Source: Halomontanus rarus
Lineage (GTDB): Archaea; Halobacteriota; Halobacteria; Halobacteriales; Natrialbaceae
NCBI RefSeq assembly: GCF_017357405.1
Contig: NZ_CP071597.1
Coordinates: forward strand, 3,782,001-3,846,000
DNA: 64,000 nt
Direction: 5' to 3'
Part shown: in pieces, positions 1 to 64,000 of the stretch
Position numbering within the stretch: position 1 is the first letter of the stretch
Layout of the letters: every line of letters begins with the position of its first letter
The notes under the pieces: model-generated
Databases searched by the model: none
What the model saw: the letters and a program-made list of their open reading frames with translations, nothing else
Told to the model about the DNA's origin: nothing
Position numbers and translations under genes: made by a program

Positions 1-1067
1 AGGCTCTCGTCGACGGCGACGAGCATGTCCACGTCCTCGAGCGTCTCGAGTTGCCCGAGTTTCTTCTCGACGTACTCCGGCGTCCAAAAGCCCATGATCT
101 CGAAGTAAATTCGGTACTCCGAGTGGTCGTACTCGAACGCGAAGTCCGGAATCATCACCCGCGACCCGGTCGACAGCGGTTCCGGTTCCCGCACGAGGTC
201 CCACTCGAGATCCAGACCGGAAAATCGGGCGGCGAAGTCGGCCTCGACCGCGCTGTCGAAGCTCACTTCGGCGACCGGATCGGCGTCGGGAACGCGAACG
301 GGGTCCTCGTGGGAGAGTGCGAGCGTGCGCTCGGTCCCGCGGTCGTCGATCGTCGCCTCGAGGTGCCACTCCTCAGCCTTCGCGACGGTCCGCAGGAGGC
401 GAGCGAAGCGCGTCCCGTAGCGGCGGGTAGCGCGAAAGAGGTGCGTCGGACCAGTGACCACGACCTCGCGGCCCGCGGACGTCTTCCGGATCTCGTACAT
501 CAGTCGGAGGCGTTTGACCGCCGAGACGAGCGCCTTCGGATCCGACGAGCGAACGCGGACCGCCGTGGCGTCGAAGAGGGCGGTCTGGGCCAGCGAGAGG
601 TTGTACTGGGCCACCAGTTCGTCCGGACTCCACGGCGACTCGACCGATGCGAGCACCTGTCTCTCCTCGAGATCCGCGTACAGCGAGTCGGCGACGGCGT
701 CGGCGGCGACGCCCATCGATTCACCCGCACGGATCAACGCCGCGGTCCGCTCGTCCTCGCTCACGACGCCGACCGCCTCGGCCGCCTCGAACGCGGCCGT
801 GCGGGCGCGTTCGGGTTCGACCGCCGCTTGCGTCTCGAAGGTCGACTCGCGCTCGAGCAACGCGGCGAACCCGCGAACGAGTTTGAAGTCCTCGGCGTCG
901 CGCTCGAGGTCCGTGAGGGCGTCCTCGAGCGCGCCACGCGGTTCGTCGACGTGGCCCTGGAAGGTGCCGATGACGCGGGCCGCGAGCGGGCGGTGGGCGC
1001 GGTCGGCGAACTGGGGGTGGTAACCGCCGCTCGCGCGGGAGACGCGCAGCAGGTCCTTGCGCAGCAT
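1..1067 (-). CDS. Bax1-type (DUF790) nuclease, partner of XPB helicase; 3' end cut by window
   Basis: Minus-strand frame open from ATG at 1067 to the window edge, 355 codons visible, C-terminus missing. The N-terminus MLRKDLLRVSRASGGYHPQF is the typical opening of DUF790 (Bax1) proteins, and the last visible part (EYDHSEYRIYFEIMGFWTPE, then a YVEKKLGQLE stretch) matches the nuclease-like C-terminal region. In crenarchaea Bax1 binds XPB and gives it a structure-specific DNA cut, as in nucleotide excision repair. The matching XPB gene lies on the same strand at 4144-5655, but three other genes sit between them, which is unusual. No stop codon is inside the window, so full length cannot be judged. 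Confidence 0.88.
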   Translation of the reverse strand, partial: MLRKDLLRVSRASGGYHPQFADRAHRPLAARVIGTFQGHVDEPRGALEDALTDLERDAEDFKLVRGFAALLERESTFETQAAVEPERARTAAFEAAEAVGVVSEDERTAALIRAGESMGVAADAVADSLYADLEERQVLASVESPWSPDELVAQYNLSLAQTALFDATAVRVRSSDPKALVSAVKRLRLMYEIRKTSAGREVVVTGPTHLFRATRRYGTRFARLLRTVAKAEEWHLEATIDDRGTERTLALSHEDPVRVPDADPVAEVSFDSAVEADFAARFSGLDLEWDLVREPEPLSTGSRVMIPDFAFEYDHSEYRIYFEIMGFWTPEYVEKKLGQLETLEDVDMLVAVDES

Positions 1068-1215
1068 CGGTCGTGTCTCGGAGCGCCGGTGAGAAAAAGC
1101 GACCGGGACCGGAACGGGGCCGGAACGCGAACGAAACTCTGATCGAAGCCAGAACCGAAACTGACACCGAACCCGGTGCCAACAGAATTTTGAGCGCCGA
1201 CTCACTGGGAGGGGT

Positions 1216-1632
1216 ATGAAGCGTCGACGGGTCCTTCGGGCGGTCGTCGGTGCCGGCGCGAGCGGTCTCGCCGGCTGTCTCGGAAACCGAGGGGACGGGG
1301 ATCGGAGCCGCCTCGATCGATACACGCCCGTCGACGGCGGCACGCCACCGACGGCGACGCCGGAACCGACCTCGATCGAAGTCGTCGACTTCGAACTCAT
1401 CGAGACCGACGACGGGCGTCTGGGAGTCGACGTGATCACCGAGAATACCGGCTCGGAACGCGAGGACGCGACGCTGACGGTCTCCGTGCGTGCCGGCGAC
1501 GAGACCGACGAGCCGTCGGTCTCGCTCTCGCTCGAGGCAGGCGAAACGAGCGAGGATCGCGTCGTCTCCGAGGTCGACTACGAGGAGTTCAGCGGCGGCG
1601 GCGCGATCAGCGTGAGCGTCGCGCGGGCGTGA
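1216..1632 (+). CDS. Small secreted lipoprotein with Ig-like fold
   Basis: 138 aa. Basic N-terminus (MKRRRVLR), short hydrophobic stretch and lipobox LAGC with the lipidated Cys at about residue 21, so a Tat-type or Sec lipoprotein is expected at the outer membrane face. The rest, from about residue 55, has alternating beta pattern with ENTGSE and DATLTV, like FxLYD/CARDB Ig-type domains that are common in haloarchaeal lipoproteins. A TATA-like GAATTTTGAG lies about 27 nt upstream and a GGGAGGGG stretch sits just before ATG. It is divergent from the Bax1 gene. Function unknown. Confidence 0.75.
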   Translation: MKRRRVLRAVVGAGASGLAGCLGNRGDGDRSRLDRYTPVDGGTPPTATPEPTSIEVVDFELIETDDGRLGVDVITENTGSEREDATLTVSVRAGDETDEPSVSLSLEAGETSEDRVVSEVDYEEFSGGGAISVSVARA

Positions 1633-1787
1633 GCGATTGTGGTACCCCGATGGGGCTACGCACTACCGTTATCCGTGTTGGTAACCCGTCCCCGTCTCAC
1701 GACCGAAGTCGAGGGTGTGCCTCTCGAATCGCTCAATTTGCGATGTACGCCGTGTGTACCGATCACGGTTCTCGTTGCGACTCTGAC

Positions 1788-2381
1788 CTACTCAGCCGAC
1801 TGAGTCAGTTGTTCCGAGCTCCGTTCGACCGACTGCTTCGTCCATTTTTTCTCGACGTCACGGTTTGCGAGTACGACGAGGTCCCCGTCCTCAGTCCGGA
1901 TACGCGTCTTTCGGAGATCGATTTCAGTTACCGTTCCGGTTACTGCGGCGGTATCTACGGTGTCGCCGTGGGTGAAGTCCGGGTCGCGGAGGAGGTAGAC
2001 GCCCGCCACCGTGTCCGCGATCATCTCTTTGAGAGCGAACGCAACACCAAGACCGATGAACCCTGAGGCAGTCCCTAGACTAGTCGCGACATCACCCAAC
2101 CCGACAATCTTCAGTAAGGCGAGCGTTGCCCCGAACCACAGGAAAAGGCCGACAATCGCCACTGAGAGATCCACGATCAGTTCCTGCTCGGCGGGATAGA
2201 TCCCGTCGAAAACGGCTCGAGTAACGATCAGCACGACTTTGATCACGAGATAGGCGAGTACCAAAAAGACGAGTCCCGAGAGAACGTTCGGAATCGCGGT
2301 GATTAGTCCGTCTACGAATTCCACGAGAACAGTTTCCAGAATCGATCTCCCCTCTGTCTGCGGAGCGGTCTGAAACGCCAT
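1788..2381 (-). CDS. MscS-family mechanosensitive channel, short form
   Basis: 197 aa from the ATG at 2381; a longer reading to 2483 adds an implausible Cys-rich N-terminus and is rejected. There are three hydrophobic segments at roughly residues 23-45, 62-82 and 88-110, the last being a glycine/alanine-rich pore helix (TASGFIGLGVAFALKEMI), followed by the MscS beta domain (GDTVDTAAVTGTVTEIDLRK). It probably releases solutes on membrane tension. It lacks the usual C-terminal cage of larger MscS proteins. The gene has clearly lower GC and a different codon choice from its neighbours, which suggests later acquisition. Confidence 0.82.
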   Translation of the reverse strand: MAFQTAPQTEGRSILETVLVEFVDGLITAIPNVLSGLVFLVLAYLVIKVVLIVTRAVFDGIYPAEQELIVDLSVAIVGLFLWFGATLALLKIVGLGDVATSLGTASGFIGLGVAFALKEMIADTVAGVYLLRDPDFTHGDTVDTAAVTGTVTEIDLRKTRIRTEDGDLVVLANRDVEKKWTKQSVERSSEQLTQSAE

Positions 2382-2534
2382 GCTGAACCCGTGCAAGTAA
2401 CAACTACAAAGTCGTTTTGTCACCCCTCTGCACGAACCACGGTATTCGATACACGGTTGACTGCAAAGAAGGTCGGTTTTCACGTCTCGTTCTGAACGAA
2501 AAACCGTCGTACGCTCGTCTCCCCTCCCGATCCG

Positions 2535-4031
2535 TCACCTTTCGACGACCGTCCCCTCCTCGCCGACCGCAATGCCTCCCGTCGCCCCGATCGAGACGCC
2601 GAGGAGCGCACCCTCGGTCTCGAGTTCGATCCGCTCCCAGTCGGCCGTCGGCGTGGCTCGCTCGTAGATCGCTCCGCTGTCGCAGGCTGCCGTCCGCTCA
2701 CCGTGTCGGTCGAGGTCGGTGAGCGATCCGTCGGCCACTCGTTCGGGCGTCCAGGTCGGCTCGTCGTACCGGTGGACGACGCCGTCGTCGGCCGCGACGA
2801 GACAGTCGCCCCGCTCGAGGGCCGCGAGGGCGACGAGGGTCCCGTCGGCGCTCTCGAGGCCGATTCGGTCGAAGGACTGTCCGCCGTCTGTCGTCTCGAA
2901 GACGCCGTCGCTCGTATCACAGCAGTAACCGGTCGACGGGTCCACGAGGTCGACGCCGCTGCAACTCGAGCCGCTGCCGGGTTTGATGGGGTCGCCCCAG
3001 GTGAGTGGGTTCGTCTTCGCTGCTCTCTGTGCCGTCTCCTCCGTCTCCCCCGGCCGCTCCTCGTCGTACCGTCCGCGAAGCACCTCGCCGGAGCCGTTGA
3101 TCAGCAGGATCGTCTCCCCGCCGGCGGTCCCGTCGACGGCGATCCCGCTCAGGTTGTCCGTCAGGTCGTTCGGTGCCGAGTAGTCAGTGTGCCGGCCAGT
3201 TTCGACGTCGATCCGACCGACCGCTCCGTTGTCGCCGGCGACCCAGACTGCCGCCCCGTCGCCGGTCGCGTCGACGCCGTGGAGGTCGTTCGCATTCGCG
3301 CCCGGGCCGTCCGCGAGAACGACCGACGGGGCGTCGCCTGTACCTGTCTCGAGGACGAGTCCGTTGGTCCCGACTGCGTACGCGCCGGCGCCGTCGACGA
3401 CCGTCGCATCGAGAAACGTCTCGTCGGTCTGGGTCTCGACGGGGTGCCAGCCGTGCGACCGGTCGGAGCGTGGCTGGTCCGGGTCGTGATCCGGCGTGGA
3501 TTCGTTTTCGCCGCCGTCTCGAGGTGACGGCTTCGGGTCCACATCGGCTCGGTCCCGACGCTCACTGACGGGTTCCGGGTCGGACCGATCGGGTTCGGTT
3601 TCGGCGTCCACGGTCGTTTCGGGAGGGACGGCGGTCTCGGGCTGGCGTTCGTTCGGCCGCTCGGATCTGGTCGTCGCCGCGGGCACTCCGTCCTGATCCG
3701 GAGTTTGAGGGTCTCGAGTGTCGGACGACCCTCGACCCTCGATCGGCTCGGCCTCCCCCTCGAGTTCCGTCGTCGGATCCGCCGGCTCGTCGCCGCTCGC
3801 TTGCCGGGCGTACAACGCGACCGGCGGAACGACGTACGACGCGATCGCCAGCACCGCGAACCAGCGGTGAACGAACGTCAGCGTCCCGAACGCGGTCAGG
3901 CCGGCTGTCGCGACGGCGTGGACCCACGTCTTCGTGTAGCTGCGAAAGAACTCGCCGAACCCGATTCTGTCCTCATCTCCATCCCCGCCTTCGTTCTCGT
4001 TTCCGGCCGCTCGAGTGTCGCGTGTGGACAT
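2535..4031 (-). CDS. Membrane-anchored beta-propeller protein, function unknown
   Basis: 498 aa. Residues about 25-75 hold two hydrophobic helices (WVHAVATAGLTAFGTLTFVH and WFAVLAIASYVVPPVALYA). Then comes a 110-residue acidic, Pro/Glu/Arg-rich linker, and from about residue 190 a repeat domain with YCF48/BNR-like blades (YAVGTNGLVLETG, VWVAGDNGAVGRID, GVFETTDGGQSFDRIG, AVGEEGTVVER). A cysteine pair region SSCSGVDL...YCCDTSDG lies in one blade. The ATG at 4031 starts 112 nt downstream of the helicase stop. Propellers of this type bind partners or substrates; no catalytic motif is visible. Confidence 0.75.
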   Translation of the reverse strand: MSTRDTRAAGNENEGGDGDEDRIGFGEFFRSYTKTWVHAVATAGLTAFGTLTFVHRWFAVLAIASYVVPPVALYARQASGDEPADPTTELEGEAEPIEGRGSSDTRDPQTPDQDGVPAATTRSERPNERQPETAVPPETTVDAETEPDRSDPEPVSERRDRADVDPKPSPRDGGENESTPDHDPDQPRSDRSHGWHPVETQTDETFLDATVVDGAGAYAVGTNGLVLETGTGDAPSVVLADGPGANANDLHGVDATGDGAAVWVAGDNGAVGRIDVETGRHTDYSAPNDLTDNLSGIAVDGTAGGETILLINGSGEVLRGRYDEERPGETEETAQRAAKTNPLTWGDPIKPGSGSSCSGVDLVDPSTGYCCDTSDGVFETTDGGQSFDRIGLESADGTLVALAALERGDCLVAADDGVVHRYDEPTWTPERVADGSLTDLDRHGERTAACDSGAIYERATPTADWERIELETEGALLGVSIGATGGIAVGEEGTVVER

Positions 4032-4143
4032 GGATAATCGGTAGATTCCGATACGTATCGACCGCCGGCTCGCGAAATCCCCGTTCCGGAGAGACGGGCC
4101 GAGGACTCAAAAGGAACGGAGTTGCACAGGGAAGCCGGCGACT

Positions 4144-5655
4144 TTAGCGCCGGCGCTGGGACACGTTCTCCTCCGCGGTATCGTCGGCGACCACCTCGTA
4201 CAGTATCGCCCGCCGACCGTCCGCTTTCGGTCGGAGGATCCGACCGAGGCGCTGGGTGAACTCGCGCTCGCTCCCGCTGCCCGAGAGGACGACGGCGACG
4301 GTGGCGTCGGGCACGTCGACGCCCTCGTCGAGGACGTTTGACGTGACTACGCGGGAGTAAGTCCCCTCGCGAAACCGCTCGAGGATCTCTCGCCGTTCTG
4401 CGGTGGCGGTCTGGTGGGTGATCGCCGGAATCAGAAACCGTTCGGCGACGTCGTAGACGAGGTCGTTGAACGCCGTGAAGACGATGATCCGGTCGTCGCG
4501 GTGGTCGTCGAGGATCCCCTCGAGCGCCTCGAGCTTCGCGTCGCTCCCGTAGACGATTGCGCGGGCGCGTTGTTTGGCGAGCAGCGCCTCGCGGGCCTCG
4601 GGATCCGACCCGGAGCGCTTGACGAGTTCCTGGTAGTCCGAGCCGCTTCGAAACTGGATGTTCGAGCGGGCGAGGTAGTCGGTGAAGACCTCCTGTCGGC
4701 GGTCGTACTCCTCGCGCTCGGCGTCGGTGAGCGAGACCGCGAGGCGTTTGAGGTCGTACGCCGCGAGGTGGTCGCCAGCCAGTTCGTCGATATTGACGCG
4801 GTGGACCAGCGGGCCGACGATCCCTTCGATCACTTCGTGGGCGTCGTCGGGGCGTTCGAACGTCGCCGTGAGGCCGAGTCGGGCGGGCGCCGCGAGCAGT
4901 CGGGCGATCTCGCGGTACCCCTCGCCCCCGAGGTGGTGAACCTCGTCGAAGACGACGAGGCCGAAGCGGTCGCCGACGGCGTCGGCTTTCAGGTACGCCG
5001 AGTCGTAGGTCGACACCGTGATCGGTTCCAGGCGCTGTTCGCCGCCGCCGAAGCGGCCGACCTCGAGCGCGAACTCGCGCTCGAGTTCGCGGATCCACTG
5101 CTCCTGGAGGTCGATCGTCGGGACGACGACCAGCGTCGGCGTCCGGAGGGTTTCGATGGCCTCGATCGCGATGACCGTCTTCCCGCTTCCGGTGGGGAGT
5201 TCGAGGACGCCGGCGGGTGCTCGCGCCGGCGCTCGTTCCGGTTCTGGTTCCGGTTCTGATCCTCGCTCGCGTCGGCGCTCGTGATCGCGCTCGAGTTCGG
5301 AAGACCGGCAGCGCGGCCGATCGATATCGGCCCACCGATCCGTCTCGAGCCAGTCTCCGAGTGCGTCCGCCTGGTACGGACGGAGTTCGTACGCCGAGTC
5401 GAGCGGCGGGAGGTCGGCCAGCGAGAGGACGCGATCCTCGACGGCGAGATTCGACGCCGCGAGTGCGCCTCGAAGCTCCGCGTACCGAAACGCCGGCGTT
5501 CGGGACGTGTCGCTACGGGGATCGGCCTCGAGGTCGAGTCCCCGAGTCAGTTCGGAGTCGAGGTGAGACTCGAGTACCGCGTGTGCCGAGTCCGAGGCGT
5601 CGCTGGCGTCGATCCGAACGGTCCCGTCCTCGTATCGGAGGTCGATCGCGGCCAC
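4144..5655 (-). CDS. XPB/Rad25-type superfamily 2 DNA helicase
   Basis: 503 aa, GTG start at 5655 with a TATA-like TATTTGTAG about 28 nt upstream, so probably leaderless. Walker A LPTGSGKT lies around residue 152-159, DEVHH around 236, motif III GLTATFERPDD, motif IV IIVFTAFNDLVYD, motif V NVLDEGVDVPDATVAVVLSG and motif VI QRLGRILRPK. This is the archaeal XPB layout with an N-terminal damage-recognition-like domain. It unwinds DNA in repair, normally with Bax1. Just before Walker A there is a low-complexity insertion (GSEPEPEPERAPARAPAG) made by a hexanucleotide-type repeat. The Bax1 gene is 3 kb away on the same strand. Confidence 0.92.
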   Translation of the reverse strand: MAAIDLRYEDGTVRIDASDASDSAHAVLESHLDSELTRGLDLEADPRSDTSRTPAFRYAELRGALAASNLAVEDRVLSLADLPPLDSAYELRPYQADALGDWLETDRWADIDRPRCRSSELERDHERRRERGSEPEPEPERAPARAPAGVLELPTGSGKTVIAIEAIETLRTPTLVVVPTIDLQEQWIRELEREFALEVGRFGGGEQRLEPITVSTYDSAYLKADAVGDRFGLVVFDEVHHLGGEGYREIARLLAAPARLGLTATFERPDDAHEVIEGIVGPLVHRVNIDELAGDHLAAYDLKRLAVSLTDAEREEYDRRQEVFTDYLARSNIQFRSGSDYQELVKRSGSDPEAREALLAKQRARAIVYGSDAKLEALEGILDDHRDDRIIVFTAFNDLVYDVAERFLIPAITHQTATAERREILERFREGTYSRVVTSNVLDEGVDVPDATVAVVLSGSGSEREFTQRLGRILRPKADGRRAILYEVVADDTAEENVSQRRR

Positions 5656-5779
5656 GAGTCGTGATCGGTGTGGTGGCTACAAATACTGACCGCTGTGGGT
5701 TGGAGACGCTGCTATCACTCTCGCGTGCGTGTCTCGACTACCCCCGTCAATACCGGGTTGCGAAGCCGTACCTCAACCC

Positions 5780-5787
5780 TTTTATTA
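5780..5787 (+). promoter_or_regulatory. TATA-like box of grpE
   Basis: TTTTATTA is centred about 25 nt before the grpE ATG in a GC-rich surrounding, the spacing of a leaderless haloarchaeal promoter. Confidence 0.6.
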
Positions 5788-5808
5788 CCGCTGTGCCTTG
5801 ACAGTGAC

Positions 5809-7005
5809 ATGAGCGATGACGAGGGCATGAACTCCGCCCAGGGTGTCCCGTCCGAGGACGAATCCGATGGCGACGCCGACCGCGTCGGGCCCGACCCGGC
5901 CGAGGCGTCGGACGAGACCGAACGGGGATCCGAGGACGCGAACGGGGATGCAGACGTGGGCGCAGCCGAAACGGACGTCGAGAACGCGGTCGCGGGTACA
6001 GGGACGGAAGGTGACACGGACGCAGCAGACGCGGACGCCGACACGGCCTCCGAACCCGAAACCAGCGAGGACATCCAGAACGTCCTCGACCGGGTCACGG
6101 CGTACGACGACGACCTCGCTCGAGACGTCAACGCTATCGTCGAGACCGCACGCGAGTTGAACACCACCGTCCAACAACAGCGTGAGGAACTCGAAGACCT
6201 GCAGGAACGGATCGAAGAACAGGCCGGAACGATCGGCGACCTTCAGGACGACCTCGAGGCAAAAGAGGCGGAACTCGCCGAGCGCGAGGAACGAATCGAG
6301 GAACTCGAGGGCCACGTCAAGCGCAAGCAGGCGGACTTCCAGAACTACAAGAAGCGTGCGAAAAAGCGCCAGGAACAGCTCAAAGCCCGTGCGACCGAGG
6401 ATCTGGTGTCACGACTGGTCGGCGTTCGGGACAATTTAAAGCGTGCGCTCGAGGAGGAAAGCGGCGACGCCGAGAGTCTCCGCGACGGCGTCGAGATGAC
6501 GATGCGGGAGTTCGACCGCGTCCTCGCCGACGAGAACGTCGAGGAAATCGACCCCGAACCGGGGACCGAGGTCGACCCCCAGCGTCACGAAGTGATGGTC
6601 CAGATCGATAGCGCCCAACCCGAGGGAACCATCGCCGAGGTGTTCACGCCCGGCTACGAGATGGACGAGAAGGTCATCCAGAACGCACAGGTGACCGTGA
6701 GTAACGGCGAACTCGAGGGCGAAGACGGAGACGACGGCGAGGGCGACGGCGAAGGCGAGGACGGTGCGGTCGAGAACGGCCAGAGCGAGACCGACGACGG
6801 TGAGGGAGGCGAGTCGGCGGGTGCCGATGCCGATGCTGATTCCGACGCCACCACTGACACTGGTAACGACGACGAGAGCCAGGAAACCGACGGTGAGAGC
6901 GATTCGGAGACGTCCGAAGCCTCCGCGGGTAGTGAGGACGACGACGAGGCGATCGAACTCGGCGGCGAAGTCGCGACGGACGCCGAGGACTCGACCGACG
7001 AATAG
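5809..7005 (+). CDS. grpE: GrpE nucleotide exchange factor with long acidic tails
   Basis: 398 aa from the ATG at 5809, chosen because a TATA-like box lies 25 nt upstream and the longer reading has no family support. The core, about residues 85-290, has a long coiled coil (LQERIEEQAGTIGDLQDDLE), the VKRKQADFQNYKKRAKKRQE segment and the C-terminal beta domain (GTIAEVFTPGYEMDEKVIQ). It releases ADP from DnaK, encoded next. Usual GrpE is near 200 aa; here about 85 N-terminal and 110 C-terminal residues are Asp/Glu/Gly-rich low complexity. The order grpE-dnaK-dnaJ with separate promoters fits haloarchaea. Confidence 0.96.
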   Translation: MSDDEGMNSAQGVPSEDESDGDADRVGPDPAEASDETERGSEDANGDADVGAAETDVENAVAGTGTEGDTDAADADADTASEPETSEDIQNVLDRVTAYDDDLARDVNAIVETARELNTTVQQQREELEDLQERIEEQAGTIGDLQDDLEAKEAELAEREERIEELEGHVKRKQADFQNYKKRAKKRQEQLKARATEDLVSRLVGVRDNLKRALEEESGDAESLRDGVEMTMREFDRVLADENVEEIDPEPGTEVDPQRHEVMVQIDSAQPEGTIAEVFTPGYEMDEKVIQNAQVTVSNGELEGEDGDDGEGDGEGEDGAVENGQSETDDGEGGESAGADADADSDATTDTGNDDESQETDGESDSETSEASAGSEDDDEAIELGGEVATDAEDSTDE

Positions 7006-7140
7006 CGCTCGAGACGACACCGATTTTAGAGCACGTCAGAGACGTCGAGCCGATCGTCTCGCCTTCCGAATTCCGCGACAGGGTGGCTTTAGCGCGCTCG
7101 AGACCTGAATTTAATTCGTCACCTCGGGGTGTGTAGCAAC

Positions 7141-7149
7141 GTTTAAAAC
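7141..7149 (+). promoter_or_regulatory. TATA-like box of dnaK
   Basis: GTTTAAAAC is centred 29 nt before the dnaK ATG at 7174, implying a transcript with almost no 5' leader. Confidence 0.6.
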
Positions 7150-7173
7150 AAAGTGCGCACAACTACATCCACA

Positions 7174-9099
7174 ATGGCGAGTAACAAGATTCTCGGTATC
7201 GACCTCGGTACCACGAACAGCGCGTTTGCAGTGATGGAAGGTGGCGATCCGGAGATTATCGTCAATGCGGAAGGCGATCGAACGACACCCTCGGTCGTCG
7301 CCTTCACCGACGACGACGAGCGACTCGTCGGAAAACCGGCGAAGAATCAGGCGATCCAGAACCCCGAAAAGACGATCGCCTCGATCAAGCGCCACATGGG
7401 CGAAGACGATTATACCGTCGATATCGAGGGCGAGGAGTACACGCCCCAACAGATCTCGGCGATGATCCTCCAGAAGATAAAGCGCGACGCCGAGGACTAC
7501 CTCGGCGACGAGGTCGAGAAGGCCGTCATCACGGTCCCGGCGTACTTCTCGGACCGCCAGCGTCAGGCGACGAAGGACGCCGGCGAGATCGCCGGCTTCG
7601 AAGTCGAGCGCATCATCAACGAGCCGACGGCGGCGTCGATGGCCTACGGCCTCGACGACGACTCCGACCAGACCGTTCTGGTCTACGACCTCGGTGGCGG
7701 GACTTTCGACGTCTCCATCCTCGACCTCGGCGGCGGCGTCTACGAGGTCGTCGCGACCAACGGTGACAACGACCTCGGTGGCGACGACTGGGACCACGCC
7801 ATCATCGACTACCTCGCCGACGAGTTCGAGGAGGAACACGGGATGGACCTCCGGGACGACCGGCAGGCCCTCCAGCGGCTCAAAGACGCCGCCGAAGAGG
7901 CCAAGATCGAACTCTCCTCTCGAAAGGAGACCGAAATCAACCTGCCGTTCATCACGGCGACCGACGACGGTCCGATCCACCTCGAGGAGTCGATGACGCG
8001 AGCGAAGTTCGAGTCGCTCACCAGCGACCTCATCGAGCGCACCGTCGAGCCGACCGAGCAGGCCCTCGAGGACGCGGGCTACGAGAAGGGAGACATCGAC
8101 GAGGTGCTGCTCGTCGGCGGATCGACCCGGATGCCCCAGGTTGCAGAGAAGGTCGAGGAACTCATCGGCGAGGAGCCCCAGAAGAACGTCAACCCCGACG
8201 AGGCCGTCGCGCTGGGCGCAGCGATTCAGGGCGGCGTCCTCGGCGGCGAAGTCGACGACATCGTCCTGCTGGACGTCACGCCGCTCTCGCTGGGTATCGA
8301 GGTCAAAGGTGGCCTCTTCGAGCGACTCATCGAGAAGAACACGACGATCCCGACCGAAGAATCGAAGATCTTCACCACCGCGGCGGACAACCAGACCTCC
8401 GTGCAGGTCCGGGTCTTCCAGGGTGAGCGCGAACTCGCCGAAAAGAACGAGATGCTCGGCGAGTTCCACCTCCAGGGGATCCCGCCGGCGCCGGCCGGAA
8501 CGCCCCAGATCGAGGTGACCTTTAGCCTCGACGAGAACGGGATCGTCAACGTCGCCGCCGAGGACAAAGGCACGGGGACCAGCGAGGAGATCACCATCGA
8601 GGGCGGTGCCGGCCTCTCCGACGCCGAGATCGACCGGCTCCAGCAGGAGGCCGAAGAACACGCCGAAGAGGACAAGGAACGCCGCGAGCGCATCGAAGCG
8701 CGCAACACCGCCGAAGCGACGATCCAGCGCGCCGAGACGCTCTTAGAGGAGAACGACGAAGAGGTCGACGACGACCTCCGCGCGACCATCGAGGACGCCG
8801 TCGAGGACCTCGAGGCGACGATCGATGACTCCGACGCGGGTGCCGAGGAGATCGAGGAGGCGACGGAGAATTTGAGCACGGAGCTCCAAGAGATCGGCAA
8901 GCAGATCTACCAGGAGGCCGCGGCGGCCGGTGCCGGCGGCGCTGGCGCCGGCGGCGCAGGCGCAGCGGGCGCGGGTATGGGCGGCGGCCCGAACCCCGGT
9001 CCGGGCGGTCCCGGTGCGGGCGCGGGTGCGGGTGCTGAGGACGACGGCGAGGAGTTCGTCGACGCCGACTTCGAGGACGTCGACGACGACGAGGAGTGA
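7174..9099 (+). CDS. dnaK: Hsp70 chaperone DnaK
   Basis: 641 aa. The start [20 protein letters not shown] is the phosphate-1 motif at the very N-terminus; an ATG 7 codons earlier is rejected because the promoter spacing fits 7174. Further signatures are [31 protein letters not shown], the linker [16 protein letters not shown] and the substrate domain ([20 protein letters not shown]). The C-terminal tail is a Gly/Ala-rich low-complexity stretch ending in acidic residues. It folds and protects proteins with ATP cycling driven by DnaJ and GrpE, both encoded alongside. Confidence 0.98.
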
Positions 9100-9254
9100 G
9101 GCGACACACACGGTAACCGAACTCGAGAGCGGGTCTCGGCATCGTTCACCCGACCGAACGCGTTTGCTCGCAGACGACCGTCGCCGGATCGACGACACCG
9201 GTGACCGCCGAACGGTCGTTTCAAGTGTCTCAACGGATAATCGGTGTACAACGA

Positions 9255-10424
9255 ATGAGCGAGGACTTCTACGACGTACTCGGCGTGGGTCCCGACGCGT
9301 CCGCCGAGGAGATCAAACAGGCCTATCGAAAGAAGGCAACGGAGTATCATCCGGACGTCAGCGACGATCCCGACGCCGAGGAGAAGTTCAAGAAGATTCA
9401 GAAAGCCAAGAAGGTCCTGACCGACGAGGAGAAACGCCAGGCCTACGACCGAATGGGCCACGACCGCTTCGAACAGGCCGAGAAACACGGCTTCGACGCC
9501 GGTGCCGGCGGTCGCGGCGGCGCCGGCGGCATGGGCGGCGACCCCTTCGGTGGGATGGGTGGTGGCATGGGCGGCGGCCTCGGCGACATCTTCGAGCAGG
9601 TCTTCGGCGGGGGTGGCGGCCGTGGCCGCGGACGTAACCGTCCGCGAAAGGGACAGGACCTCCGAACAGAGATCCGGATCGACCTGGAGGAAGCCTACAC
9701 CGGCGCGGAAAAACAGTTCACCGTCGAGCGGCCGGAGACCTGCGACACGTGTGAGGGTGAGGGTCACCCGCCGAGTGCGGACGCCGAGACCTGTCCGGAG
9801 TGTCAGGGCCGCGGACAGGTCACGCAGGTCCAGCAGACGCCGCTGGGTCGGGTCCAGCAGACGACGACTTGTCCGCGGTGTGAGGGCGAGGGAACGCTGT
9901 ACTCCGAGACCTGCGGCGACTGTCGCGGCGAGGGCTACGTCCGAAACGAGGCGACGCTCTCGGTCGAGATTCCCGAGGGGATCGACGACGGACAGACCCT
10001 CCGAATGGAACGCGAGGGCGCGCCGAGTCCGAACGGCGGCCCCCACGGCGACCTGCTGATCGACGTCTCGATCCGCGACCACGATACCTTCGAGCGCGAC
10101 GGCGACGACCTCAGGTACAGATTGCCGATTTCGTTCCCGCAGGCGACCTTCGGCGACAGTGTGCAGGTCCCAACCCTCGACGGCGACGTCGAGTTCGAGA
10201 TTCCCGACGGCACCCAGAGCGGCGAAACCTTCCGGCTCGAGGGCAAGGGAATGCCCCGGCTTCGTCGACGCGGTCACGGCGACCTCTACGTGCAGGTGCA
10301 GATCGTGACGCCCGAGTCGCTCAACGAGGAACAGCGGGAGGCGCTCGAGGCGTTCGCGGAAGCGGGTGGCGAAGACATCGAGGTCAAAGAAGGGTTCTTC
10401 GAGAAGATCAAGCGGTCGTTCTGA
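9255..10424 (+). CDS. dnaJ: Hsp40 co-chaperone DnaJ, type I
   Basis: 389 aa from the ATG at 9255. J domain at residues 1-70 with the HPD motif (YHPDVSDDPDAEEKF), a Gly-rich linker with RGGAGGMGGDPFGGMGGG, then four zinc-binding CxxCxGxG repeats (CDTCEGEG, CPECQGRG, CPRCEGEG, CGDCRGEG) and the C-terminal substrate domain (RLEGKGMPRLRRRGHGDLYV). It delivers clients to DnaK and stimulates its ATPase. It sits 155 nt after dnaK, with its own possible promoter in the gap. Confidence 0.98.
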   Translation: MSEDFYDVLGVGPDASAEEIKQAYRKKATEYHPDVSDDPDAEEKFKKIQKAKKVLTDEEKRQAYDRMGHDRFEQAEKHGFDAGAGGRGGAGGMGGDPFGGMGGGMGGGLGDIFEQVFGGGGGRGRGRNRPRKGQDLRTEIRIDLEEAYTGAEKQFTVERPETCDTCEGEGHPPSADAETCPECQGRGQVTQVQQTPLGRVQQTTTCPRCEGEGTLYSETCGDCRGEGYVRNEATLSVEIPEGIDDGQTLRMEREGAPSPNGGPHGDLLIDVSIRDHDTFERDGDDLRYRLPISFPQATFGDSVQVPTLDGDVEFEIPDGTQSGETFRLEGKGMPRLRRRGHGDLYVQVQIVTPESLNEEQREALEAFAEAGGEDIEVKEGFFEKIKRSF

Positions 10425-10607
10425 CCGTCAGTGGTCGATTTCTGTCGTTCGCTCGAGTCGCCCGGGGGACGAAGCGTGAGAGCGGGACGAAGACAGAGTG
10501 GAACGAACACGGTTGGGCGACGCTCTCGAGTTCGGGGGCGGGCATAGATGACACCTCACACACATTCATAACTGCTCGCATCCAATGGGAGTGCGGGAAG
10601 ATACCAA

Positions 10608-11195
10608 ATGACAAGTAAGAACATCCTCTTGCTGGCCGGCGATTACGTCGAGGACTACGAGATCATGGTGCCGTTTCAGGCGCTCCAGATGGTCGGCCAC
10701 GAGGTCCACGCGGTGTGTCCGGAGAAGGAGGCAGGCGACACGTGTCCGACGGCGATCCACGACTTCGAGGGCGACCAGACGTACACCGAGAAGCCGGGCC
10801 ACAACTTCGAACTAAATCACGACTTCGACGCGGTCGATCCCACGGAGTACGATGCGCTCGTGGTTCCCGGCGGTCGCGCGCCGGAGTACCTGCGGACCTA
10901 CGACGAGGTGCTCGAGATCGTCCGTCACTTCTTCGAGGAGGACAAGCCGGTCGCGGCGCTCTGTCACGGCGCGCAGATTCTGGCGGCCGCGGACGTGCTC
11001 GACGGGCGGACGTGTACCGCCTATCCGGCCCTGCAGGCCGACGTCGTCGGCGCGGGCGGCGAGTGGACCGACGAGGTCACCCGCGACGGCAACCTCGTGA
11101 CCGGACAGGCCTGGCCGGACCACCCCGCGTGGCTCGCCTCGTTCCTCGAGGTGCTCGGAACGGATCTCGAGGAGATGGCGGCGGCCGACGACTGA
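10608..11195 (+). CDS. DJ-1/PfpI superfamily protein
   Basis: 195 aa. The N-terminal Rossmann-like strand ([20 protein letters not shown]), the [17 protein letters not shown] segment and the nucleophile elbow [19 protein letters not shown], with the reactive Cys near residue 119, are those of class I glutamine-amidotransferase-like PfpI proteins. Members act as glyoxalases, deglycase-like or chaperone-like proteins, or proteases; the exact activity cannot be read from sequence. The gene stands alone, with an AT-rich stretch (ACACATTCATAAC) 45 nt upstream as probable promoter. A dispersed hairpin repeat begins 22 nt after its stop. Confidence 0.85.
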
Positions 11196-11216
11196 GACAG
11201 TTCGTCGTCCCGATTT

Positions 11217-11277
11217 CCCGGTCCAACCGCAGGTCGGTCGCGGTTGCGCCGGATCCGATTGACGATAGACCATACGA
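11217..11277. repeat. Dispersed hairpin-bearing repeat, copy A
   Basis: About 61 nt in the gap between the DJ-1 gene and the next gene. It aligns end to end with 33335-33395 at roughly three quarters identity, mostly differing by transitions. It contains an inverted repeat, CGGTCCAACCGC facing GCGGTTGCGCCGG around a short loop. Confidence 0.6.
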
Positions 11278-11342
11278 GCGGGCGATAAAACGTCCGTCGC
11301 CGAGTCGGCGCGTTTTTGCCGCCCGACTCGAAACCTCCGGAT

Positions 11343-12185
11343 ATGGACGCGTCGACCGTCGGCGACCTGTTCGAACGCGAGCGACGGAGCGAGGTGCCGG
11401 CGCTCGAGGACGCCATCGGCCGGGTGTACGACTACCACTGGCTGTGTACCTCCGCGTGGAAGGCGGGCAACTTCCTGCGCCACAGCGGGGTCCGTCAGGG
11501 GGTCACCGTCGGAGTCGTCGGCGATGGACCGCTCGCGCTGCTGGCGTTCTTCGGGACGGCGCTGCTCAAGGGGACGACTCGGTTCGAACCGCCCGAGGAC
11601 CTCGAGCGCGAGTACGGCGACGGACACGGACACGGACGCGGGGCTGGAGCCCGAACCGAGAACGGAACCGTCTCCGAACACGAGTTCCGCACGCTCGTCG
11701 CACCCGTCGACGCACTCGAGAGCTACGCTCTCCCGCGGGGAGCCCAGCGCGTCGGCTACGGTCGAAAACCCGACGATCCGGCCGTCCACCACTTCGACGC
11801 CGGACTCTGGAGCGAGAACCCGTCGTTCCCGACCCTCGAGATCGACCCCGAGACGCCGTTGCTCTCGGACGGGCAGGGGCGATACGCGCACGGTGCGGTG
11901 TTGCGGGCGGCCCGCACGGTCGTCGACGAGTGGGGGATCGAAAGCGGAACGCGCGTGTGCGTGAACGCCGAGCTGGCGGATCCGAGGGCGGTTACCGCGG
12001 GCGTGATCGCGCCGCTGGTCGCCGGCGGAACGGTCGTGCTCGTCGGTTCGGAGTCCGGACCGACTGCTGACATCGACGACACCACGGACACTGACGCCGA
12101 TATCGTCGTCGCACACAGAGATTCGAACGCGACGGCCGGTCGGCCCCGGATCGACTACTCGAGTCTCGAGTTACCTCGATCGTAA
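11343..12185 (+). CDS. Degenerate adenylate-forming (acyl-CoA synthetase-like) protein
   Basis: 280 aa from the ATG at 11343, about 150 nt after the DJ-1 gene. It resembles the N-terminal half of ANL enzymes: VTVGVVGDGPLALLAFFGTA and, later, AVTAGVIAPLVAGGTVVLVG are the two Rossmann-like pieces. The AMP-binding P-loop (SGTTGxPKG) and the C-terminal lid are absent, so ligase activity is unlikely. A Gly/His/Arg low-complexity insertion (GDGHGHGRGAGARTENG) sits near residue 100. Proteins of this kind occur in many haloarchaea and may bind a nucleotide or CoA ligand. Function unknown. Confidence 0.7.
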   Translation: MDASTVGDLFERERRSEVPALEDAIGRVYDYHWLCTSAWKAGNFLRHSGVRQGVTVGVVGDGPLALLAFFGTALLKGTTRFEPPEDLEREYGDGHGHGRGAGARTENGTVSEHEFRTLVAPVDALESYALPRGAQRVGYGRKPDDPAVHHFDAGLWSENPSFPTLEIDPETPLLSDGQGRYAHGAVLRAARTVVDEWGIESGTRVCVNAELADPRAVTAGVIAPLVAGGTVVLVGSESGPTADIDDTTDTDADIVVAHRDSNATAGRPRIDYSSLELPRS

Positions 12186-12294
12186 CCCGTTCCCCGCTCA
12201 CGGTCTCCCCGGCGAGGTCCACGAACACTCCCTGCGAACGCCGGCGCGATACCTACGACGCTGGCCGTGGTTCGTTCACCGAGGTCTGGTTCCA

Positions 12295-12801
12295 ATGACG
12301 ATCGATACCCTCGACGAACTTTTCGTCCACAAACTCTGCCAGCAGTACTACGCCGAACGAAAACTCGTCGACGCGCTCGACGAGATGGCCATCAACGCGA
12401 CCAACGATCGGATCAGTAAGGGTTTCGCCGACCATCGCGACGAGACGCGACGACACGTCGACCGACTCGAGACCGTCTTCGACGAGATCGGTCGCCAGCC
12501 CGAGGAGCGGACGAACGAACTGATCGACGCGCTCGAGGCCGAGCGCACGGAGATCGAGCGGCAGGTCGGTGACGACGACCTCCTGAACACCTACTACCTC
12601 GGTGCGGGAATGATGACCGAGCGGATGGAGATGACTGCCTACGAGAGCCTCGAGACGATGGCCACGCAACTCGAGATGGGATCGGAGATCACGGACCCGC
12701 TCGAGGCGAACCACGGCGAAGAGAAGTCGGCCTACCGCGAACTCGACGCGATGTCGACGGGGTCGGACTTGAAGTCGCTGTGGAACCGACTCACGAGTTG
12801 A
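12295..12801 (+). CDS. DUF892 (YciF-type) ferritin-like protein
   Basis: 168 aa, all-helical. The opening TIDTLDELFVHKLCQQYYAE and the repeating H/E pattern (FADHRDETRRHVDRLE, GAGMMTERMEMTAYES, ANHGEEKSAYRELDAM) fit the four-helix ferritin-like DUF892 family with a di-iron site in the bundle. The family is tied to stress response in bacteria. No operon partner is clear: 109 nt separate it from the upstream gene and 157 nt from the next. Confidence 0.8.
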   Translation: MTIDTLDELFVHKLCQQYYAERKLVDALDEMAINATNDRISKGFADHRDETRRHVDRLETVFDEIGRQPEERTNELIDALEAERTEIERQVGDDDLLNTYYLGAGMMTERMEMTAYESLETMATQLEMGSEITDPLEANHGEEKSAYRELDAMSTGSDLKSLWNRLTS

Positions 12802-12958
12802 GTCGACTGCGAGCCGACGGAGGGGCGTGTTTCGGCGTCGACTCGAGTTCGGGCAGAAACCCGAGCCGAACGGTGTTGGCTGGGTCGACTACCGTCGCCG
12901 CACGGGTCCCGTCACCGTCCTGGGAACGCTTTTTCCGCCGCTACGTGGTACACTCCGC

Positions 12959-13885
12959 ATGGTCGACGACACGCTCTGGGACGAGCTTCGAGAACAGTGC
13001 GAGCGCCTCGAGCCGGGGGCCGAGCTGGCGACGCCGGTCTCCGGGCGGCGATTCGAGATCGAGACGGCGGACGACGCGCAGCTCGTCGTCCGGTTTCGCG
13101 ACAGCGACGAGGAGCGGGCGCTCTCTCGCGAGCAGTTCGAGGTGCTCGCCGGGCGTCTGGACGACGGTCCGATCCCGCTCGAGACGCTAACGCCCGGCGT
13201 CGAACCGTACGCGACCGTGCTGACGCTCACCGATGCGTACGGCGTCGACGACGAGTCGATCGCCACGTCCGACGGGACGACCGCCGGCGAGAGCCCGTAC
13301 CTCGTCTCGCCGGAAGCGGCCCGGTCGCGGGCCGAGCGGGTCCACGACGACGCGCTGTTGCTGGCGGCGCTGTTGAATCGGTTCGACGCGACCGCGCCGG
13401 AATCGCTTGAGACGGAGCCGTTGACCGACCTCTACGTGCTGCTCTCGGACGTCCAGCGGGGGAGCGACCGCCTTCGGGCCTCGGCCGGCGACGCGATTCT
13501 CGAACGGGTCGGTCCCGACCAGACGCTGCGCGGTCGGTTCGGGGCGGTCCACCGGACGACGCGGCGCTACCGCCACCTCAAAGACGAGGAGACAGTTCTC
13601 GACGCGCTCGACGAGTACGGCATCCCACACGAGTGGGTCCTCGGCGTCGACACCGAGAAACTGGACGTCGTCCTCGCGACGACCGAACTCGACGAGGACG
13701 AGGTGTACGACGTCGACGAGCGGGTTTACGCCCAGAAGACCGGCGTCGACGAGGAGGAGAAGTTCGAGTATCTAGGTGGACTGGCCGACCGGATCGACGA
13801 CCTCGAGGGCGAGGAGGGTGAGGAGTTGCTCGCGGATCTGGAGGGACTGGAGGACCGACTCGAGGAGGCGCTGTCGGCGGGATGA
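12959..13885 (+). CDS. Haloarchaeal conserved protein, function unknown
   Basis: 308 aa from the ATG at 12959. The N-terminal 70 residues form a small beta-rich unit (DDAQLVVRFRDSDEERALSR), the middle is helical (LLLAALLNRFDATAPESLE), and a segment RTTRRYRHLKDEETVLDALD is followed by a predicted alpha/beta part (IPHEWVLGVDTEKLDVVLAT) and an acidic helical tail (LEGEEGEELLADLEGLEDRL). No catalytic motif is recognised. It is convergent with the MATE exporter. The length and acidic composition support a real gene. Confidence 0.7.
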   Translation: MVDDTLWDELREQCERLEPGAELATPVSGRRFEIETADDAQLVVRFRDSDEERALSREQFEVLAGRLDDGPIPLETLTPGVEPYATVLTLTDAYGVDDESIATSDGTTAGESPYLVSPEAARSRAERVHDDALLLAALLNRFDATAPESLETEPLTDLYVLLSDVQRGSDRLRASAGDAILERVGPDQTLRGRFGAVHRTTRRYRHLKDEETVLDALDEYGIPHEWVLGVDTEKLDVVLATTELDEDEVYDVDERVYAQKTGVDEEEKFEYLGGLADRIDDLEGEEGEELLADLEGLEDRLEEALSAG

Positions 13886-13931
13886 CGCGGGTTCGAGCGC
13901 GATCGTCTCGGGGCGTTCGCGCCGTTTCCGG

Positions 13932-15461
13932 TCACCGGTCGTCGCCACCGCCGTTGACGGCGGCGGTCGCGTCTTCGGACTCGTCGACGGGTGTTGAGGC
14001 GTCGTCGGCGCGGTCGACGACGATACCCTCGGTCCAGGTGCCCCGGAGGAAGTAGAGTCCGGCGAGGACGACCATGCAGACGTTCGCGACGGCTTCGCCG
14101 TACCAGATTCCGGTCGCACCGTATCCGAGCGGTTCGGCGAGCGTGTAGGCGAACACCGCGCGGAACACGATGAAGCCGACGATGGCGAAGATCATCGCGA
14201 CCCGGGTCTTCCCGCTGCCGCGGAACCCGCCCTGGACGACGTAGAAGACGCCGAGGAACACGTACGAGAGGCTGACGACACGGAGGTACTCGGCTCCGAT
14301 ATCGGTCACCGCCCCGGCGCCGCCGCCGGTGATGAACAGGCCGATGACGGGGTCGGCGAGGAGAAAGACGCCGGCGCTGAAGAGCAGTAAGGCGGCGGCG
14401 ATAATTCCGGCCGCCGCGTACACGCCCCGCCTCGCTCGGTCGACCTGCCCGGCGCCGAGGTTCTGGCCGACGACGGTCTCGACCCCGCGGGCCAGTCCGA
14501 GCGCGGGCAGGACGACCATCGACGTGACTCGAGTGCCGATCCCGTAGGCCGCAACTGCCTCCGCGCCGGCCAGCGCGACGAGTGCGGTCAGGACCGTGAC
14601 GCTCGCGGCTTTCGTGCTGATCTCAACGCTGGCGGGCGCGCCGATGGTGACGATCTTGCGGACGGTCTCCCGCTCGAGGAGGAAGTCCGAGGGCTGGAGT
14701 TGGATGCCGACGCGACCGGAGAGCAACAGCCAGAATCCGACGGCGGCGGCGAGGGTCCGCGAGATGATCGTCGCGATCGCCGCCCCCATTACGTCGAGTC
14801 CGCCAAATCCGGTCGCCTCGTACAGGCTCGCCTCGAGGCCCTCGAGACCGACCCACGCGAAGACGACGTTGTCCTGAAACCCGAGGATAAAAAAGGGGTC
14901 GATGACGACGTTGATCCCGACGCTAAGCGCCATCAGGTACAGCGGCGTTCGCGTGTCTCCCCACCCCTGTAACAGCGACTGGAAGATGAAGAAGGCGAAG
15001 ATCAGCGGCATGCCGAGAAACTCCGTCCGGACGTACTGGAGCGCGTAGGTGTACTCGAGCGTCCCGGGTTCGGCGCCGATGAGTTGCAGCAGCGAGGGGG
15101 TGAGAACGAACCCGCCGACACCGAAGACGGCCGATAGCAGGACGACGAACGTGATGGTCTGTCCCGCGACGCCGCCGACGCGGCCGACGTTCCCGGCGCC
15201 TTTGTTCTGGGCGACCAGCACCGTCCCGGCGACGGTGAATCCGATCGCGAAGCTGATCACCAGGAAGACGATGGCCCACGCGTACGAGAGCGCGGAGACC
15301 CCCGCCTGACCGAGGCGTCCGACCCAGAACGTGTCCGCGAGGTTGTACCCGACGTGCAGCAGGTTCGTCAACACGATTGGGACCGAGAGGGCGACCAGCG
15401 GCCAGATCAGGCTGCCATCGATGACGTTAACCGATCGATCGGTTCCGGCGTTCCGACTCAT
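13932..15461 (-). CDS. MATE family efflux transporter
   Basis: 509 aa, about 12 hydrophobic segments in two homologous halves. The first half has LWPLVALSVPIVLTNLLHVG and YNLADTFWVGRLGQAGVSAL, the second IVTIGAPASVEISTKAASVT and AYGIGTRVTSMVVLPALGLA, both MATE hallmarks. It exports cationic drugs or metabolites by Na+ or H+ antiport. It lies 111 nt downstream of the CoA synthetase on the same strand; a shared transcript is possible, but a functional link is not shown. Confidence 0.93.
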   Translation of the reverse strand: MSRNAGTDRSVNVIDGSLIWPLVALSVPIVLTNLLHVGYNLADTFWVGRLGQAGVSALSYAWAIVFLVISFAIGFTVAGTVLVAQNKGAGNVGRVGGVAGQTITFVVLLSAVFGVGGFVLTPSLLQLIGAEPGTLEYTYALQYVRTEFLGMPLIFAFFIFQSLLQGWGDTRTPLYLMALSVGINVVIDPFFILGFQDNVVFAWVGLEGLEASLYEATGFGGLDVMGAAIATIISRTLAAAVGFWLLLSGRVGIQLQPSDFLLERETVRKIVTIGAPASVEISTKAASVTVLTALVALAGAEAVAAYGIGTRVTSMVVLPALGLARGVETVVGQNLGAGQVDRARRGVYAAAGIIAAALLLFSAGVFLLADPVIGLFITGGGAGAVTDIGAEYLRVVSLSYVFLGVFYVVQGGFRGSGKTRVAMIFAIVGFIVFRAVFAYTLAEPLGYGATGIWYGEAVANVCMVVLAGLYFLRGTWTEGIVVDRADDASTPVDESEDATAAVNGGGDDR

Positions 15462-15572
15462 CGGACACCCGCTGGACCACCGTCTCGATTCCGTTTGCCG
15501 TCACGTCGACCGTCCGACGATCGAAAGCCTCGCGGACCTCGAGTTCGTCGCGGCGTCTCGACTCGTCTCAAC

Positions 15573-17690
15573 TCAACGCGCCGCTTCGAGTTCCGCGAGT
15601 ATCTCCGGATTCTCGACGCTCGAGAGGTCGCCCAAGTCCTCGCCGGTGTAGGCCGCCTGAATCGCCCGGCGGACGATCTTGCCGCTCTGGGTCTTCGGAA
15701 AGGCGTCGACGAACAGGATCTCGCGGGGGCGAAACGGCTTTCCCAGCTCCGTTCCGACCCGTTCGCGGAGTTCGTCGCGGAGGTCCTCGGACGCCTCGAC
15801 GCCGTCCTCGAGAACGACGTAGGCGATCACGGCGGTGCCGGTCGTCTCGTCGGGGGCGCCGACGGCGGCCGCCTGGTTCACCGCGGAGTGGTCGATGAGC
15901 GCGCCCTCGACTTCGGCGGGACCAACTTTGCGGCCGGCGACGTTGAGCGCGTCGTCGGCCCGGCCGTGGAGGAACCAGAATCCGTCCTCGTCCTTCTGGG
16001 CCCAGTCGCCGTGGTCCCACAGTTCCAGGTCCTCCCAGGTCGACCAGTACTCCTCGAGGTAGCGGTCGTCGCCCGACCACAGGCTCTTGGTCATCGACGG
16101 ACAGGAGTCGCGGGCGACGAGGAAGCCGCGTTCGTGATCGTCGGCGACGGATTCGCCCGCGGCGTTCACGATGTCGATATCCATCCCGAGGCCCGGGCCG
16201 CCCAGCGTGCAGGGTTTCAGCGGCTGGGTCGGCAGCGGCATCAGGAAACAGCCACAGATTTCGGTACCCCCGGAGATGTTGATGATCGGCGTCTCGCCGC
16301 CGCCGACCCGCTCGTAGAACCACAGCCAGGATTCGGGATCCCACGGCTCGCCGGTCGATCCGAGCAGTCGGAGCGAGGAGAGGTCGTGGCCCTCGAGCCA
16401 CTCGTCCCCGTGTTTTCTGAGCGCGCGGATCGCCGTCGGCGAGATGCCGAACTGGGTGATCCCGTGGCGGTCGATCAGCTTCCAGAACCGGTCCGGGTTC
16501 GGGTAGTCGGGCGCGCCCTCGTACATGACCATCGTCCCGCCGAAGGTGTGGACGCCGATCATCGTCCACGGTCCCATCATCCAGCCGATGTCACTGACCC
16601 AGAAGAAGCGGTCGGCGGGTTTGAGATCGAAGCCGAAGTAGAGTTCCTTGGCGCACTGGACCTGGACGCCGGCGTGGGTGTGGACGATCCCCTTCGGCTC
16701 GCCCGTCGTGCCCGAGGAGTACAGGAGCATCGATTCCTGACTCGAGGGCAGGGATTTCGTCTCGTAGGCGGGAGATTGGCCGCCGATCGCGTCGGTCCAC
16801 CACTCGTCGCGGTCGGTCCAGGGGATGTCGTGGGCGTGGGCGCGGACGCGATTCTGATCGCGTTCGTCGCTGCGGTCGTCGTTCCCGTCCGAGTCGCGAG
16901 AGCCGAGCCGGTCGAAGACGATCGTGTGTTCGACCGGTCCGCTCTCGTCCTCTCGCTCCCTCCCGTTCTCGCCTCCGTTTCCGTCCCCGTCCCCGTCTCT
17001 TCCCCCGACTTCGGCGATGGCCTCGTCCACGGTCTCCTTGAGAAGTACCGGATCGCCGCGGCGGAGGAACCCGTCTCCCGTGAACAGCACCGAGCAGTCG
17101 GCGTCCGCGAGTCGCGTCGCGACGGCGTCGACGCCGAACCCCGAAAAGATCGGAACGGCGATCGCGCCGACCTTGAAACAGCCGTAGAGGATCGAGACGA
17201 CCTCGGGAACCATGGGCATGTAGAGTCCGACGGTGTTGCCGGTCTCGATCCCGCGGTCCTCGAGGGCGTTCGCGACTCGATTCGACTGCCGGTGCAGTTC
17301 GTGGTAGGTGAGTTCGCGGACCCGTCCGTCCTCGCTCTCCCAGACGCACGCGACTCGGTTTCGCGCCTCGCGGTCGACGGCCGCGTGACGGTCGACGGTG
17401 TTGTGCGCGACGTTGAGCCGTCCGCCGGGATACCAGTCGGTGAACTGCGGGCCGTCGCTGTCGTCGCGGACGGCGTCGTAGGCCTCGTCGAACTCGATCT
17501 CGAGGAAGTCGACCAGTTCGTCCCAGAACCAGTCGACGCCGCTGTCGCCGCCGACGTCGGTCGTCGTCCGATCGAGCAGTGCCGCCTCGCTCTCGATATC
17601 GTGTGCTCGCATGAACGTCCGGACGTTCGTCGATTCGACGAACTCTCGAGTCGGTTCGTGGACGACCTCGTCGATCACGTCGCGATCCAT
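15573..17690 (-). CDS. Acetyl/propionyl-CoA synthetase (AMP-forming)
   Basis: 705 aa from the ATG at 17690. The N-terminal cap (DWFWDELVDFLEIEFDEAYD), P-loop LLYSSGTTGEPKGIVHTHAG, the GDWAQKDEDGFWFLHGRADD hinge region and the C-terminal PKTQSGKIVRRAIQAAYTGE with its catalytic Lys place it in the acetyl-CoA synthetase branch. It activates a short acid with ATP and CoA. A Gly/Asp/Asn-rich insertion at about residue 215 is encoded by a hexanucleotide-type repeat. The 332-nt gap to the divergent Lrp regulator holds inverted repeats, which suggests control of this gene. Acid specificity is not certain. Confidence 0.9.
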   Translation of the reverse strand: MDRDVIDEVVHEPTREFVESTNVRTFMRAHDIESEAALLDRTTTDVGGDSGVDWFWDELVDFLEIEFDEAYDAVRDDSDGPQFTDWYPGGRLNVAHNTVDRHAAVDREARNRVACVWESEDGRVRELTYHELHRQSNRVANALEDRGIETGNTVGLYMPMVPEVVSILYGCFKVGAIAVPIFSGFGVDAVATRLADADCSVLFTGDGFLRRGDPVLLKETVDEAIAEVGGRDGDGDGNGGENGREREDESGPVEHTIVFDRLGSRDSDGNDDRSDERDQNRVRAHAHDIPWTDRDEWWTDAIGGQSPAYETKSLPSSQESMLLYSSGTTGEPKGIVHTHAGVQVQCAKELYFGFDLKPADRFFWVSDIGWMMGPWTMIGVHTFGGTMVMYEGAPDYPNPDRFWKLIDRHGITQFGISPTAIRALRKHGDEWLEGHDLSSLRLLGSTGEPWDPESWLWFYERVGGGETPIINISGGTEICGCFLMPLPTQPLKPCTLGGPGLGMDIDIVNAAGESVADDHERGFLVARDSCPSMTKSLWSGDDRYLEEYWSTWEDLELWDHGDWAQKDEDGFWFLHGRADDALNVAGRKVGPAEVEGALIDHSAVNQAAAVGAPDETTGTAVIAYVVLEDGVEASEDLRDELRERVGTELGKPFRPREILFVDAFPKTQSGKIVRRAIQAAYTGEDLGDLSSVENPEILAELEAAR

Positions 17691-18022
17691 AGCTACTGTC
17701 ACGGTTTGACACGCCGAGCGAAGTATGTTACCCTGAGTGACCCGTTCGAGCGACTCGAACGAGTATAATGGTATTTTCATTTAATGAGGTTGTTGTAATA
17801 TTTATTACTATTTTAGAGACGGTTCGACGGACCACATAACGGACACAACGCGACTAAATCGGCGTTGAGTTTATCGTCTAGGGTTCCGTTCTAAACTATG
17901 ACTATATTTTGATATATGGGTCCAAACAGTGCAGAATTTGAACGGTATTCTGACGGAACGGAAACCCGATACTCTCGAGGTAAAGCCGCTATATTGAAGG
18001 CATAGCCTTTGCTAATACGACT
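17691..18022. promoter_or_regulatory. Divergent control region between CoA synthetase and Lrp regulator
   Basis: 332 nt without a gene, with an AT-rich core (17763-17815) that stands out from the flanks. It holds an inverted repeat GTTCGAG-cga-CTCGAAC at 17744-17760 on the synthetase side, a GTAAT-ATTT-ATTAC dyad at 17795-17808, and a TATA-like TATATT at 17990-17995, which is 30 nt before the regulator ATG. The dyads are candidate regulator sites; none is proven. Confidence 0.55.
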
Positions 18023-18565
18023 ATGGCTGATGCTTCAGTGACACCATCAGAGTCCGAAGATGTCGTCGGTGGCGAATCGATTCAGGAACTGATCACCGAT
18101 CACCTAGACGAGATCGACTACCAGATCTACCGGATCCTCAACGAAGACGGGCGGATCTCGGATACGGAACTGGGCGACCGCGTCGGACTCTCGCGGACGG
18201 CCGTCCGACGGCGTCGCAAGAAACTCCAGCAGGACAACGTCATCAAGATCATCGCCGTCATGGTGCTCCAGGAAGTCGACCTCGAGTACGCGGACGTCCG
18301 AATAGCGCTCGAGTCGGAGACGACGACCCGGGAGGTCGACGAGTTCGTCGACTACCTCCTCGAACAGGAACTCGTCTACGAGGTCAACGAGTATCTGGGT
18401 GAGACGGATCTGCTGGTCCGCGTCTGGCACAGTTCGTTGCGCGAGATCAAATCCTACGTGAACGAACTCGTCCACCACAGCGACGTCGTCTCGGAGTACG
18501 AGGTCGTTCCCGTCATTCAGACGCACAAGGCCTGGCACAGCGAAATCGACGCCGGACCGGAGTAG
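18023..18565 (+). CDS. Lrp/AsnC family transcription regulator
   Basis: 180 aa. After a 25-residue leader comes the winged HTH (LDEIDYQIYRILNEDGRISD, TELGDRVGLSRTAVRRRRKK), then a RAM-like effector domain (ALESETTTREVDEFVDYLLE, YLGETDLLVRVWHSSLREIK). The order matches Lrp/AsnC proteins, which bind small metabolites and form octamers on DNA. It is divergent from the CoA synthetase, so acetate or propionate use is the probable target, plus autoregulation. Confidence 0.9.
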   Translation: MADASVTPSESEDVVGGESIQELITDHLDEIDYQIYRILNEDGRISDTELGDRVGLSRTAVRRRRKKLQQDNVIKIIAVMVLQEVDLEYADVRIALESETTTREVDEFVDYLLEQELVYEVNEYLGETDLLVRVWHSSLREIKSYVNELVHHSDVVSEYEVVPVIQTHKAWHSEIDAGPE

Positions 18566-18735
18566 GTTTCGTCGATGAGACGGTGAGCCGATCCGGAGCG
18601 ATCTTCGGCAGTCGGCTCTCTCGAGAACGAACTCGACGCCGACCGACGCGGGCGGACGGTTCGAATCGGTCGACCAGACGACGAGCGCGCGGCGGGTAAC
18701 AAACGCTTTTGGCGTCTGGGCCCGTATTTCACATC

Positions 18736-19323
18736 ATGTACGTGCGGGACGCGAAAAACCGAGAAGAGGTCTGGCTTCTCGATCACATCGAGGCGATGGA
18801 ACTCGACGACACGGCGTTCCGCTCGCGCGATTACGTCGTCGCCATCGACGAAGCGTCGGGTGCGAAAGCCGGCTTCGGCCGGATCCGCATCCACAAGGGT
18901 GACGATGAGCGGGCGGACGTCTGTGAACTCACCAGCATCGGCGTCCTCGAGAACTGGCGCGGCCAGGGAGTCGGCGCCCACGTCGTCGAGCGATTGCTCG
19001 AGTACGCGAGCGACGCCGGGTTCGAGGAGGTGTACTCGCTGACCGGCCAATCGGCGTACCTCGCACAGTTCGGCTTCGAACGGATCGACGAGTCGGCGTT
19101 ACCGGCGAAACTTCGGAAACGACTCGAGGAGAAACGCGGACGGACGGATCCGGACGCGGTCCCGCTTCGGATCGAGACCGGGACGTTCCGGATGCTCGAA
19201 CGCCTCCGCGAGGCGTTCAAGGACGCCAGCGAGCACGGCGGCGAGCCGGCGGACGAGGAGAGCCCGGAGGACTTCGGAATCGATACCGAGACGGCGACGT
19301 ACAAGTACGATACCGGTCGGTGA
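18736..19323 (+). CDS. GNAT family N-acetyltransferase
   Basis: 195 aa from the ATG at 18736. The acetyl-CoA loop ([20 protein letters not shown]) with the R-G-Q-G-V-G signature lies near residue 75, followed by [20 protein letters not shown], a common N-acetyltransferase beta5 segment. The C-terminal 70 residues are charged and family-specific. Substrate unknown. The mutase gene begins 153 nt later on the same strand and may be cotranscribed. Confidence 0.85.
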
Positions 19324-19475
19324 CCGTCGCGCTTCGCGCTGCTCTCGGTCTGCGTCGAGCGGAGCCGGATTCGACTCGAATCCGGTGCAGTTCGACGCCC
19401 GCCGACGACCGAGACTCGAGTCCGTTCCCTCGCCGTTTCTCAACCTTCAAGCCTCGGGGCACCGTCCGTTCGCGT

Positions 19476-21158
19476 ATGTTCGATTCCGACGACCTCGAGG
19501 AGATTCGCGCCGGCCAAGAGGAGTGGGAGCGCGAGCAGGTCGACCCCGTCCTCGAGCGGTTCGGCGAGCGACGGGAGACGTTCACGACGGATACAGGGGG
19601 ACAGACCGTCGATCGGCTCTACACGCCGGCTGACGTCGCCGACCTCGAGTACGAAGAGGATCTCGGGTTCCCCGGCGAGAAACCGTACACTAGGGGCGTC
19701 TACTCGACGGGCTATCGCGGTCGGTTGTGGACGATGCGCCAGTACGCCGGGTTCTCGACGCCGGAGGACACCAACGAGCGGTTTCACTATCTGTTAGACC
19801 AGGGACAGACGGGGCTCTCGATGGCCTTCGATCTGCCCACGCAGATGGGCTACGACTCCGACGCCGCGATGGCCGCCGGCGAGGTCGGAAAAGCCGGCGT
19901 CGCGATCGACTCGCTCGCGGACATGGAGACCGTCTTCGACGGGATACCGCTCGACGAGGTCTCGACGAGCATGACGATCAACGCGCCCGCTTCGGTTCTG
20001 CTGGCGATGTACATCGCGGTCGGCGACCGACAGGGCGTCGACCGGTCGGAGCTTCGGGGAACGATTCAGAACGACCTGCTCAAGGAGTACATCGCCCGGA
20101 ACACCTACATATATCCGCCGGAGCCCTCGATGCGGATCATCACGGACATCTTCGAGTTCTGCGCAGAGGAGGTCCCTAACTTCAACACCATCTCGATCTC
20201 GGGCTATCACATCCGTGAGGCCGGCGCGACGGCGGCCCAGGAACTCGCGTTCACGCTCGGCGACGGCATCGAGTACGTCGAGGCGGCGATCGACGCGGGT
20301 CTGGACGTCGACGAGTTCGCCCCGCAACTCTCTTTCTTCTTCAACGGCCACAACAACATCTTCGAAGAGGTCGCCAAGTTCCGCGCCGCCAGGCGGATGT
20401 GGCACGACATCATGGACGAGCGGTTCGATGCGGCGAACCCGAAGTCGAAGCAACTCAAGTTCCACACCCAGACCGCGGGCTCGATGCTCACCGCCCAGCA
20501 GATCGAGAACAACGTGGTTCGCGTCGCCTACCAGGCGCTGGCCGCGGTCCTCGGCGGCACCCAGAGCCTGCACACCAACGGCAAAGACGAGGCGCTGGCC
20601 CTGCCGACCGAGAAGTCCGTCCGCACCGCCCTCCGAACCCAGCAGATCCTCGCCCACGAGTCCGGCGCCGCCGACACCGTCGACCCGCTCGCCGGTAGTT
20701 ACTACGTCGAGAGTCTCACCGACGAGGTCGAGACCGAGGCCTACGAGATCCTCGAGGAGGTCGACGACCGTGGCGGGATGCTCCCGGCGGTCGAGAGCCA
20801 GTGGGTAAAGCGCCAGATCCAGGACACCGCGTTCGATCGCCAGCGCGAGATCGAGGAGAAAGAGCGAATCATCGTCGGCGTCAACGAGTTCGAGGTCGAC
20901 GAAGAGCCCGAGATGGACGTCGAGGAAGTCACCGAGGAGGACGAGCGTCGACAGATCGAGCGCCTCGAGTCAGTTCGCGAGGCGCGCGACGAGGAGGCAG
21001 TCGAGGCGGCACTCGGGGCGCTTCGCGAGGCGGCCGAGGGCGAGGCGAACCTCATGCCCTCGATCGTCGACGCGGTGAAGGCCGACGCGACGGTCGGCGA
21101 GATCTGTAATATCATGCGCGACGTGTTCGGGGAGTACCACCCCGGCGGAGCGGTTTGA
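19476..21158 (+). CDS. Methylmalonyl-CoA mutase, large (catalytic) subunit
   Basis: 560 aa from the ATG at 19476. Signatures are [57 protein letters not shown] and [20 protein letters not shown], the TIM-barrel catalytic domain of methylmalonyl-CoA mutase. It interconverts methylmalonyl-CoA and succinyl-CoA using adenosylcobalamin. The B12-binding domain (DxHxxG) is absent, so a separate small subunit is needed; it is not in this window. The epimerase acting just before it in the pathway lies at 24067, on the other side of a metal-uptake pair. Confidence 0.95.
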
Positions 21159-21257
21159 ACCCGTCTCGAGGGGACGGGAACGGTAGCAGCGGTCGGCGAC
21201 GCCCTCGAGTGGCGTCGTCACGGTAGCCCGACGGGTCCCGACCGACCCTCACTCGAA

Positions 21258-21271
21258 TTAGGCTGCCCGAA
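21258..21271. promoter_or_regulatory. Degenerate DtxR-like box upstream of permease
   Basis: TTAGGCTGCCCGAA matches TTAGG-n4-CCTAA with one mismatch and lies 36 nt (centre to centre) before the perfect palindrome at 21293. Confidence 0.35.
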
Positions 21272-21292
21272 ATATCGATGCGTTTTTGTTGG

Positions 21293-21308
21293 TTTAGGGA
21301 TCCCTAAA
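21293..21308. promoter_or_regulatory. Perfect 16-bp palindrome, probable DtxR-type metal operator
   Basis: TTTAGGGATCCCTAAA is a perfect palindrome of the form TTTAGG-n4-CCTAAA, placed just before the first start codon of the permease transcript. The same pattern recurs at 23896-23913 before the binding-protein gene. DtxR/SirR-type iron or manganese regulators in haloarchaea are known to use TTAGG..CCTAA-like dyads. Confidence 0.6.
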
Positions 21309-21314
21309 AGGGTA

Positions 21315-21401
21315 ATGAGCGACGAAGCGATCGACACCGGAGACGGGTCGTCTCGAGGTCCCGAAATCGAAACCGACCTCGAGGGAGGTGCGTCGCGGTG
21401 A
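21315..21401 (+). CDS. 28-codon leader ORF overlapping the permease start
   Basis: ATG at 21315, acidic 28-residue product starting MSDEAIDTGDGSS, stop TGA at 21399-21401 overlapping the GTG start of the permease (GTGA). It starts 7 nt after the metal-type palindrome, so it is the first ORF of that transcript. It may be a small protein, a coupling leader, or the displaced N-terminus of the permease. Coding status is uncertain. Confidence 0.4.
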   Translation: MSDEAIDTGDGSSRGPEIETDLEGGASR

Positions 21402-22552
21402 CGGAGAGCGAAACCGGTGTCCGTGACGGGCCGACCCCCGGGCACGACCGGGGATGGAAGACCCTGTTCGACGGGAAACTCCTCACCCTGTGTCTGACGA
21501 GTATCGCGATCGTGCTGGTCAGCGGGTTCGTTCAGGTCAGCTACGGGTCGTACTCGATGACGTTCACGCAGGCGTGGCGGGCCGTGCTGGATACGACCGT
21601 CCTCCTCGATCATCGGTGGCTGCTCAACTTTCTGGTCGGCGAGGACCTGATGCGGACGATCACCGGATTTCAGGGGGAACTCCCGGAGCTCTCGACCGAA
21701 ACGATCATCGTCTGGAACATCCGCCTGCCGCGGGTGCTCGTGGCCGTCCTCGTCGGGATGAACCTCTCGGTGTCGGGAGCGATCTTTCAGGCGGTCACGC
21801 GGAACGAACTCGCCAGTCCGTTCATCCTCGGCGTCTCCTCGGGGGCGGGCCTGATGATCCTGCTCGTGCTCGTCGTCTTCAGCGGGCTCAGTGCGATCCT
21901 GCCGCTGGTCGCGTCGATCGGCGGCGCGCTCGCGTTCTTGCTGGTCTACGCGATCGCCTGGAAGAACGGAACCAGCCCCGTTCGGTTGGTGCTCGCCGGC
22001 GTCATCGTCGGCACCGTCTTCGGCTCGCTTCAGACGGGGCTTTTCTTCTTCGCCGACGACATCGGCGTCGTTCAGGAGGCGATCGCCTGGACGAGCGGCT
22101 CGCTCACCGGCGTCGACTGGCAACAGGTCCGGATGGCGCTGCCGTGGTCGGTCGTCGCGATGTTGCTGGCGGTGATCAGTTCTCGCCAGATGAACGTCCT
22201 CCTGCTCGGCGAGCGGACGGCCTCCTCGCTGGGGATGTCCGTCGAGCGGGTCCGCTTCGCGCTCTCGGGGATCGCCGTGATCGCGGCGGCGGCCAGCATC
22301 GCCGTCGCCGGCATCGTCGGCTTCGTCGGCCTCATCGTTCCGCACATGGTTCGGAACATCGTCGGCAGCGACTACCGGCGGCTCGTCGTCGGCTGCATGT
22401 TCGCGGGTCCGGCGCTGATGGTCGCCGCGGACGTCGGGGCCAGACTCGCCCTTAACCCCGTCCAGATCCCGGTCGGGATCGTCACCGGACTGATCGGCGG
22501 CCCCTACTTCCTCTATCTGATGCGCAAGAAACAGGAACTGGGCGAACTCTGA
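21398..22552 (+). CDS. FecCD/BtuC-type ABC transporter permease
   Basis: 384 aa, GTG start overlapping the preceding short ORF. About nine to ten hydrophobic segments with the FecCD signatures NIRLPRVLVAVLVGMNLSVS, GAIFQAVTRNELASPFILGV, SSGAGLMILLVLVVFSGLSA and the C-terminal FVGLIVPHMVRNIVGSDYRR. Such permeases import ferric siderophores, haem or cobalamin. The metal-type operators argue for iron; the neighbouring B12-dependent mutase argues for cobalamin. The ATPase gene is not adjacent, so it must be supplied from elsewhere. Confidence 0.9.
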   Translation: MTESETGVRDGPTPGHDRGWKTLFDGKLLTLCLTSIAIVLVSGFVQVSYGSYSMTFTQAWRAVLDTTVLLDHRWLLNFLVGEDLMRTITGFQGELPELSTETIIVWNIRLPRVLVAVLVGMNLSVSGAIFQAVTRNELASPFILGVSSGAGLMILLVLVVFSGLSAILPLVASIGGALAFLLVYAIAWKNGTSPVRLVLAGVIVGTVFGSLQTGLFFFADDIGVVQEAIAWTSGSLTGVDWQQVRMALPWSVVAMLLAVISSRQMNVLLLGERTASSLGMSVERVRFALSGIAVIAAAASIAVAGIVGFVGLIVPHMVRNIVGSDYRRLVVGCMFAGPALMVAADVGARLALNPVQIPVGIVTGLIGGPYFLYLMRKKQELGEL

Positions 22553-22637
22553 ACGGTGAACGCTGAACACTGAACCCGTGATATCCACACACTCCCTCGA
22601 GTCGATCCGTGACGCGTGCGAGAAACCTGTGGCGGCC

Positions 22638-23891
22638 CTAGACGTCGCCGGCGACGATCTCGGCGACCCGCTCGCGGTCGAAGAGTTCTTCGTCGACGTC
22701 GTACAGTTGCTGGGCGGCGCGTTCGGTGAGCACGAGGTTCGTGATGGGTCCCTGGTAGAGCGGTCCGCCGCGGTAGACGTCGTCGTTCTCGACCGCCGTC
22801 AGGGAACTCGCGACCTGATGGTCTTCCATGTACGAAACGACCGTCTCTCGGAACTTCTGGGCCGTCTTGTGCTCCTGCCCGCGCAGGAGGATTACGTCGG
22901 GGTCGATCTCGAGGAGCGTCTCGTAGTCGATCTCGCCGCGATTGCTGTGGAAGTCCTCGACGTCCGTCTCGGCGAGCGCGTCGCCGACGGCGAGATCGTT
23001 CCACTGCTTGAAGCTCGTCCCCTCGCTGATGACGTACGGAAGGAACGTCTCGGGTTCGTCCTCGCCGGCCCAGAAGATCGCCACGTCGGGGCGTTCGTCC
23101 TCCGGCGGAACGACCTCGGAGAGCGAGGACTGAAACTCGTCGTGGAGGGTCGCGAAGGCCTCGTAGCGATCGGTCCGCTGAAAGAGTTCGGCGAGTTTCT
23201 CGAACGCCTCGTAGAGGGTGTAGTAGGTGTAATCGTGCCACTCGTAGCCTCGAGAGAAGATGCTGTTCCCGAAGAACGGCCCGACGCCGTTCTCGATCTC
23301 GTCGACGTCGTCCTCTTCCCACCCGGAGTACCGGTTCAGGAGGAAGTTGGGATCGATGACGTGGACGTCGGCCTCGAGTTCGTAGAACAGTTCCTTGCTG
23401 ACACCGTCCTGGTACAGGTCGAGCATGTCGCTCTTGTCGACGTCGACGCCGTCGATCTCGTCGTAGTACTGGGTGTGATAGCGGCCGGTGAGCCAGAGCG
23501 CCTTCGGCGGCTCGAGGCCGAGTGCGGCACCCATGTCGGCCCAGCTGCCGTTGTTCGCGACCCACGTCTCGGGGACCGAGTCGAAGGTGACGTCTCCGAC
23601 GGGTTCCATCGAGACGGTGTAGGAACCGTCGTCGGTCTGTTCGTCGTCCGAGGTCTCGTTGTCGTCGCCGTCGTCCGAGGTCTCGTTGTCGCCGCCGTCT
23701 GGCGTTTCGGTCGTCGTCCCGTCGTTTCCGTCCGTTTCGGTGTCGGTTCCGTCGCCGTTTCCGCCCTCACTCTCGTCCCCGTTCCAGCTCCCAGAGTCGT
23801 CGAGACAGCCGGCCAAGAGGCCGGTAATCGCCAGCGATCCCCCAGTCGTGAGTACCGTCCGTCGAGTTCGCAGTCTTCGATCGTCGGTCAT
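22638..23891 (-). CDS. ABC transporter substrate-binding lipoprotein, iron-siderophore type
   Basis: 417 aa. Tat-like N-terminus (RRTVLTTGGSLAITGLLAGC) with lipobox LAGC, then a 70-residue Gly/Asp/Thr/Asn spacer common in haloarchaeal lipoproteins, then a two-lobed periplasmic-binding domain (FDSVPETWVANNGSWADMGA, IDYETLLEIDPDVILLRGQE, PLYQGPITNLVLTERAAQQL). It should capture a metal chelate outside the membrane for the convergent permease at 21398. Its start has a metal-type dyad at 23896-23913, matching that of the permease. Confidence 0.87.
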   Translation of the reverse strand: MTDDRRLRTRRTVLTTGGSLAITGLLAGCLDDSGSWNGDESEGGNGDGTDTETDGNDGTTTETPDGGDNETSDDGDDNETSDDEQTDDGSYTVSMEPVGDVTFDSVPETWVANNGSWADMGAALGLEPPKALWLTGRYHTQYYDEIDGVDVDKSDMLDLYQDGVSKELFYELEADVHVIDPNFLLNRYSGWEEDDVDEIENGVGPFFGNSIFSRGYEWHDYTYYTLYEAFEKLAELFQRTDRYEAFATLHDEFQSSLSEVVPPEDERPDVAIFWAGEDEPETFLPYVISEGTSFKQWNDLAVGDALAETDVEDFHSNRGEIDYETLLEIDPDVILLRGQEHKTAQKFRETVVSYMEDHQVASSLTAVENDDVYRGGPLYQGPITNLVLTERAAQQLYDVDEELFDRERVAEIVAGDV

Positions 23892-23895
23892 CGTA

Positions 23896-23913
23896 TTTTA
23901 GGCCGACCTAAAA
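23896..23913. promoter_or_regulatory. DtxR-like dyad before the binding-protein gene
   Basis: TTTTAGGCCGACCTAAAA has 7-bp perfect arms around CCGA, 4 nt before the binding-protein ATG (minus strand). It shares the TTTAGG-n4-CCTAAA pattern with 21293-21308, so both genes are likely controlled together by one metal sensor. Confidence 0.6.
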
Positions 23914-24066
23914 ATTTAAAAGCGTTGTGATTCTCCGATCGGTGCACGAATCGGATGCGACCGGCGGCCACCGGTACGAACGCTCTCCGTTCTCGTCTTC
24001 GCTTCCGTTCGCCGACTCGCCGCGCTCGACGCAAGACTCACACCTTCGCCGAACGCAATCGAACAC

Positions 24067-24456
24067 ATGCACGGCCACTTCGATCACGCCGGTATCGCGA
24101 CCGACGACGCGACGGGCCTCGCGACGGTATTTACCGACCTCTTCGGTGCCAGCCTCGTCCACGAAGAGGAGTTCGACGGCATGCGCGTCGTCTTCCTCGA
24201 CCTCGGGAACGGGTACTTCGAACTGCTCGAGCCGCTCGAGGACGGGACGATCGCACGCTACATCGACGACCACGGTTCCGGGATCCACCACCTCGCCGTC
24301 GAAACGGACGATCTCGACGGTGCACTCGAGCGCGCTCGAGAACTGGGTCTCGACCTGATCGACGAGACGCCCCGTCGGGGTGCGTGGGGCCACGACGTCG
24401 CCTTCCTGCATCCGAAATCCACCGGCGGCGTGCTGGTGGAGTTCGTCGAGCACTGA
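24067..24456 (+). CDS. mce: Methylmalonyl-CoA epimerase
   Basis: 129 aa. The N-terminus HFDHAGIATDDATGLATVFT carries the first metal His, the middle has the Glu of VVFLDLGNGYFELLEPLEDG, and IHHLAVETDDLDGALERARE and VAFLHPKSTGGVLVEFVEH supply the other ligands of this vicinal-oxygen-chelate fold. It converts (S)- to (R)-methylmalonyl-CoA for the mutase encoded at 19476. The uptake genes lie between the two. Confidence 0.93.
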   Translation: MHGHFDHAGIATDDATGLATVFTDLFGASLVHEEEFDGMRVVFLDLGNGYFELLEPLEDGTIARYIDDHGSGIHHLAVETDDLDGALERARELGLDLIDETPRRGAWGHDVAFLHPKSTGGVLVEFVEH

Positions 24457-24506
24457 TCGCGGAGTTGAACACTAATCGCGAAGTCGAACACTGCCCGAGA
24501 GCCGAA

Positions 24507-25061
24507 TCAGGAACTCGAGACGGTCTCCGTCCGGGTATTGACGCCGCCCTCGGTGATCTCGACGGTCGTCCGACTCACGCTCGATTCGCCGGAGTGGCCG
24601 ACGCTCGACTGCGTCAGCGCCCCGTCGCTCTCGACGGTGACGGTGTACCCGGCCGACTCGCCGATCGTCACCTCGAGAAAGCCCGTCGACGGAAGCGTGA
24701 GCGTTCGCTCGAGGTCGGCTCCGCACTCGTTTCGACCCTGCTCACTGTCGTCCCCGTCGTGGTCCTCCTCCTCCGACTCCGCCTTCAGACTCACGGCGAG
24801 TTCGATCTCGCGATCGTCCTCGCCGGCGTTGCGAACGATCAGTCTGTCCGGGTCGTCGATTCCCTCGAGGTTGCCCAGTTCGTGGGTTTCGACGGGTTCG
24901 TCGTCGTTGCCGTCGCCGTCGTCATCGTCGTCACCCGCCGAACCCGAACTCGCCGAGTCGGTGTCGAGCGATCTACCGTCGCCGAGACACCCAGCCAGTA
25001 CGGCGCCGGTCGTCGCGCCGACGGCGACAGTCGCTCGAGTGAGAAGCGCGCGTCTGTCCAT
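24507..25061 (-). CDS. Secreted lipoprotein, function unknown
   Basis: 184 aa from the ATG at 25061. Basic start MDRRALLTRATVAVGATTG, then lipobox VLAGC with Cys near residue 25, an Asp/Gly/Ser-rich spacer and a small beta-rich domain (DRLIVRNAGEDDREIELAVS, TGFLEVTIGESAGYTVTVES). The layout is that of haloarchaeal surface lipoproteins with an Ig-like domain. No ligand is evident. Confidence 0.75.
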   Translation of the reverse strand: MDRRALLTRATVAVGATTGAVLAGCLGDGRSLDTDSASSGSAGDDDDDGDGNDDEPVETHELGNLEGIDDPDRLIVRNAGEDDREIELAVSLKAESEEEDHDGDDSEQGRNECGADLERTLTLPSTGFLEVTIGESAGYTVTVESDGALTQSSVGHSGESSVSRTTVEITEGGVNTRTETVSSS

Positions 25062-25171
25062 CACTACAAATTGACACGACACCGAGCGTAAAACGTCTTT
25101 TTCACGCGAACCGGACCGACGGGACGAGACGACTGTTCGACTCGAGAGACGGTCTCTCAACTCTCAACCCT

Positions 25172-25810
25172 TCACCCGAAGTTCTCGATCAGCGCCTCGT
25201 CGGAATCGCCGCCGGCCTCCTCGATCGCGTCGCCGACCGCGTGGACGAAGTCGCTGAACCCGAAGACGTAGAACTGGCCGTCCTCGAGGTGTTCGGCGAC
25301 CGCATCGGCGAGACCCGCCTCGTCCCCGTCGTCGATAATCGTCACCGTAGCCCCGTCCGTCGCGAGCGCCTCGAGTCGATCCTCGTGTGCGGGCGAATCG
25401 TCCTGATAGACGACGCTCGCCTCTCGGCCCGCGTCGTGGGCCGCCTCGGCGATCGCAACCGCGGGTCCGACGCCGGGACCGCCGGCGACGGCGACGACGT
25501 CCGTCTCGCCCTCGTAGGTAATCGTCCCGAACGGCCCCTCGACGTGGACCGTCTCGCCGCCCTCGAGGTCGGCGAGCCACGGCGAGAGGTCGCCGTCGGG
25601 ATCGACGCCGACGGTCAGTTCGAACGTCTCCGTCACAGCCGGCGAGGAGAGCGTGTAGTGGCGGGTGATCTCTTCCCCGTCGAGCTCGGCTCGAAGCAGG
25701 ACGAACTGTCCGGGCAGCGCGTCGAAGCCGTCGGGCGTCGACAACTCGAGTGCGATCGTCTCGGTGCCGACGTCGCGAACGGATTCGACGGCGACTGGTG
25801 TTCCTTCCAT
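25172..25810 (-). CDS. FAD/NAD(P)H reductase of the ferredoxin-NADP reductase family
   Basis: 212 aa from the ATG at 25810. The flavin motif RHYTLSSP (R-x-Y-T/S) near residue 49, and the NAD(P)-binding GGPGVGPAVAIAEAAHDAGR, fit FNR-like reductases; the end FVHAVGDAIEEAGG also fits. It is smaller than many and has no ferredoxin domain. It lies divergently next to korA, so a role moving electrons between ferredoxin and NAD(P)H is plausible, but this is inference. Confidence 0.85.
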   Translation of the reverse strand: MEGTPVAVESVRDVGTETIALELSTPDGFDALPGQFVLLRAELDGEEITRHYTLSSPAVTETFELTVGVDPDGDLSPWLADLEGGETVHVEGPFGTITYEGETDVVAVAGGPGVGPAVAIAEAAHDAGREASVVYQDDSPAHEDRLEALATDGATVTIIDDGDEAGLADAVAEHLEDGQFYVFGFSDFVHAVGDAIEEAGGDSDEALIENFG

Positions 25811-25932
25811 GGTCTGCGGATTCGCCGGGCGGTCAAAAAGGCGTTCCCTTTTGTCTGTTACGCGAAACTCACTCAGAAGAGGATAAACAATTCGGCCGGA
25901 ATTTCCACGACTCGGTAGGTGTTTCAGAAGCC

Positions 25933-25942
25933 TTTTCATTTA
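25933..25942 (+). promoter_or_regulatory. TATA-like box of korAB
   Basis: TTTTCATTTA is centred 28 nt before the korA ATG. Confidence 0.55.
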
Positions 25943-25965
25943 CCGAAGGCAAGGGTCGCTATAAC

Positions 25966-27720
25966 ATGGCTGAGGACCTCAACTGGGCAGTCGGAGGCGA
26001 GGCCGGTGACGGCATCGACTCGACGGGCAAGATCTTCGCCCAGGCACTCTCCAGAGCCGGACGACACGTGTTTACGTCGAAGGACTTCGCGTCTCGAATC
26101 CGTGGCGGCTACACGGCCTACAAGATTCGAACCTCCGTCGACGAGGTACAGAGCGTCGTCGACCGACTCGACATCTTAGTCGCACTGACTCAGCGAACGA
26201 TCGACGAGAACCTCGACGAACTCCACGAGGATAGCGCCGTCATCTACGACGGCGAGCGCTCGTGGGAAGCCGACATTCCCGACGAGATCACCGCCGTCGA
26301 CGTCCCGCTGAAATCGCTCGCCGAAGACGCCGGCGGTGCGATCATGCGCAACGTCGTCGCGCTCGGCGCCGCCTGCGAACTGACGAACTTCGACGTCGAG
26401 TACCTCGACGAATCCCTCGAGAAACGCTTCGGCGGCAAGGGCTCGAAAATCGTCGAGAACAACAAGGAGGCTGCCCGCCTCGGCCAGAACTACGTGCAGG
26501 AGAACTACGATCTCGACCTCGGCTACGACCTCGAGATCACGGACAACGACTACGTCCTCCTCAACGGAGACGAAGCGATCGGAATGGGTGCGCTCGCCGC
26601 CGGCTGTCGCTTCTACGCCGGCTACCCGATCACACCCGCGACGAACGTGATGGAGTACCTCACGGGCCGGATCGAACGCTACGGCGGCCACGTCGTTCAG
26701 GCCGAAGACGAACTGTCGGCGATCAACATGGCCCTCGGTGCCGCACGTGCCGGCGCCCGCTCGATGACCGCGACCTCCGGACCCGGGATCGACCTCATGG
26801 CCGAGACGTTCGGCCTGATCGCGACCAGCGAGACGCCGCTGGTGATCTGCGACGTCATGCGTTCGGGCCCGTCGACCGGGATGCCCACCAAACAGGAACA
26901 GGGCGACCTGAACATGACCCTCTACGGCGGCCACGGCGAGATTCCGCGGTTCGTCATCACGCCGACGACCATCTCCGAGTGTTTCTGGAAGACCGTCGAG
27001 GCGTTCAACTACGCCGAGAAGTACCAGACGCCGGTCTACCTCGTCGCCGACCTCGCACTCGCCGTCACGGAGCAGACGTTCCCGCCCGAGGCGTTCGACA
27101 TGGACGAGGTCGAGATCGAACGCGGCAAGATCGTCGACGACGAGACCGTCGACGAGTGGCTCGACGAACAGGGTCGCTTCCGCGCTCACGCCGACACCGA
27201 AGACGGCGTCAGCCCCCGCGCGCTCCCCGGCACGATCGACGGCGCACACATGTCGACCGGCTTAGAGCACGACGAACTCGGTCGCCGGACCGAGCGCCAG
27301 GACGAACGCGTCCAACAGGTCGACAAGCGCAACCGGAAGGTCGAGACCGCACAGGAACAGGAAGACTGGGACTACCGCGAGTTCGGCGATCCCGACTCGG
27401 ACAACGTCGTCATCTCGTGGGGATCGAACGAGGGCGCGCTCGTCGAAGCCCTCGAGATCCTCGAGGAAGAGGGGACCGACGTCCGCGTCATCTCGGTGCC
27501 GTACATCTTCCCGCGACCGGACCTCACCGAAGACGTCGAAGGCGCGGAGAACGTGATCGTCGTCGAGTGTAACGCCACCGGGCAGTTCGCCGACGTCATC
27601 GAGCACGACACCCTTACCCGCGTCAAGCGCATCAACAAGTACACCGGCGTCCGCTTCAAGGCGGACGAACTCGCCGAACAGATCGAAGAGCAACTCGCCG
27701 CGGAGGTGCCAGCACAATGA
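25966..27720 (+). CDS. korA: 2-oxoacid:ferredoxin oxidoreductase alpha subunit (gamma-alpha fusion)
   Basis: 584 aa from the ATG at 25966. Residues 1-190 are the gamma domain (WAVGGEAGDGIDSTGKIFAQ), and from about 200 the alpha domain follows (GCRFYAGYPITPATNVMEYL, TATSGPGIDLMAETFGLIAT, RSGPSTGMPTKQEQGDLNMT). This is the Halobacterium-type two-subunit enzyme, in which korA and korB form the oxidoreductase that makes succinyl-CoA and reduced ferredoxin from 2-oxoglutarate. Its stop overlaps the korB start (ATGA), so translation is coupled. 2-Oxoglutarate is preferred as substrate from family memory; pyruvate is not excluded. Confidence 0.9.
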   Translation: MAEDLNWAVGGEAGDGIDSTGKIFAQALSRAGRHVFTSKDFASRIRGGYTAYKIRTSVDEVQSVVDRLDILVALTQRTIDENLDELHEDSAVIYDGERSWEADIPDEITAVDVPLKSLAEDAGGAIMRNVVALGAACELTNFDVEYLDESLEKRFGGKGSKIVENNKEAARLGQNYVQENYDLDLGYDLEITDNDYVLLNGDEAIGMGALAAGCRFYAGYPITPATNVMEYLTGRIERYGGHVVQAEDELSAINMALGAARAGARSMTATSGPGIDLMAETFGLIATSETPLVICDVMRSGPSTGMPTKQEQGDLNMTLYGGHGEIPRFVITPTTISECFWKTVEAFNYAEKYQTPVYLVADLALAVTEQTFPPEAFDMDEVEIERGKIVDDETVDEWLDEQGRFRAHADTEDGVSPRALPGTIDGAHMSTGLEHDELGRRTERQDERVQQVDKRNRKVETAQEQEDWDYREFGDPDSDNVVISWGSNEGALVEALEILEEEGTDVRVISVPYIFPRPDLTEDVEGAENVIVVECNATGQFADVIEHDTLTRVKRINKYTGVRFKADELAEQIEEQLAAEVPAQ

Positions 27721-28586
27721 GTTCACAATCAGACGTACGCTTCACCGACTTCAAGTCCGACAAACAGCCGACGTGGTGTCCCGGATGTGGGGACTTCGGC
27801 ACGATGAACGGTATGATGAAAGCCCTCGCCAACACCGGCAACGACCCCGACAACACGTTCGTCGTGGCCGGGATCGGCTGTTCCGGAAAGATCGGGACTT
27901 ACATGCACTCCTACGCGCTCCACGGCGTCCACGGACGTGCGCTCCCGGTCGGGACCGGCGTCAAGATGGCCCGCCCCGACATCGAGGTCATGGTCGCCGG
28001 CGGCGACGGTGACGGCTACTCGATCGGTGCCGGTCACTTCGTCCACGCCGTCCGCCGGAACGTCGACATGTCCTACGTCGTCATGGACAACCGCATCTAC
28101 GGACTGACTAAGGGCCAGGCCTCGCCGACCTCGCGGTCTGACTTCGAGACGAGCACCACGCCGGAAGGCCCACAGCAGCCGCCGGTCAACCCCCTCGCGC
28201 TCGCGCTCGCCGCCGGCGCGACCTTCATCGCCCAGTCGTTCAGTTCCGACGCGATGCGCCACGCCGAGATCGTCCAGCAGGCCATCGAACACGACGGCTT
28301 CGGCTTCGTCAACGTCTTCAGCCCCTGCGTCACCTTCAACGACGTCGACACCTACGACTACTTCCGTGACTCACTCGTCGACCTCGAGGAAGAGGGCCAC
28401 GACCCGAACGACTACGAGGCCGCAAAGGAAGTCATCCTCGACGCCGACAAGGAGTATCAGGGCGTGATGTACCAGAACGAGAACTCGGTGCCGTATCACG
28501 AACAACACGACGTCACCGAAGACATGTCCGAGATTCCGGACGGTGCGCCCGAGGACGCGATGGATCTGGTTCGCGAGTTCTACTGA
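27717..28586 (+). CDS. korB: 2-oxoacid:ferredoxin oxidoreductase beta subunit
   Basis: 289 aa. The TPP-binding beta subunit: PTWCPGCGDFGTMNGMMKAL at the start, CSGKIGTYMHSYALHGVHGR, and the GDGDGYSIGAGHFVHAVRRN motif followed by NRIYGLTKGQASPTSRSD (GDG...N). The CPGC pair and a further Cys pattern bind the FeS cluster. It pairs with korA. A T-run and hairpin follow within 50 nt. Confidence 0.92.
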   Translation: MSSQSDVRFTDFKSDKQPTWCPGCGDFGTMNGMMKALANTGNDPDNTFVVAGIGCSGKIGTYMHSYALHGVHGRALPVGTGVKMARPDIEVMVAGGDGDGYSIGAGHFVHAVRRNVDMSYVVMDNRIYGLTKGQASPTSRSDFETSTTPEGPQQPPVNPLALALAAGATFIAQSFSSDAMRHAEIVQQAIEHDGFGFVNVFSPCVTFNDVDTYDYFRDSLVDLEEEGHDPNDYEAAKEVILDADKEYQGVMYQNENSVPYHEQHDVTEDMSEIPDGAPEDAMDLVREFY

Positions 28587-28593
28587 GCCGACC

Positions 28594-28632
28594 TTTTTAA
28601 CAGGGGCATCAGCGGGCGCCGTTGACGCCCGC
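28594..28632 (+). terminator. Probable korAB terminator
   Basis: Five T residues (28594-28598) follow the korB stop, then a perfect GCGGGCG / CGCCCGC hairpin at 28612-28632. T-tracts end archaeal transcripts; the hairpin may protect the 3' end. Confidence 0.45.
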
Positions 28633-28667
28633 CTCAACCCCTACCAAAAAATGTCGATCAAAAAAGG

Positions 28668-28700
28668 CCGCGAACTCGAGCCGGAGGCTCTCGTTCGCGG
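28668..28700 (-). terminator. Hairpin with T-run on the minus strand, no upstream gene
   Basis: A 15-bp stem with two mismatches around a GGA loop. On the minus strand it is followed by a run of six T (28660-28665 in plus coordinates), the form of an intrinsic terminator. The nearest minus-strand gene upstream is more than 900 nt away, so its origin is unclear. The + strand side carries only a 20-codon ORF. Confidence 0.35.
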
Positions 28701-28745
28701 TAGAATAGAGTAACTGTGGTCGTTTCTCAGTCCCAGTCTCGAAAT

Positions 28746-28781
28746 GGAACCGGAACCAGAACCGGGTCCGGATCCGGGTTC
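28746..28781. repeat. Hexanucleotide-type simple repeat in the korB-PHP gap
   Basis: Successive units of GGAACC, AGAACC, GGGTCC and GGATCC/GGGTTC type. The same kind of 6-nt tract also appears inside several coding regions of this window (helicase, synthetase, histidine kinase). Confidence 0.45.
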
Positions 28782-28874
28782 GGAGACCCGTTTCGTAGCC
28801 CACTCGAGCCACGTCGCCACATATTCCCTTCCGCGACCCAACGATTTACCACCGGAGACGACGAACCGTCGCCC

Positions 28875-29660
28875 GTGACACTCCCCGCCGACTATCACGC
28901 CCACTCGAACTACTCGGACGGGCGGCCCCTGCCGTCGATGGTAGCGGCCGCGGCCGACGCCGGCCTCGAGGCGATCGGCATCACCGACCACTGCAACGTC
29001 TCGAGTCGCGAGCTGCCACAGCGGGCGAAACGGAAGCTGGGATTCAACCTCGATCAGACCTACGAACGGCGTCGCGAGGCGCTCCGGTCGCTTCGCGAGC
29101 AGTCGCCGTCGATCACGATCTACGACGCGGTCGAACTCGACTACGACCCGCGAGACGAGGACGAGATCGAACGCTTCCTCGAGGAGGCGGCGTTCGACTA
29201 CGCGATCGGGAGCGTCCACGTCGTCGACGGCGCCAACATTTTCGACGGGGAGTACTTCGCGGCGAAATCGGAGGCGGAGTTGCAGGACCTCGTCACGGAG
29301 TACTACGAGAAGGTCGTCTCGTTGATCGAGAGCGAACTGTTCGACGTGGTCGGCCACGTCGACGCAATCGAGCGGACGCCGGAACTTCGAGGGTACACGA
29401 CCGAAGCCCACTACGAACGGGTCGCCGAGGCACTCGAGTTCTCGCCGACGGTTCCCGAACTCAACGCGGGCCGCGTCCTCGAGGAGTACGGACACTTCCA
29501 CCCCGCGCCGACGTTCCTCGAGGCGCTCCGCGGGCGTGACGTTCGGTTCGTGCCGGGGACCGACTCCCATCGACCCGCGGAGATTTTGAATCGGCTGCCC
29601 GCCCTCGAAGAGCGGTTCGCGGAACTCGACCTCGAGCCGGTGACGCCGTTCTCGGAGTGA
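28875..29660 (+). CDS. PHP-domain phosphoesterase
   Basis: 261 aa with a GTG start at 28875; the reading from 28716 would add a repeat-derived tail. The PHP metal motifs are visible: YHAHSNYSDG at the start, GITDHCN, an internal VHVVDG and the late DSHRP. Domain and size match histidinol-phosphatase-like PHP proteins, which hydrolyse phosphoesters with three metals. The gene stands alone after korAB. Confidence 0.86.
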   Translation: MTLPADYHAHSNYSDGRPLPSMVAAAADAGLEAIGITDHCNVSSRELPQRAKRKLGFNLDQTYERRREALRSLREQSPSITIYDAVELDYDPRDEDEIERFLEEAAFDYAIGSVHVVDGANIFDGEYFAAKSEAELQDLVTEYYEKVVSLIESELFDVVGHVDAIERTPELRGYTTEAHYERVAEALEFSPTVPELNAGRVLEEYGHFHPAPTFLEALRGRDVRFVPGTDSHRPAEILNRLPALEERFAELDLEPVTPFSE

Positions 29661-29703
29661 GAACCTCTCGCCGTGAGACGAGTTCGCGGTCACCGCACGA
29701 CGA

Positions 29704-30357
29704 TCACTCGAGCGGGTGCTCGACCGACTCCATCAGCACTTCGATATTGACGCCTTCGTCCGACAGCAGTCGCGGATAGCCGCCGACGAGCACCAGCAGG
29801 TCGTCCTCGTGGCTGAACGTCGTCAGCGGGAGTCGAATCTCCATCTCCTCGCCCTCGAGGTCCGTCGTCGCGGTGTAGACGTCGACCGACCGGTCGGCGT
29901 CGAGGATCCGAACGACGATCCGCTCGTGGTGGCGGATATCTCGGAGGTTCCCGTAGTTGCCTTCGAGCTGACCGCGCACCTCGTCGAGGATTTCCCGGTT
30001 GTCCATGTCGTCCAGCGGGTTCTGCACCGAGCCAGCGACCTCCATCGCCGGAAGCGAGACGGCGGCGAACATCGCAGCCTCCTGTCGCTGGCCCTGTATC
30101 GAGACCTCCTTCGAGTAGACTGCGTTCCAGAGACTCGCGTGGATCTCGCGTTCGACGCCCAGCGAGACGGTCTCTTCGATTCGTTCCCAGCCCGAATCGT
30201 GGTGCTCGTAGCCGGTTTCGGCGAGCGCCGCGTCCGTCGGGAGGACTTTCGAGGCTTCGAACTCGAGTGGCTCCCCCAGTACGAATCCCAGACAGCCCGT
30301 CGAGAGGGCGAGTGTCCCGGTTGCCCCCGCCGCGAGAATAGCTCTCCGTGTAGTCAT
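29704..30357 (-). CDS. Haloarchaeal lipoprotein (DUF6517-like)
   Basis: 217 aa. Start MTTRRAILAAGATGTLALST with lipobox STGC near residue 22, then PLEFEASKVLPTDAALAETG and an extended beta-rich domain with an EEMEIRLPLTTFSHEDDLLV segment. I recall this form as a haloarchaeal lipoprotein family (DUF6517), but the number is from memory only. It should sit on the outer face of the membrane. Function unknown; it lies between the PHP gene (convergent) and the aminotransferase (divergent). Confidence 0.75.
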   Translation of the reverse strand: MTTRRAILAAGATGTLALSTGCLGFVLGEPLEFEASKVLPTDAALAETGYEHHDSGWERIEETVSLGVEREIHASLWNAVYSKEVSIQGQRQEAAMFAAVSLPAMEVAGSVQNPLDDMDNREILDEVRGQLEGNYGNLRDIRHHERIVVRILDADRSVDVYTATTDLEGEEMEIRLPLTTFSHEDDLLVLVGGYPRLLSDEGVNIEVLMESVEHPLE

Positions 30358-30481
30358 CAGTAGTGTACAGTCACAGCGTGGGTAAATTCGTTCTGGCCGG
30401 ACTGTCGGTCAGTCGACTACTTTCGGTCGTAGACGCCGAAAAACGTCAACAGTTATCCGATTCGGGGCCACCATCTCAGTC

Positions 30482-31603
30482 ATGACGAAGTTCTCCCACC
30501 GGGTCGAACAGGTGTCGATCAGCGGGATTCGAGAAGTGTTCGAGGCCGCCGGCGACGACGCGATCAACCTCGGCCTCGGGCAACCGGACTTCCCGACGCC
30601 GGACCACGCCCGCCAAGCGGCCATCGAGGCCATCGAGAGCGGCGCCACGGACGGCTACACCTCGAACAAGGGAACCCGCGAACTGCGCGAGGCGATCTCG
30701 ACGAAGTACGACCGCGACTACGGCCTCGAGGTTCGCCCGGAGGACGCCATCGCCACGTCCGGCGGGAGCGAGGCGCTCCACCTCGCGCTCGAGGCCCACG
30801 TCGACCCCGGCGAAGAAGTGATCTTCCCCGACCCCGGCTTCGTCTCCTACGACGCGCTCACGCGGATCGCCGGCGGGACGCCGAAGCCGGTCTCCCTGCG
30901 GGAGGACCTGACAGTGGACCCCGCCGCAGTCGAGGCGGCGATCACCGACGACACCGCCGCGTTCGTCGTCAACAGCCCCGCGAACCCGACCGGTGCCGTC
31001 CAGAGCGAGGACGATATGCGCGAGTTCGCCCGGATCGCCGACGAGCACGACGTGCTCTGCATCTCCGACGAGGTGTACGAGCACATCGTCTTCGACGGCG
31101 TCCACCGCTCGCCCCTCGAGTTCACCACGTCGGGCAACGTCGTCATCGTCAGCGCGTGTTCGAAGAGCTACTCGATGACCGGCTGGCGACTCGGCTGGGT
31201 CGTCGGTCCCAACGACCGAATCGAGCGTATGCTCCGGGTCCACCAGTACGCCCAGGCCTGCGCCTCCGCGCCCGCCCAGTACGCCGCCGAAGCTGCACTC
31301 GCCGGTCCGCAGGACTGCGTCGAGGAGATGGTCTCGGCGTTCGAACGGCGCCGGGACGTCGTCCTCGACGGCCTCGCCGACGCGGGCCTCGAGGTCCCGA
31401 CCCCGCACGGGGCGTTCTACGCGATGCCGAAGGTCCCCGACGGCTGGTGCGAGGAAGTGATCGATCGCGGCGTCGTGGTGGTCCCCGGCGACGCCTTCGG
31501 CGAACAGGGGGCGGGCTACGCGCGACTGTCCTACGCGACGGGAATGGAGGAGTTGAAGGAGGCCCTCGAGATCATCGGTGACGCGACGCGAGCGGTGCAG
31601 TAG
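30482..31603 (+). CDS. PLP-dependent aminotransferase, class I/II
   Basis: 373 aa. Typical blocks of the aspartate-aminotransferase family: NLGLGQPDFPTPDHARQAAI, GYTSNKGTRELREAI, VNSPANPTGAVQSEDDMREF, the PLP Lys in SACSKSYSMTGWRLGWVVGP, and ARLSYATGMEELKEALEIIG. It moves amino groups between an amino acid and a 2-oxoacid; aspartate is usual for this haloarchaeal clade, but other donors are possible. Confidence 0.92.
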   Translation: MTKFSHRVEQVSISGIREVFEAAGDDAINLGLGQPDFPTPDHARQAAIEAIESGATDGYTSNKGTRELREAISTKYDRDYGLEVRPEDAIATSGGSEALHLALEAHVDPGEEVIFPDPGFVSYDALTRIAGGTPKPVSLREDLTVDPAAVEAAITDDTAAFVVNSPANPTGAVQSEDDMREFARIADEHDVLCISDEVYEHIVFDGVHRSPLEFTTSGNVVIVSACSKSYSMTGWRLGWVVGPNDRIERMLRVHQYAQACASAPAQYAAEAALAGPQDCVEEMVSAFERRRDVVLDGLADAGLEVPTPHGAFYAMPKVPDGWCEEVIDRGVVVVPGDAFGEQGAGYARLSYATGMEELKEALEIIGDATRAVQ

Positions 31604-31648
31604 GGCTGGAACGGCTCGACTGCGAACGAGGGCGACGAAACGGCGATC

Positions 31649-32866
31649 CTACTGATCGCGGAACGCGCCGTACGTGTTCCGCATGTCTCGGATGAACGGC
31701 CGAACGTCGTCGGTCTGGAAGTAGTCGAACCGCGGGTGTTCCCACAGCGACTCCGCGACGTCCGACAGCGCACTCGAGAACGCCGGCGGTTCCACGAGGT
31801 CGACCTCGTCGGTGAGCACCGAGTGGAGGTAGAGGAGTTCTCCGCGCAGGAGATGGCCGCCGATGTTCGCCCGGTAGGCGTGGTCGATCCGATCTTCCTC
31901 GCCGGCCGCCAGCAACCAGTAGTAGTAGGGGAAGTCAGCGCCCGCTCGCACGGAGAAGGGCAGCGAGGACCAGAACCGGGGATTGATCTCCATGAGTTTG
32001 AACTCGCCGGTCTCCTCGTCGCGGAGGAACTCGATCATCGCGAGCCCGTGCCAGTCCAGTTCGTCGAGCAGCGCCAGCCCCGACTCCTCGAGGTCCGGAA
32101 TGCGGACCGACTCGCGGAACGCGCTCGGGCCCCCGGCGTAGCTCCAGCCCCGGCGCTGGCGGTGCTGAAAGGTCGCCAGCGGCTCGCCGTGGTCGTACAG
32201 AGCGAAGAACCCGTACTCGTCGGTCGTCGGCATGAACTCCTGGAGGAGGGGGACGTGGCCCATCTCCTCGGTGAGTGCGTCCACGTCGGGCGTGACTCCC
32301 GGCGGCAGGTATCTCGTCGACGGCGGGGCGACGCACGACTCGGGTTCGCAGTCGACGTAGCCGTCGCCGAGAATCGAGTAGCGCGCCTTGACGATCCACT
32401 CTTCCTTCGGGTCCCAGTCGATGGAATCGTCGAGCAACCGGGTGTCCGGCGCGGCGACGCCCGCGTTCTCTGCGGCCTCGAAGAGGCGAATCCGATCCTG
32501 TACGCTGGCGAGCGTATCGAACTCCGGCCATGGGGTGCTCACGTGTTCTTGGAACTCCTCGCGATACCGCGCCAGAACGTAGACGTCCTCTTCGCGGACG
32601 GGGATGATCGTCAGCACGTCCGGGCGCATCGCGAGCGAGAGCAGCGCGTCCTTGTACGCGACCAGATCGTCGTGGGGTGAGGGAACCAGAACCGATTCGT
32701 CGCAGTAGCGCGACGAAAATGCGGGGGTCGTCTCGTCGCTCGAGGCGGCGATGGTCCGGATGCCGCGTTTGCCGAGCGATCGTAAGCACGCGACCGAACT
32801 CGGTGCCGAGATGCCCGGAACGACCGCCGACTGGGTCTCGCCCCATGGAGTAGATTCGACAGACAT
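31649..32866 (-). CDS. ATP-grasp carboxylate-amine ligase
   Basis: 405 aa. An N-terminal Rossmann-like unit (GISAPSSVACLRSLGKRGIR) is followed by an ATP-grasp fold: EEWIVKARYSILGDGYVDCE, PLLQEFMPTTDEYGFFALYD, DWHGLAMIEFLRDEETGEFK and the metal-binding KLMEINPRFWSSLPFSVRAG. Such enzymes join a carboxylate to an amine via acyl phosphate. It resembles carbamoyl-phosphate-synthase-like ligases that act on cell-wall or small-molecule substrates in haloarchaea; substrate unknown. It is convergent with the aminotransferase. Confidence 0.85.
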   Translation of the reverse strand: MSVESTPWGETQSAVVPGISAPSSVACLRSLGKRGIRTIAASSDETTPAFSSRYCDESVLVPSPHDDLVAYKDALLSLAMRPDVLTIIPVREEDVYVLARYREEFQEHVSTPWPEFDTLASVQDRIRLFEAAENAGVAAPDTRLLDDSIDWDPKEEWIVKARYSILGDGYVDCEPESCVAPPSTRYLPPGVTPDVDALTEEMGHVPLLQEFMPTTDEYGFFALYDHGEPLATFQHRQRRGWSYAGGPSAFRESVRIPDLEESGLALLDELDWHGLAMIEFLRDEETGEFKLMEINPRFWSSLPFSVRAGADFPYYYWLLAAGEEDRIDHAYRANIGGHLLRGELLYLHSVLTDEVDLVEPPAFSSALSDVAESLWEHPRFDYFQTDDVRPFIRDMRNTYGAFRDQ

Positions 32867-32962
32867 CAGGTACGATATAAATTGTGTGATAGAATCTTAA
32901 TGGTGACGCCGGTCTCCCGAAACTGAATCGGACCGAAAGATGATTGAGGCTGGACGGTGCAC

Positions 32963-33241
32963 TCACCCGCTCACGATCTCCCGACAGAGGGTTCGCGCAG
33001 CCTCGAGGTGCTCGTTTCCCGCCTCGTGGCCGGTCCCGTCGACTTCCGAGAGGAGGTCCTCGACGTGGCGTATCCGTTCTCTCACGACCGTCGCCGAGAG
33101 GTCGCTCCTCGCGGCGTCGCGGGCGACCGCTTCGGCCTCGCCGAGCCAGCGGTTCGTCTCCCGATCGATCGGCAGTTCCGCGGTCGCCTCGAGGTGGGCG
33201 TGAAGTTCGCGGGCTCGCGCGTCGAGTGCGTCGTCGGTCAT
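32963..33241 (-). CDS. Small acidic haloarchaeal protein, function unknown
   Basis: 92 aa, helical (ALDARARELHAHLEATAELP, VRERIRHVEDLLSEVDGTGH). No Cys pair or catalytic motif. Composition and an ATG start after a GC-poor stretch support coding. Adjacent genes are unrelated. Confidence 0.65.
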   Translation of the reverse strand: MTDDALDARARELHAHLEATAELPIDRETNRWLGEAEAVARDAARSDLSATVVRERIRHVEDLLSEVDGTGHEAGNEHLEAARTLCREIVSG

Positions 33242-33334
33242 ACTGGGGGTTACACGGCCAGTTCCGTGGTCGTTTCCGTTCTCGCCCGGTTCTCGTCGTG
33301 AGCGAACCGATCGGACGGTTCGCTGTGACGATGT

Positions 33335-33395
33335 ACCGGTGCAACCACAGGTCGGTCACGGTTGCACCGGAACTGATCGACGGGAGACCGTATCA
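33335..33395. repeat. Dispersed hairpin-bearing repeat, copy B
   Basis: 61 nt that match 11217-11277 almost base for base. It contains a perfect 11-bp inverted repeat, CCGGTGCAACC and GGTTGCACCGG, around a 13-nt loop (33336-33370). Its right end overlaps the stop codon of the TPP enzyme gene. Confidence 0.6.
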
Positions 33396-35168
33396 GTCGT
33401 GGACGAGCACGTCGACGACGGACGGTCCGTCGCGCTCGATTGCGCGTTCGATCGCAGGCCTAATCGCGTCGGGGTCGTCGACCCGTTCCGCCGCCGCGCC
33501 GTGACTTTCGGCGTTGGCGACGAGGTCGACCGACGGCTCGAAGTCCATGCCGACGAACTCGTGGTCGCCGTCGTCCCCGCCGAACTGCTTCTCCATGTTG
33601 TCCTTCAGGATGCGGTAATTTTGGTTGTCAGAGACGACGACCGTGAGATCGACGTCGTTTCGCGCCGCGGTGTAGAGGGCGTGGGGGTAGTAGAGGTACG
33701 ACCCGTCGCCGACGAAGCCGACGACGTTCTGCGGCTCGTCGCGTTCCGCTTCGGCGATCGCGGCGCCGACGGCGGCCGGGAGCCCGTATCCCAGTCCGCC
33801 GCCCTTGTTCGAGACGAACCCCTGCGCCTCGAAGGGCCAGTTCGACATGAGGGCGTACTTCGACGTGACTCCCTCGTCGACGACGTACGGATCGGGAACC
33901 GTCTCGCGGAGTTCCTCGACGAGGCGGATTTTCGACGGGTGCGCCCCCTCGTCGTCCGCCTCGCCGCCGTCCCGCTCGGACTCGCCTTCGTCGTCGCCGA
34001 CCGATCCGACGGTATCCTCGAGACTGACGTCGACGTTCGCGCGCCAATCGCGGATCGATTCCAGCCGATCCCGTCTCGTCTCCGGATCGAGACGGTCCTC
34101 GAGCCGCGTCGCGAGGTCGGCGAGTACTTCGCCGGGATCGCCGATGACGGCCGCGTCGGCGGGCCGGTTCTTCCCGAGTTCCCACGGGTCGTCGCCGACG
34201 TGGATGCACGTCGTCTCCGGATCGACCAGGGCGTCGTCGTGGCTGACCAGCGTCGTGTTCGTCGAGGTCCCGACGAAGACCAGCGTGTCCGCGTCCATCG
34301 TGCGCGCGGCGAGGTCCTCGTCGGGCGGGACGTAGGACGCCCAGTGGTCGTGAGAGCCGGGAAAGTTTACCTCGCTCGTGAGGATTTCGCCGTGGACGCG
34401 ACAGCCTGCTGCCTCCGCGAAGTCGACGGCCGCGTCGATCGCGTCGGTCCCGGCGCGGGCGACCCCGTCCCCGACGATCAGCGCCGGTTCGTCGGCGTCG
34501 ACGAGGAGGTCGGCCGCGCGGTCGATCTTCGCGGCGTCACCCCGGCCGGCCGAGGGAATCGGACCGAGTCGCTCCGGCGTCGCGTCGGTTTCCGCCATCG
34601 TCACGTCCAGCGGGAGCGCGAGGAAGACGGGACCCGTCGGCGGGGTGAGCGCGACCCTGAACGCCCGCCGGAGCATAGTGGGCAGCGTCTCGACGTCGAG
34701 CACCTCCGCGCTCCACTTGGTGAACGGATCCGCGAGGTCGACCAGATCCCCCGACAGCGCGGGCTCCTCGTGACGAAAGTCGGTACTGTGGTTGCCGGCC
34801 GTCACGACGAGGGGAGCGCCGGCGACCATCGCGGCGTAGAGGTTCCCCAGCCCGTGGGCGGTCCCCGGCGCGAGATGGAGATTGACGACGCCGACCGGGT
34901 TCACGCCCGATCCGCCGGGGCCGACCGCTCCCTCGCTTTCGGTCGCGTCGTCCGCGTGATACCGCCGCGTCGTCGCGTAGCCGGCGGCTGCGCCGACCGC
35001 GATATCCTCGTGGAGCCCCAGCACGTACTCGAGGTCGCTTCCGCTCAGGGCGTTCATCACCGGGAGTTCCGTCGTCCCCGGATTGCCGAACACGTGTTCG
35101 ACCCCGTACTGCTCGAGGGCGTCGACGAACAGGTCCGCACCGATTCTGGCGCCGGTCGTCTCCGTCAT
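33393..35168 (-). CDS. TPP-dependent decarboxylase/synthase-like enzyme
   Basis: 591 aa from the ATG at 35168. The three-domain layout of acetolactate-synthase/benzoylformate-decarboxylase enzymes is present: EHVFGNPGTTELPVMNALSG, the catalytic Glu region YVLGLHEDIAVGAAAGYATT, NLHLAPGTAHGLGNLYAAMV, and the TPP site VGFVGDGSYLYYPHALYTAA...SDNQNYRIL (GDG...N). A His in the benzoylformate-decarboxylase-like GNHSTDF segment is also seen. The partner small subunit (ilvN) is not adjacent, so true acetolactate synthase is less likely; the substrate is open. Confidence 0.87.
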   Translation of the reverse strand: MTETTGARIGADLFVDALEQYGVEHVFGNPGTTELPVMNALSGSDLEYVLGLHEDIAVGAAAGYATTRRYHADDATESEGAVGPGGSGVNPVGVVNLHLAPGTAHGLGNLYAAMVAGAPLVVTAGNHSTDFRHEEPALSGDLVDLADPFTKWSAEVLDVETLPTMLRRAFRVALTPPTGPVFLALPLDVTMAETDATPERLGPIPSAGRGDAAKIDRAADLLVDADEPALIVGDGVARAGTDAIDAAVDFAEAAGCRVHGEILTSEVNFPGSHDHWASYVPPDEDLAARTMDADTLVFVGTSTNTTLVSHDDALVDPETTCIHVGDDPWELGKNRPADAAVIGDPGEVLADLATRLEDRLDPETRRDRLESIRDWRANVDVSLEDTVGSVGDDEGESERDGGEADDEGAHPSKIRLVEELRETVPDPYVVDEGVTSKYALMSNWPFEAQGFVSNKGGGLGYGLPAAVGAAIAEAERDEPQNVVGFVGDGSYLYYPHALYTAARNDVDLTVVVSDNQNYRILKDNMEKQFGGDDGDHEFVGMDFEPSVDLVANAESHGAAAERVDDPDAIRPAIERAIERDGPSVVDVLVHD

Positions 35169-35445
35169 GTTCGGGTTTCGGACGACTCGACGCATGAATC
35201 TGTGCGTGGCGTGTGACGACTCGCTCGAACGCCGAGAGTACGACGGCTCACCGGGGCGCAATGAGAGGGTCTTCCACCGCATCTGCGGGAGTATACACCC
35301 AAAACACCCCGCTGTGGACAACGCGTACGCCTACGCGACCCGCAACGGTCCGGCGGATTCCGACCGCGAGGTCGGAATCGAGCGACCGGCGGTCGCTCGA
35401 GTCGGGCGGGAGTCCTGCGTCCGGGACCGCCTCCTCGCACTCGTC

Positions 35446-35631
35446 TCAACTCGAGCGACGGACGAACACGAGCACGGCGATACCGGCGACGAGGAGACCG
35501 ATCACCGTCGGCGCGAGTTGTCCCGTGCCCCACTCCCAGCCGAGAACCTGCGTGCCGACGATAGCAACGAGGGCGATCAGGACCCCGAACGCGGTCAGCA
35601 GCGACGATTGCGTGTCGAAACGTCCGGTCAT
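35446..35631 (-). CDS. Small two-helix membrane protein
   Basis: 61 aa with hydrophobic segments LLTAFGVLIALVAIVGTQVL and LAPTVIGLLVAGIAVLVFVR, a short linker (GWEWGTGQ) and a basic end. Typical haloarchaeal small membrane protein of unknown role. It stands alone, 277 nt upstream of the TPP gene. Confidence 0.7.
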   Translation of the reverse strand: MTGRFDTQSSLLTAFGVLIALVAIVGTQVLGWEWGTGQLAPTVIGLLVAGIAVLVFVRRSS

Positions 35632-35835
35632 AGCATCCGGAACGTTCGTCGTCCCTCGGCAAATAGGTGTGAATTCGGTGACAGAAACGGCGCCGTTCGG
35701 CTACTCTCGGGCCCTTCTCGACCCATCGAAATCGGTTCGATCGAAACGCGGGGAGGTGGACTTCGAGTCGCCACCTTCTCGCGTCTGCAGCGCTCGAGGC
35801 CACGGTATTATACTCCAGTCCGTTGTCATTCGAAT

Positions 35836-36702
35836 ATGGAACTCGCGCTCGCGCGAGGTGGATCGGGAATCGCGGTGACGTCGCAGGCGTACCTGTCCCA
35901 AGTCCATCCCGTATTCATGCTCCCGCCGCTCGCAGCCTCGCTGTTCGGGGCGTTACTCGGCGGCGTCGTCGACCCGGTGTCGGCGACGCTTCACGTCCTC
36001 GCGATGTTTTCGGCGGTATACACGGCCCACATCAAGGACGGCTACGTCGACTTCTACGTCCGCGACGAGGACGACGACCATCCGCTGACCAGTCGCGGCT
36101 GTCGGCTCGGGCTGGCGGCGTCGACGGCCGCGTTCGCGGTCTGCTGTGGACTTCTCCTGAGCGTCGCCGGCTGGGTCGCCGTCGCCCTGACGGTACCGAC
36201 GTGGCTGGTCGCCTACCACCACGCGCCACAGCTCGATACGAACCCGGTGACGGCGACGACCGGCTATCCGCTGGGGATCGCACTGTCTATTCTCGGCGGA
36301 TACGCCGCCCAGACCGGCGCGCTCGCGGGGATTCCCCTCGGCTTCGCGATCGTCTTCCTCGTCTTGCTCTCGGGAATCAAAGTGATCGACGACGCACAGG
36401 ACTACGACTACGATCGGTCGATCGCCAAGCGAACCGTCGCGGTCGTCGTCGGGCCCGAACGCGCCTACACCGTCGCCTACGGATTGATGGCTACCGCACT
36501 GCTCGTGGTCGTCGCCTTCGCCACCCTCCGAATCTTTCCGCCTGCCTCGGTCCTCGCCGTCGTGGCCTTCGGGGCCGTCGCCCTCGCCGCCCGCCGCGCG
36601 GAGCCGGAACTCGCCACGATGTTGCTCATCCGCGGCACCTACGTCTTTCTCGCCGTCCTCGTCGCGGCCGTCTGGTTCGAACCGCTCGAAGGATTCGTCT
36701 GA
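35836..36702 (+). CDS. UbiA-family prenyltransferase
   Basis: 288 aa from the ATG at 35836. About eight hydrophobic helices; the Asp-rich motif VIDDAQDYDYDRSIAKRTVA (DDxxDxxxD) near residue 190 is the second prenyl-diphosphate/Mg site, and an early DGYVDFYVRDEDDDH segment replaces the usual first site (N-D-x-x-D). It joins a prenyl chain to a small acceptor in the membrane, such as a quinone or lipid headgroup. Substrate cannot be read from sequence. Confidence 0.87.
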   Translation: MELALARGGSGIAVTSQAYLSQVHPVFMLPPLAASLFGALLGGVVDPVSATLHVLAMFSAVYTAHIKDGYVDFYVRDEDDDHPLTSRGCRLGLAASTAAFAVCCGLLLSVAGWVAVALTVPTWLVAYHHAPQLDTNPVTATTGYPLGIALSILGGYAAQTGALAGIPLGFAIVFLVLLSGIKVIDDAQDYDYDRSIAKRTVAVVVGPERAYTVAYGLMATALLVVVAFATLRIFPPASVLAVVAFGAVALAARRAEPELATMLLIRGTYVFLAVLVAAVWFEPLEGFV

Positions 36703-36807
36703 ACTGGCACCGGATGGCGGCGCTGGCCCCCTCGTCGGGAACAGTAGATATCCGCTCGGACAGTTTAATGCATAGTTCTAAGTGTTGATTTATCCACTAC
36801 GAGTACG

Positions 36808-37014
36808 ATGATACACGCCGTTTCCTGGCTCTTTGGAGAGTTCACGACACTCGCAGGCGTCTTCCTCGGACTGATCACCTTCCTCGTCGGCGCCACGACG
36901 CTGATGGCTCTCGGCGTCAACGAGCAGCACGCGGGTGTGATCGCTGGCATCGCCGCGGTCGGCAGCTTGTGGGGTATCGGCCTCGCTCCGATAGTCGACC
37001 GGGGTGGCGGGTGA
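36808..37014 (+). CDS. Small membrane protein
   Basis: 68 aa with two hydrophobic segments (LAGVFLGLITFLVGATTLMA and GVIAGIAAVGSLWGIGLAP). A TATA-like TTTAATGC is 45 nt upstream. Hydrophobic profile and start context support coding; function unknown. Confidence 0.6.
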   Translation: MIHAVSWLFGEFTTLAGVFLGLITFLVGATTLMALGVNEQHAGVIAGIAAVGSLWGIGLAPIVDRGGG

Positions 37015-37153
37015 TCTCGAGTCACAGCGGACACCGGACGCATCTCACGTGACGTTCTCGTCCGTTGGTGTCGTCTCGTTTTCGTCACTGGTACCGTCGT
37101 CAGCGCCGGTGCTACGGCTCTCGCCGTTGGCCGACGACGATACCACTCCACGG

Positions 37154-37591
37154 TCACTCTCTTTCGAGGCCGAGGTCGAGGTCGAGGTCGTGACAGCGCC
37201 CCACCCACTCCTCGAGGTACGTCTCGTGGCTCACCACGCGCCCCGCGAAATCGGCCGGTGTCGTGACCGCCTCCTCCAGACACCACTCCACGCAGCGAGC
37301 GTAGATCTCGAGGGCGTTTCGTTCGACGCCACGTTCGTCCTCGACCCGAATCTCGAGCGTGTCGACGCCACAGAGGTAGGCGACGAACGCTCGCGTGTGG
37401 CCGTCGATCACGATGTACGGGGCGTCGATCGCCGTGGCGTCGATCCGCGGGACGTCAGTGGCGGGCAACACGAGAACCGGATCCGACGCGAAGTCGTCGG
37501 GATCGGCCCACTCGAGGACGTTGCGGAGTTTTTTCGCACTGAGGAGTAACTGGGAGGGCTGGCAGTCGTCGATCGAGACCCGTCGAGCCAT
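37154..37591 (-). CDS. ParB-like nuclease-fold protein
   Basis: 145 aa from the ATG at 37591, reading 5 nt downstream of the YchF stop. It begins ARRVSIDDCQPSQLLLSAKK and carries YIVIDGHTRAFVAYLCGVDT, close to the IDGHTR..A...G box of ParB/sulfiredoxin folds, which bind or hydrolyse nucleotides. The C-terminal part is helical and ends in an acidic tail. No HTH is present, so it is not a full ParB. Likely cotranscribed with ychF. Confidence 0.68.
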   Translation of the reverse strand: MARRVSIDDCQPSQLLLSAKKLRNVLEWADPDDFASDPVLVLPATDVPRIDATAIDAPYIVIDGHTRAFVAYLCGVDTLEIRVEDERGVERNALEIYARCVEWCLEEAVTTPADFAGRVVSHETYLEEWVGRCHDLDLDLGLERE

Positions 37592-37596
37592 GGAGC

Positions 37597-38778
37597 CTAC
37601 GACGCCGTCGAGACGATCTTGATCACGTCGCCCTCCTCGAGTTCGTGGCTCTCGCTGACCTCCCGCGAGGATTTCGCGTCCACGGCGTGGAGGTAGCCGT
37701 CGCCGATGTCCGAGTGGACGGCGTAGGCGAGGTCGACGGGCGTCGACCCCGAGGGGAGAAGGAAGGCGTCGGGGAGGACGTTCCCGCTGCCGTCGGACCA
37801 CTTCGAGGCGTCCTGGACGGGGTAGGCGGTGATGTGCTCGAGCAGGTCGTACACGGCGTAGTTCAACGCGCCCTGGACGCCGGTGCCGTCCCAGCGATCG
37901 ATCGTCTCGGCCAGCCCCTCGAGTGCGCTGCGCTGGCTCTCGTTGACGTCGCCGGTGATCTCGAGGGTGGTGTCGCCCGGATCGTACTCGACCAGCTCGC
38001 CCTCGGCCGCCCGGCGGAGCGCGAGTTCGCCCTCTGCGGTCGTCGGGATCACGGGCTTGTCCAACTCGAGCAGTCGCTCGACGTTCTCCTCGGGGGCGAC
38101 GTCGATCTTGTTCGCGGCGACGACGATCGGCTTCGTCTTCTCGCGGACGTCTCGCGCGAGGGCCTCGCGGTGCTCGTCGGTCCACTGAATCGGATCCTCG
38201 GGGTACTCGAGGTCCCGGAGGATCGTCGCGATCGCCGTCGGTGAGGCTCCGAAACCCGAGAGCATGTCCGCGAGCACGTCGTCGATGTCGAAGCCGGGTG
38301 AGCGGGACTTTCGTTCGACGGACTCCCAGTTGTTCTCGACGATCCCCGCGAGCCACAGGTCCATCTCCTCCTCGATGAAGTCGATGTCCTCGAGCGGGTC
38401 GTGTGCGCCGATGTCGACGGGTTCGCCCTTCTCGTTGGTCCCGCCGGAGGCGTCGACGACGTTGACGATCACGTCGGCGTTCGTGAGTTCGTCGAGGAAC
38501 TGGTTGCCCAGCCCCTTCCCCTCGTGGGCACCCGGCACGAGGCCGGCGACGTCCAGCAACTCGATCGGGACGTAGCGTTTCCCGTCGCGGCAGTTGTCGC
38601 TGGTACAGCGTTCGTCGCGCTGGAGGCAGGGGCACTCGGTGCGGACGTAGCTGACGCCGCGGTTGGCGTCGATGGTGGTGAACGGGTAGTTCGCGACGTC
38701 CACCTCGGCCATCGTCGCCGCGGTGTAGAACGTTGACTTGCCGGCGTTGGGTTTTCCGGCAAGCGCGATCGAAAGCAT
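37597..38778 (-). CDS. ychF: YchF/OLA1-type Obg GTPase-like ATPase
   Basis: 393 aa from the ATG at 38778. G1 motif IALAGKPNAGKSTFYTAATM, switch NYPFTTIDANRGVSY, the DVAG box LLDVAGLVPGAHEGKGLGNQ, NKID, and a C-terminal TGS domain (FLLPSGSTPVDLAYAVHSDI). A Cys-rich insertion (ECPCLQRDERCTSDNC) is typical of the archaeal form. It is an Obg-clade translation or stress-associated ATPase/GTPase. The ParB-like gene follows by 5 nt. Confidence 0.93.
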   Translation of the reverse strand: MLSIALAGKPNAGKSTFYTAATMAEVDVANYPFTTIDANRGVSYVRTECPCLQRDERCTSDNCRDGKRYVPIELLDVAGLVPGAHEGKGLGNQFLDELTNADVIVNVVDASGGTNEKGEPVDIGAHDPLEDIDFIEEEMDLWLAGIVENNWESVERKSRSPGFDIDDVLADMLSGFGASPTAIATILRDLEYPEDPIQWTDEHREALARDVREKTKPIVVAANKIDVAPEENVERLLELDKPVIPTTAEGELALRRAAEGELVEYDPGDTTLEITGDVNESQRSALEGLAETIDRWDGTGVQGALNYAVYDLLEHITAYPVQDASKWSDGSGNVLPDAFLLPSGSTPVDLAYAVHSDIGDGYLHAVDAKSSREVSESHELEEGDVIKIVSTAS

Positions 38779-39012
38779 GCGTTCCGGTAGCGCGGTCCGG
38801 GAAAACTGTCTTTCGGTTACGAGACGCGATCGCTCGAGCGATCTCCGTTCTCGAGTCGTTCGCAACCGATGCGCCCGGGTGGAAATGGGGTTCCGAAGGA
38901 AGACCGCGCCGATGAGGAGTTCATCCGTCAGAAGAGCTCTACAGCGAGTTCGTACAGGCCCTTACGATCGAAAGGTGCGGTCCCAACTGCTCGGTTGCCG
39001 GAACCCCGGTGT

Positions 39013-39224
39013 ATGCGATACGACGAATTCATCGGCGAGGTTCAACACCGTGCACAGCTCGACTCCCGGGAGACCGCACTGAGCGCGACTCGAGCGCCCC
39101 TCGAGACGCTCAGCGGACGGATCAAGCCCGGCGAAGCCGAGACCTCGGCGCGCAGTTGCCCGGCGAGGTCGGCCGCCACCTCGAGAAGGTCGTCGGTATC
39201 GAACTCACCTCCTCCTCCTCCTGA
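39013..39224 (+). pseudogene. Frameshifted and truncated DUF2267 remnant
   Basis: The start MRYDEFIGEVQHRAQLDSRE followed by ALSATRAPLETLSGRI is that of DUF2267 proteins. At about 39141 one base is missing from a GAGGAC-like site: the frame reads out into a non-family peptide, while the +1 frame continues with GAQLPGEVGRHLEKVVGIEL. Even after repair the C-terminal half is absent and a CTC run ends it. So the gene is broken, or the base was lost in sequencing. Confidence 0.65.
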
Positions 39225-39386
39225 ATCGTTGCTGCAGAGAGACCTCCGGTGTCGCTGCTGCCGAAAGACGAGGTGGGTCGAAAAACGAGGAGGCGGGGAA
39301 CTCGAGTCCCGTCAGCGAACGTGCGAGATCGAGATAGGGATCGAGAGTCGTGATAGCTATCCCGTCCGACCACGACCGTTCGGATC

Positions 39387-40034
39387 ATGGCTACCGAGGC
39401 GACGTTTACGATACCGTCCGATCAGTTTCCCCTGGGGAGCGTGTTCGAACAGCTGCCGGCGGTGACGATCGAACTGGAGCGGATTATCCCGGCACGAGAC
39501 GTGGTGGTGCCGTACTTCTGGGTTCGAGGGACGGAAGTCGACGATATCGAGAGCGCGTTTACCGATCATCCGGGAGTGGTCGATATCCGGCTCGTCGATT
39601 CCGTCGCGGACGAGTATCTGTTGCGCGTCGAGTGGACGCTGGAGTACGACGGTGTGTTGAGTACGCTGACGGAGACGGAAGTCCCGCTCATCAAGGCGAT
39701 CGGCACGAATCAGCAGTGGACGTTCGATATTCGTGCGGACGACCGAAGGGATATCGCGTCGTTTCAGGAGCGGTGTCGAGAAATAGACATCCCGATCACG
39801 CTGACGAAGCTTCACGCGCTCACGCCGATCGAGACGGAGACCGAGGCGGTGCTGACCGATCCACAGCAGGAGGCGCTCGTGCTCGCCTACAATCTCGGCT
39901 ACTTCAACTCACCGCGTGACGTGACGATGGAAGAGATCGGCGACGAACTCGGAATCACACAGCAGGCCGTCGCATCCCGACTCCGCCGTGGTATCGATCA
40001 GATACTCGGCAGTACGCTTTCTGACGTCTCGTAG
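39387..40034 (+). CDS. Bat/HTH_10-type transcription regulator
   Basis: 215 aa. The N-terminal 150 residues are the bacterio-opsin-activator-type sensory part (FTIPSDQFPLGSVFEQLPAV, VEWTLEYDGVLSTLTETEVP), and the C-terminus is the HTH_10 domain (LVLAYNLGYFNSPRDVTMEE, GITQQAVASRLRRGIDQIL). These haloarchaeal proteins activate or repress target genes in response to unknown cues. A histidine kinase gene follows 226 nt later, but no shared regulation is shown. Confidence 0.88.
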   Translation: MATEATFTIPSDQFPLGSVFEQLPAVTIELERIIPARDVVVPYFWVRGTEVDDIESAFTDHPGVVDIRLVDSVADEYLLRVEWTLEYDGVLSTLTETEVPLIKAIGTNQQWTFDIRADDRRDIASFQERCREIDIPITLTKLHALTPIETETEAVLTDPQQEALVLAYNLGYFNSPRDVTMEEIGDELGITQQAVASRLRRGIDQILGSTLSDVS

Positions 40035-40127
40035 TACTACCACGCCCTCGTTTCGGCAGATACGGTAAAAAGGCATCGTATAGTCAAAAGCCACCCTGAA
40101 CATCGTCGGTCGGTTTCATACGATACG

Positions 40128-40259
40128 ATGAGGGGGACTTCTATCGCCATCGCCGCGGCTCGAGTGCCGCGGCGAGATCAGTACCGTCGCACCGTCCACG
40201 AGGCACTCGACGGTCGCCAGCGTCGGGCCCGGCCCACGACCTCACGAAGAGGATACTGA
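40128..40259 (+). CDS. 43-codon ORF immediately before a histidine kinase
   Basis: ATG at 40128, basic product (start MRGTSIAIAAARV, 10 or more Arg), stop TGA ending one base before the kinase ATG. Coding status is uncertain: the product is basic, unlike the acidic proteins around it. It could be a coupling leader. Confidence 0.25.
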   Translation: MRGTSIAIAAARVPRRDQYRRTVHEALDGRQRRARPTTSRRGY

Positions 40260-40260
40260 T

Positions 40261-41478
40261 ATGGGGTATCAGGCTGAGACGACGTACTGGCACCGCATCA
40301 TTCCCGCGCTGGGCGTCTTGCTTCTCCTCGGTGCGGTCGCCAAATCGGTGGGCGAACTGACGACGAGCGGCGGACTTCTGGAGGCGGTTCTCGATTTGAT
40401 TCTGCTTAGCGCACCGGGATTCGTCATGCTGTACGTCGGACGCTGGCTCCCAGGCACTCCCATCGAGTCCACGTTTTATCCGCGGATCGTCGCGTGGACC
40501 GTCGGTGGCGTATTCGTAATGGGAATCGTGCTCGGGCTGCGTGTTATCCACCCCGGCGTCGACGTCCAATTCACGTTCGGGACGCAGGCGGTCCTGCTCT
40601 CGATCGGTTCGATTGCGGGACTCGGAATCGGCGTCAACGAAGCGCAGGCGCTCACCCACGCCAAAGCCCTCGAGGAGCGAAACGAAACGCTGGAACGAAC
40701 CGAAGAGCGCCTCGAGAACGCGGTGGCGCAACTGGAAACGTCGAACGAACGGTTAGAACAGTTCGCCTACGCCGCCTCCCACGACTTACAGGTACCGCTG
40801 CGCATGGTGACGAACTACCTGCAACTGATCGAGCGCCGATACGGCGACGAACTCGACGAGGACGGGACGGAGTTCATCGAATTCGCCGTCGACGGCGCCG
40901 ATCGGATGCGGGGGATGATCGACGGACTGCTCGAATACTCGCGGGTCGAAACGCAGGGCGACCCGTTCGACGCCGTCGATCTGGACGCCGTACTCGAGGA
41001 CGTGCTCACCGACCTGCAGTTCAAGATCGAAGACACCGACACCGAGGTCACGCGGGAGCCGTTACCCACCGTCGAAGGCGACCCGAGGCAATTACAACAA
41101 CTCTTCCAGAACCTCGTGAGCAACGCGATCGATTACAGCGGCGACGAACCCCCGCGGATACACGTGTCAGCAGAACAGGCGGGAGACGAGTGGACGATCT
41201 CGGTTCACGACGAGGGGATCGGAATCGACCCCGACGATGCGGACCGTATCTTCGGCATCTTTCAGCGGCTTCACTCAGTCGAGGAACGACCCGGTTCGGG
41301 AATCGGATTAGCGCTGTGCGAACGGATCGTCGAACGTCACGACGGCGACATCTGGGTCGACTCGGAGCCCGGCACCGGATCGACGTTTTCTTTCACCCTC
41401 TCGGCCTGTGCGGAACCGGCGTCCACGTCGAGCGGTGCAACAGCGAGAGAGCACTCGAGTGTCCGAGTCAGTCGATAG
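40261..41478 (+). CDS. Membrane histidine kinase
   Basis: 405 aa. Four hydrophobic helices in residues 10-135 (IIPALGVLLLLGAVAKSVGE, LDLILLSAPGFVMLYVGRWL, IVAWTVGGVFVMGIVLGLRV, AVLLSIGSIAGLGIGVNEAQ), a coiled coil, then the HisKA box YAASHDLQVPLRMVTNYLQL with the phospho-His at about residue 182, and the HATPase domain (NLVSNAIDYSG, DEGIGIDPDDADRIFGIFQR, GSGIGLALCERIVERHDGDI). It senses at the membrane and signals by phosphotransfer; no response regulator is adjacent. Confidence 0.93.
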   Translation: MGYQAETTYWHRIIPALGVLLLLGAVAKSVGELTTSGGLLEAVLDLILLSAPGFVMLYVGRWLPGTPIESTFYPRIVAWTVGGVFVMGIVLGLRVIHPGVDVQFTFGTQAVLLSIGSIAGLGIGVNEAQALTHAKALEERNETLERTEERLENAVAQLETSNERLEQFAYAASHDLQVPLRMVTNYLQLIERRYGDELDEDGTEFIEFAVDGADRMRGMIDGLLEYSRVETQGDPFDAVDLDAVLEDVLTDLQFKIEDTDTEVTREPLPTVEGDPRQLQQLFQNLVSNAIDYSGDEPPRIHVSAEQAGDEWTISVHDEGIGIDPDDADRIFGIFQRLHSVEERPGSGIGLALCERIVERHDGDIWVDSEPGTGSTFSFTLSACAEPASTSSGATAREHSSVRVSR

Positions 41479-41590
41479 CGACGCTCGTCGCTGGTGTTCG
41501 TTCGGAGTCCGAGCGAAAATCACGATACTCGCGGCAGGCTCGAGTCGAGCGGTCACGGCCGAGAGATCGAAAACGGAGCGTCGATCAGAA

Positions 41591-42322
41591 TCAGAGTTCG
41601 ACCGCCATCATCACTTCGTCGACGTAGTGGCCGTTGAGTTTGTAGTGATCCTCCCGGACGGCTTCGGTCTCCCAGCCGTGGTGCTCGAGGAACGCGATCG
41701 CGTCCTCGTTCGAGGATGGAACGCTCTGGTAGACCTTCTCGTAGCTGTTCGAGCCGGCCCACTCGAGTCCGCGCTCGAGCAAGTGCGAACCGATGCCGTG
41801 GCCGCGGTAGTCCTCTAAGACGCCGACCGTGAGTTCCGCGGTGTGGCTCAACTTGTCGAGTTCTGGCGCGTTGAGGTGGACCCAGCCGACGACCTCGCTC
41901 TCGACCGTGGCGACGAAGAACATCCGCGACTCGAGTTCGTTGTGCCGTAGGAGAGCCTCCTGATGGTCGATCTCGTCGGCGACGCTCTCGGCGACGATGT
42001 AGGTCTTCTCCTCGGCGACCTGCCGGATCGCGCCGACGATCCCCGCGAGGTCCTCCTGACGAGCCGGCCGGATGTGGAACTCGAGGTCGTCGGTGACGTA
42101 CTCCTCTTCGGCCCCCGCCTCGAGGGCGACTTGGAGTCGTCCGTCGACCTCCTCGATCCGACCGTCGCGTTTGAGTATCGCGACGTGGTGTCGGAAGCCG
42201 CCGGGGTCGATCCGCAGGGATTCCTGTGTTTCGTCGGGATCGACGGCGCCGTGGCGTTCGACGTACTGGTAGATCCCTTTGCGATCCTCGTGTCCGAACT
42301 CGAGCTCCTCGGCGAACTTCAT
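41591..42322 (-). CDS. Winged-helix plus GNAT acetyltransferase fusion
   Basis: 243 aa from the ATG at 42322. Residues 1-80 form a winged-helix-like unit (EDRKGIYQYVERHGAVDPDE, DPGGFRHHVAILKRDGRIEE), and residues 90-243 the GNAT domain (FHIRPARQEDLAGIVGAIRQ, ELTVGVLEDYRGHGIGSHLL with the R-G-x-G-I-G loop). A perfect GGTATACC palindrome lies between the TATA-like AATTAAG and the start, which fits autoregulation. The target of acetylation is unknown. The domain pair suggests a DNA-tethered acetyltransferase or regulator that senses acetyl-CoA. Confidence 0.85.
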   Translation of the reverse strand: MKFAEELEFGHEDRKGIYQYVERHGAVDPDETQESLRIDPGGFRHHVAILKRDGRIEEVDGRLQVALEAGAEEEYVTDDLEFHIRPARQEDLAGIVGAIRQVAEEKTYIVAESVADEIDHQEALLRHNELESRMFFVATVESEVVGWVHLNAPELDKLSHTAELTVGVLEDYRGHGIGSHLLERGLEWAGSNSYEKVYQSVPSSNEDAIAFLEHHGWETEAVREDHYKLNGHYVDEVMMAVEL

Positions 42323-42327
42323 GGTAT

Positions 42328-42335
42328 GGTATACC
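42328..42335. promoter_or_regulatory. GGTATACC palindrome in the HTH-GNAT promoter
   Basis: Perfect 8-bp palindrome 6 nt before the start codon, between TATA-like AATTAAG (42347-42353) and ATG on the minus strand, where an operator would block initiation. Confidence 0.4.
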
Positions 42336-42562
42336 ACTCCTCAGTACTTAATTGTTGATAGTGTTAAACTACCCGACGCGAGCGGGGCGTGTCAACGAAC
42401 CATCTCGAGAGAAATTCTCGCCACGGATAATAGCGACACAGGTGAAGCCGGACTCCTTTGGACGAATCGTTCCACTCACGGAACGCGTGAGACCGTCCGG
42501 AACCGACGGACCGACGGACCCATAACGTTTGCGTCGGGACCGGAGGACGACTCGCGCGAAAC

Positions 42563-43060
42563 ATGATAGGAACGGATGTCGTCGTCGCCGGCTGTGCACT
42601 CGCGCTCGCAGTGACGGCTGGCCTACTCGTCCACGAGTGGACACACGCACTCGTGCTCAGACTCGCTGGTATCGAGCACACTGTCGAATACTTTCCCGAC
42701 TCGACCGACGACGGTGGGGGCGTGTTCGCCGTCCTGGCTCGGTGTCCCTGGGCGCTGGTTCGCCCACAGCCGACCGGTCACGAACCGGCCTGGCACCTTC
42801 GCGTCGCCGCACTCGTCCCCCTCTCGCTGGCACTTCCGATCCTGTTGCTCGGGCTCTCCGGCCACGTCCCGACCGACAACGTCGTGGTCTCCGCCGCGCT
42901 CATCGGCTGGCTCGCGTGCGCAATTCCGAGTCCACAGGACTTCTCGGTCGCGTTCTACGCACACCGGATCCTCGAACTCGAGAACGTCTCGGGTTCGAAT
43001 TCTCCCTCTTCCGCTGCCGACGAGAGGAACCCGGCGGTCTCTCACTCCCGCGCCGATTGA
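42563..43060 (+). CDS. Membrane protein with HExxH metallopeptidase motif
   Basis: 165 aa. The first membrane helix, ALAVTAGLLVHEWTHALVLR, contains H-E-W-T-H, an HExxH zinc motif inside a membrane segment as in intramembrane metalloproteases; two more hydrophobic stretches follow (LRVAALVPLSLALPILLLGL, VVVSAALIGWLACAIPSPQD). The second Asp/Glu-type metal ligand may be the PSPQDFSVAFYAH region, like DUF3267 proteins. Catalysis is likely but not shown. Divergent from the HTH-GNAT gene. Confidence 0.72.
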   Translation: MIGTDVVVAGCALALAVTAGLLVHEWTHALVLRLAGIEHTVEYFPDSTDDGGGVFAVLARCPWALVRPQPTGHEPAWHLRVAALVPLSLALPILLLGLSGHVPTDNVVVSAALIGWLACAIPSPQDFSVAFYAHRILELENVSGSNSPSSAADERNPAVSHSRAD

Positions 43061-43110
43061 CGGTCGTCGCAGTGACCGCCGCTTTCGATCGCCGACGAAT
43101 TCGTTCTGTT

Positions 43111-43521
43111 CTACGTCGATTCGACAGTCTCATTTCGGTCTCGTTCCCGCTCTCGAACCTCCTCTCGCCGATCCGGCACTCGAGTGAGCAACTGCGCCGT
43201 ATCCCGGATGTTCCGCGTCTCGACGAGCACTTCTGCGGCCTCGCGAACCGTGAACTCGGCCTCGAGGTCGACGTCGTGACACCGGGCGTACAGCTCGAGC
43301 CAGGAGTTCATCGCGTCTTGCAGTGCAGATAGCTCAGCTTCCGAAAACGGCACCAGTCGGCCGCCTGTCCGGGCCTCGACGTAGAGCCAGATCGCCTGCC
43401 CGGCTCCCTCACGAAGGTAGCTCGTGGCGTCGTCGGGACCGGCTTCGGCGGGATCGAAAGTCTGGAGATCGCGCTCCGCACGGCGCTCGAGGGCGGCGAT
43501 GTGAGAGCCGTAGCGGTCCAT
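43111..43521 (-). CDS. Helical haloarchaeal protein, function unknown
   Basis: 136 aa from the ATG at 43521, 5 nt after the fixCX stop, so a shared transcript is likely. All-helical (IAALERRAERDLQTFDPAEA, SALQDAMNSWLELYARCHDV) with a charged, Glu/Arg-rich tail. No known domain is recognised. Its position at the end of the ETF operon suggests a link to electron transfer or to fixCX assembly, but that is only an inference. Confidence 0.7.
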   Translation of the reverse strand: MDRYGSHIAALERRAERDLQTFDPAEAGPDDATSYLREGAGQAIWLYVEARTGGRLVPFSEAELSALQDAMNSWLELYARCHDVDLEAEFTVREAAEVLVETRNIRDTAQLLTRVPDRREEVRERERDRNETVEST

Positions 43522-43526
43522 TGCGC

Positions 43527-45230
43527 TCAACCCTCGCGATACTCGACGCCTTTCCCGCCGCGGGGGTGCTCCCACTCGGTGTCGGCGACGATCGCACAGG
43601 TCCCACACTCGACGCAGGGCTGGGTGTCGAGGCTGACCAGCCGTTCTTCGCTCCCGTTGGTCTCGACCGTCTCCGACCGGTAACAGCCCCCGCCGAAGTC
43701 CTCCGCGCTGACGGGACAGGCTGCGACGGCCGCCCCGCTGGCCTCGTAGGACTCGTCGCGCAGTCGGATGTGTGGGTTGCCGACGTCGGTGTCGTAGGTC
43801 AGGTCGCCGATCCGCTCGGCGAGCGTCGGCGGTTCGATCTCGTTCTCCCAGTGGACCGTCCGGCCGTGTTCCTCGCCGATGAGCGCCGGGAGCGAGACGT
43901 ATCCCGTCCGCGTGTCGGACAACATCGACACGAGGAACGGGGAGTTGTACGCACGCTTCAGCGCCCGTTCGGCGATCGGGTTTCCAACTGCCACACTCCC
44001 GATCCGGGAGTCCAGCACGCGCTCGACGGCGTTCGTCACGACGTCACGCTCGCCGACCCTGCGGGAAATGTCGTACCGTCGGGGCCGGAGTTTGTCCATC
44101 GTGCCCGACTTCTCGAGCATCGTCGTGTACCGCCGGCCCGCGGCTTCGGGGTCGGCGTTCCCGCGTGTGACCACGAAGGCGTCGGCCGCGAGCGCGCCCG
44201 CGGTGACGGCGTGGTTCATGCCTTTGATGATCGGCCCCTGTGCCTGCATCTGGCCGGCGGCGTCGCCGACCAGCACGAGCCGATCGCGGTAGGGCTCGCG
44301 GTGGGCGACCTTCTTCGAGTCCGGCACCAGTTTGGCGGCGTACTCTCGCTCGTCGTACTCGCCGCGGAACCACTGGGCGAGCAGCGGGTGGGTGAGCAGG
44401 GCGTCGAGCAGTTCGTGGGGTTCGGCTTGCTCCTCGACGAGGCTGTCGAGGTGGAACACCGTCCCGATCGAGAGCGAGTCCTCGTTCGTGTAGAGGAAAC
44501 CGCCGCCCCGGACGTCCTGGAACAGGTCGCCCGAGAACAGGTGGGCGACCCCCTCGTCCTCCTCGATATCGAACCGATCCGCGATAGTCTCCGAATCCAT
44601 CTCGACGACGGCCTTGACACCCTGGAACCACTCGTCGGGTTCCTCCCAGTCCATCAATCCGGCGTCACGGGCGAGTTCGGAGTTGACGCCGTCGGCCGCG
44701 ACGATCAAGTCTGCTTTGATCGGATCGAGTTCGTCGCAGGTGACGCCGACGATCTCGCCGTTCTCACGCAGGAGCCCGTTCACGCGGACCCCGGTGAGGA
44801 CGCCGCCGCCGGTCTCGCTCGTTTTCTCGTGGACGCGCCGCTCGAGCCAACTGTCCATCGGTCGGCGGAGGACGGCGTCGCACCAGTCGGTGTCGTGCTC
44901 GTGGAGGTCGGTCAGGTCGTAAGTCTTGACCCGGTTCCCCGACAGGTTGTGAATGTGGTAGTCGGTGACCGGGCGCTCTGCGGCCTCGGTCCGGAAGTCG
45001 GGGAAGAAGTCGTCGAGCGTGTACGGCGCGGATTCCTCGGCGTAGAGCAACCCGCCCGAAACGTTCTTCGAGCCGGCTTCGACGCCGCGTTCTAAGACGA
45101 GCGTCTCGACGCCGTGGTCCGCGAGTCGGGCCGCCGCGGCGGCGCCGCCCGGTCCGCAACCGACGACGACGGCGTCGTAGTGTTCGTACCCGTCGGTTCC
45201 ACCGGTCGCGCTACCGAACCCGCGGCTCAT
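43527..45230 (-). CDS. fixCX: FixC flavoprotein fused to a FixX-like ferredoxin
   Basis: 567 aa. The FAD-binding start YDAVVVGCGPGGAAAAARLA and the flavin domain end DRLVLVGDAAGQMQAQGPII are FixC (ETF:quinone-type dehydrogenase). The last 90 residues hold CPVSAEDFGGGC and QPCVECGTCAIVADTEWEHP, followed by RGGKGVEYREG, as in the separate FixX ferredoxin. So one protein carries both. It passes ETF electrons to the quinone pool (or in the bifurcating form). ATG overlaps the etfA stop (ATGA). Confidence 0.9.
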   Translation of the reverse strand: MSRGFGSATGGTDGYEHYDAVVVGCGPGGAAAAARLADHGVETLVLERGVEAGSKNVSGGLLYAEESAPYTLDDFFPDFRTEAAERPVTDYHIHNLSGNRVKTYDLTDLHEHDTDWCDAVLRRPMDSWLERRVHEKTSETGGGVLTGVRVNGLLRENGEIVGVTCDELDPIKADLIVAADGVNSELARDAGLMDWEEPDEWFQGVKAVVEMDSETIADRFDIEEDEGVAHLFSGDLFQDVRGGGFLYTNEDSLSIGTVFHLDSLVEEQAEPHELLDALLTHPLLAQWFRGEYDEREYAAKLVPDSKKVAHREPYRDRLVLVGDAAGQMQAQGPIIKGMNHAVTAGALAADAFVVTRGNADPEAAGRRYTTMLEKSGTMDKLRPRRYDISRRVGERDVVTNAVERVLDSRIGSVAVGNPIAERALKRAYNSPFLVSMLSDTRTGYVSLPALIGEEHGRTVHWENEIEPPTLAERIGDLTYDTDVGNPHIRLRDESYEASGAAVAACPVSAEDFGGGCYRSETVETNGSEERLVSLDTQPCVECGTCAIVADTEWEHPRGGKGVEYREG

Positions 45231-46816
45231 CGGTCCTCACCTCCGTCGGCGACGGCCTGCAGATCCAACTGGCCGTCCTCGAGTGCGTCGGTCAGTCGCG
45301 GCAACATTTCGAAGAGGTCTCCCTCGATGAAGTAGTCACAGAAGTCCCGGATTCGAGCGTCGGGATCGGTGTTGATCGCGATCACGGTGTCGGACTCGTC
45401 CATCCCGACCTTGTGCTGGACCGCCCCGGAGACGCCCGCGGCGACGTAGAGGTCGGGGGCGACGACCTGCCCGGTCTCGCCGATCTGGCGTTCCTCCTTC
45501 GAGTACTGCTCGACGTGGCCGTCGAACTGGTAGGAGGAGGTCACGATACCGCGAGTGATCCCGAGTTCGGCGTCCTCGAACTGATCGACGAGATCGAGGC
45601 CGAGTTCCATCCCCTCGGTGGGGTCGTCGGCGATCCCGCGACCGAGACAGACGATCACCTCGTGGCCCGTGAGATCGATCCCCGCCTCGAGTTCGTCGGA
45701 CTCGGTGATCTCGACCTGGAACCAGTCGTCCTCGAGTTCCATGTCGTGTTCGACGACCAGCCCCTCGCGGTCGTAATCGGGCTCCATCGGCTCGAAGCTG
45801 CCCGGAATGACCGAACAGCCCTGCGGGTGGAAGTCCCGGTCGGGGTTGTCCAGACAGAGGATCGTCGAGTACTCGAAACCCGAGAAGTCCGGTCGCTTCA
45901 TGTGGAGGACTCGTTCGAACGTCTTCTTCACGCCGGGTTCGCCGGTCTTGACGGGGTTCGAGATCTCCTCTTCCTCGATGAACAGACCGGAACAGTCCGA
46001 GGCGAGTCCGGAGTCGAGTTCGGCCTGGACCTGCGCCGAGAGGTCTCGGCCGTTGTTCGTCGCCGGGAAGAGGACGTACCGAGGCTCGTCGTACTCGCGC
46101 CAGTCCGTACTTTCCGCGGTGCCCTCGCCGCGGGCCATGTGCGCCGACACCTCGGTGTAGGGTTTGTGGAGAAAGCGCTCGAGTCGGTCGTCGTCGTGGT
46201 AGACGGCGACGTCGGCACCGTAGGCGATACACTCCTCGGCGAGCCCCTCGCAGTCGTTGCCGAGGACGAACGCGACGACGTTCTCCTCGTCGTACTCCTC
46301 GGCGTAGTCGTCCATCAGCTCGCGGGCCTTGCCGAGCATCTCCTTCGAGACGTCCAGCAGTTCGCCCTGCTGGGTTTCACAGAAGACCCACATGTCTTCG
46401 TAGTGGCCGCCCTGAAGCGCCCGGACGTGGCGCTTGTCCGCGGTCGGATGGGAGAGCCCGTCGTCTTCCTCGGCGTCTTCGCTGGGTTCGTCGGGTTCGT
46501 CTTCCTCCGCTTCGACCTCGTCGACCTCTTCGCCTTCCGCTTCGTCGCCGACGTCCTCGCGCGTCTCCTCGTATTCGCCTTCCGTCTCGGTATCGCCCTC
46601 GAGGTCGTCGGCGTCCGCTTCGTCGTCTCCGCTTTCACCTTCACCCTCGTCCACCGCACCGACCGCCTCGAGACGCCGGTGGACCGCCTCCCGGGCCGTC
46701 TTGCGATCTCGTCCGGCGCGTTCGGCCTCGAGCACCGCGTTCAGTTCGTCGGCGTCGTCGATCGTCTCGAGTTCCTCGACCAGTTCGTCGACCGTGTGGT
46801 CTTCGGGGTCGACCAT
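45227..46816 (-). CDS. etfA: Electron transfer flavoprotein alpha subunit with acidic N-terminal extension
   Basis: 529 aa, against about 320 for ordinary EtfA. Residues about 135-529 are the FAD-binding subunit (MWVFCETQQGELLDVSKEML, ELEAGIDLTGHEVIVCLGRG, SSYQFDGHVEQYSKEERQIG, VSGAVQHKVGMDESDTVIAI). The first 45 residues are a helical unit (TVDELVEELETIDDADELNA), then 80 residues of Glu/Asp. It accepts electrons from acyl-CoA dehydrogenases and feeds FixCX. Two nt separate its start from the etfB stop, and its own stop overlaps fixCX. Confidence 0.92.
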   Translation of the reverse strand: MVDPEDHTVDELVEELETIDDADELNAVLEAERAGRDRKTAREAVHRRLEAVGAVDEGEGESGDDEADADDLEGDTETEGEYEETREDVGDEAEGEEVDEVEAEEDEPDEPSEDAEEDDGLSHPTADKRHVRALQGGHYEDMWVFCETQQGELLDVSKEMLGKARELMDDYAEEYDEENVVAFVLGNDCEGLAEECIAYGADVAVYHDDDRLERFLHKPYTEVSAHMARGEGTAESTDWREYDEPRYVLFPATNNGRDLSAQVQAELDSGLASDCSGLFIEEEEISNPVKTGEPGVKKTFERVLHMKRPDFSGFEYSTILCLDNPDRDFHPQGCSVIPGSFEPMEPDYDREGLVVEHDMELEDDWFQVEITESDELEAGIDLTGHEVIVCLGRGIADDPTEGMELGLDLVDQFEDAELGITRGIVTSSYQFDGHVEQYSKEERQIGETGQVVAPDLYVAAGVSGAVQHKVGMDESDTVIAINTDPDARIRDFCDYFIEGDLFEMLPRLTDALEDGQLDLQAVADGGEDR

Positions 46817-46818
46817 CG

Positions 46819-47694
46819 TCAGTCACCCCCCGCGAACGCGTGCATTTCGTCGAAGATCTTTTCCATTCCGTCCTCGTCGGACGGATCGACCATCGTCGCC
46901 TCCCGTTCCGAGGGCGCCTTCGGGATCGGGTCGACCGCCGAGACGATCGTCGGCGAGCCGTCGAGTCCGATGTAGTCGGGATCGAGGTTCAGATCCTGGT
47001 GGTCCCAGGTCGTCAGGTACTCCTCGTGATCTGCGGCGCGCTCTCGGGTCTCCCCGCGGAGTTGCTTGTGCGTGAGCCGATGTGTCGCCTTCCGGTAAGT
47101 CGGCTCGAACTCCGGATCCGCGATGACGACGCAGGGCAGCGGCGCCTCGACGGTCTCGATCTCGTCGACGTCGCCCTCGACGAGGCGCTTGGCCCGAAGG
47201 ATCCCCTCGTCGGGATCGATGTCGAGCGCGAGGACGTGCGTGACGATCGGCCAGTCGAGTCCCCAGCAGGTCTGGGGCCCGGTCTGGCCCGTCTCACCGT
47301 CAGCCGTCTTGAATCCCGCGAAGACCAGGTCGACGTCGGCGACCTCCTCCTGATACTTCTCGAGGGCGCTACAGAGCGTGATCGCGGTCGCCCAGGTGTC
47401 CGAAGCCGCGAGTTCGCGATCGGAGAGCAGGTAGCTGTCGTCGGTGTACACCGACTCCATCGCCTCCTCGAGGACGCTCGCGTACCCCGGCGGCCCCATG
47501 CTCATCCCGGAGACGTGTCCGCCGTGGCGAACCTTCGTCTGCAGGGCCGCCTGCAGGGCGAACTCGTCGTTGGGGTTCATCACCGTCGGCGTCTTCCCGC
47601 GCTCGAGGTGCCCCTCCTCGTTGAAGGAGACGGCCCCCTCGCTGAAGTCGGGGACGCCCTTCGTCAGTACGACGGATCGCACGATACCCTCCAT
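46819..47694 (-). CDS. etfB: Electron transfer flavoprotein beta subunit
   Basis: 291 aa from the ATG at 47694; the reading from 47733 is rejected as it adds a Cys/His tail. VVLTKGVPDFSEGAVSFNEE, MNPNDEFALQAALQTK, ADVDLVFAGFKTADGETGQT and GPQTCWGLDWPIVTHVLALD are the EtfB/FixA blocks. It binds AMP or a second FAD and pairs with EtfA. First gene of an etfB-etfA-fixCX operon; upstream there is a GTTGCAAC palindrome. Confidence 0.92.
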   Translation of the reverse strand: MEGIVRSVVLTKGVPDFSEGAVSFNEEGHLERGKTPTVMNPNDEFALQAALQTKVRHGGHVSGMSMGPPGYASVLEEAMESVYTDDSYLLSDRELAASDTWATAITLCSALEKYQEEVADVDLVFAGFKTADGETGQTGPQTCWGLDWPIVTHVLALDIDPDEGILRAKRLVEGDVDEIETVEAPLPCVVIADPEFEPTYRKATHRLTHKQLRGETRERAADHEEYLTTWDHQDLNLDPDYIGLDGSPTIVSAVDPIPKAPSEREATMVDPSDEDGMEKIFDEMHAFAGGD

Positions 47695-47896
47695 CGCTGT
47701 GGTGTGGTTGCAACTACCATGTGTACAATTCACTATCGCAACAATGACTATTAAGAATAGGGGTGAGAATCGCCACTCGAGAGGAATATCCTCACCGTCT
47801 CGCGGTTTCGACTCGAGTCTCGCCGTCGAAGAGCCGACGGGCCCTCGAGTCGAGAGATCGCGGGTCGGAAGCGTCGCGGCCGGTTCCGAACCTCGA

Positions 47897-48802
47897 CTAC
47901 TCCCGTTCGCGCTGGGTCGTCTGCATCGTGATCTCGCCGTCTGCGCGCATCGTCCCGTCGACTTCCGCGTCGGGGCCTAACTCGAGGTCGCCACAGGAGA
48001 CGTCGCCGAGGACGCGGGCGTCCGGGCCGAGTGTAACCGAGCCGTCTCTGGTGGTCACGTCGCCGTGGATGCGCGTCTCCGCACCGACGGTGATGTCGCC
48101 GCGAGCGCGGAGGCTGCCGAAGATGTTGTTGCGCTCGCCCACGTCGATCGTCTCGGCGCGGACGTTGCCGTGGAGGCGGCAGTCGTCGCCGATGGTCGCG
48201 GGCGTCGAAACGCGCCAGGCGCTGTCGTTGACGGTCGCGTTCCGCGGAACGATCAACGGGTCGGCGAGTTCGCCTCCGTCTCCGTCTCCGTCTCCGTCTT
48301 CGTCGCCCTCCGATTCACCCGCTCTCTCTCCCTCGTCGGTGAGTTGGGAAACCAGCGCCTGCGCGGTGTCCTCCTCGCCGACGAGCAGTAAGTGCTTCAG
48401 ATAGACGAACAGGAGGACGATCGTCGGCATCGGATTGCGGATGACGATCCAGCCGTTGGCCTCGAAGCCGTCCTCGATCTCGACGTCGTCGCCGATATCG
48501 AGGTCGCCGGCGACTTTCAATTCGCCGCCGACGTGGACGCGCTCGCCGAGGTAGGCGTCCTCGCCGACGAGGACGTTCTTCTCGACGTCACACCACATGT
48601 CGAGTCGACAGTCGCCTTCGGCCTCGATCGCACCGCCGAACCTGACCCCCTCGCCCGCGAGGACGTTTCGGCCGCGAACGCCGAACTCGACCGTCGAGCG
48701 GGCACCGACGAGGACGTCGCCGTCGGTCACGAGGTCGCGTTCCTGTGCGCTGGTGCCGTCGGGCACGAGGAGTTCGTCGAGCGGATCCCTGCTAAACGCC
48801 AC
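47897..48802 (-). CDS. Bactofilin-like polymer-forming protein
   Basis: 301 aa from a GTG at 48802, chosen because TATA-like GTTTATTAG is 29 nt upstream; an earlier TTG at 48814 is less likely. The protein is a right-handed beta-helix in two parts: residues 1-120 (GDVLVGARSTVEFGVRGRNV, GGELKVAGDLDIGDDVEIED) and 190-301 (NIFGSLRARGDITVGAETRI, GPDARVLGDVSCGDLELGPD), with a hydrophobic stretch between (RNPMPTIVLLFVYLKHLLLV). Such beta-helical proteins polymerise into cytoskeletal filaments in bacteria. Role here unknown. Confidence 0.78.
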   Translation of the reverse strand: MAFSRDPLDELLVPDGTSAQERDLVTDGDVLVGARSTVEFGVRGRNVLAGEGVRFGGAIEAEGDCRLDMWCDVEKNVLVGEDAYLGERVHVGGELKVAGDLDIGDDVEIEDGFEANGWIVIRNPMPTIVLLFVYLKHLLLVGEEDTAQALVSQLTDEGERAGESEGDEDGDGDGDGGELADPLIVPRNATVNDSAWRVSTPATIGDDCRLHGNVRAETIDVGERNNIFGSLRARGDITVGAETRIHGDVTTRDGSVTLGPDARVLGDVSCGDLELGPDAEVDGTMRADGEITMQTTQRERE

Positions 48803-48986
48803 ACTCAGACCCAAGGCGACGCTCCACTAATAAACCCCGCGCGACGTCTGCCATCCGTCTGACAGGCGACACACGACCGGTTCGACTCAGATCCCTCGTG
48901 ACGAACGTCGCCAACCGGCCGCCGACCGAACGGCACACGAGACGCCATCCACCTCGCTTTTGCCCTCCCGTCGCATACACCCGGCC

Positions 48987-49184
48987 ATGACGACGCTCGC
49001 GTTCGACGACGATGGAGTCGACGTGGTTTACGAAGGCACCGAATTCCGCCTCGAGAAGCCGCTCATCGAGGAGGCGATCGAAAAGCAATACCGCGACGTG
49101 ACCGATCACGAGGTGTTACAGATCGTCGACAAGGACCCGAACCTGCAGGGCGAACCGCGACGGATCGGGGATATCCTCAGCTAG
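48987..49184 (+). CDS. Small haloarchaeal protein (DUF5800-like)
   Basis: 65 aa from the ATG at 48987. Begins TTLAFDDDGVDVVYEGTEFR and ends VLQIVDKDPNLQGEPRRIGD, an alpha/beta small protein that I recall as DUF5800 in haloarchaea (from memory). Divergent from the bactofilin-like gene. Function unknown. Confidence 0.75.
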   Translation: MTTLAFDDDGVDVVYEGTEFRLEKPLIEEAIEKQYRDVTDHEVLQIVDKDPNLQGEPRRIGDILS

Positions 49185-49262
49185 GGATCGCCGAACGCCG
49201 TTTCGTTTTCGAGAGCGACGACCTCGAGTGGCGATTCTCCGAGCCGGTCGCGTCGGGGTCGG

Positions 49263-49826
49263 TCACCCGTCTCCGTCCCCATCCCGGTCCCCGTCCCCGT
49301 CGTACCGCTCGGCGGCGGTCTCGAACCCGAACTCGCTCATCTCCCGCCCGCGCCGTTGCTCGAGTGCCGCGATCGCCGCCGGCGACGGCGAGACGTCGTC
49401 GGTGATCCGCGCCCACGAGTCGTGGACCTGCGCGTGACACCACCGACAGAGGTAGACCGTAATCTCGTGGGTGAGCGTCTCCCCGTCACTGGCGTACGAG
49501 AGGTGGTGTTCCTCGAGCAGCGGCCGCTCGCTCGAGTGAGCGTCCAGTTTCTCCTCGAGGCCACAACGGACGCACTCGCGGTCGTGGTTTCGCGAGCGAA
49601 AGTGTGGGCAGTCGGCCCACGTCCCGGCGCACGGACCGTCGGATTCCGGATCGACGACGTGGCACTCGTAGTCGTCGGCCGCACGCTCGCGAGCGAACTC
49701 GGGGTCGTGCTCGTAGTGGTCGAAGGCGTAGCGACAGGTTCCCTCGCCGGTGAGGTGATCGCAGAGGCCCGCGAACTCGTAGGGGTCGTCGACGCCGACC
49801 GAGGTTCCCTGCGGCGTTTTCTCCAT
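49263..49826 (-). CDS. HNH-like zinc-binding protein
   Basis: 187 aa from the ATG at 49826. Two Cys/His clusters: an N-terminal GLCDHLTGEGTCRYAFDHYE segment and a C-terminal ECVRCGLEEK / EEHHLSYASDGE / YLCRWCHAQVHDSWA set, which reads as an HNH-type finger (two CxxC with His). HNH proteins cut or bind nucleic acid; the catalytic H-N-H triad is only partly visible, so activity is uncertain. The tail is a DGDG repeat. Confidence 0.72.
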   Translation of the reverse strand: MEKTPQGTSVGVDDPYEFAGLCDHLTGEGTCRYAFDHYEHDPEFARERAADDYECHVVDPESDGPCAGTWADCPHFRSRNHDRECVRCGLEEKLDAHSSERPLLEEHHLSYASDGETLTHEITVYLCRWCHAQVHDSWARITDDVSPSPAAIAALEQRRGREMSEFGFETAAERYDGDGDRDGDGDG

Positions 49827-49938
49827 CCGAACGGAGGTATGCTGTCCGGAGATTTGAATGCACTGGCGAGAGAGGGGGGTGGTTTCGATTCCCGTTCCCA
49901 TTCCGACTTCGAAATCGAAGTCGAAATTGACCTCCGGC

Positions 49939-51735
49939 TCACTTTCGTCCGCTGAACCCTCGAGTGAGCGCCGCGAGCCCGGCTCGCGGCCCGTCGCTCA
50001 ACCGGCGGTACCCCTTCCAGAGAACCGGTGACGCGGCCCCCGGATGGGGGAGTCCGAGCCGCCAGTTGAGTTCGTCGTGACGACGTGCGGGTTCGAAGAG
50101 CCGGGGTTGGTCGAACGACCAGAGTTCACACCGGTCGCCGTCGCCCTCCCGATCGAGGATCGCGTTCACCGCTCGACGGGCGGCTTCGTTCGCAGCCTCC
50201 ATGCTCGCGAGGTCGGTCTCGGTGCGGACGTAATCGCCCGCGAGGACGAGGTTCGGAACCGCGGTATCGGCGGGCGGTCGATACTGACGCGTACCGACCG
50301 TGTTGATCAACAGCGGTTCGTCGTTCGTCAGGGTCTCCGCCTCCCCGTCGTACGTCAGGGCGGGATCGACGAAGGTGTCGACGAGCAGGTCGTCGGTGAG
50401 GACCGTCTTCTCCCGGTTGAGGTGTCGTTTCAGCTGTTCCCAGACCTCCGTCACGAGTTCGGCTTCGGTGCACTCGCGAGCGGGTTTCCCGTAGACGATC
50501 CCCGGCTCGTCCCACTCGGAGACGATCACCGAGAGGATTCCCTCAACGTCGCCCCCGCCGTCGTAACGGTCGAACGCCGACCAGAACTGTCGCTGGGAGA
50601 TCGACGTGAGCGCCCACGGCGAGTCGTAGTAAACGCCGTGGCCCCGGACCGTCGGCACGTCCTCGACGAGGTAGAACTGGAGGCCGTTCATCCACGCCGT
50701 CTCGATCCGGTCGAGGTCGGCGAGAGCGGGCGCCGCCGCCTCGAGTGTCGGCGTGACGAGCCGTCTGGCGACGTCCACCGGAACCGCGAGCACGTAGTAG
50801 TCCGACTCGACGCGCTTCTCGTTCGTGCGACCGTCGCGCTCGTGCACGAGCGTGACGCCGGTAACGTGTCCACCCTCGCACTCGAGTCCGGTCACCGTCG
50901 CGTTCGCGTGCAGCGTGACGCCGAGCTCGCGCAGGTAGTCGATCCAGGGGTCGATCCAGACGTCGTTGGTCGGGCCGTCGAGCAACCGGTCGGCGTGGAC
51001 GCGGTCGTCGAACAGCCCGCGGATCATCTGCAGGTAGATCCGGCCGATGGTGCGCGTACTCGAGACTTCGGGGCGCATCGCGACCAGCGACTGGGTGACG
51101 CCGTAGGCGAGGAACTTCTGGTAGCCCTCGGACATGGCGCCGGCGTTGACGAACTCCCACCACGGCGTGCGTTCGTACTCCTCGTCCCAGCGCGCCTCGC
51201 AACTGGTCAGGAGCGTCAGAAGGCGGTCGACGAAGAACGCGGACTCGTCGGGAGGGACGTGAGGACCGGCGAAGAGCGATCCTAGCCGATCTCGCCACTC
51301 GGCGAGGGTTCGGGGTCGATCGGTCGTCATGATGCGGGAATCCCCGTCGGTGACCGCCTGCAGCATCTGTTCGGTCGAGACGAGGTGGTCCGCGACGGTC
51401 TTCGCCCGCGTCCTCGTTTCGGCCCCGGCCCCGGTCTCGCTCCGCGAACCGTCCGATCCCTCGCTCGAGACCGGCGTTCTGGCCATCGTATCGGTGACGT
51501 GCCGGTAGAACCCCGGGAAGAATCGAAAGCCGTGCTCTGCGGGCAGCGGATGGCCGTCGCTATCCGCCGGACCCGGGAAACTGCGCGCTTTCCCGCCGAA
51601 GCGCTCGTTCCGTTCGTACACCGTCACCTCGTAGCCGCGTTCGGCGAGTTCGTGCGCCGCGGACAGTCCGGCGACGCCGCCGCCGAGGATCGTTACTCGT
51701 GCTCCTGCTCGTGTTCGTGCTCGTGGACGTGTCAT
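49939..51735 (-). CDS. FAD-dependent amine-oxidase-fold desaturase/oxidoreductase
   Basis: 598 aa from the ATG at 51735 (a GTG at 51762 is possible). FAD-binding start RVTILGGGVAGLSAAHELAE with the GxGxxG..(17)..E pattern, then GYEVTVYERNERFGGKARSF, HGFRFFPGFYRHVTDTM, and the C-terminal ADTAVPNLVLAGDYVRTETD and ASMEAANEAARRAVNAILDR. It belongs to the phytoene-desaturase/hydroxysqualene-dehydroxylase-like group, so isoprenoid or carotenoid oxidation is a fair guess. The start region has a hexanucleotide-type repeat (RPRARTRAGAR). Confidence 0.86.
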   Translation of the reverse strand: MTRPRARTRAGARVTILGGGVAGLSAAHELAERGYEVTVYERNERFGGKARSFPGPADSDGHPLPAEHGFRFFPGFYRHVTDTMARTPVSSEGSDGSRSETGAGAETRTRAKTVADHLVSTEQMLQAVTDGDSRIMTTDRPRTLAEWRDRLGSLFAGPHVPPDESAFFVDRLLTLLTSCEARWDEEYERTPWWEFVNAGAMSEGYQKFLAYGVTQSLVAMRPEVSSTRTIGRIYLQMIRGLFDDRVHADRLLDGPTNDVWIDPWIDYLRELGVTLHANATVTGLECEGGHVTGVTLVHERDGRTNEKRVESDYYVLAVPVDVARRLVTPTLEAAAPALADLDRIETAWMNGLQFYLVEDVPTVRGHGVYYDSPWALTSISQRQFWSAFDRYDGGGDVEGILSVIVSEWDEPGIVYGKPARECTEAELVTEVWEQLKRHLNREKTVLTDDLLVDTFVDPALTYDGEAETLTNDEPLLINTVGTRQYRPPADTAVPNLVLAGDYVRTETDLASMEAANEAARRAVNAILDREGDGDRCELWSFDQPRLFEPARRHDELNWRLGLPHPGAASPVLWKGYRRLSDGPRAGLAALTRGFSGRK

Positions 51736-51897
51736 AGGGAGGCCGTATCGCTGGCGATTCACCAGCGGAATCGTCAGCGAATCTACGAGTGTGCGGATAA
51801 TACCCCTTTCCCCTTACGGGAGCGGCGACTCCCTTTTGGGCACTCTCTCGAGGCGAACGGCAGGAATCTTTTTCCACGCTTACGGCGAATCCAAACT

Positions 51898-52251
51898 GTG
51901 CGACTCGTCTGCGAACGCGACGACGACTTCAAACCGGTCACCTTGGCGACCCGCGTCGAGACCGCAGACTCCCTCCTCTCCCAGACACGCGGGCTCATGT
52001 TCCGCCGGTCGATCCCCGAGGACTACGCGCTCGTCTTCCCCTTCGAGACGGCGAAGACCCGCGACGTCCACATGCTGTTCGTCTTCTTCCCGATCGACGT
52101 CTGCTGGCTCGTCGACGACACCGTCGAGCGGATCGAACGACTGAATCCGTTCACCGGCCACGCTCGAGAGAAGGCGGACACGATCGTCGAACTACCGGCC
52201 GGCGGTGCGGACGAGCTTTCCGTCGGCGATCGGGTCGTCCTCGAGGAGTGA
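51898..52251 (+). CDS. DUF192 family protein
   Basis: 117 aa with a GTG start at 51898 and TATA-like ATCTTTTTCC about 22 nt upstream. The family features are visible: ADSLLSQTRGLMFRRSIPED, FPFETAKTRDVHMLFVFFPI, DVCWLVDDTVERIERLNPFT and IVELPAGGADELSVGDRVVL. These are small beta-barrel proteins, often lipid-anchored in bacteria; function unknown. Divergent from the FAD gene. Confidence 0.82.
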   Translation: MRLVCERDDDFKPVTLATRVETADSLLSQTRGLMFRRSIPEDYALVFPFETAKTRDVHMLFVFFPIDVCWLVDDTVERIERLNPFTGHAREKADTIVELPAGGADELSVGDRVVLEE

Positions 52252-52286
52252 CGGTTCCGACGACCGCCGACCGCCGACGGCAGTTC

Positions 52287-52835
52287 TCAGTCCTCGACGA
52301 CGACTTCACCGTCCTCGACGCGAACGTCCAGCAGACTCGTCACCTCGACGGGAAGGTCACCCGGGTCGGTATCCGTCCGGCGGAGCACGACGACGCACGC
52401 TTCGAGGTCGACACCGACTTCCTCGAGGCCGGCGCAGACGGCTCCGATCGTCCCGCCCGAAGAGAGGACGTCGTCGACGAGCACGACGCGCTCGCCCGCC
52501 TCGAGCCCGTTGACGTACAGTTCGCTCTCGCCGTAGGCGGTCTCCTGATGGATCGGAACCTCTCCAGCAAACCCGTACGCGCGCTTGCGAACGACGACGA
52601 ACGGCAGGTCGGTCTCGAGGGCCAGCGCCGTCGCGTGGTGGATTCCCATCGCCTCCGGTGCCACGAGCGTGTCGACGCGCTCGAGGTCGACGGCGTCCGT
52701 GATTCCCGCTACAATCTCCCGAAGGACGGCCGGGTCCACCCGAGGGATACCGTCGGTGACGCCGTGGACGAAGTACTCGTAGCCGTCGCGACTAACGACC
52801 GGCGCCTCACGGAGCGACCGTCTGAGTTCCTCCAT
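52287..52835 (-). CDS. hpt: Purine phosphoribosyltransferase-like protein
   Basis: 182 aa from the ATG at 52835. The PRPP-binding loop ERVVLVDDVLSSGGTIGAVC (VLVDDVLSTG type) near residue 105, with an upstream substrate part FVVVRKRAYGFAGEVPIHQE, fits hypoxanthine/adenine phosphoribosyltransferases of archaea, which salvage purines from PRPP. Length and motifs match. Base specificity is not readable. Its promoter region is shared head-to-head with the leuA leader. Confidence 0.87.
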   Translation of the reverse strand: MEELRRSLREAPVVSRDGYEYFVHGVTDGIPRVDPAVLREIVAGITDAVDLERVDTLVAPEAMGIHHATALALETDLPFVVVRKRAYGFAGEVPIHQETAYGESELYVNGLEAGERVVLVDDVLSSGGTIGAVCAGLEEVGVDLEACVVVLRRTDTDPGDLPVEVTSLLDVRVEDGEVVVED

Positions 52836-52950
52836 GGTCGGCGTTCTACGGGTTCGTAGTTGGGTCTTTGCCCGTCGTATCCGCGTCTCTATTCCGCCCT
52901 TGCGAGAGAGACTCTCGCTAGCGCTGAAACGATTTTCGACAACCGGCACA

Positions 52951-52956
52951 ATTAAG
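52951..52956 (+). promoter_or_regulatory. Probable TATA box for the leuA leader transcript
   Basis: ATTAAG in a GC-rich context, placed so transcription would begin near 52980 and the ATG at 52985 would be nearly leaderless. This puts 95 to 100 nt of leader before leuA. Confidence 0.45.
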
Positions 52957-52979
52957 CCTCGGCCGGCGCTGGATACGAG

Positions 52980-53078
52980 TACACATGGCACGAGATACGC
53001 CCGCTGTGGAGGATAGAGGAAGTCGCCGCAAGGCGGCTGGCCGTGAAATTCGACGGTAATGACACTCTTACTCCCTTT
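52980..53078 (+). ncRNA. Structured leader RNA before leuA
   Basis: Between the probable start near 52980 and the leuA ATG the RNA holds a 24-codon ORF, a 7-bp hairpin with a GCAA (GNRA) loop at 53021-53038 and a leucine mini-ORF at 53059-53082. A GGAGG stretch at 53008-53012 could pair with the ACTCCC at 53070-53075. A conserved RNA named leuA-Halobacteria is in my memory as a published computational motif at this spot; I could not check it here. Confidence 0.55.
52985..53059 (+). CDS. 24-codon upstream ORF of leuA (leader)
   Basis: ATG at 52985, product starting MARDTPAVEDRGSRRK with many Arg residues, TAA at 53057-53059 that overlaps the ATG of the leucine mini-ORF (TAATG). It is basic, unlike ordinary haloarchaeal proteins, and its codons run through the GCAA hairpin. 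It is more likely a control leader than a functional protein. Confidence 0.45.
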   Translation: MARDTPAVEDRGSRRKAAGREIRR

Positions 53079-53082
53079 ATGA
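53059..53082 (+). CDS. Leucine-rich leader mini-ORF, MTLLLPL
   Basis: Seven codons, ATG-ACA-CTC-TTA-CTC-CCT-TTA, then TGA. Four of the seven are leucine, and two use TTA, a codon that is rare in this GC-rich window. Its ATG overlaps the stop of the preceding ORF and its TGA overlaps the ATG of leuA (ATGA at 53079). A leucine-rich peptide directly before a leucine-pathway gene is the form of a leader peptide for attenuation. Confidence 0.55.
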   Translation: MTLLLPL

Positions 53083-54602
53083 TTGGTCGTGACGCATTCG
53101 TCTCCGACGATCGAACCGTAGAACTTCTCGACACCACGCTCCGCGACGGCGAACAGGCCCCCGGGGTCTCGCTCTCGCCCGACGAGAAGGTCGAGATCGC
53201 CCAGGCCTTAGAACGCGCCGGCGTCTCCGTCATCGAGGCCGGCAGCGCCTGCACCGGCGCCGGCGAGCGCCAGGCGATCTCCCGGGTAACCGACCTCGAC
53301 CTCGACGCCCGCGTGACGAGTTTCTGTCGCGGGATCGAGTCAGACATCGACCTCGCCCTCGAGTGCGACGTCGACGGCATCCACCTCGTCGTCCCGGCGA
53401 GCGACCGCCACGTCGAGAGCAAGGTCGGCAGCACCCGCGCGGAGATCCGCGAGAAGACCGCCAATCTCGTCGAGTACGCGAAAGGCGAGGACCTCTGGGT
53501 CGAGGTCATCGGCGAGGACGGCTCCCGCGCCGACCTCGACTACCTCGAAGAACTCATGGGAACCGCACTCGAGGCCGGCGCCGACCGCGTCTGTTTCGCG
53601 GACACCGTCGGCCACACCGGTCCCGAACACACCTACGAAGCCGTCTCCCGATTAGCGGAGCTCGGCCCCGTCAGCGCCCACACCCACGACGACCTCGGCC
53701 TCGGCGTCACGAACGCCCTCGCCGCGATTTCGGCGGGTGCCGACCTCGTCCACTGCACCGTCAACGGGCTGGGCGAACGCGCCGGCAACGTCGCCTTAGA
53801 GGAGGTCGCGATCGCCCTCTCGCACGTTTACGACGTCGAGACGGTCGAACTGGATCAGCTGTACGACCTCGCCCAGATCGTCTCGCGGACGACGGGCATC
53901 CAGCTCGCGCCGAACAAGGCCGTCATCGGCGAGAACGCCTTCACCCACGAGAGCGGCATCCACACCGACGGGACGCTCAAGGACGACAAGATGTACGAAC
54001 CCTACGCGCCCGAAACCGTGGGCCGGGAGCGACGACTCGCCCTCGGCAAACACACCGGCCGCGCCGGCGTCCGGGCCGCACTCGAGGAACACGACTTCGC
54101 GGCCACCGACGAGCAGGTCGGCGAGATCGCGAACCGCGTGACGGAACTGGGCGACCGCGGTCGTCGGGTCACCGACGCCGACCTCCTCGCCGTGGCAGAG
54201 GACGTCACCGGCGACGACCACGAGCGAACGGTCGAGTTACTGGATCTCAACGCGACCAGCGGCGGGCCCGTGCCGACGGCGAGCGTCCGACTGGACGTCG
54301 CCGGCGAGGAACGCGTCGCGGCCGGGACCGGCTCCGGCCCCGTCGACGCGGCAGTCTCGGCGGTCCGAGAGGCGCTCGGACCGGCCGGCGAGGCCCAACT
54401 CGAGGCCTTCCACGTCGACGCCATCACCGGCGGGACCGACGCCGTCGTCACCGTCGAGGTGACGATGAGCCGCGACGACCGAACAGTGAGCGTCGCCCGG
54501 AGCGAGGCCGACATCACCCGCGCGAGCGTGACCGCGATGGTCGACGCGCTCGACCGACTGTTGACCGACGAGAAGGCGGCGCGAACGCTGGCCGACGACT
54601 GA
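53079..54602 (+). CDS. leuA: 2-Isopropylmalate synthase / citramalate synthase family (leuA-like)
   Basis: 507 aa from the ATG at 53079. The start VELLDTTLRDGEQAPGVSLS carries the metal and substrate motif; CFADTVGHTGPEHTYEAVSR, SAHTHDDLGLGVTNALAAIS and CTVNGLGERAGNVALEEVAI are further synthase blocks; the C-terminus is the LeuA regulatory domain (DLNATSGGPVPTASVRLDVA, DAITGGTDAVVTVEVTMSRD). It condenses acetyl-CoA with a 2-oxoacid at the head of leucine (or isoleucine) synthesis. The leucine-rich leader just upstream supports the leucine role; citramalate synthase remains possible. It stands alone, without leuBCD. Confidence 0.9.
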   Translation: MIGRDAFVSDDRTVELLDTTLRDGEQAPGVSLSPDEKVEIAQALERAGVSVIEAGSACTGAGERQAISRVTDLDLDARVTSFCRGIESDIDLALECDVDGIHLVVPASDRHVESKVGSTRAEIREKTANLVEYAKGEDLWVEVIGEDGSRADLDYLEELMGTALEAGADRVCFADTVGHTGPEHTYEAVSRLAELGPVSAHTHDDLGLGVTNALAAISAGADLVHCTVNGLGERAGNVALEEVAIALSHVYDVETVELDQLYDLAQIVSRTTGIQLAPNKAVIGENAFTHESGIHTDGTLKDDKMYEPYAPETVGRERRLALGKHTGRAGVRAALEEHDFAATDEQVGEIANRVTELGDRGRRVTDADLLAVAEDVTGDDHERTVELLDLNATSGGPVPTASVRLDVAGEERVAAGTGSGPVDAAVSAVREALGPAGEAQLEAFHVDAITGGTDAVVTVEVTMSRDDRTVSVARSEADITRASVTAMVDALDRLLTDEKAARTLADD

Positions 54603-54649
54603 CGACTCCGGTCGTCGGCTTCTTCCGGCGATGGACGTGAACCGACGGT

Positions 54650-54847
54650 TCAGTGAAACACGTTTCCGCTGATCAGTCCCTTCGGATCCAGCAGATACAC
54701 CGCCGCCAAAAAGAGCGCGACGGCGACGACGAACAGTCGGGCGAACTGGTCCAGCGTCGACGGCAGCGCCGGCTCGAGGGTGAGCGCCATCACGCCGGCG
54801 ACGGCGGTCCAGAGACAGGCGACGACGAGCCGCTGGCGAAACTCCAT
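54650..54847 (-). CDS. Small membrane protein
   Basis: 65 aa from the ATG at 54847. Two hydrophobic segments (LVVACLWTAVAGVMALTLEP, QFARLFVVAVALFLAAVYLL) and a short tail (DPKGLISGNVFH). Convergent with leuA. Role unknown. Confidence 0.65.
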   Translation of the reverse strand: MEFRQRLVVACLWTAVAGVMALTLEPALPSTLDQFARLFVVAVALFLAAVYLLDPKGLISGNVFH

Positions 54848-54987
54848 ACCCGTTTCTTCGCAGCGACCGGCATGAATGCGACGAGTTCGTCCGACTGTAC
54901 GTCGCCGCGTCGAGCGACGAGCCGCCGAGAACAATGTCAGAACACGAACAGTGAAGCTTAATGTGGTCTGGCCAACAACTACCGCGT

Positions 54988-55266
54988 ATGACAAACTGGC
55001 TTCGAGTGGGCGGCATGGCAGTACTGGCCATTATCGGCCTCTGGATCGCCCTCGAGATCGTGTCCATCGTCTTCGGGATCGTCACGTGGCTCGTCTCGAC
55101 GGTCCTGACGCTTGCCGTCCTCGCACTCCTGTTGTACCTCGTGTACATCGCGTTCACGAAACTCCGCGGTGGATCCGGGCCACGATCGCGCTCGCGCTCG
55201 CGCACCGGTTCGTCGCGATCGAGTTCGAGTTCGGACAGCCGCGAGAAAGAACGTATCTTCGAGTGA
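54988..55266 (+). CDS. Small membrane protein with Arg/Ser tail
   Basis: 92 aa from the ATG at 54988. Two hydrophobic helices (MAVLAIIGLWIALEIVSIVF and LVSTVLTLAVLALLLYLVYI), then a basic Ser/Arg tail (RSRSRSRTGSSRSSSSS) that faces the cytoplasm or binds lipid headgroups. Found as a family in haloarchaea. Function unknown. Confidence 0.68.
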   Translation: MTNWLRVGGMAVLAIIGLWIALEIVSIVFGIVTWLVSTVLTLAVLALLLYLVYIAFTKLRGGSGPRSRSRSRTGSSRSSSSSDSREKERIFE

Positions 55267-55543
55267 GTGGCCCACTGATTTCGGGACAGTTCCGACGAGG
55301 AACGACCGGTTTCGCCTCGTCGATATCGACCGGTGAGCGCCAGTCGCGGATCCGTTCTGCCGCGAGTTCGAGTGTGACGTGAGCCCGGGTCCGTCGCTCG
55401 TCGCTCCGTGTCGGTCGTCACTCGGCGGTGTCGGTTTCAGTCCACCCATCGCGCCGGGGGCTCGTCGTCTTTCGTTTGCCGGATTTCACTTCCGAGCGAT
55501 AACCGAACCGAACCGCACCGCTCGCGATTTTGTCGTCACAAAA

Positions 55544-55628
55544 CGCCGAGAGGGAGATTTGAACTCCCGAGTCCGTGAGGACAGTAGATTTCGAATCTAC
55601 CGCCTTGGCCGGGCTAGGCTATCTCGGC
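55544..55628 (-). tRNA. tRNA-Ser, anticodon CGA
   Basis: 85 nt on the minus strand: acceptor GCCGAGA/TCTCGGC, D arm, anticodon stem GTAGA/TCTAC with loop TTCGAAA (anticodon CGA at 55591-55593), a long variable arm (class II) and T arm with GGGAG.TTCAAAT.CTCCC. The discriminator is G. CCA is not encoded. This long variable arm and anticodon give serine (UCG). TATA-like CATAAAG at 55654-55660 is 29 nt upstream. Confidence 0.93.
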
Positions 55629-55653
55629 TCGTTTCACCGTTACTCGCAATCGA

Positions 55654-55660
55654 CTTTATG
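55654..55660 (-). promoter_or_regulatory. TATA-like box of tRNA-Ser
   Basis: CATAAAG on the minus strand, preceded by a BRE-like CGAAACC, 29 nt upstream of the tRNA 5' end. Confidence 0.6.
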
Positions 55661-55782
55661 GGTTTCGATTCCGCGACTCGTTCGCGAACCCATAGCAAGG
55701 ACGGAGTCGAGGAAGAACGGTCGCTCGAGACGACGAGAGCCCCACCGTTGTATGCGAATCCACCGCAATTGCTATTAGATAC

Positions 55783-55807
55783 CACACAATCGATAAGACA
55801 TTGTGTG
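55783..55807. promoter_or_regulatory. Inverted repeat over the kinase start codon
   Basis: CACACAAT-(9 nt)-ATTGTGTG, perfect 8-bp arms; the right arm covers the GTG start of the PAS kinase. A second palindrome GCAATTGC lies at 55765-55772, next to the TATA-like CTATTAGATA (55772-55781). Either an operator or an RNA hairpin over the start. Confidence 0.5.
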
Positions 55808-57635
55808 TTCGAACGATCATTACGTTCTTCAATTCGGGGGCGATTCGGAGGGGGAACTCGCGACCGCACTCGAGGCGGCCGGACTCGAGGTACGCGAGAC
55901 GTCGGATCTCGGTACGGTCGGCGAGATCGCCTCCGAGAGGGCGGTCGAGTGCGTCGTTTGTGCGCCGGACGTTCGGATCCGAACCGAACGGGAACTTCGC
56001 GAGGTGCTCTCGGACGACCGCGACCACGATCACGAGCACGAGCACGAGCACGAACACGCTCACGGATCACCCCCCGTGATTAGACCGCCGACGGACGCCG
56101 ACGAGGACGAACTGGTCGAGACGGTCGTCGCCGCGTCCGACCGAGCCCGGCGTTTCCGCGACCGCTCCCGTCTCCTCGAGCGGAGTCCGGTCGGGCAGTG
56201 TCTGGTCAAAAACGGTCGGATCGCGGAGGCGAATCCGACGCTGGTAGAGATGGCAGACCGGGATCGAGGTGCCCTCGAGGGAACGTCGGTCGCGGAACTC
56301 GGGCGCGACGTCGACGACGGCGACCGGATCGACGAGTGGATCGAGACCGCCGTCGCGGGCGAGCAAACGGGCGGTCGGTTCGAAATGTCGACCGCGGTCG
56401 GCGAACGCCTGATCGTCGACTCCCGGTGGACCGCCGCCAACAGCGGTGACGCGGTGGTCGGAACCCTCCTCACGGCCACCGACCGCGTCGAGCCCACCGC
56501 CGAATACGAACGCGAGAGCGAGATGCTCAGATCGCTCCTCGAGAACGTCCCGATGTCGATCTACTTCAAAGACTGCCGGAGTCGACACGAGCGGGTCAGC
56601 CATCACATGCTCTGCTCGGACCCCGACAGCTTCATCACCAACCAGGAGGGGAAGGCCCACGCCCACCCCGATGACATCGTCGGCAAGACCGACTTCGACC
56701 TCTACGCGCCGTCGTTCGCCGAGGAGGCCGTCGCCGACGACCGCCGTATTATGGCGAACGAATCACCCGTCGTCGGCGACATCGCGAAGTCGACGACCAA
56801 CCTGGGTGAAACGATCTACACGTCGACGACGAAAGCACCCCGCTACGACGACGACGGCAACGTCATCGGGCTCGTCGGCGTCACGATGGACGTCACCGCC
56901 CGCGAGAGCCACAAACACGAACTGGAGCGCCAGAACGAACGGCTCAACGAGTTTACGGAAGTGCTCACGCACGATCTCCGGAGCCCGCTCATGGTCGCGG
57001 AGGGACACCTCAGCCTCCTCGAAGCGGACGCGACAGCCGACGACGTTCACACCCACGTCGACAAGTGCTCGAACGCACTCGATCGGATGGAGCAACTCAT
57101 CGAGGAGATCCGAACGTTCGTCCTCGACGGTCGACTCGTCGACTCACCGGACGCTGTCGATCTCGATCGGGTTGCCACGACGGCCTGGGAGTGTGTCGAC
57201 ACCGCCGCCGCAACGCTCGAGGTCGAATCCGATCTGACGATTCGAGCCGACGAGGATCGACTCCGGCGCGTCTTCGAAAATCTCTACCGGAACAGTCTCG
57301 AGCACGGACGCGAATACGGGTCCGAAAGCGGTCGTCCGGACGGGGACGACGAGAACGTGACCATCAGCGTCGGACGGCTCGACGACGGTTTCTTCGTCGC
57401 GGACGACGGTCCCGGTATTCCGGCGGACCAGCGCGATCGAGTGTTCGACCGCGGATTTACCACCGGCGACGACTCGACCGGGTTCGGTCTCGCGATCGTC
57501 GCCAACATCGCCGACGCTCACGACTGGACGGTCTCCGTCGGTGATGGCGTCGCTGGCGGCGCGCGTTTCGAGTTCACGGACGTCGTCAGAACCGACGACG
57601 CGGACACCGTCGAAAAACGCCCTCACGGGGAGTGA
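55803..57635 (+). CDS. PAS-domain histidine kinase
   Basis: 610 aa with a GTG start at 55803. An N-terminal receiver-like unit (VLQFGGDSEGELATALEAAG), a His/Glu repeat (DHDHEHEHEHEHAHG) near residue 75, two PAS-like domains (ERSPVGQCLVKNGRIAEANP; SLLENVPMSIYFKDCRSRHE), then HisKA (EFTEVLTHDLRSPLMVAEGH, phospho-His near 390) and HATPase (NLYRNSLEHG, DDGPGIPADQRDRVFDRGFT, GFGLAIVANIADAHDWTVSV). A soluble sensor kinase. The start overlaps an inverted repeat. No response regulator is adjacent. Confidence 0.92.
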   Translation: MCSNDHYVLQFGGDSEGELATALEAAGLEVRETSDLGTVGEIASERAVECVVCAPDVRIRTERELREVLSDDRDHDHEHEHEHEHAHGSPPVIRPPTDADEDELVETVVAASDRARRFRDRSRLLERSPVGQCLVKNGRIAEANPTLVEMADRDRGALEGTSVAELGRDVDDGDRIDEWIETAVAGEQTGGRFEMSTAVGERLIVDSRWTAANSGDAVVGTLLTATDRVEPTAEYERESEMLRSLLENVPMSIYFKDCRSRHERVSHHMLCSDPDSFITNQEGKAHAHPDDIVGKTDFDLYAPSFAEEAVADDRRIMANESPVVGDIAKSTTNLGETIYTSTTKAPRYDDDGNVIGLVGVTMDVTARESHKHELERQNERLNEFTEVLTHDLRSPLMVAEGHLSLLEADATADDVHTHVDKCSNALDRMEQLIEEIRTFVLDGRLVDSPDAVDLDRVATTAWECVDTAAATLEVESDLTIRADEDRLRRVFENLYRNSLEHGREYGSESGRPDGDDENVTISVGRLDDGFFVADDGPGIPADQRDRVFDRGFTTGDDSTGFGLAIVANIADAHDWTVSVGDGVAGGARFEFTDVVRTDDADTVEKRPHGE

Positions 57636-57756
57636 CGGGCCGTCTCCGGTGAACGGTCGCTGAACGCGGGTCGAACCGGACGGGAGGCGGTGAGCGAGAG
57701 CGGTGATCGAGCACACTTACCGCAACGGCTACAATCCCTCGGACGACTCATGTCAT

Positions 57757-58707
57757 ATGGACGTTACTCAGGCGAGTGCGGAATGCGAAACCGTCCTCGA
57801 CGAAATCGGTAGTGCCGTCATCTGTGAGCGTGACTTCCTCGAGACGGTCCTCTTGGGAGTGGTCGGCCGCGGCCACGTTCTCCTCGAGGACGTCCCCGGG
57901 ACCGGAAAGACGCTCACCGCACGCAGCGTCGCCACCGCCCTCGGTCTCTCGTTCTCGCGGATCCAGTTTACGCCCGACCTGCTGCCTTCCGACGTGACCG
58001 GCACGCACGTGTTCAACGAGCAAGAGCGGCAGTTCGAGTTCAACGAGGGACCGATCTTCGCGAACATCGTGTTGGCCGACGAGATCAACCGCGCGCCGCC
58101 GAAGACCCAGGCCGCGCTGCTGGAAGCGATGGAAGAGGGGCAGGTGACAGTCGACGGCGAGACCCGCCAGCTACCCCAGCCGTTCTTCGTCATCGCGACC
58201 CAGAACCCCGTCGAGCAGGAGGGGACCTTCCCGCTGCCGGAAGCGCAGGTCGACCGCTTCCTCGTCAAGACCTCGATGGGCTACCCCGACGAGGCTGGCG
58301 AGATCGAACTGATCCACCGCCGGCGCGCTCGCGACGAGATGAGCCCCTCCGTCGACACCGTCTTCGAACCCGAACACGTCGTCCAGCTTCGTTCGGTCCC
58401 GGAGACGGTTCGGATGGACGACGACCTCGTCGAGTACGTCGTCACGCTCGCGCGCAAGACACGCGCCGACGGCCGAATCGAGGTCGGCGTCTCCCCGCGC
58501 GGGACCCAGCGTCTGTTCGAGGCCGCACGCGCCTACGCCACCATCGTCGGCCGAGAGTACGTCACGCCCGACGACATCAAGCGCGTCGCCCACCCGGTGA
58601 TGGCCCACCGGCTCGTCCTCACCCCAGACGCGACCGTCAACAGCGTCTCGAAGTCACAGATCGTCGACACCGTTCTCGAGTCCGTTCCGGTGCCGACGGT
58701 CGACTGA
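57757..58707 (+). CDS. MoxR-family AAA+ ATPase
   Basis: 316 aa from the ATG at 57757. Walker A LLEDVPGTGKTLTARSVATA, Walker B FANIVLADEINRAPPKTQAA, sensor FFVIATQNPVEQEGTFPLPE, arginine finger region QVDRFLVK and the C-terminal lid (IEVGVSPRGTQRLFEAARAY). MoxR proteins act as chaperones that load metals or assemble complexes, and normally sit beside DUF58 and transglutaminase or VWA genes. None is adjacent here, so partners must be elsewhere. Confidence 0.92.
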   Translation: MDVTQASAECETVLDEIGSAVICERDFLETVLLGVVGRGHVLLEDVPGTGKTLTARSVATALGLSFSRIQFTPDLLPSDVTGTHVFNEQERQFEFNEGPIFANIVLADEINRAPPKTQAALLEAMEEGQVTVDGETRQLPQPFFVIATQNPVEQEGTFPLPEAQVDRFLVKTSMGYPDEAGEIELIHRRRARDEMSPSVDTVFEPEHVVQLRSVPETVRMDDDLVEYVVTLARKTRADGRIEVGVSPRGTQRLFEAARAYATIVGREYVTPDDIKRVAHPVMAHRLVLTPDATVNSVSKSQIVDTVLESVPVPTVD

Positions 58708-58922
58708 AGGCTGGTGTGACGACGGTGCGCAAGCGATTCACGAACTCTCTCGGCCGTCCAGATCGACGATTCCAATTCCAGTTCGACCGATGGCGACACC
58801 GAAGTCGGCGCTGCGATGCGAACTGACGGACGACAGATCCGGACCGTTCACCAGCTGTTTCTTTCCCACTCGCTCCAGACCGGATCATTATCACTGCAGA
58901 ACTCGAGCGCAGATCAGAACCG

Positions 58923-58928
58923 AAAAAA
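58923..58928 (-). terminator. T-tract after ppc
   Basis: Six T on the minus strand, about 35 nt beyond the ppc stop, in the convergent gap to moxR. Confidence 0.4.
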
Positions 58929-58962
58929 TCCGAATCGCAGACTCGCCGGCGCTACCGTTCTC

Positions 58963-61653
58963 TCACCCGGTATTCTTCATCCCGGCGGCGATCCCTTTGA
59001 CCGTCAGTCGAAGCGTTCGTTCCTCGACTTCGGTCCGGTGGGTACGGTCGAGCAGGTGCGTCTGCAGCAGGTTCAGTGGGTCGACGTACGGATTCCGCCG
59101 CTCTAAGTTCTCACCTAGCCAGTCGCGGGTGTGGAGGTCGTCGCGCTGGCCGATCGACGTCACCAGTTCGGCGGTTCGCTCGTACTCGTCGGTGAGACGC
59201 GGGAAGAACTTCTCGCGGAGGTCTTCGTCGGCGAGGTCGGCGTACTCCTCGGCGATCTCGAGTTCGGTTCGGGACAGCGAGAGCGCCGCGTTGTCCAGGG
59301 TCGTCTGGAAGAACGCCCACTCGTCGTACATCTCCTGGAGGGTCTCGACGTCGCCGCCGTCCTCGAGGTAGGCGTCGATGCCGGCGGCGATGGCGTACCA
59401 GCCGGGCAGGATACACCGCGACTGGGTCCACGAGAAGACCCACGGAATCGCCCGCAGGTCCTCGACGGTGCGCTCGCCGGACCGCGAGGCGGGCCGGGAG
59501 CCCAGATCGAGGTCCTCGATGACGGTGATCGGCGTCGCCTGCTCGAAGTAGCGGACGAAGCCCTCGCTGTCGAGCAGGTCGCGGTACTCCTGACGGGCGG
59601 CGTCGGCCATCGTGTCCATGGCGTCGGTCCACTCGTCGGGAACCTCCTCGGTCGGCTGTTCGATGGCCTGGGAGCGAGCGCGAAGCTGCGCGTTGAGCAT
59701 CTGCTCGATGTTGCGCTCGGCGATGCGCGGATTGCCGTACTTTTCGGCGATCGCCTCCCCCTGTTCGGTGAACTTGACCTGACCGGTGATCGTGCTGTTG
59801 GGCAGCGCCAGCAGCGCCTCGCCCATCGGGCCCCCGCCGCGGGAGATCGAGCCCCCGCGGCCGTGGAACAGCCGCATCGTCACGTCGTAGTCGTCGCAGA
59901 TCTCCGCGAGCTGAACCTGGTTCTTGTACAGCGACCAGTTCGCCGCGAGGAAGCCGTTCTCCTTGTTCGAGTCCGAGTACCCCAGCATGATCTCCTGGGT
60001 CTTCCCGCGGGCCGCGAGCGCCTGACTGTAGGCTTCGTTCTCGTAGAGCGTGCCCATGATCCGACGGGCGCCGGAGAGGGCGTACTCGGTCTCGAGCAGT
60101 GGGACGACGTCGATCCCGCAGTGTTCGGGGAGGGAGACGATACCGGCCTGATCGGCCAGGAAGAGGACCTCGAGGACGTGACTCGGTTCGTCGGTCATCG
60201 AGATGCAGTAGGTGTCGATGGCCTCGACGCCGTACTCGTCCTGCCAGCCCGCGAGGCTGTCGAACAGCGTCAGGACGCGCGTGGACTCCTCGGAGAGTTC
60301 CTCGGTGTCCGAGAGATCGATCACCTGTTCGTCTTGCAAGACGGCGTCGGTGAGCAACTCGACGCGTTCGTCCTCGTCCAGCGAGTCGTAGTCGATGCCG
60401 TCGCGCGCCAGCGCCTCGCTGATCGCGTCGGTGTGTTTCTGGCGGTGATCGCGCAGATCGAGGCTGGCCAGCGAGAAGCCGAACGTGGCGACCTGTCGGC
60501 GCAGCGGATCGACGTGCGCCTCGACGACGGACGCTCCGTCGTTGTTGCGCAGGCTGGTCGCGATGACGTCCAGATCCTCGTGGAGTTCCTCCGCGCTGTC
60601 GTAGCCGCCGGGTCGGACGTCGCCGACCCGCTGGAGGCGTTCGCGCATGAACTTGAGCTTCTGGCGGTAGGGTTCGCCGGGATACCGCTCCTCGGCGGTT
60701 CGGGCGCTTCCCGGCAGCAGTTCGCGGTCCTCCTCGAGCGAGGCTTCGAACTCCGAACCGGCGTCGATCCGACTGCCGTCCTGACTGAGGACGCCCGAGA
60801 GCCGTTTGAGCTGTTCGCGGTAGCGCTCGAGGACGACGTCGCGCTGGCGCTCTAAGGTGTTGGCCGTCACGTCGGGCGTGACGAACGGGTTGCCGTCACG
60901 GTCGCTGCCGGCCCACGAGCGGAACTCGAACAGCTTGGGGACGTCCAGCGTGGACTCGAGTTCGTCGTCGAGGGCGTCGGCGAGTTCGTCGTACACTTCG
61001 CCGACGACGTCGAAGAGGGTGTTCTCGAGATACCACTGGACGTTTCGGGCCTCGTCTTCGGGTTCCGGCTGGCGTTTGCGGACCTGCGGGGTCTGCCAAA
61101 GGCTCGTGACCTCCGCGTCCAGGTCGCGCCAGACCTGATCGGACTCCTTGTCGGTCAACAGGCGCTCGTCGAGGGTCTCGAGGTGGTTCGACACCGAGCG
61201 GAGCTTCGCCTTGACGGTCTTTCGACGAGCCTCGGTCGGATGCGCCGTGAACGTCGGTTCGATGAGCACGTCGTCGAGGATCTCCTCGACGGTGTCGATA
61301 TCGGCTTCGGCGAGCTCCTCGGCGGCCGACTCGAGGCTGTCGTCGAGAGTCCCGTCCTGGGAGTCCTGGCGGATCGATCGGACGCGCTCGCGCTCTTCGG
61401 CGAGGTTGATGAGTTCGAAGTACGTCGTGAACGCGCGTGCAACGGTTCGCTGGAGGTGCGGCGAGAGCCCCTCGAGTTCGTTCGACAGCGGCGTTCGCGA
61501 CTCGATGTCGCCCGCTCGGTAGTCGATCGCAGCCGTTCGACAGGACTCGACGGTTTCGAACGCCCGTCGAGAGGTTTGTGCTTCCAGTACGTCTCCGAGA
61601 AGTGCCCCGAGTTCGCGGACGTCTTGGCGCACCTCCCTGTTGTGCAGTTGCAT
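58963..61653 (-). CDS. ppc: Phosphoenolpyruvate carboxylase, bacterial type
   Basis: 896 aa. The catalytic His motif IEPTFTAHPTEARRKTVKAK lies near residue 135-150, the PEP site GYSDSNKENGFLAANWSLYK and FHGRGGSISRGGGPMGEALL (Arg loop) near 570-620, and the C-terminus ends GIAAGMKNTG, the usual PEPC end. It makes oxaloacetate from PEP and bicarbonate, refilling the citric acid cycle. TATA-like GCTTTTTGG is 28 nt upstream of the ATG at 61653. Confidence 0.96.
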   Translation of the reverse strand: MQLHNREVRQDVRELGALLGDVLEAQTSRRAFETVESCRTAAIDYRAGDIESRTPLSNELEGLSPHLQRTVARAFTTYFELINLAEERERVRSIRQDSQDGTLDDSLESAAEELAEADIDTVEEILDDVLIEPTFTAHPTEARRKTVKAKLRSVSNHLETLDERLLTDKESDQVWRDLDAEVTSLWQTPQVRKRQPEPEDEARNVQWYLENTLFDVVGEVYDELADALDDELESTLDVPKLFEFRSWAGSDRDGNPFVTPDVTANTLERQRDVVLERYREQLKRLSGVLSQDGSRIDAGSEFEASLEEDRELLPGSARTAEERYPGEPYRQKLKFMRERLQRVGDVRPGGYDSAEELHEDLDVIATSLRNNDGASVVEAHVDPLRRQVATFGFSLASLDLRDHRQKHTDAISEALARDGIDYDSLDEDERVELLTDAVLQDEQVIDLSDTEELSEESTRVLTLFDSLAGWQDEYGVEAIDTYCISMTDEPSHVLEVLFLADQAGIVSLPEHCGIDVVPLLETEYALSGARRIMGTLYENEAYSQALAARGKTQEIMLGYSDSNKENGFLAANWSLYKNQVQLAEICDDYDVTMRLFHGRGGSISRGGGPMGEALLALPNSTITGQVKFTEQGEAIAEKYGNPRIAERNIEQMLNAQLRARSQAIEQPTEEVPDEWTDAMDTMADAARQEYRDLLDSEGFVRYFEQATPITVIEDLDLGSRPASRSGERTVEDLRAIPWVFSWTQSRCILPGWYAIAAGIDAYLEDGGDVETLQEMYDEWAFFQTTLDNAALSLSRTELEIAEEYADLADEDLREKFFPRLTDEYERTAELVTSIGQRDDLHTRDWLGENLERRNPYVDPLNLLQTHLLDRTHRTEVEERTLRLTVKGIAAGMKNTG

Positions 61654-61676
61654 ATCTGGTAGCTACGCGCCCCAAT

Positions 61677-61685
61677 CCAAAAAGC
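61677..61685 (-). promoter_or_regulatory. TATA-like box of ppc
   Basis: GCTTTTTGG on the minus strand, centred 28 nt before the ppc ATG. Confidence 0.5.
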
Positions 61686-61775
61686 CCCGTACATTACGAA
61701 TGTTTGCCGCGCTCATTGTTTTCCGTGAAGGATTTGTTGGAGAGAGGTAAGTGAGGGAGATAAAGTGTCGAATCG

Positions 61776-62105
61776 TCAATTGTACTCCCGCCAGCGGGCC
61801 CCACACTCCGTACACTTGAAAAACCGCGTTGGTGCCTCGTCGGCCGCGCCGGTTTGCTTGATCGTGTACCACGCTTCCGTGTTCCCGCACTTGTCACACC
61901 GAACGTCGGTCGATTTCGGTTTCCCCTCGAAGTTCGCCTCCTCGCTGGATTCGATGACGTCGTCGAACGTCTGTTCGTCGGTCGTGACGAACTCGGCTTC
62001 GCGCTCGCGATCGCGTTCGCTCGCAGCCCCACAGTCCGCGTTCGTACAGACCATGCGATCGCCGTCGGCTTTCATCATCGAACCGCATTCGTCGCAAAAC
62101 TGCAT
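61776..62105 (-). CDS. tfs: Transcription factor S (TFS, RNA polymerase cleavage factor)
   Basis: 109 aa. N-terminal zinc ribbon FCDECGSMMKADGDRMVC plus NADCG, a linker, then the C-terminal ribbon VRCDKCGNTEAWYTIKQTGA and FFKCTECGARWREYN. In TFIIS-type proteins the two acidic tip residues of this domain enter the polymerase; here the tip reads A-A-D-E-A, with D and E adjacent as required. It rescues stalled archaeal RNA polymerase by transcript cleavage. TATA-like GGTACTTTTC is 30 nt upstream. Confidence 0.95.
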   Translation of the reverse strand: MQFCDECGSMMKADGDRMVCTNADCGAASERDREREAEFVTTDEQTFDDVIESSEEANFEGKPKSTDVRCDKCGNTEAWYTIKQTGAADEAPTRFFKCTECGARWREYN

Positions 62106-62204
62106 ACAGCGACTCTACGTAGTCAGTCCTGAAAAGTACCCGGCTGACGGGAGACGAGTGGCGACCGACAACTGCAGCGGATCAGCGGACCCCGCTACTC
62201 CCTA

Positions 62205-62735
62205 CTACCGACGTTCCTCGAGTGCTTCCTCCTCGAGGACGATCGGACAATCAGCGACTCGGACGGTCTCGAGAGTCGGGAACTCGAGGATGTCGGATCC
62301 CTCGTGGCGACAGCCAACCTCTGGTGGGTTCTCGAAGTGCTCGCAGCCGTGACAGTAGTCGCGTTTCTGAACCTCGCGGATCTCGCGGTCGGTGTCTGTT
62401 TGTACTGACCCGTCGGCTGTGTCGGTCTCTCTCTCTCCCCGCTGGATCTGCTCCCAGAGCGCGTCGCGATCGATCCCCTCGACGTCCTCGTGTTCGAAAA
62501 GGGCGGCGGTGTCCGCTTCGTCCGGGGTTTCGACGTCGATATCGGACCGGGACGAACGTGACCCTCGAGTCCCGACAGCGGTGGCGAGTTCGCCGAGGGG
62601 CTCCTCGGTTCGGTCCGTGTGGTATCCGTCGGTGGATTCGTCGACCTCGTCGTACGAAACGACGGTGTCCGCCGCTCCCGTGGTATCTGGTTGGTCCGGT
62701 TCGGTGTCGGGATCCGAATCGCGGTCGTCTCGCAT
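62205..62735 (-). CDS. Acidic protein with C-terminal Cys cluster, function unknown
   Basis: 176 aa. The first 100 residues are acidic and disordered-like. The C-terminal part has YCHGCEHFENPPEVGCRHEG, a C-x2-C-...-C-x-H cluster likely to bind zinc, and a short tail (LEFPTLETVRVADCPIVLEE). Its ATG overlaps the stop of the upstream gene by one nt, so the two are co-translated. No known domain recognised. It may be the partner of the zinc-ribbon protein beside it. Confidence 0.75.
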   Translation of the reverse strand: MRDDRDSDPDTEPDQPDTTGAADTVVSYDEVDESTDGYHTDRTEEPLGELATAVGTRGSRSSRSDIDVETPDEADTAALFEHEDVEGIDRDALWEQIQRGERETDTADGSVQTDTDREIREVQKRDYCHGCEHFENPPEVGCRHEGSDILEFPTLETVRVADCPIVLEEEALEERR

Positions 62736-63607
62736 CAGGTATCGTCCTCTCTTCCGGCGGACTCCTCGGACTCGGTGTCCGCAATCGACTCGAGTGTCCC
62801 CTCGTCGGCCGACTCGACGGTCCGGTCTCTCCCCTCGATCTCGTCGCCGACGGCCTCGACATCCGCTCCCTCGAGCGACGGCGGATCGCCGGTCTCGAGG
62901 GTGTGTGAGCCGAACAGCGAGGATTTGGTCGAGACGTCGGTGAACGAACAGTCACAGTGAGGACACTCGGGACGCGTGAGCAGACCGATCGTGACGTTCG
63001 AGGAACACTCCTCACACGCTGCCCGGTTGATTCCGAGTCTGTTGGCCGCGAGCTGGAGTTCCTCGACGGCCGCTCGACGACGTTCTCTGACAGAGCGGGC
63101 GCTTCGGCGCTCGCGCAAATCGACGACCGCGTTCGCGAGAATCGTCGATCGATCGTCGAGTTCGTCGATGTCGTCGACCATCCCTTCGAGAATCTCCTCG
63201 AAGTTGTCGAAACCGGTTTGGGTCGTCTTCTCGAGGTCGGCGAGTGTGTCCTGCACCTCCCGAAGTTCCGCCGCCGTCGCGTACTCCTCGTGAGCGTGCG
63301 CGGCGGGTGCCTTGCGGTCGCCCTCCCGTTTGACCTGAATCACGCGCTCGCGGACGTCCTCGAGCAGATCGGCGAACTCCTCGCGCTGGGTCTCGAGTTG
63401 GGACTGGAGCGTCTCGAGGTCCGTTTCGCTCGCCGGTCTGGCGTGCTCGCCGTCGTCGACCATCGTCGCGTGGACGGCCGCGACCAGCCGTCGGCAGACC
63501 GCCTCGCGGCTCTCGTCTCGGCGAGCGGCCTCCTCGTCGATCCAGTCGTCGACGTCGGACGGTAACGCGAACGGAACGCCCAGTTGTTCGTGTTCCTCGC
63601 TCGCCAT
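62735..63607 (-). CDS. RHH-like, coiled-coil and zinc-ribbon protein, function unknown
   Basis: 290 aa. Residues 8-45 (VPFALPSDVDDWIDEEAARR, then DESREAVCRRLVAAV) look like a ribbon-helix-helix DNA-binding unit. Residues 60-150 form a coiled coil (ETLQSQLETQREEFADLLED, LREVQDTLADLEKTTQTGFD, FEEILEGMVDDIDELDDRST). Near 200-225 there is a zinc ribbon (CEECSSNVTIGLLTRPECPH, CDC), and the tail is acidic. The next gene starts in its stop. A DNA-linked scaffold is plausible but unproven. Confidence 0.72.
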   Translation of the reverse strand: MASEEHEQLGVPFALPSDVDDWIDEEAARRDESREAVCRRLVAAVHATMVDDGEHARPASETDLETLQSQLETQREEFADLLEDVRERVIQVKREGDRKAPAAHAHEEYATAAELREVQDTLADLEKTTQTGFDNFEEILEGMVDDIDELDDRSTILANAVVDLRERRSARSVRERRRAAVEELQLAANRLGINRAACEECSSNVTIGLLTRPECPHCDCSFTDVSTKSSLFGSHTLETGDPPSLEGADVEAVGDEIEGRDRTVESADEGTLESIADTESEESAGREDDT

Positions 63608-63676
63608 TTGGTGCGTATACGGACGAAAACCGCTTAAGGATTGGTTCCGACTCAGTTTCTGAGTCGCCCCCGAGTG

Positions 63677-64000
63677 TCACTCGATCGCGACGATACTGTC
63701 TATCGTCGCAGTGAAGAGCCGACCGTCCCCGATCGCCGGTGGGTAGTCGCCGGAGCGCAGACCGACTTTTCCCAGTCGGTCGAGGCGCTCCCCGGACGTC
63801 GAAATCGCGTAGACGGCGTTGGGAAGCGGGACGTAGATTACGTCTCCCGCCGCGACCGGCGCGTACGCAGGTGCCGGAAGGTCCACCGTCCACTCCACGG
63901 TTCCGTCGGCTTCGTCGATTGCGAAGAAGATGTAATTCTCGTTCCCGTTCCCGTTCTCGTTCTTATCTTCGTCCGCACTCCCGTCTCTGTCCTCGCCCTC
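63677..64000 (-). CDS. PQQ-like beta-propeller protein, 5' end cut by window
   Basis: The visible 3' part (107 codons plus stop) carries YIFFAIDEADGTVEWTVDLP, VAAGDVIYVPLPNAVYAIST and FTATIDSIVAIE, the repeated D-x-x-x-G-x-x-x-W blade pattern of PQQ-type propellers. A low-complexity Asn/Gly/Glu stretch sits upstream. The start is outside the window. Such proteins bind cofactors or proteins at the cell surface. Confidence 0.75.
   Translation of the reverse strand, partial: EGEDRDGSADEDKNENGNGNENYIFFAIDEADGTVEWTVDLPAPAYAPVAAGDVIYVPLPNAVYAISTSGERLDRLGKVGLRSGDYPPAIGDGRLFTATIDSIVAIE

Follow-up and report, generated by a model that had tools for sequence, protein, structure and literature searches.

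How is the leuA-like gene of the haloarchaeon Halomontanus rarus translated, and what is the role of the short open reading frame (ORF) and the conserved RNA in front of it? We addressed this question in the window, the whole 64,000-nucleotide (nt) stretch of contig NZ_CP071597.1 that was analysed. A sequence-only reading of this DNA had proposed leader-peptide attenuation of leucine synthesis, with ribosomes passing from a 24-codon ORF through a Leu-rich mini-ORF to leuA over overlapping stop and start codons. The features of the locus are the following.

52951..52956, plus strand: TATA-like ATTAAG, about 30 nt 5' of the ORF1 ATG, read from the sequence (putative promoter)
52985..53059, plus strand: ORF1, the leader, 24 codons encoding MARDTPAVEDRGSRRKAAGREIRR and a stop, frame 0
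53002..53054, plus strand: RF03001 leuA-Halobacteria RNA, matching the full model (1-53) at 74.1 bits against a gathering score of 47.9
53009..53020, plus strand: unpaired conserved GAGGATAGAGGA, SD-like, 5' of the hairpin, its columns mostly conserved in 134 distinct sequence windows
53021..53038, plus strand: 7-bp hairpin AGUCGCC-GCAA-GGCGGCU with a GCAA loop, its 3' end 7 nt before the GAA codon
53045..53051, plus strand: proposed shift site, GAA-AUU-C in frame 0, to be read as AAA and then UUC in the +1 frame, base 53048 being skipped
53048..53050, plus strand: Ile codon ATT, proposed A-site sensor codon (ATT in 145 and ATC in 11 of 156 loci)
53057..53059, plus strand: frame-0 stop (TAA), the fourth codon after GAA, terminating unshifted translation
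53049..54602, plus strand: ORF2 in the +1 frame, LeuA-like enzyme, fused product of 538 aa
53059..53082, plus strand: mini-ORF MTLLLPL and stop, judged non-functional; of 129 loci, present only in the window and in L031

The spacing of ORF1 from ATTAAG suggests an mRNA that is leaderless or nearly so, and T/A-rich boxes 5' of ORF1 were seen by eye in many relatives. Judged by its letters, the segment 53009..53020 may play an SD-like role. ORF2 contains HMGL-like, HCS_D2, and LeuA_dimer domains, and in the ORF listing its frame is already open from GTG 53043, upstream of ATG 53079. When ORF1 residues 1-21 were joined to the frame from 53049, a continuous frame of 538 aa with no internal stop was obtained; ORF1 would then be the N-terminus of the enzyme, reached via a +1 shift. 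On the comparative evidence given below, we consider it quite likely that RF03001 is a programmed +1 ribosomal frameshift attenuator triggered by slow decoding of an Ile or Leu codon.

RF03001 scored above its cut-off in 312 of 391 Halobacteria genomes. The motif sample comprised the best 80 of 92 leuA loci and 88 further motif loci, and 52 genomes were selected by hand so as to sample many genera and include some with two motifs. A sequence pattern found the motif in 157 of the 169 sequences (168 loci plus the window). L138, a weak match inside another gene, was excluded from all motif counts, leaving 156 motif loci (type 1). From the 157 pattern-positive sequences, 131 lead into a LeuA core; two of these, L066 and L131, are off frame and were excluded from the 129 leuA loci used for counting. 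In the other 25 motif loci, the gene that follows encodes DUF7528 instead. The pattern requires the AAAT, CTG-like, and GGATA letters, whose constancy is therefore in part a product of the search; still, the 87 loci that the covariance model retrieved by itself (L138 set aside) all fit the pattern, including the GAA shift site. Together with leaders of other types and with the leaders of a second LeuA (IPMS, see below), the comparison covered about 330 loci. Different loci may be from the same species, and the set contains 276 distinct 90-nt windows (137 of type 1, 95 of IPMS, 24 of type 3, and 20 of type 2).

All elements of the earlier proposal are present in the sequence: the 24-codon ORF, the TAATG junction to M-T-L-L-L-P-L, the ATGA junction to ATG 53079, and the hairpin with its GCAA loop. 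The name leuA-Halobacteria was confirmed by the RF03001 match. The chain of overlaps is the sole support in the window for a route in which ribosomes terminate at the end of ORF1, reinitiate at the Leu mini-ORF and so reach ATG 53079, with stalling on the Leu codons of the mini-ORF as the control. Neither the TTA codons of the mini-ORF nor the chain of junctions was conserved in the 129 leuA loci. MTLLLP was found in 2 of them (the window and the near relative L031), and a TAATG-type overlap of an ATG with the ORF1 stop in 6, not above chance. Nor is the ATG start of leuA conserved: in 96 of the 129 loci, the 80 codons next to the core contain no ATG in the leuA frame. Since the leuA frame runs without a stop from the motif (129 of 131 loci) and, in the window, from GTG 53043, the mini-ORF lies out of frame over leuA coding sequence, and by this comparison it is a local accident. 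We regard the reinitiation route as extremely unlikely. The comparison shows a +1 change of frame between ORF1 and the enzyme instead of a stop/start overlap, and the conserved codon is not Leu but the Ile codon at the end of ORF1. Thus, the earlier idea of leader-peptide attenuation stands insofar as a translated leader ORF for branched-chain amino-acid synthesis is supported, and falls with respect to the Leu mini-ORF and reinitiation. Attenuation of transcription as in bacteria is unlikely, because no terminator-like site was found in 52880-53200.

ORF1 was present in the same frame in all 156 motif loci, with its ATG one base behind the enzyme frame, and the nearest upstream ATG of any frame fell in the ORF1 frame in 153 of them. 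The peptide reads M..EDRGSR...AGREI.. plus a few codons, with variants, and ends in R/C-E-Ile and a few further codons. Exactly one Ile is encoded in 150 of 156 ORF1s; there is no run of regulatory codons. The distance from GAA to the frame-0 stop is 3-9 codons in 155 of 156 motif loci and at most 9 codons in 129 of 129 leuA loci; a stop within 9 codons is expected at 8.3% of 30,654 gene-body positions and at 27% of 3,150 positions in N-terminal extensions. The site codon was GAA and the next codon always Ile (ATT or ATC) in 134 of 134 distinct windows. Among these ATT is predominant (see the feature list), and in the enzyme cores it accounts for only 75 of 1,793 Ile codons. At the two codons 5' of GAA, the third position is almost unconstrained (1.89 and 1.75 bits; other bases 0 to 0.7 bits), and in the enzyme frame these variable bases are second positions. 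Because the third positions before GAA are near-free and ATT and ATC alternate, frame 0 is probably translated through the Ile codon. Frame-0 codons are conserved through X-Ile/Leu, X being the codon before the Ile or Leu codon, and not beyond, placing a conserved shift site where the frame-0 constraint ends.

The Rfam hairpin was counted pair by pair. Of 116 distinct windows, all form six of the seven pairs and 114 form the remaining one, with covariation between CG, GC, and TA. The hairpin could be, and probably is, a frameshift stimulator. Only this hairpin with its counted pairs is claimed; a free-energy fold of type 1 was rejected as hairpin evidence since it scattered when a longer window was used. 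A whole-genome pattern search for CGAGTTCTTC was likewise discarded, its 138 matches showing a word that is too common, an ordinary Glu-Phe-Phe. The strong sequence conservation and the covarying hairpin would also be expected of a metabolite- or protein-binding RNA acting without ORF1 translation. This reading is very improbable: the conservation has a frame-0 codon pattern, and the leaders of types 2 and 3 and of IPMS have the logic of ORF1 in common but lack the RNA motif, with no RF03001 match in 11 sources of such leaders.

Next to be considered is where the enzyme starts. In 129 of 131 loci no stop interrupts the enzyme frame between the motif end (..GNG AAA TTC) and the core; this frame is in +1 relation to ORF1, and the motif-to-core spacing takes 25 different values (17-132 codons). 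GTG 53043 was rejected as a general leuA start, the codon before AAA being GTG in 71, GCG in 46, GAG in 10, and GGG in 4 of 131 loci. In five of the 129 leuA loci, the whole stretch from the upstream stop to the core is free of ATG, GTG, and TTG. Two findings at these loci count against a frameshift. In 123 of 129 loci some ATG, GTG, or TTG occurs in the enzyme frame within 80 codons, at scattered places, and from the motif to the first of these codons the substitutions (37/34/41 on the three positions) show no coding rhythm. The missing rhythm may reflect a loosely constrained tail that is also coding in frame 0 at its start.

L113 and L131 are two motif copies of one genome (G306) with near-identical leaders; beyond the motif, L131 has its leuA frame shifted by two. 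Three Natrialba loci (L066, L069, and L109) contain a Thr/Ser-rich insertion of about 80-100 codons between motif and LeuA core. Compared with its sister loci L069 and L109, L066 is out of frame by one, possibly through a sequencing error.

A second LeuA is encoded in the genome of the window, in the ilv-leu operon, with neighbours ilvB, ilvN, ilvC, leuC, and leuD above NCBIfam cut-offs and, following these, a leuB-like dehydrogenase below its cut-offs. This operon LeuA is the obvious isopropylmalate synthase (IPMS), and its orthologue was found in 126 of 126 genomes searched. The IPMS sample contained 129 loci, one per genome (125 from the 126 genomes searched and 4 others). The IPMS of G124, absent from the 129, was read separately and agrees. 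Third and further LeuA homologues of some genomes are outside the sample, as is L192, a second homologue in G021 near a contig end with an ordinary ATG 23 codons before the core.

In all 129 IPMS loci, an ORF1 overlaps the IPMS frame in a phase needing +1, and its site reads R-V-L in 128 and R-F-L in 1. From the ORF1 ATG onwards, the IPMS frame lacks ATG, GTG, and TTG in 106 of 129 loci, and in 65 these codons are missing from the entire stretch between the upstream stop and the core. No start within 80 codons was found in 66 of 129 IPMS loci versus 1 of 30 trpE control loci, an imperfect control given that trpE genes sit inside longer open frames. The distance from site to core is 55 nt in 116 loci and 37, 52, 58, or 61 nt in the rest. 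The Leu codon of the site is CTT in 125, CTC in 3, and TTG in 1 locus, and among the 392 Leu codons of 30 IPMS cores, 4 are CTT. At 21-59 nt 3' of the site, substitutions in 45 independent pairs fell 113/42/28 on frame-0 positions 1/2/3, which is a +1 rhythm. On the 5' side, the same 45 pairs gave 17/21/26, a weak frame-0 rhythm that counts against the frameshift reading. A common IPMS hairpin was sought by alifold and none was found; a helix at a distance of 7-8 nt was rejected, as it came from a window ending at -7 and scattered with a longer one. The divergent small-genome member G021 has an IPMS-type enzyme (L182) 62% identical to the IPMS of the window genome. Its site is a different version, R-F-L (CGT TTT TTG), with no canonical start in the enzyme frame.

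Two further leaders were recognised. Enzymes of the window type without RF03001 have a different leader, here called type 2, with R-F-I in 22 of 22 loci and a strong hairpin 3' of the site (mean -9.6 versus -4.5 kcal/mol for shuffled sequences). Examination of 20 genomes without RF03001 revealed 9 with only IPMS-like matches (36-40% identity), and G021 has only matches of 42-44%. Type 3 precedes DUF7528. The 25 motif loci with this protein (PF24372) are alike by eye, the Pfam call being made on the one copy scanned, and the DUF7528 frame keeps the same relation to the motif in 21 of 21 copies placeable by the strict pattern. A second set of 30 DUF7528 loci (L202-L231), a part of all copies, contained 6 with an RF03001-type motif and 24 without; type 3 is the leader of these 24, with R-V-L in 24 of 24 and no ATG in the protein frame in 22 of 24. 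Type-2 and type-3 sites were placed by exact patterns, and no locus of those sets failed.

Like the two enzymes, DUF7528, a haloarchaeal family, is encoded in +1 to a short ORF1, with Ile (R-E-I) or Leu (R-V-L) versions, at L016, L023, L115, L123, L125-L130, L132-L137, L160-L168, and L202-L231. Its neighbours in three 10-kb regions, viewed by eye, gave no pathway hint. The DUF7528 gene of the window genome itself (L402, about 4678-5167; G000:C1 near 3.7287 Mb) has R-E-I on a type-3 leader.

These leaders bear on the possibility that ORF1 is an overlapping regulatory upstream ORF and that the enzyme starts inside it, four codons ahead of the +1 TTC, where types 1 and 3 have CTG and type 2 has GTG. 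A CTG is indeed present in 156 of 156 type-1 and 24 of 24 type-3 loci, a GTG in 20 of 22 type-2 loci, and in type 1 an SD-like GAGG lies upstream. The type-2 GTG could be an ordinary direct start. However, in type 1 the codon was never ATG, GTG, or TTG in 156 loci, and the invariance of CTG there follows from the pairing of its C and T in the hairpin. At IPMS, the aligned codon is CGG, GGG, GCG, or GGA in 125 of 129 loci and CTG in 4. Among the 106 IPMS loci without ATG, GTG, or TTG, 67 have a CTG somewhere in frame, as an internal start would allow, whereas 39 also lack CTG and so have no NTG after the ORF1 ATG. We consider an internal start quite unlikely.

Which enzyme does the window gene encode? 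NCBIfam NF002085 names its product 2-isopropylmalate synthase, at subfamily level. Comparison of the proteins points to a paralogue: Ile or Leu precedes G-E-D in 139 of 139 scored window-type enzymes (of 151; 12 unscored), and Ser precedes P-M-D in 47 of 47 scored IPMS (of 49; 2 unscored). In aligned solved structures the same position is Ser and Gly in two isopropylmalate synthases and Thr in homocitrate synthase. A bulky residue at this position of the 2-oxoacid pocket is, we presume, suited to pyruvate, which would make the enzyme a citramalate synthase. The window gene is thus probably citramalate synthase (CimA), the isoleucine-pathway paralogue. The earlier placement of the regulated gene in leucine synthesis therefore probably does not fit the window gene itself, which would belong to the isoleucine pathway, and holds for the leucine-pathway gene elsewhere in the genome, which carries the Leu-codon version of the leader. 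Threonine ammonia-lyase was above cut-off in 144 of 145 genomes, so CimA is not the only possible isoleucine route of haloarchaea, and absence of this lyase was rejected as uninformative proof of CimA. The sole genome without it over the cut-off, G002, has an RF03001-led enzyme (L117), which fits a citramalate route.

The site codon matches the pathway: it is Leu in 129 of 129 IPMS loci and Ile in the 129 type-1 and 22 type-2 loci of the paralogue. All leaders have a common core, Arg (or Cys)-X-(Ile or Leu), with X being GAA, GTT, or TTT. By reasoning, a +1 slip of X (GAA to AAA, GTT to TTC, TTT to TTA or TTT) would keep at least two base pairs; the pairing is imperfect, GAA to AAA and GUU to UUC keeping two of three pairs, and this counts against the slip. 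Because the A-site codon is kept as an amino acid through synonymous change, Ile for the window type and Leu for IPMS, slow decoding is proposed as the trigger of the shift.

In the model we propose, the ribosome would start at the leaderless ORF1 ATG and translate as far as ...A-G-R-E, which places GAA in the P site and AUU in the A site. When isoleucyl-tRNA is plentiful, AUU would be read and translation would terminate at TAA, giving no enzyme. When isoleucyl-tRNA is scarce, the ribosome would wait and the P-site tRNA would move from GAA to AAA, a slip perhaps pushed by the hairpin ending 7 nt upstream. UUC would then be read, and further translation in the +1 frame would yield the 538-aa enzyme, which is probably the citramalate synthase of the first step toward isoleucine. 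The operon IPMS would rely on an equivalent switch containing a Leu codon (R-V-L), and Ile or Leu versions would precede DUF7528 genes. Comparison of the loci established ORF1, its +1 relation to the enzyme, the missing starts, the invariant amino acid, and the covarying hairpin, and the frameshift itself is strongly supported; for amino-acid sensing, the exact slip, and the role of the hairpin, the model says what we infer. Extended to all leader types, it describes a haloarchaeal class of amino-acid-specific +1 frameshift attenuators, in which a leaderless ORF1 ends in R-X-(Ile/Leu), one codon sets the specificity, and the enzyme, and likewise DUF7528, lacks a start of its own. We think such a class likely.

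The +1 frameshift could also be real and constitutive, setting a fixed low enzyme level with no sensing of Ile or Leu, the branched-chain codon being merely slow and slip-prone. This alternative agrees with the rarity of ATT and CTT in these enzymes, with the low use of GTT (75 of 1220 Val codons), and with the occurrence of both Ile and Leu versions at DUF7528. A merely slow codon, however, does not account for a codon that is kept as an amino acid (ATT/ATC, CTT/CTC) and that, in all loci examined, is not the same for the Leu-pathway enzyme as for its paralogue. We therefore judge constitutive shifting unlikely and continue with the sensing frameshift.

Autoregulatory +1 frameshifting is known from bacterial prfB (RF2) and eukaryotic antizyme, which combine a short ORF1, a slow A-site codon whose decoding reflects the product, and a stimulator. 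The leaders proposed here would share this arrangement, with the enzyme in +1. Unlike prfB and antizyme, the slow codon would be a sense codon (Ile or Leu), not a stop, the regulated genes are biosynthetic, and the mRNA is archaeal and probably leaderless. A prfB-type stop codon in the A site is absent, as the site is ATT/ATC or CTT/CTC/TTG and the stop comes later. Bacterial leu, ilv, and trp operons are controlled by leader-peptide attenuation, where a translated leader contains codons for the end product. A translated leader with an end-product codon would control the haloarchaeal genes too, but through one codon and not a run, with no terminator-like site in the region searched, and with the leader joined to the enzyme. 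In starved Escherichia coli, hungry-codon frameshifting occurs when one aminoacyl-tRNA is short, which is a laboratory phenomenon; the same trigger is proposed here, in what would be a conserved natural switch.

If correct, the model would provide a mechanism for an Rfam RNA whose entry, as consulted, gives none: the RF03001 entry names only a cis-regulatory RNA, which we read as the end of a coding leader with a frameshift site and which also precedes DUF7528 genes. The starts of two central biosynthetic enzymes would be out of reach of ordinary gene calling across an archaeal class. Sensing an amino acid would take no more than a single codon and slippage by one base. Such a simple device could pass from gene to gene (citramalate synthase, isopropylmalate synthase, DUF7528), its codon fitting the product in each case. 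Nature would here be using hungry-codon frameshifting to sense nutrients, and Archaea would have a regulatory frameshift that spans a whole class.

Two further genes were noted around the locus. A divergent phosphoribosyltransferase-like gene (52287 to about 52835, minus strand; identity and start by eye) shares the intergenic region with ORF1, and a tRNA gene (55544-55628, minus strand) lies downstream of the leuA-like gene.
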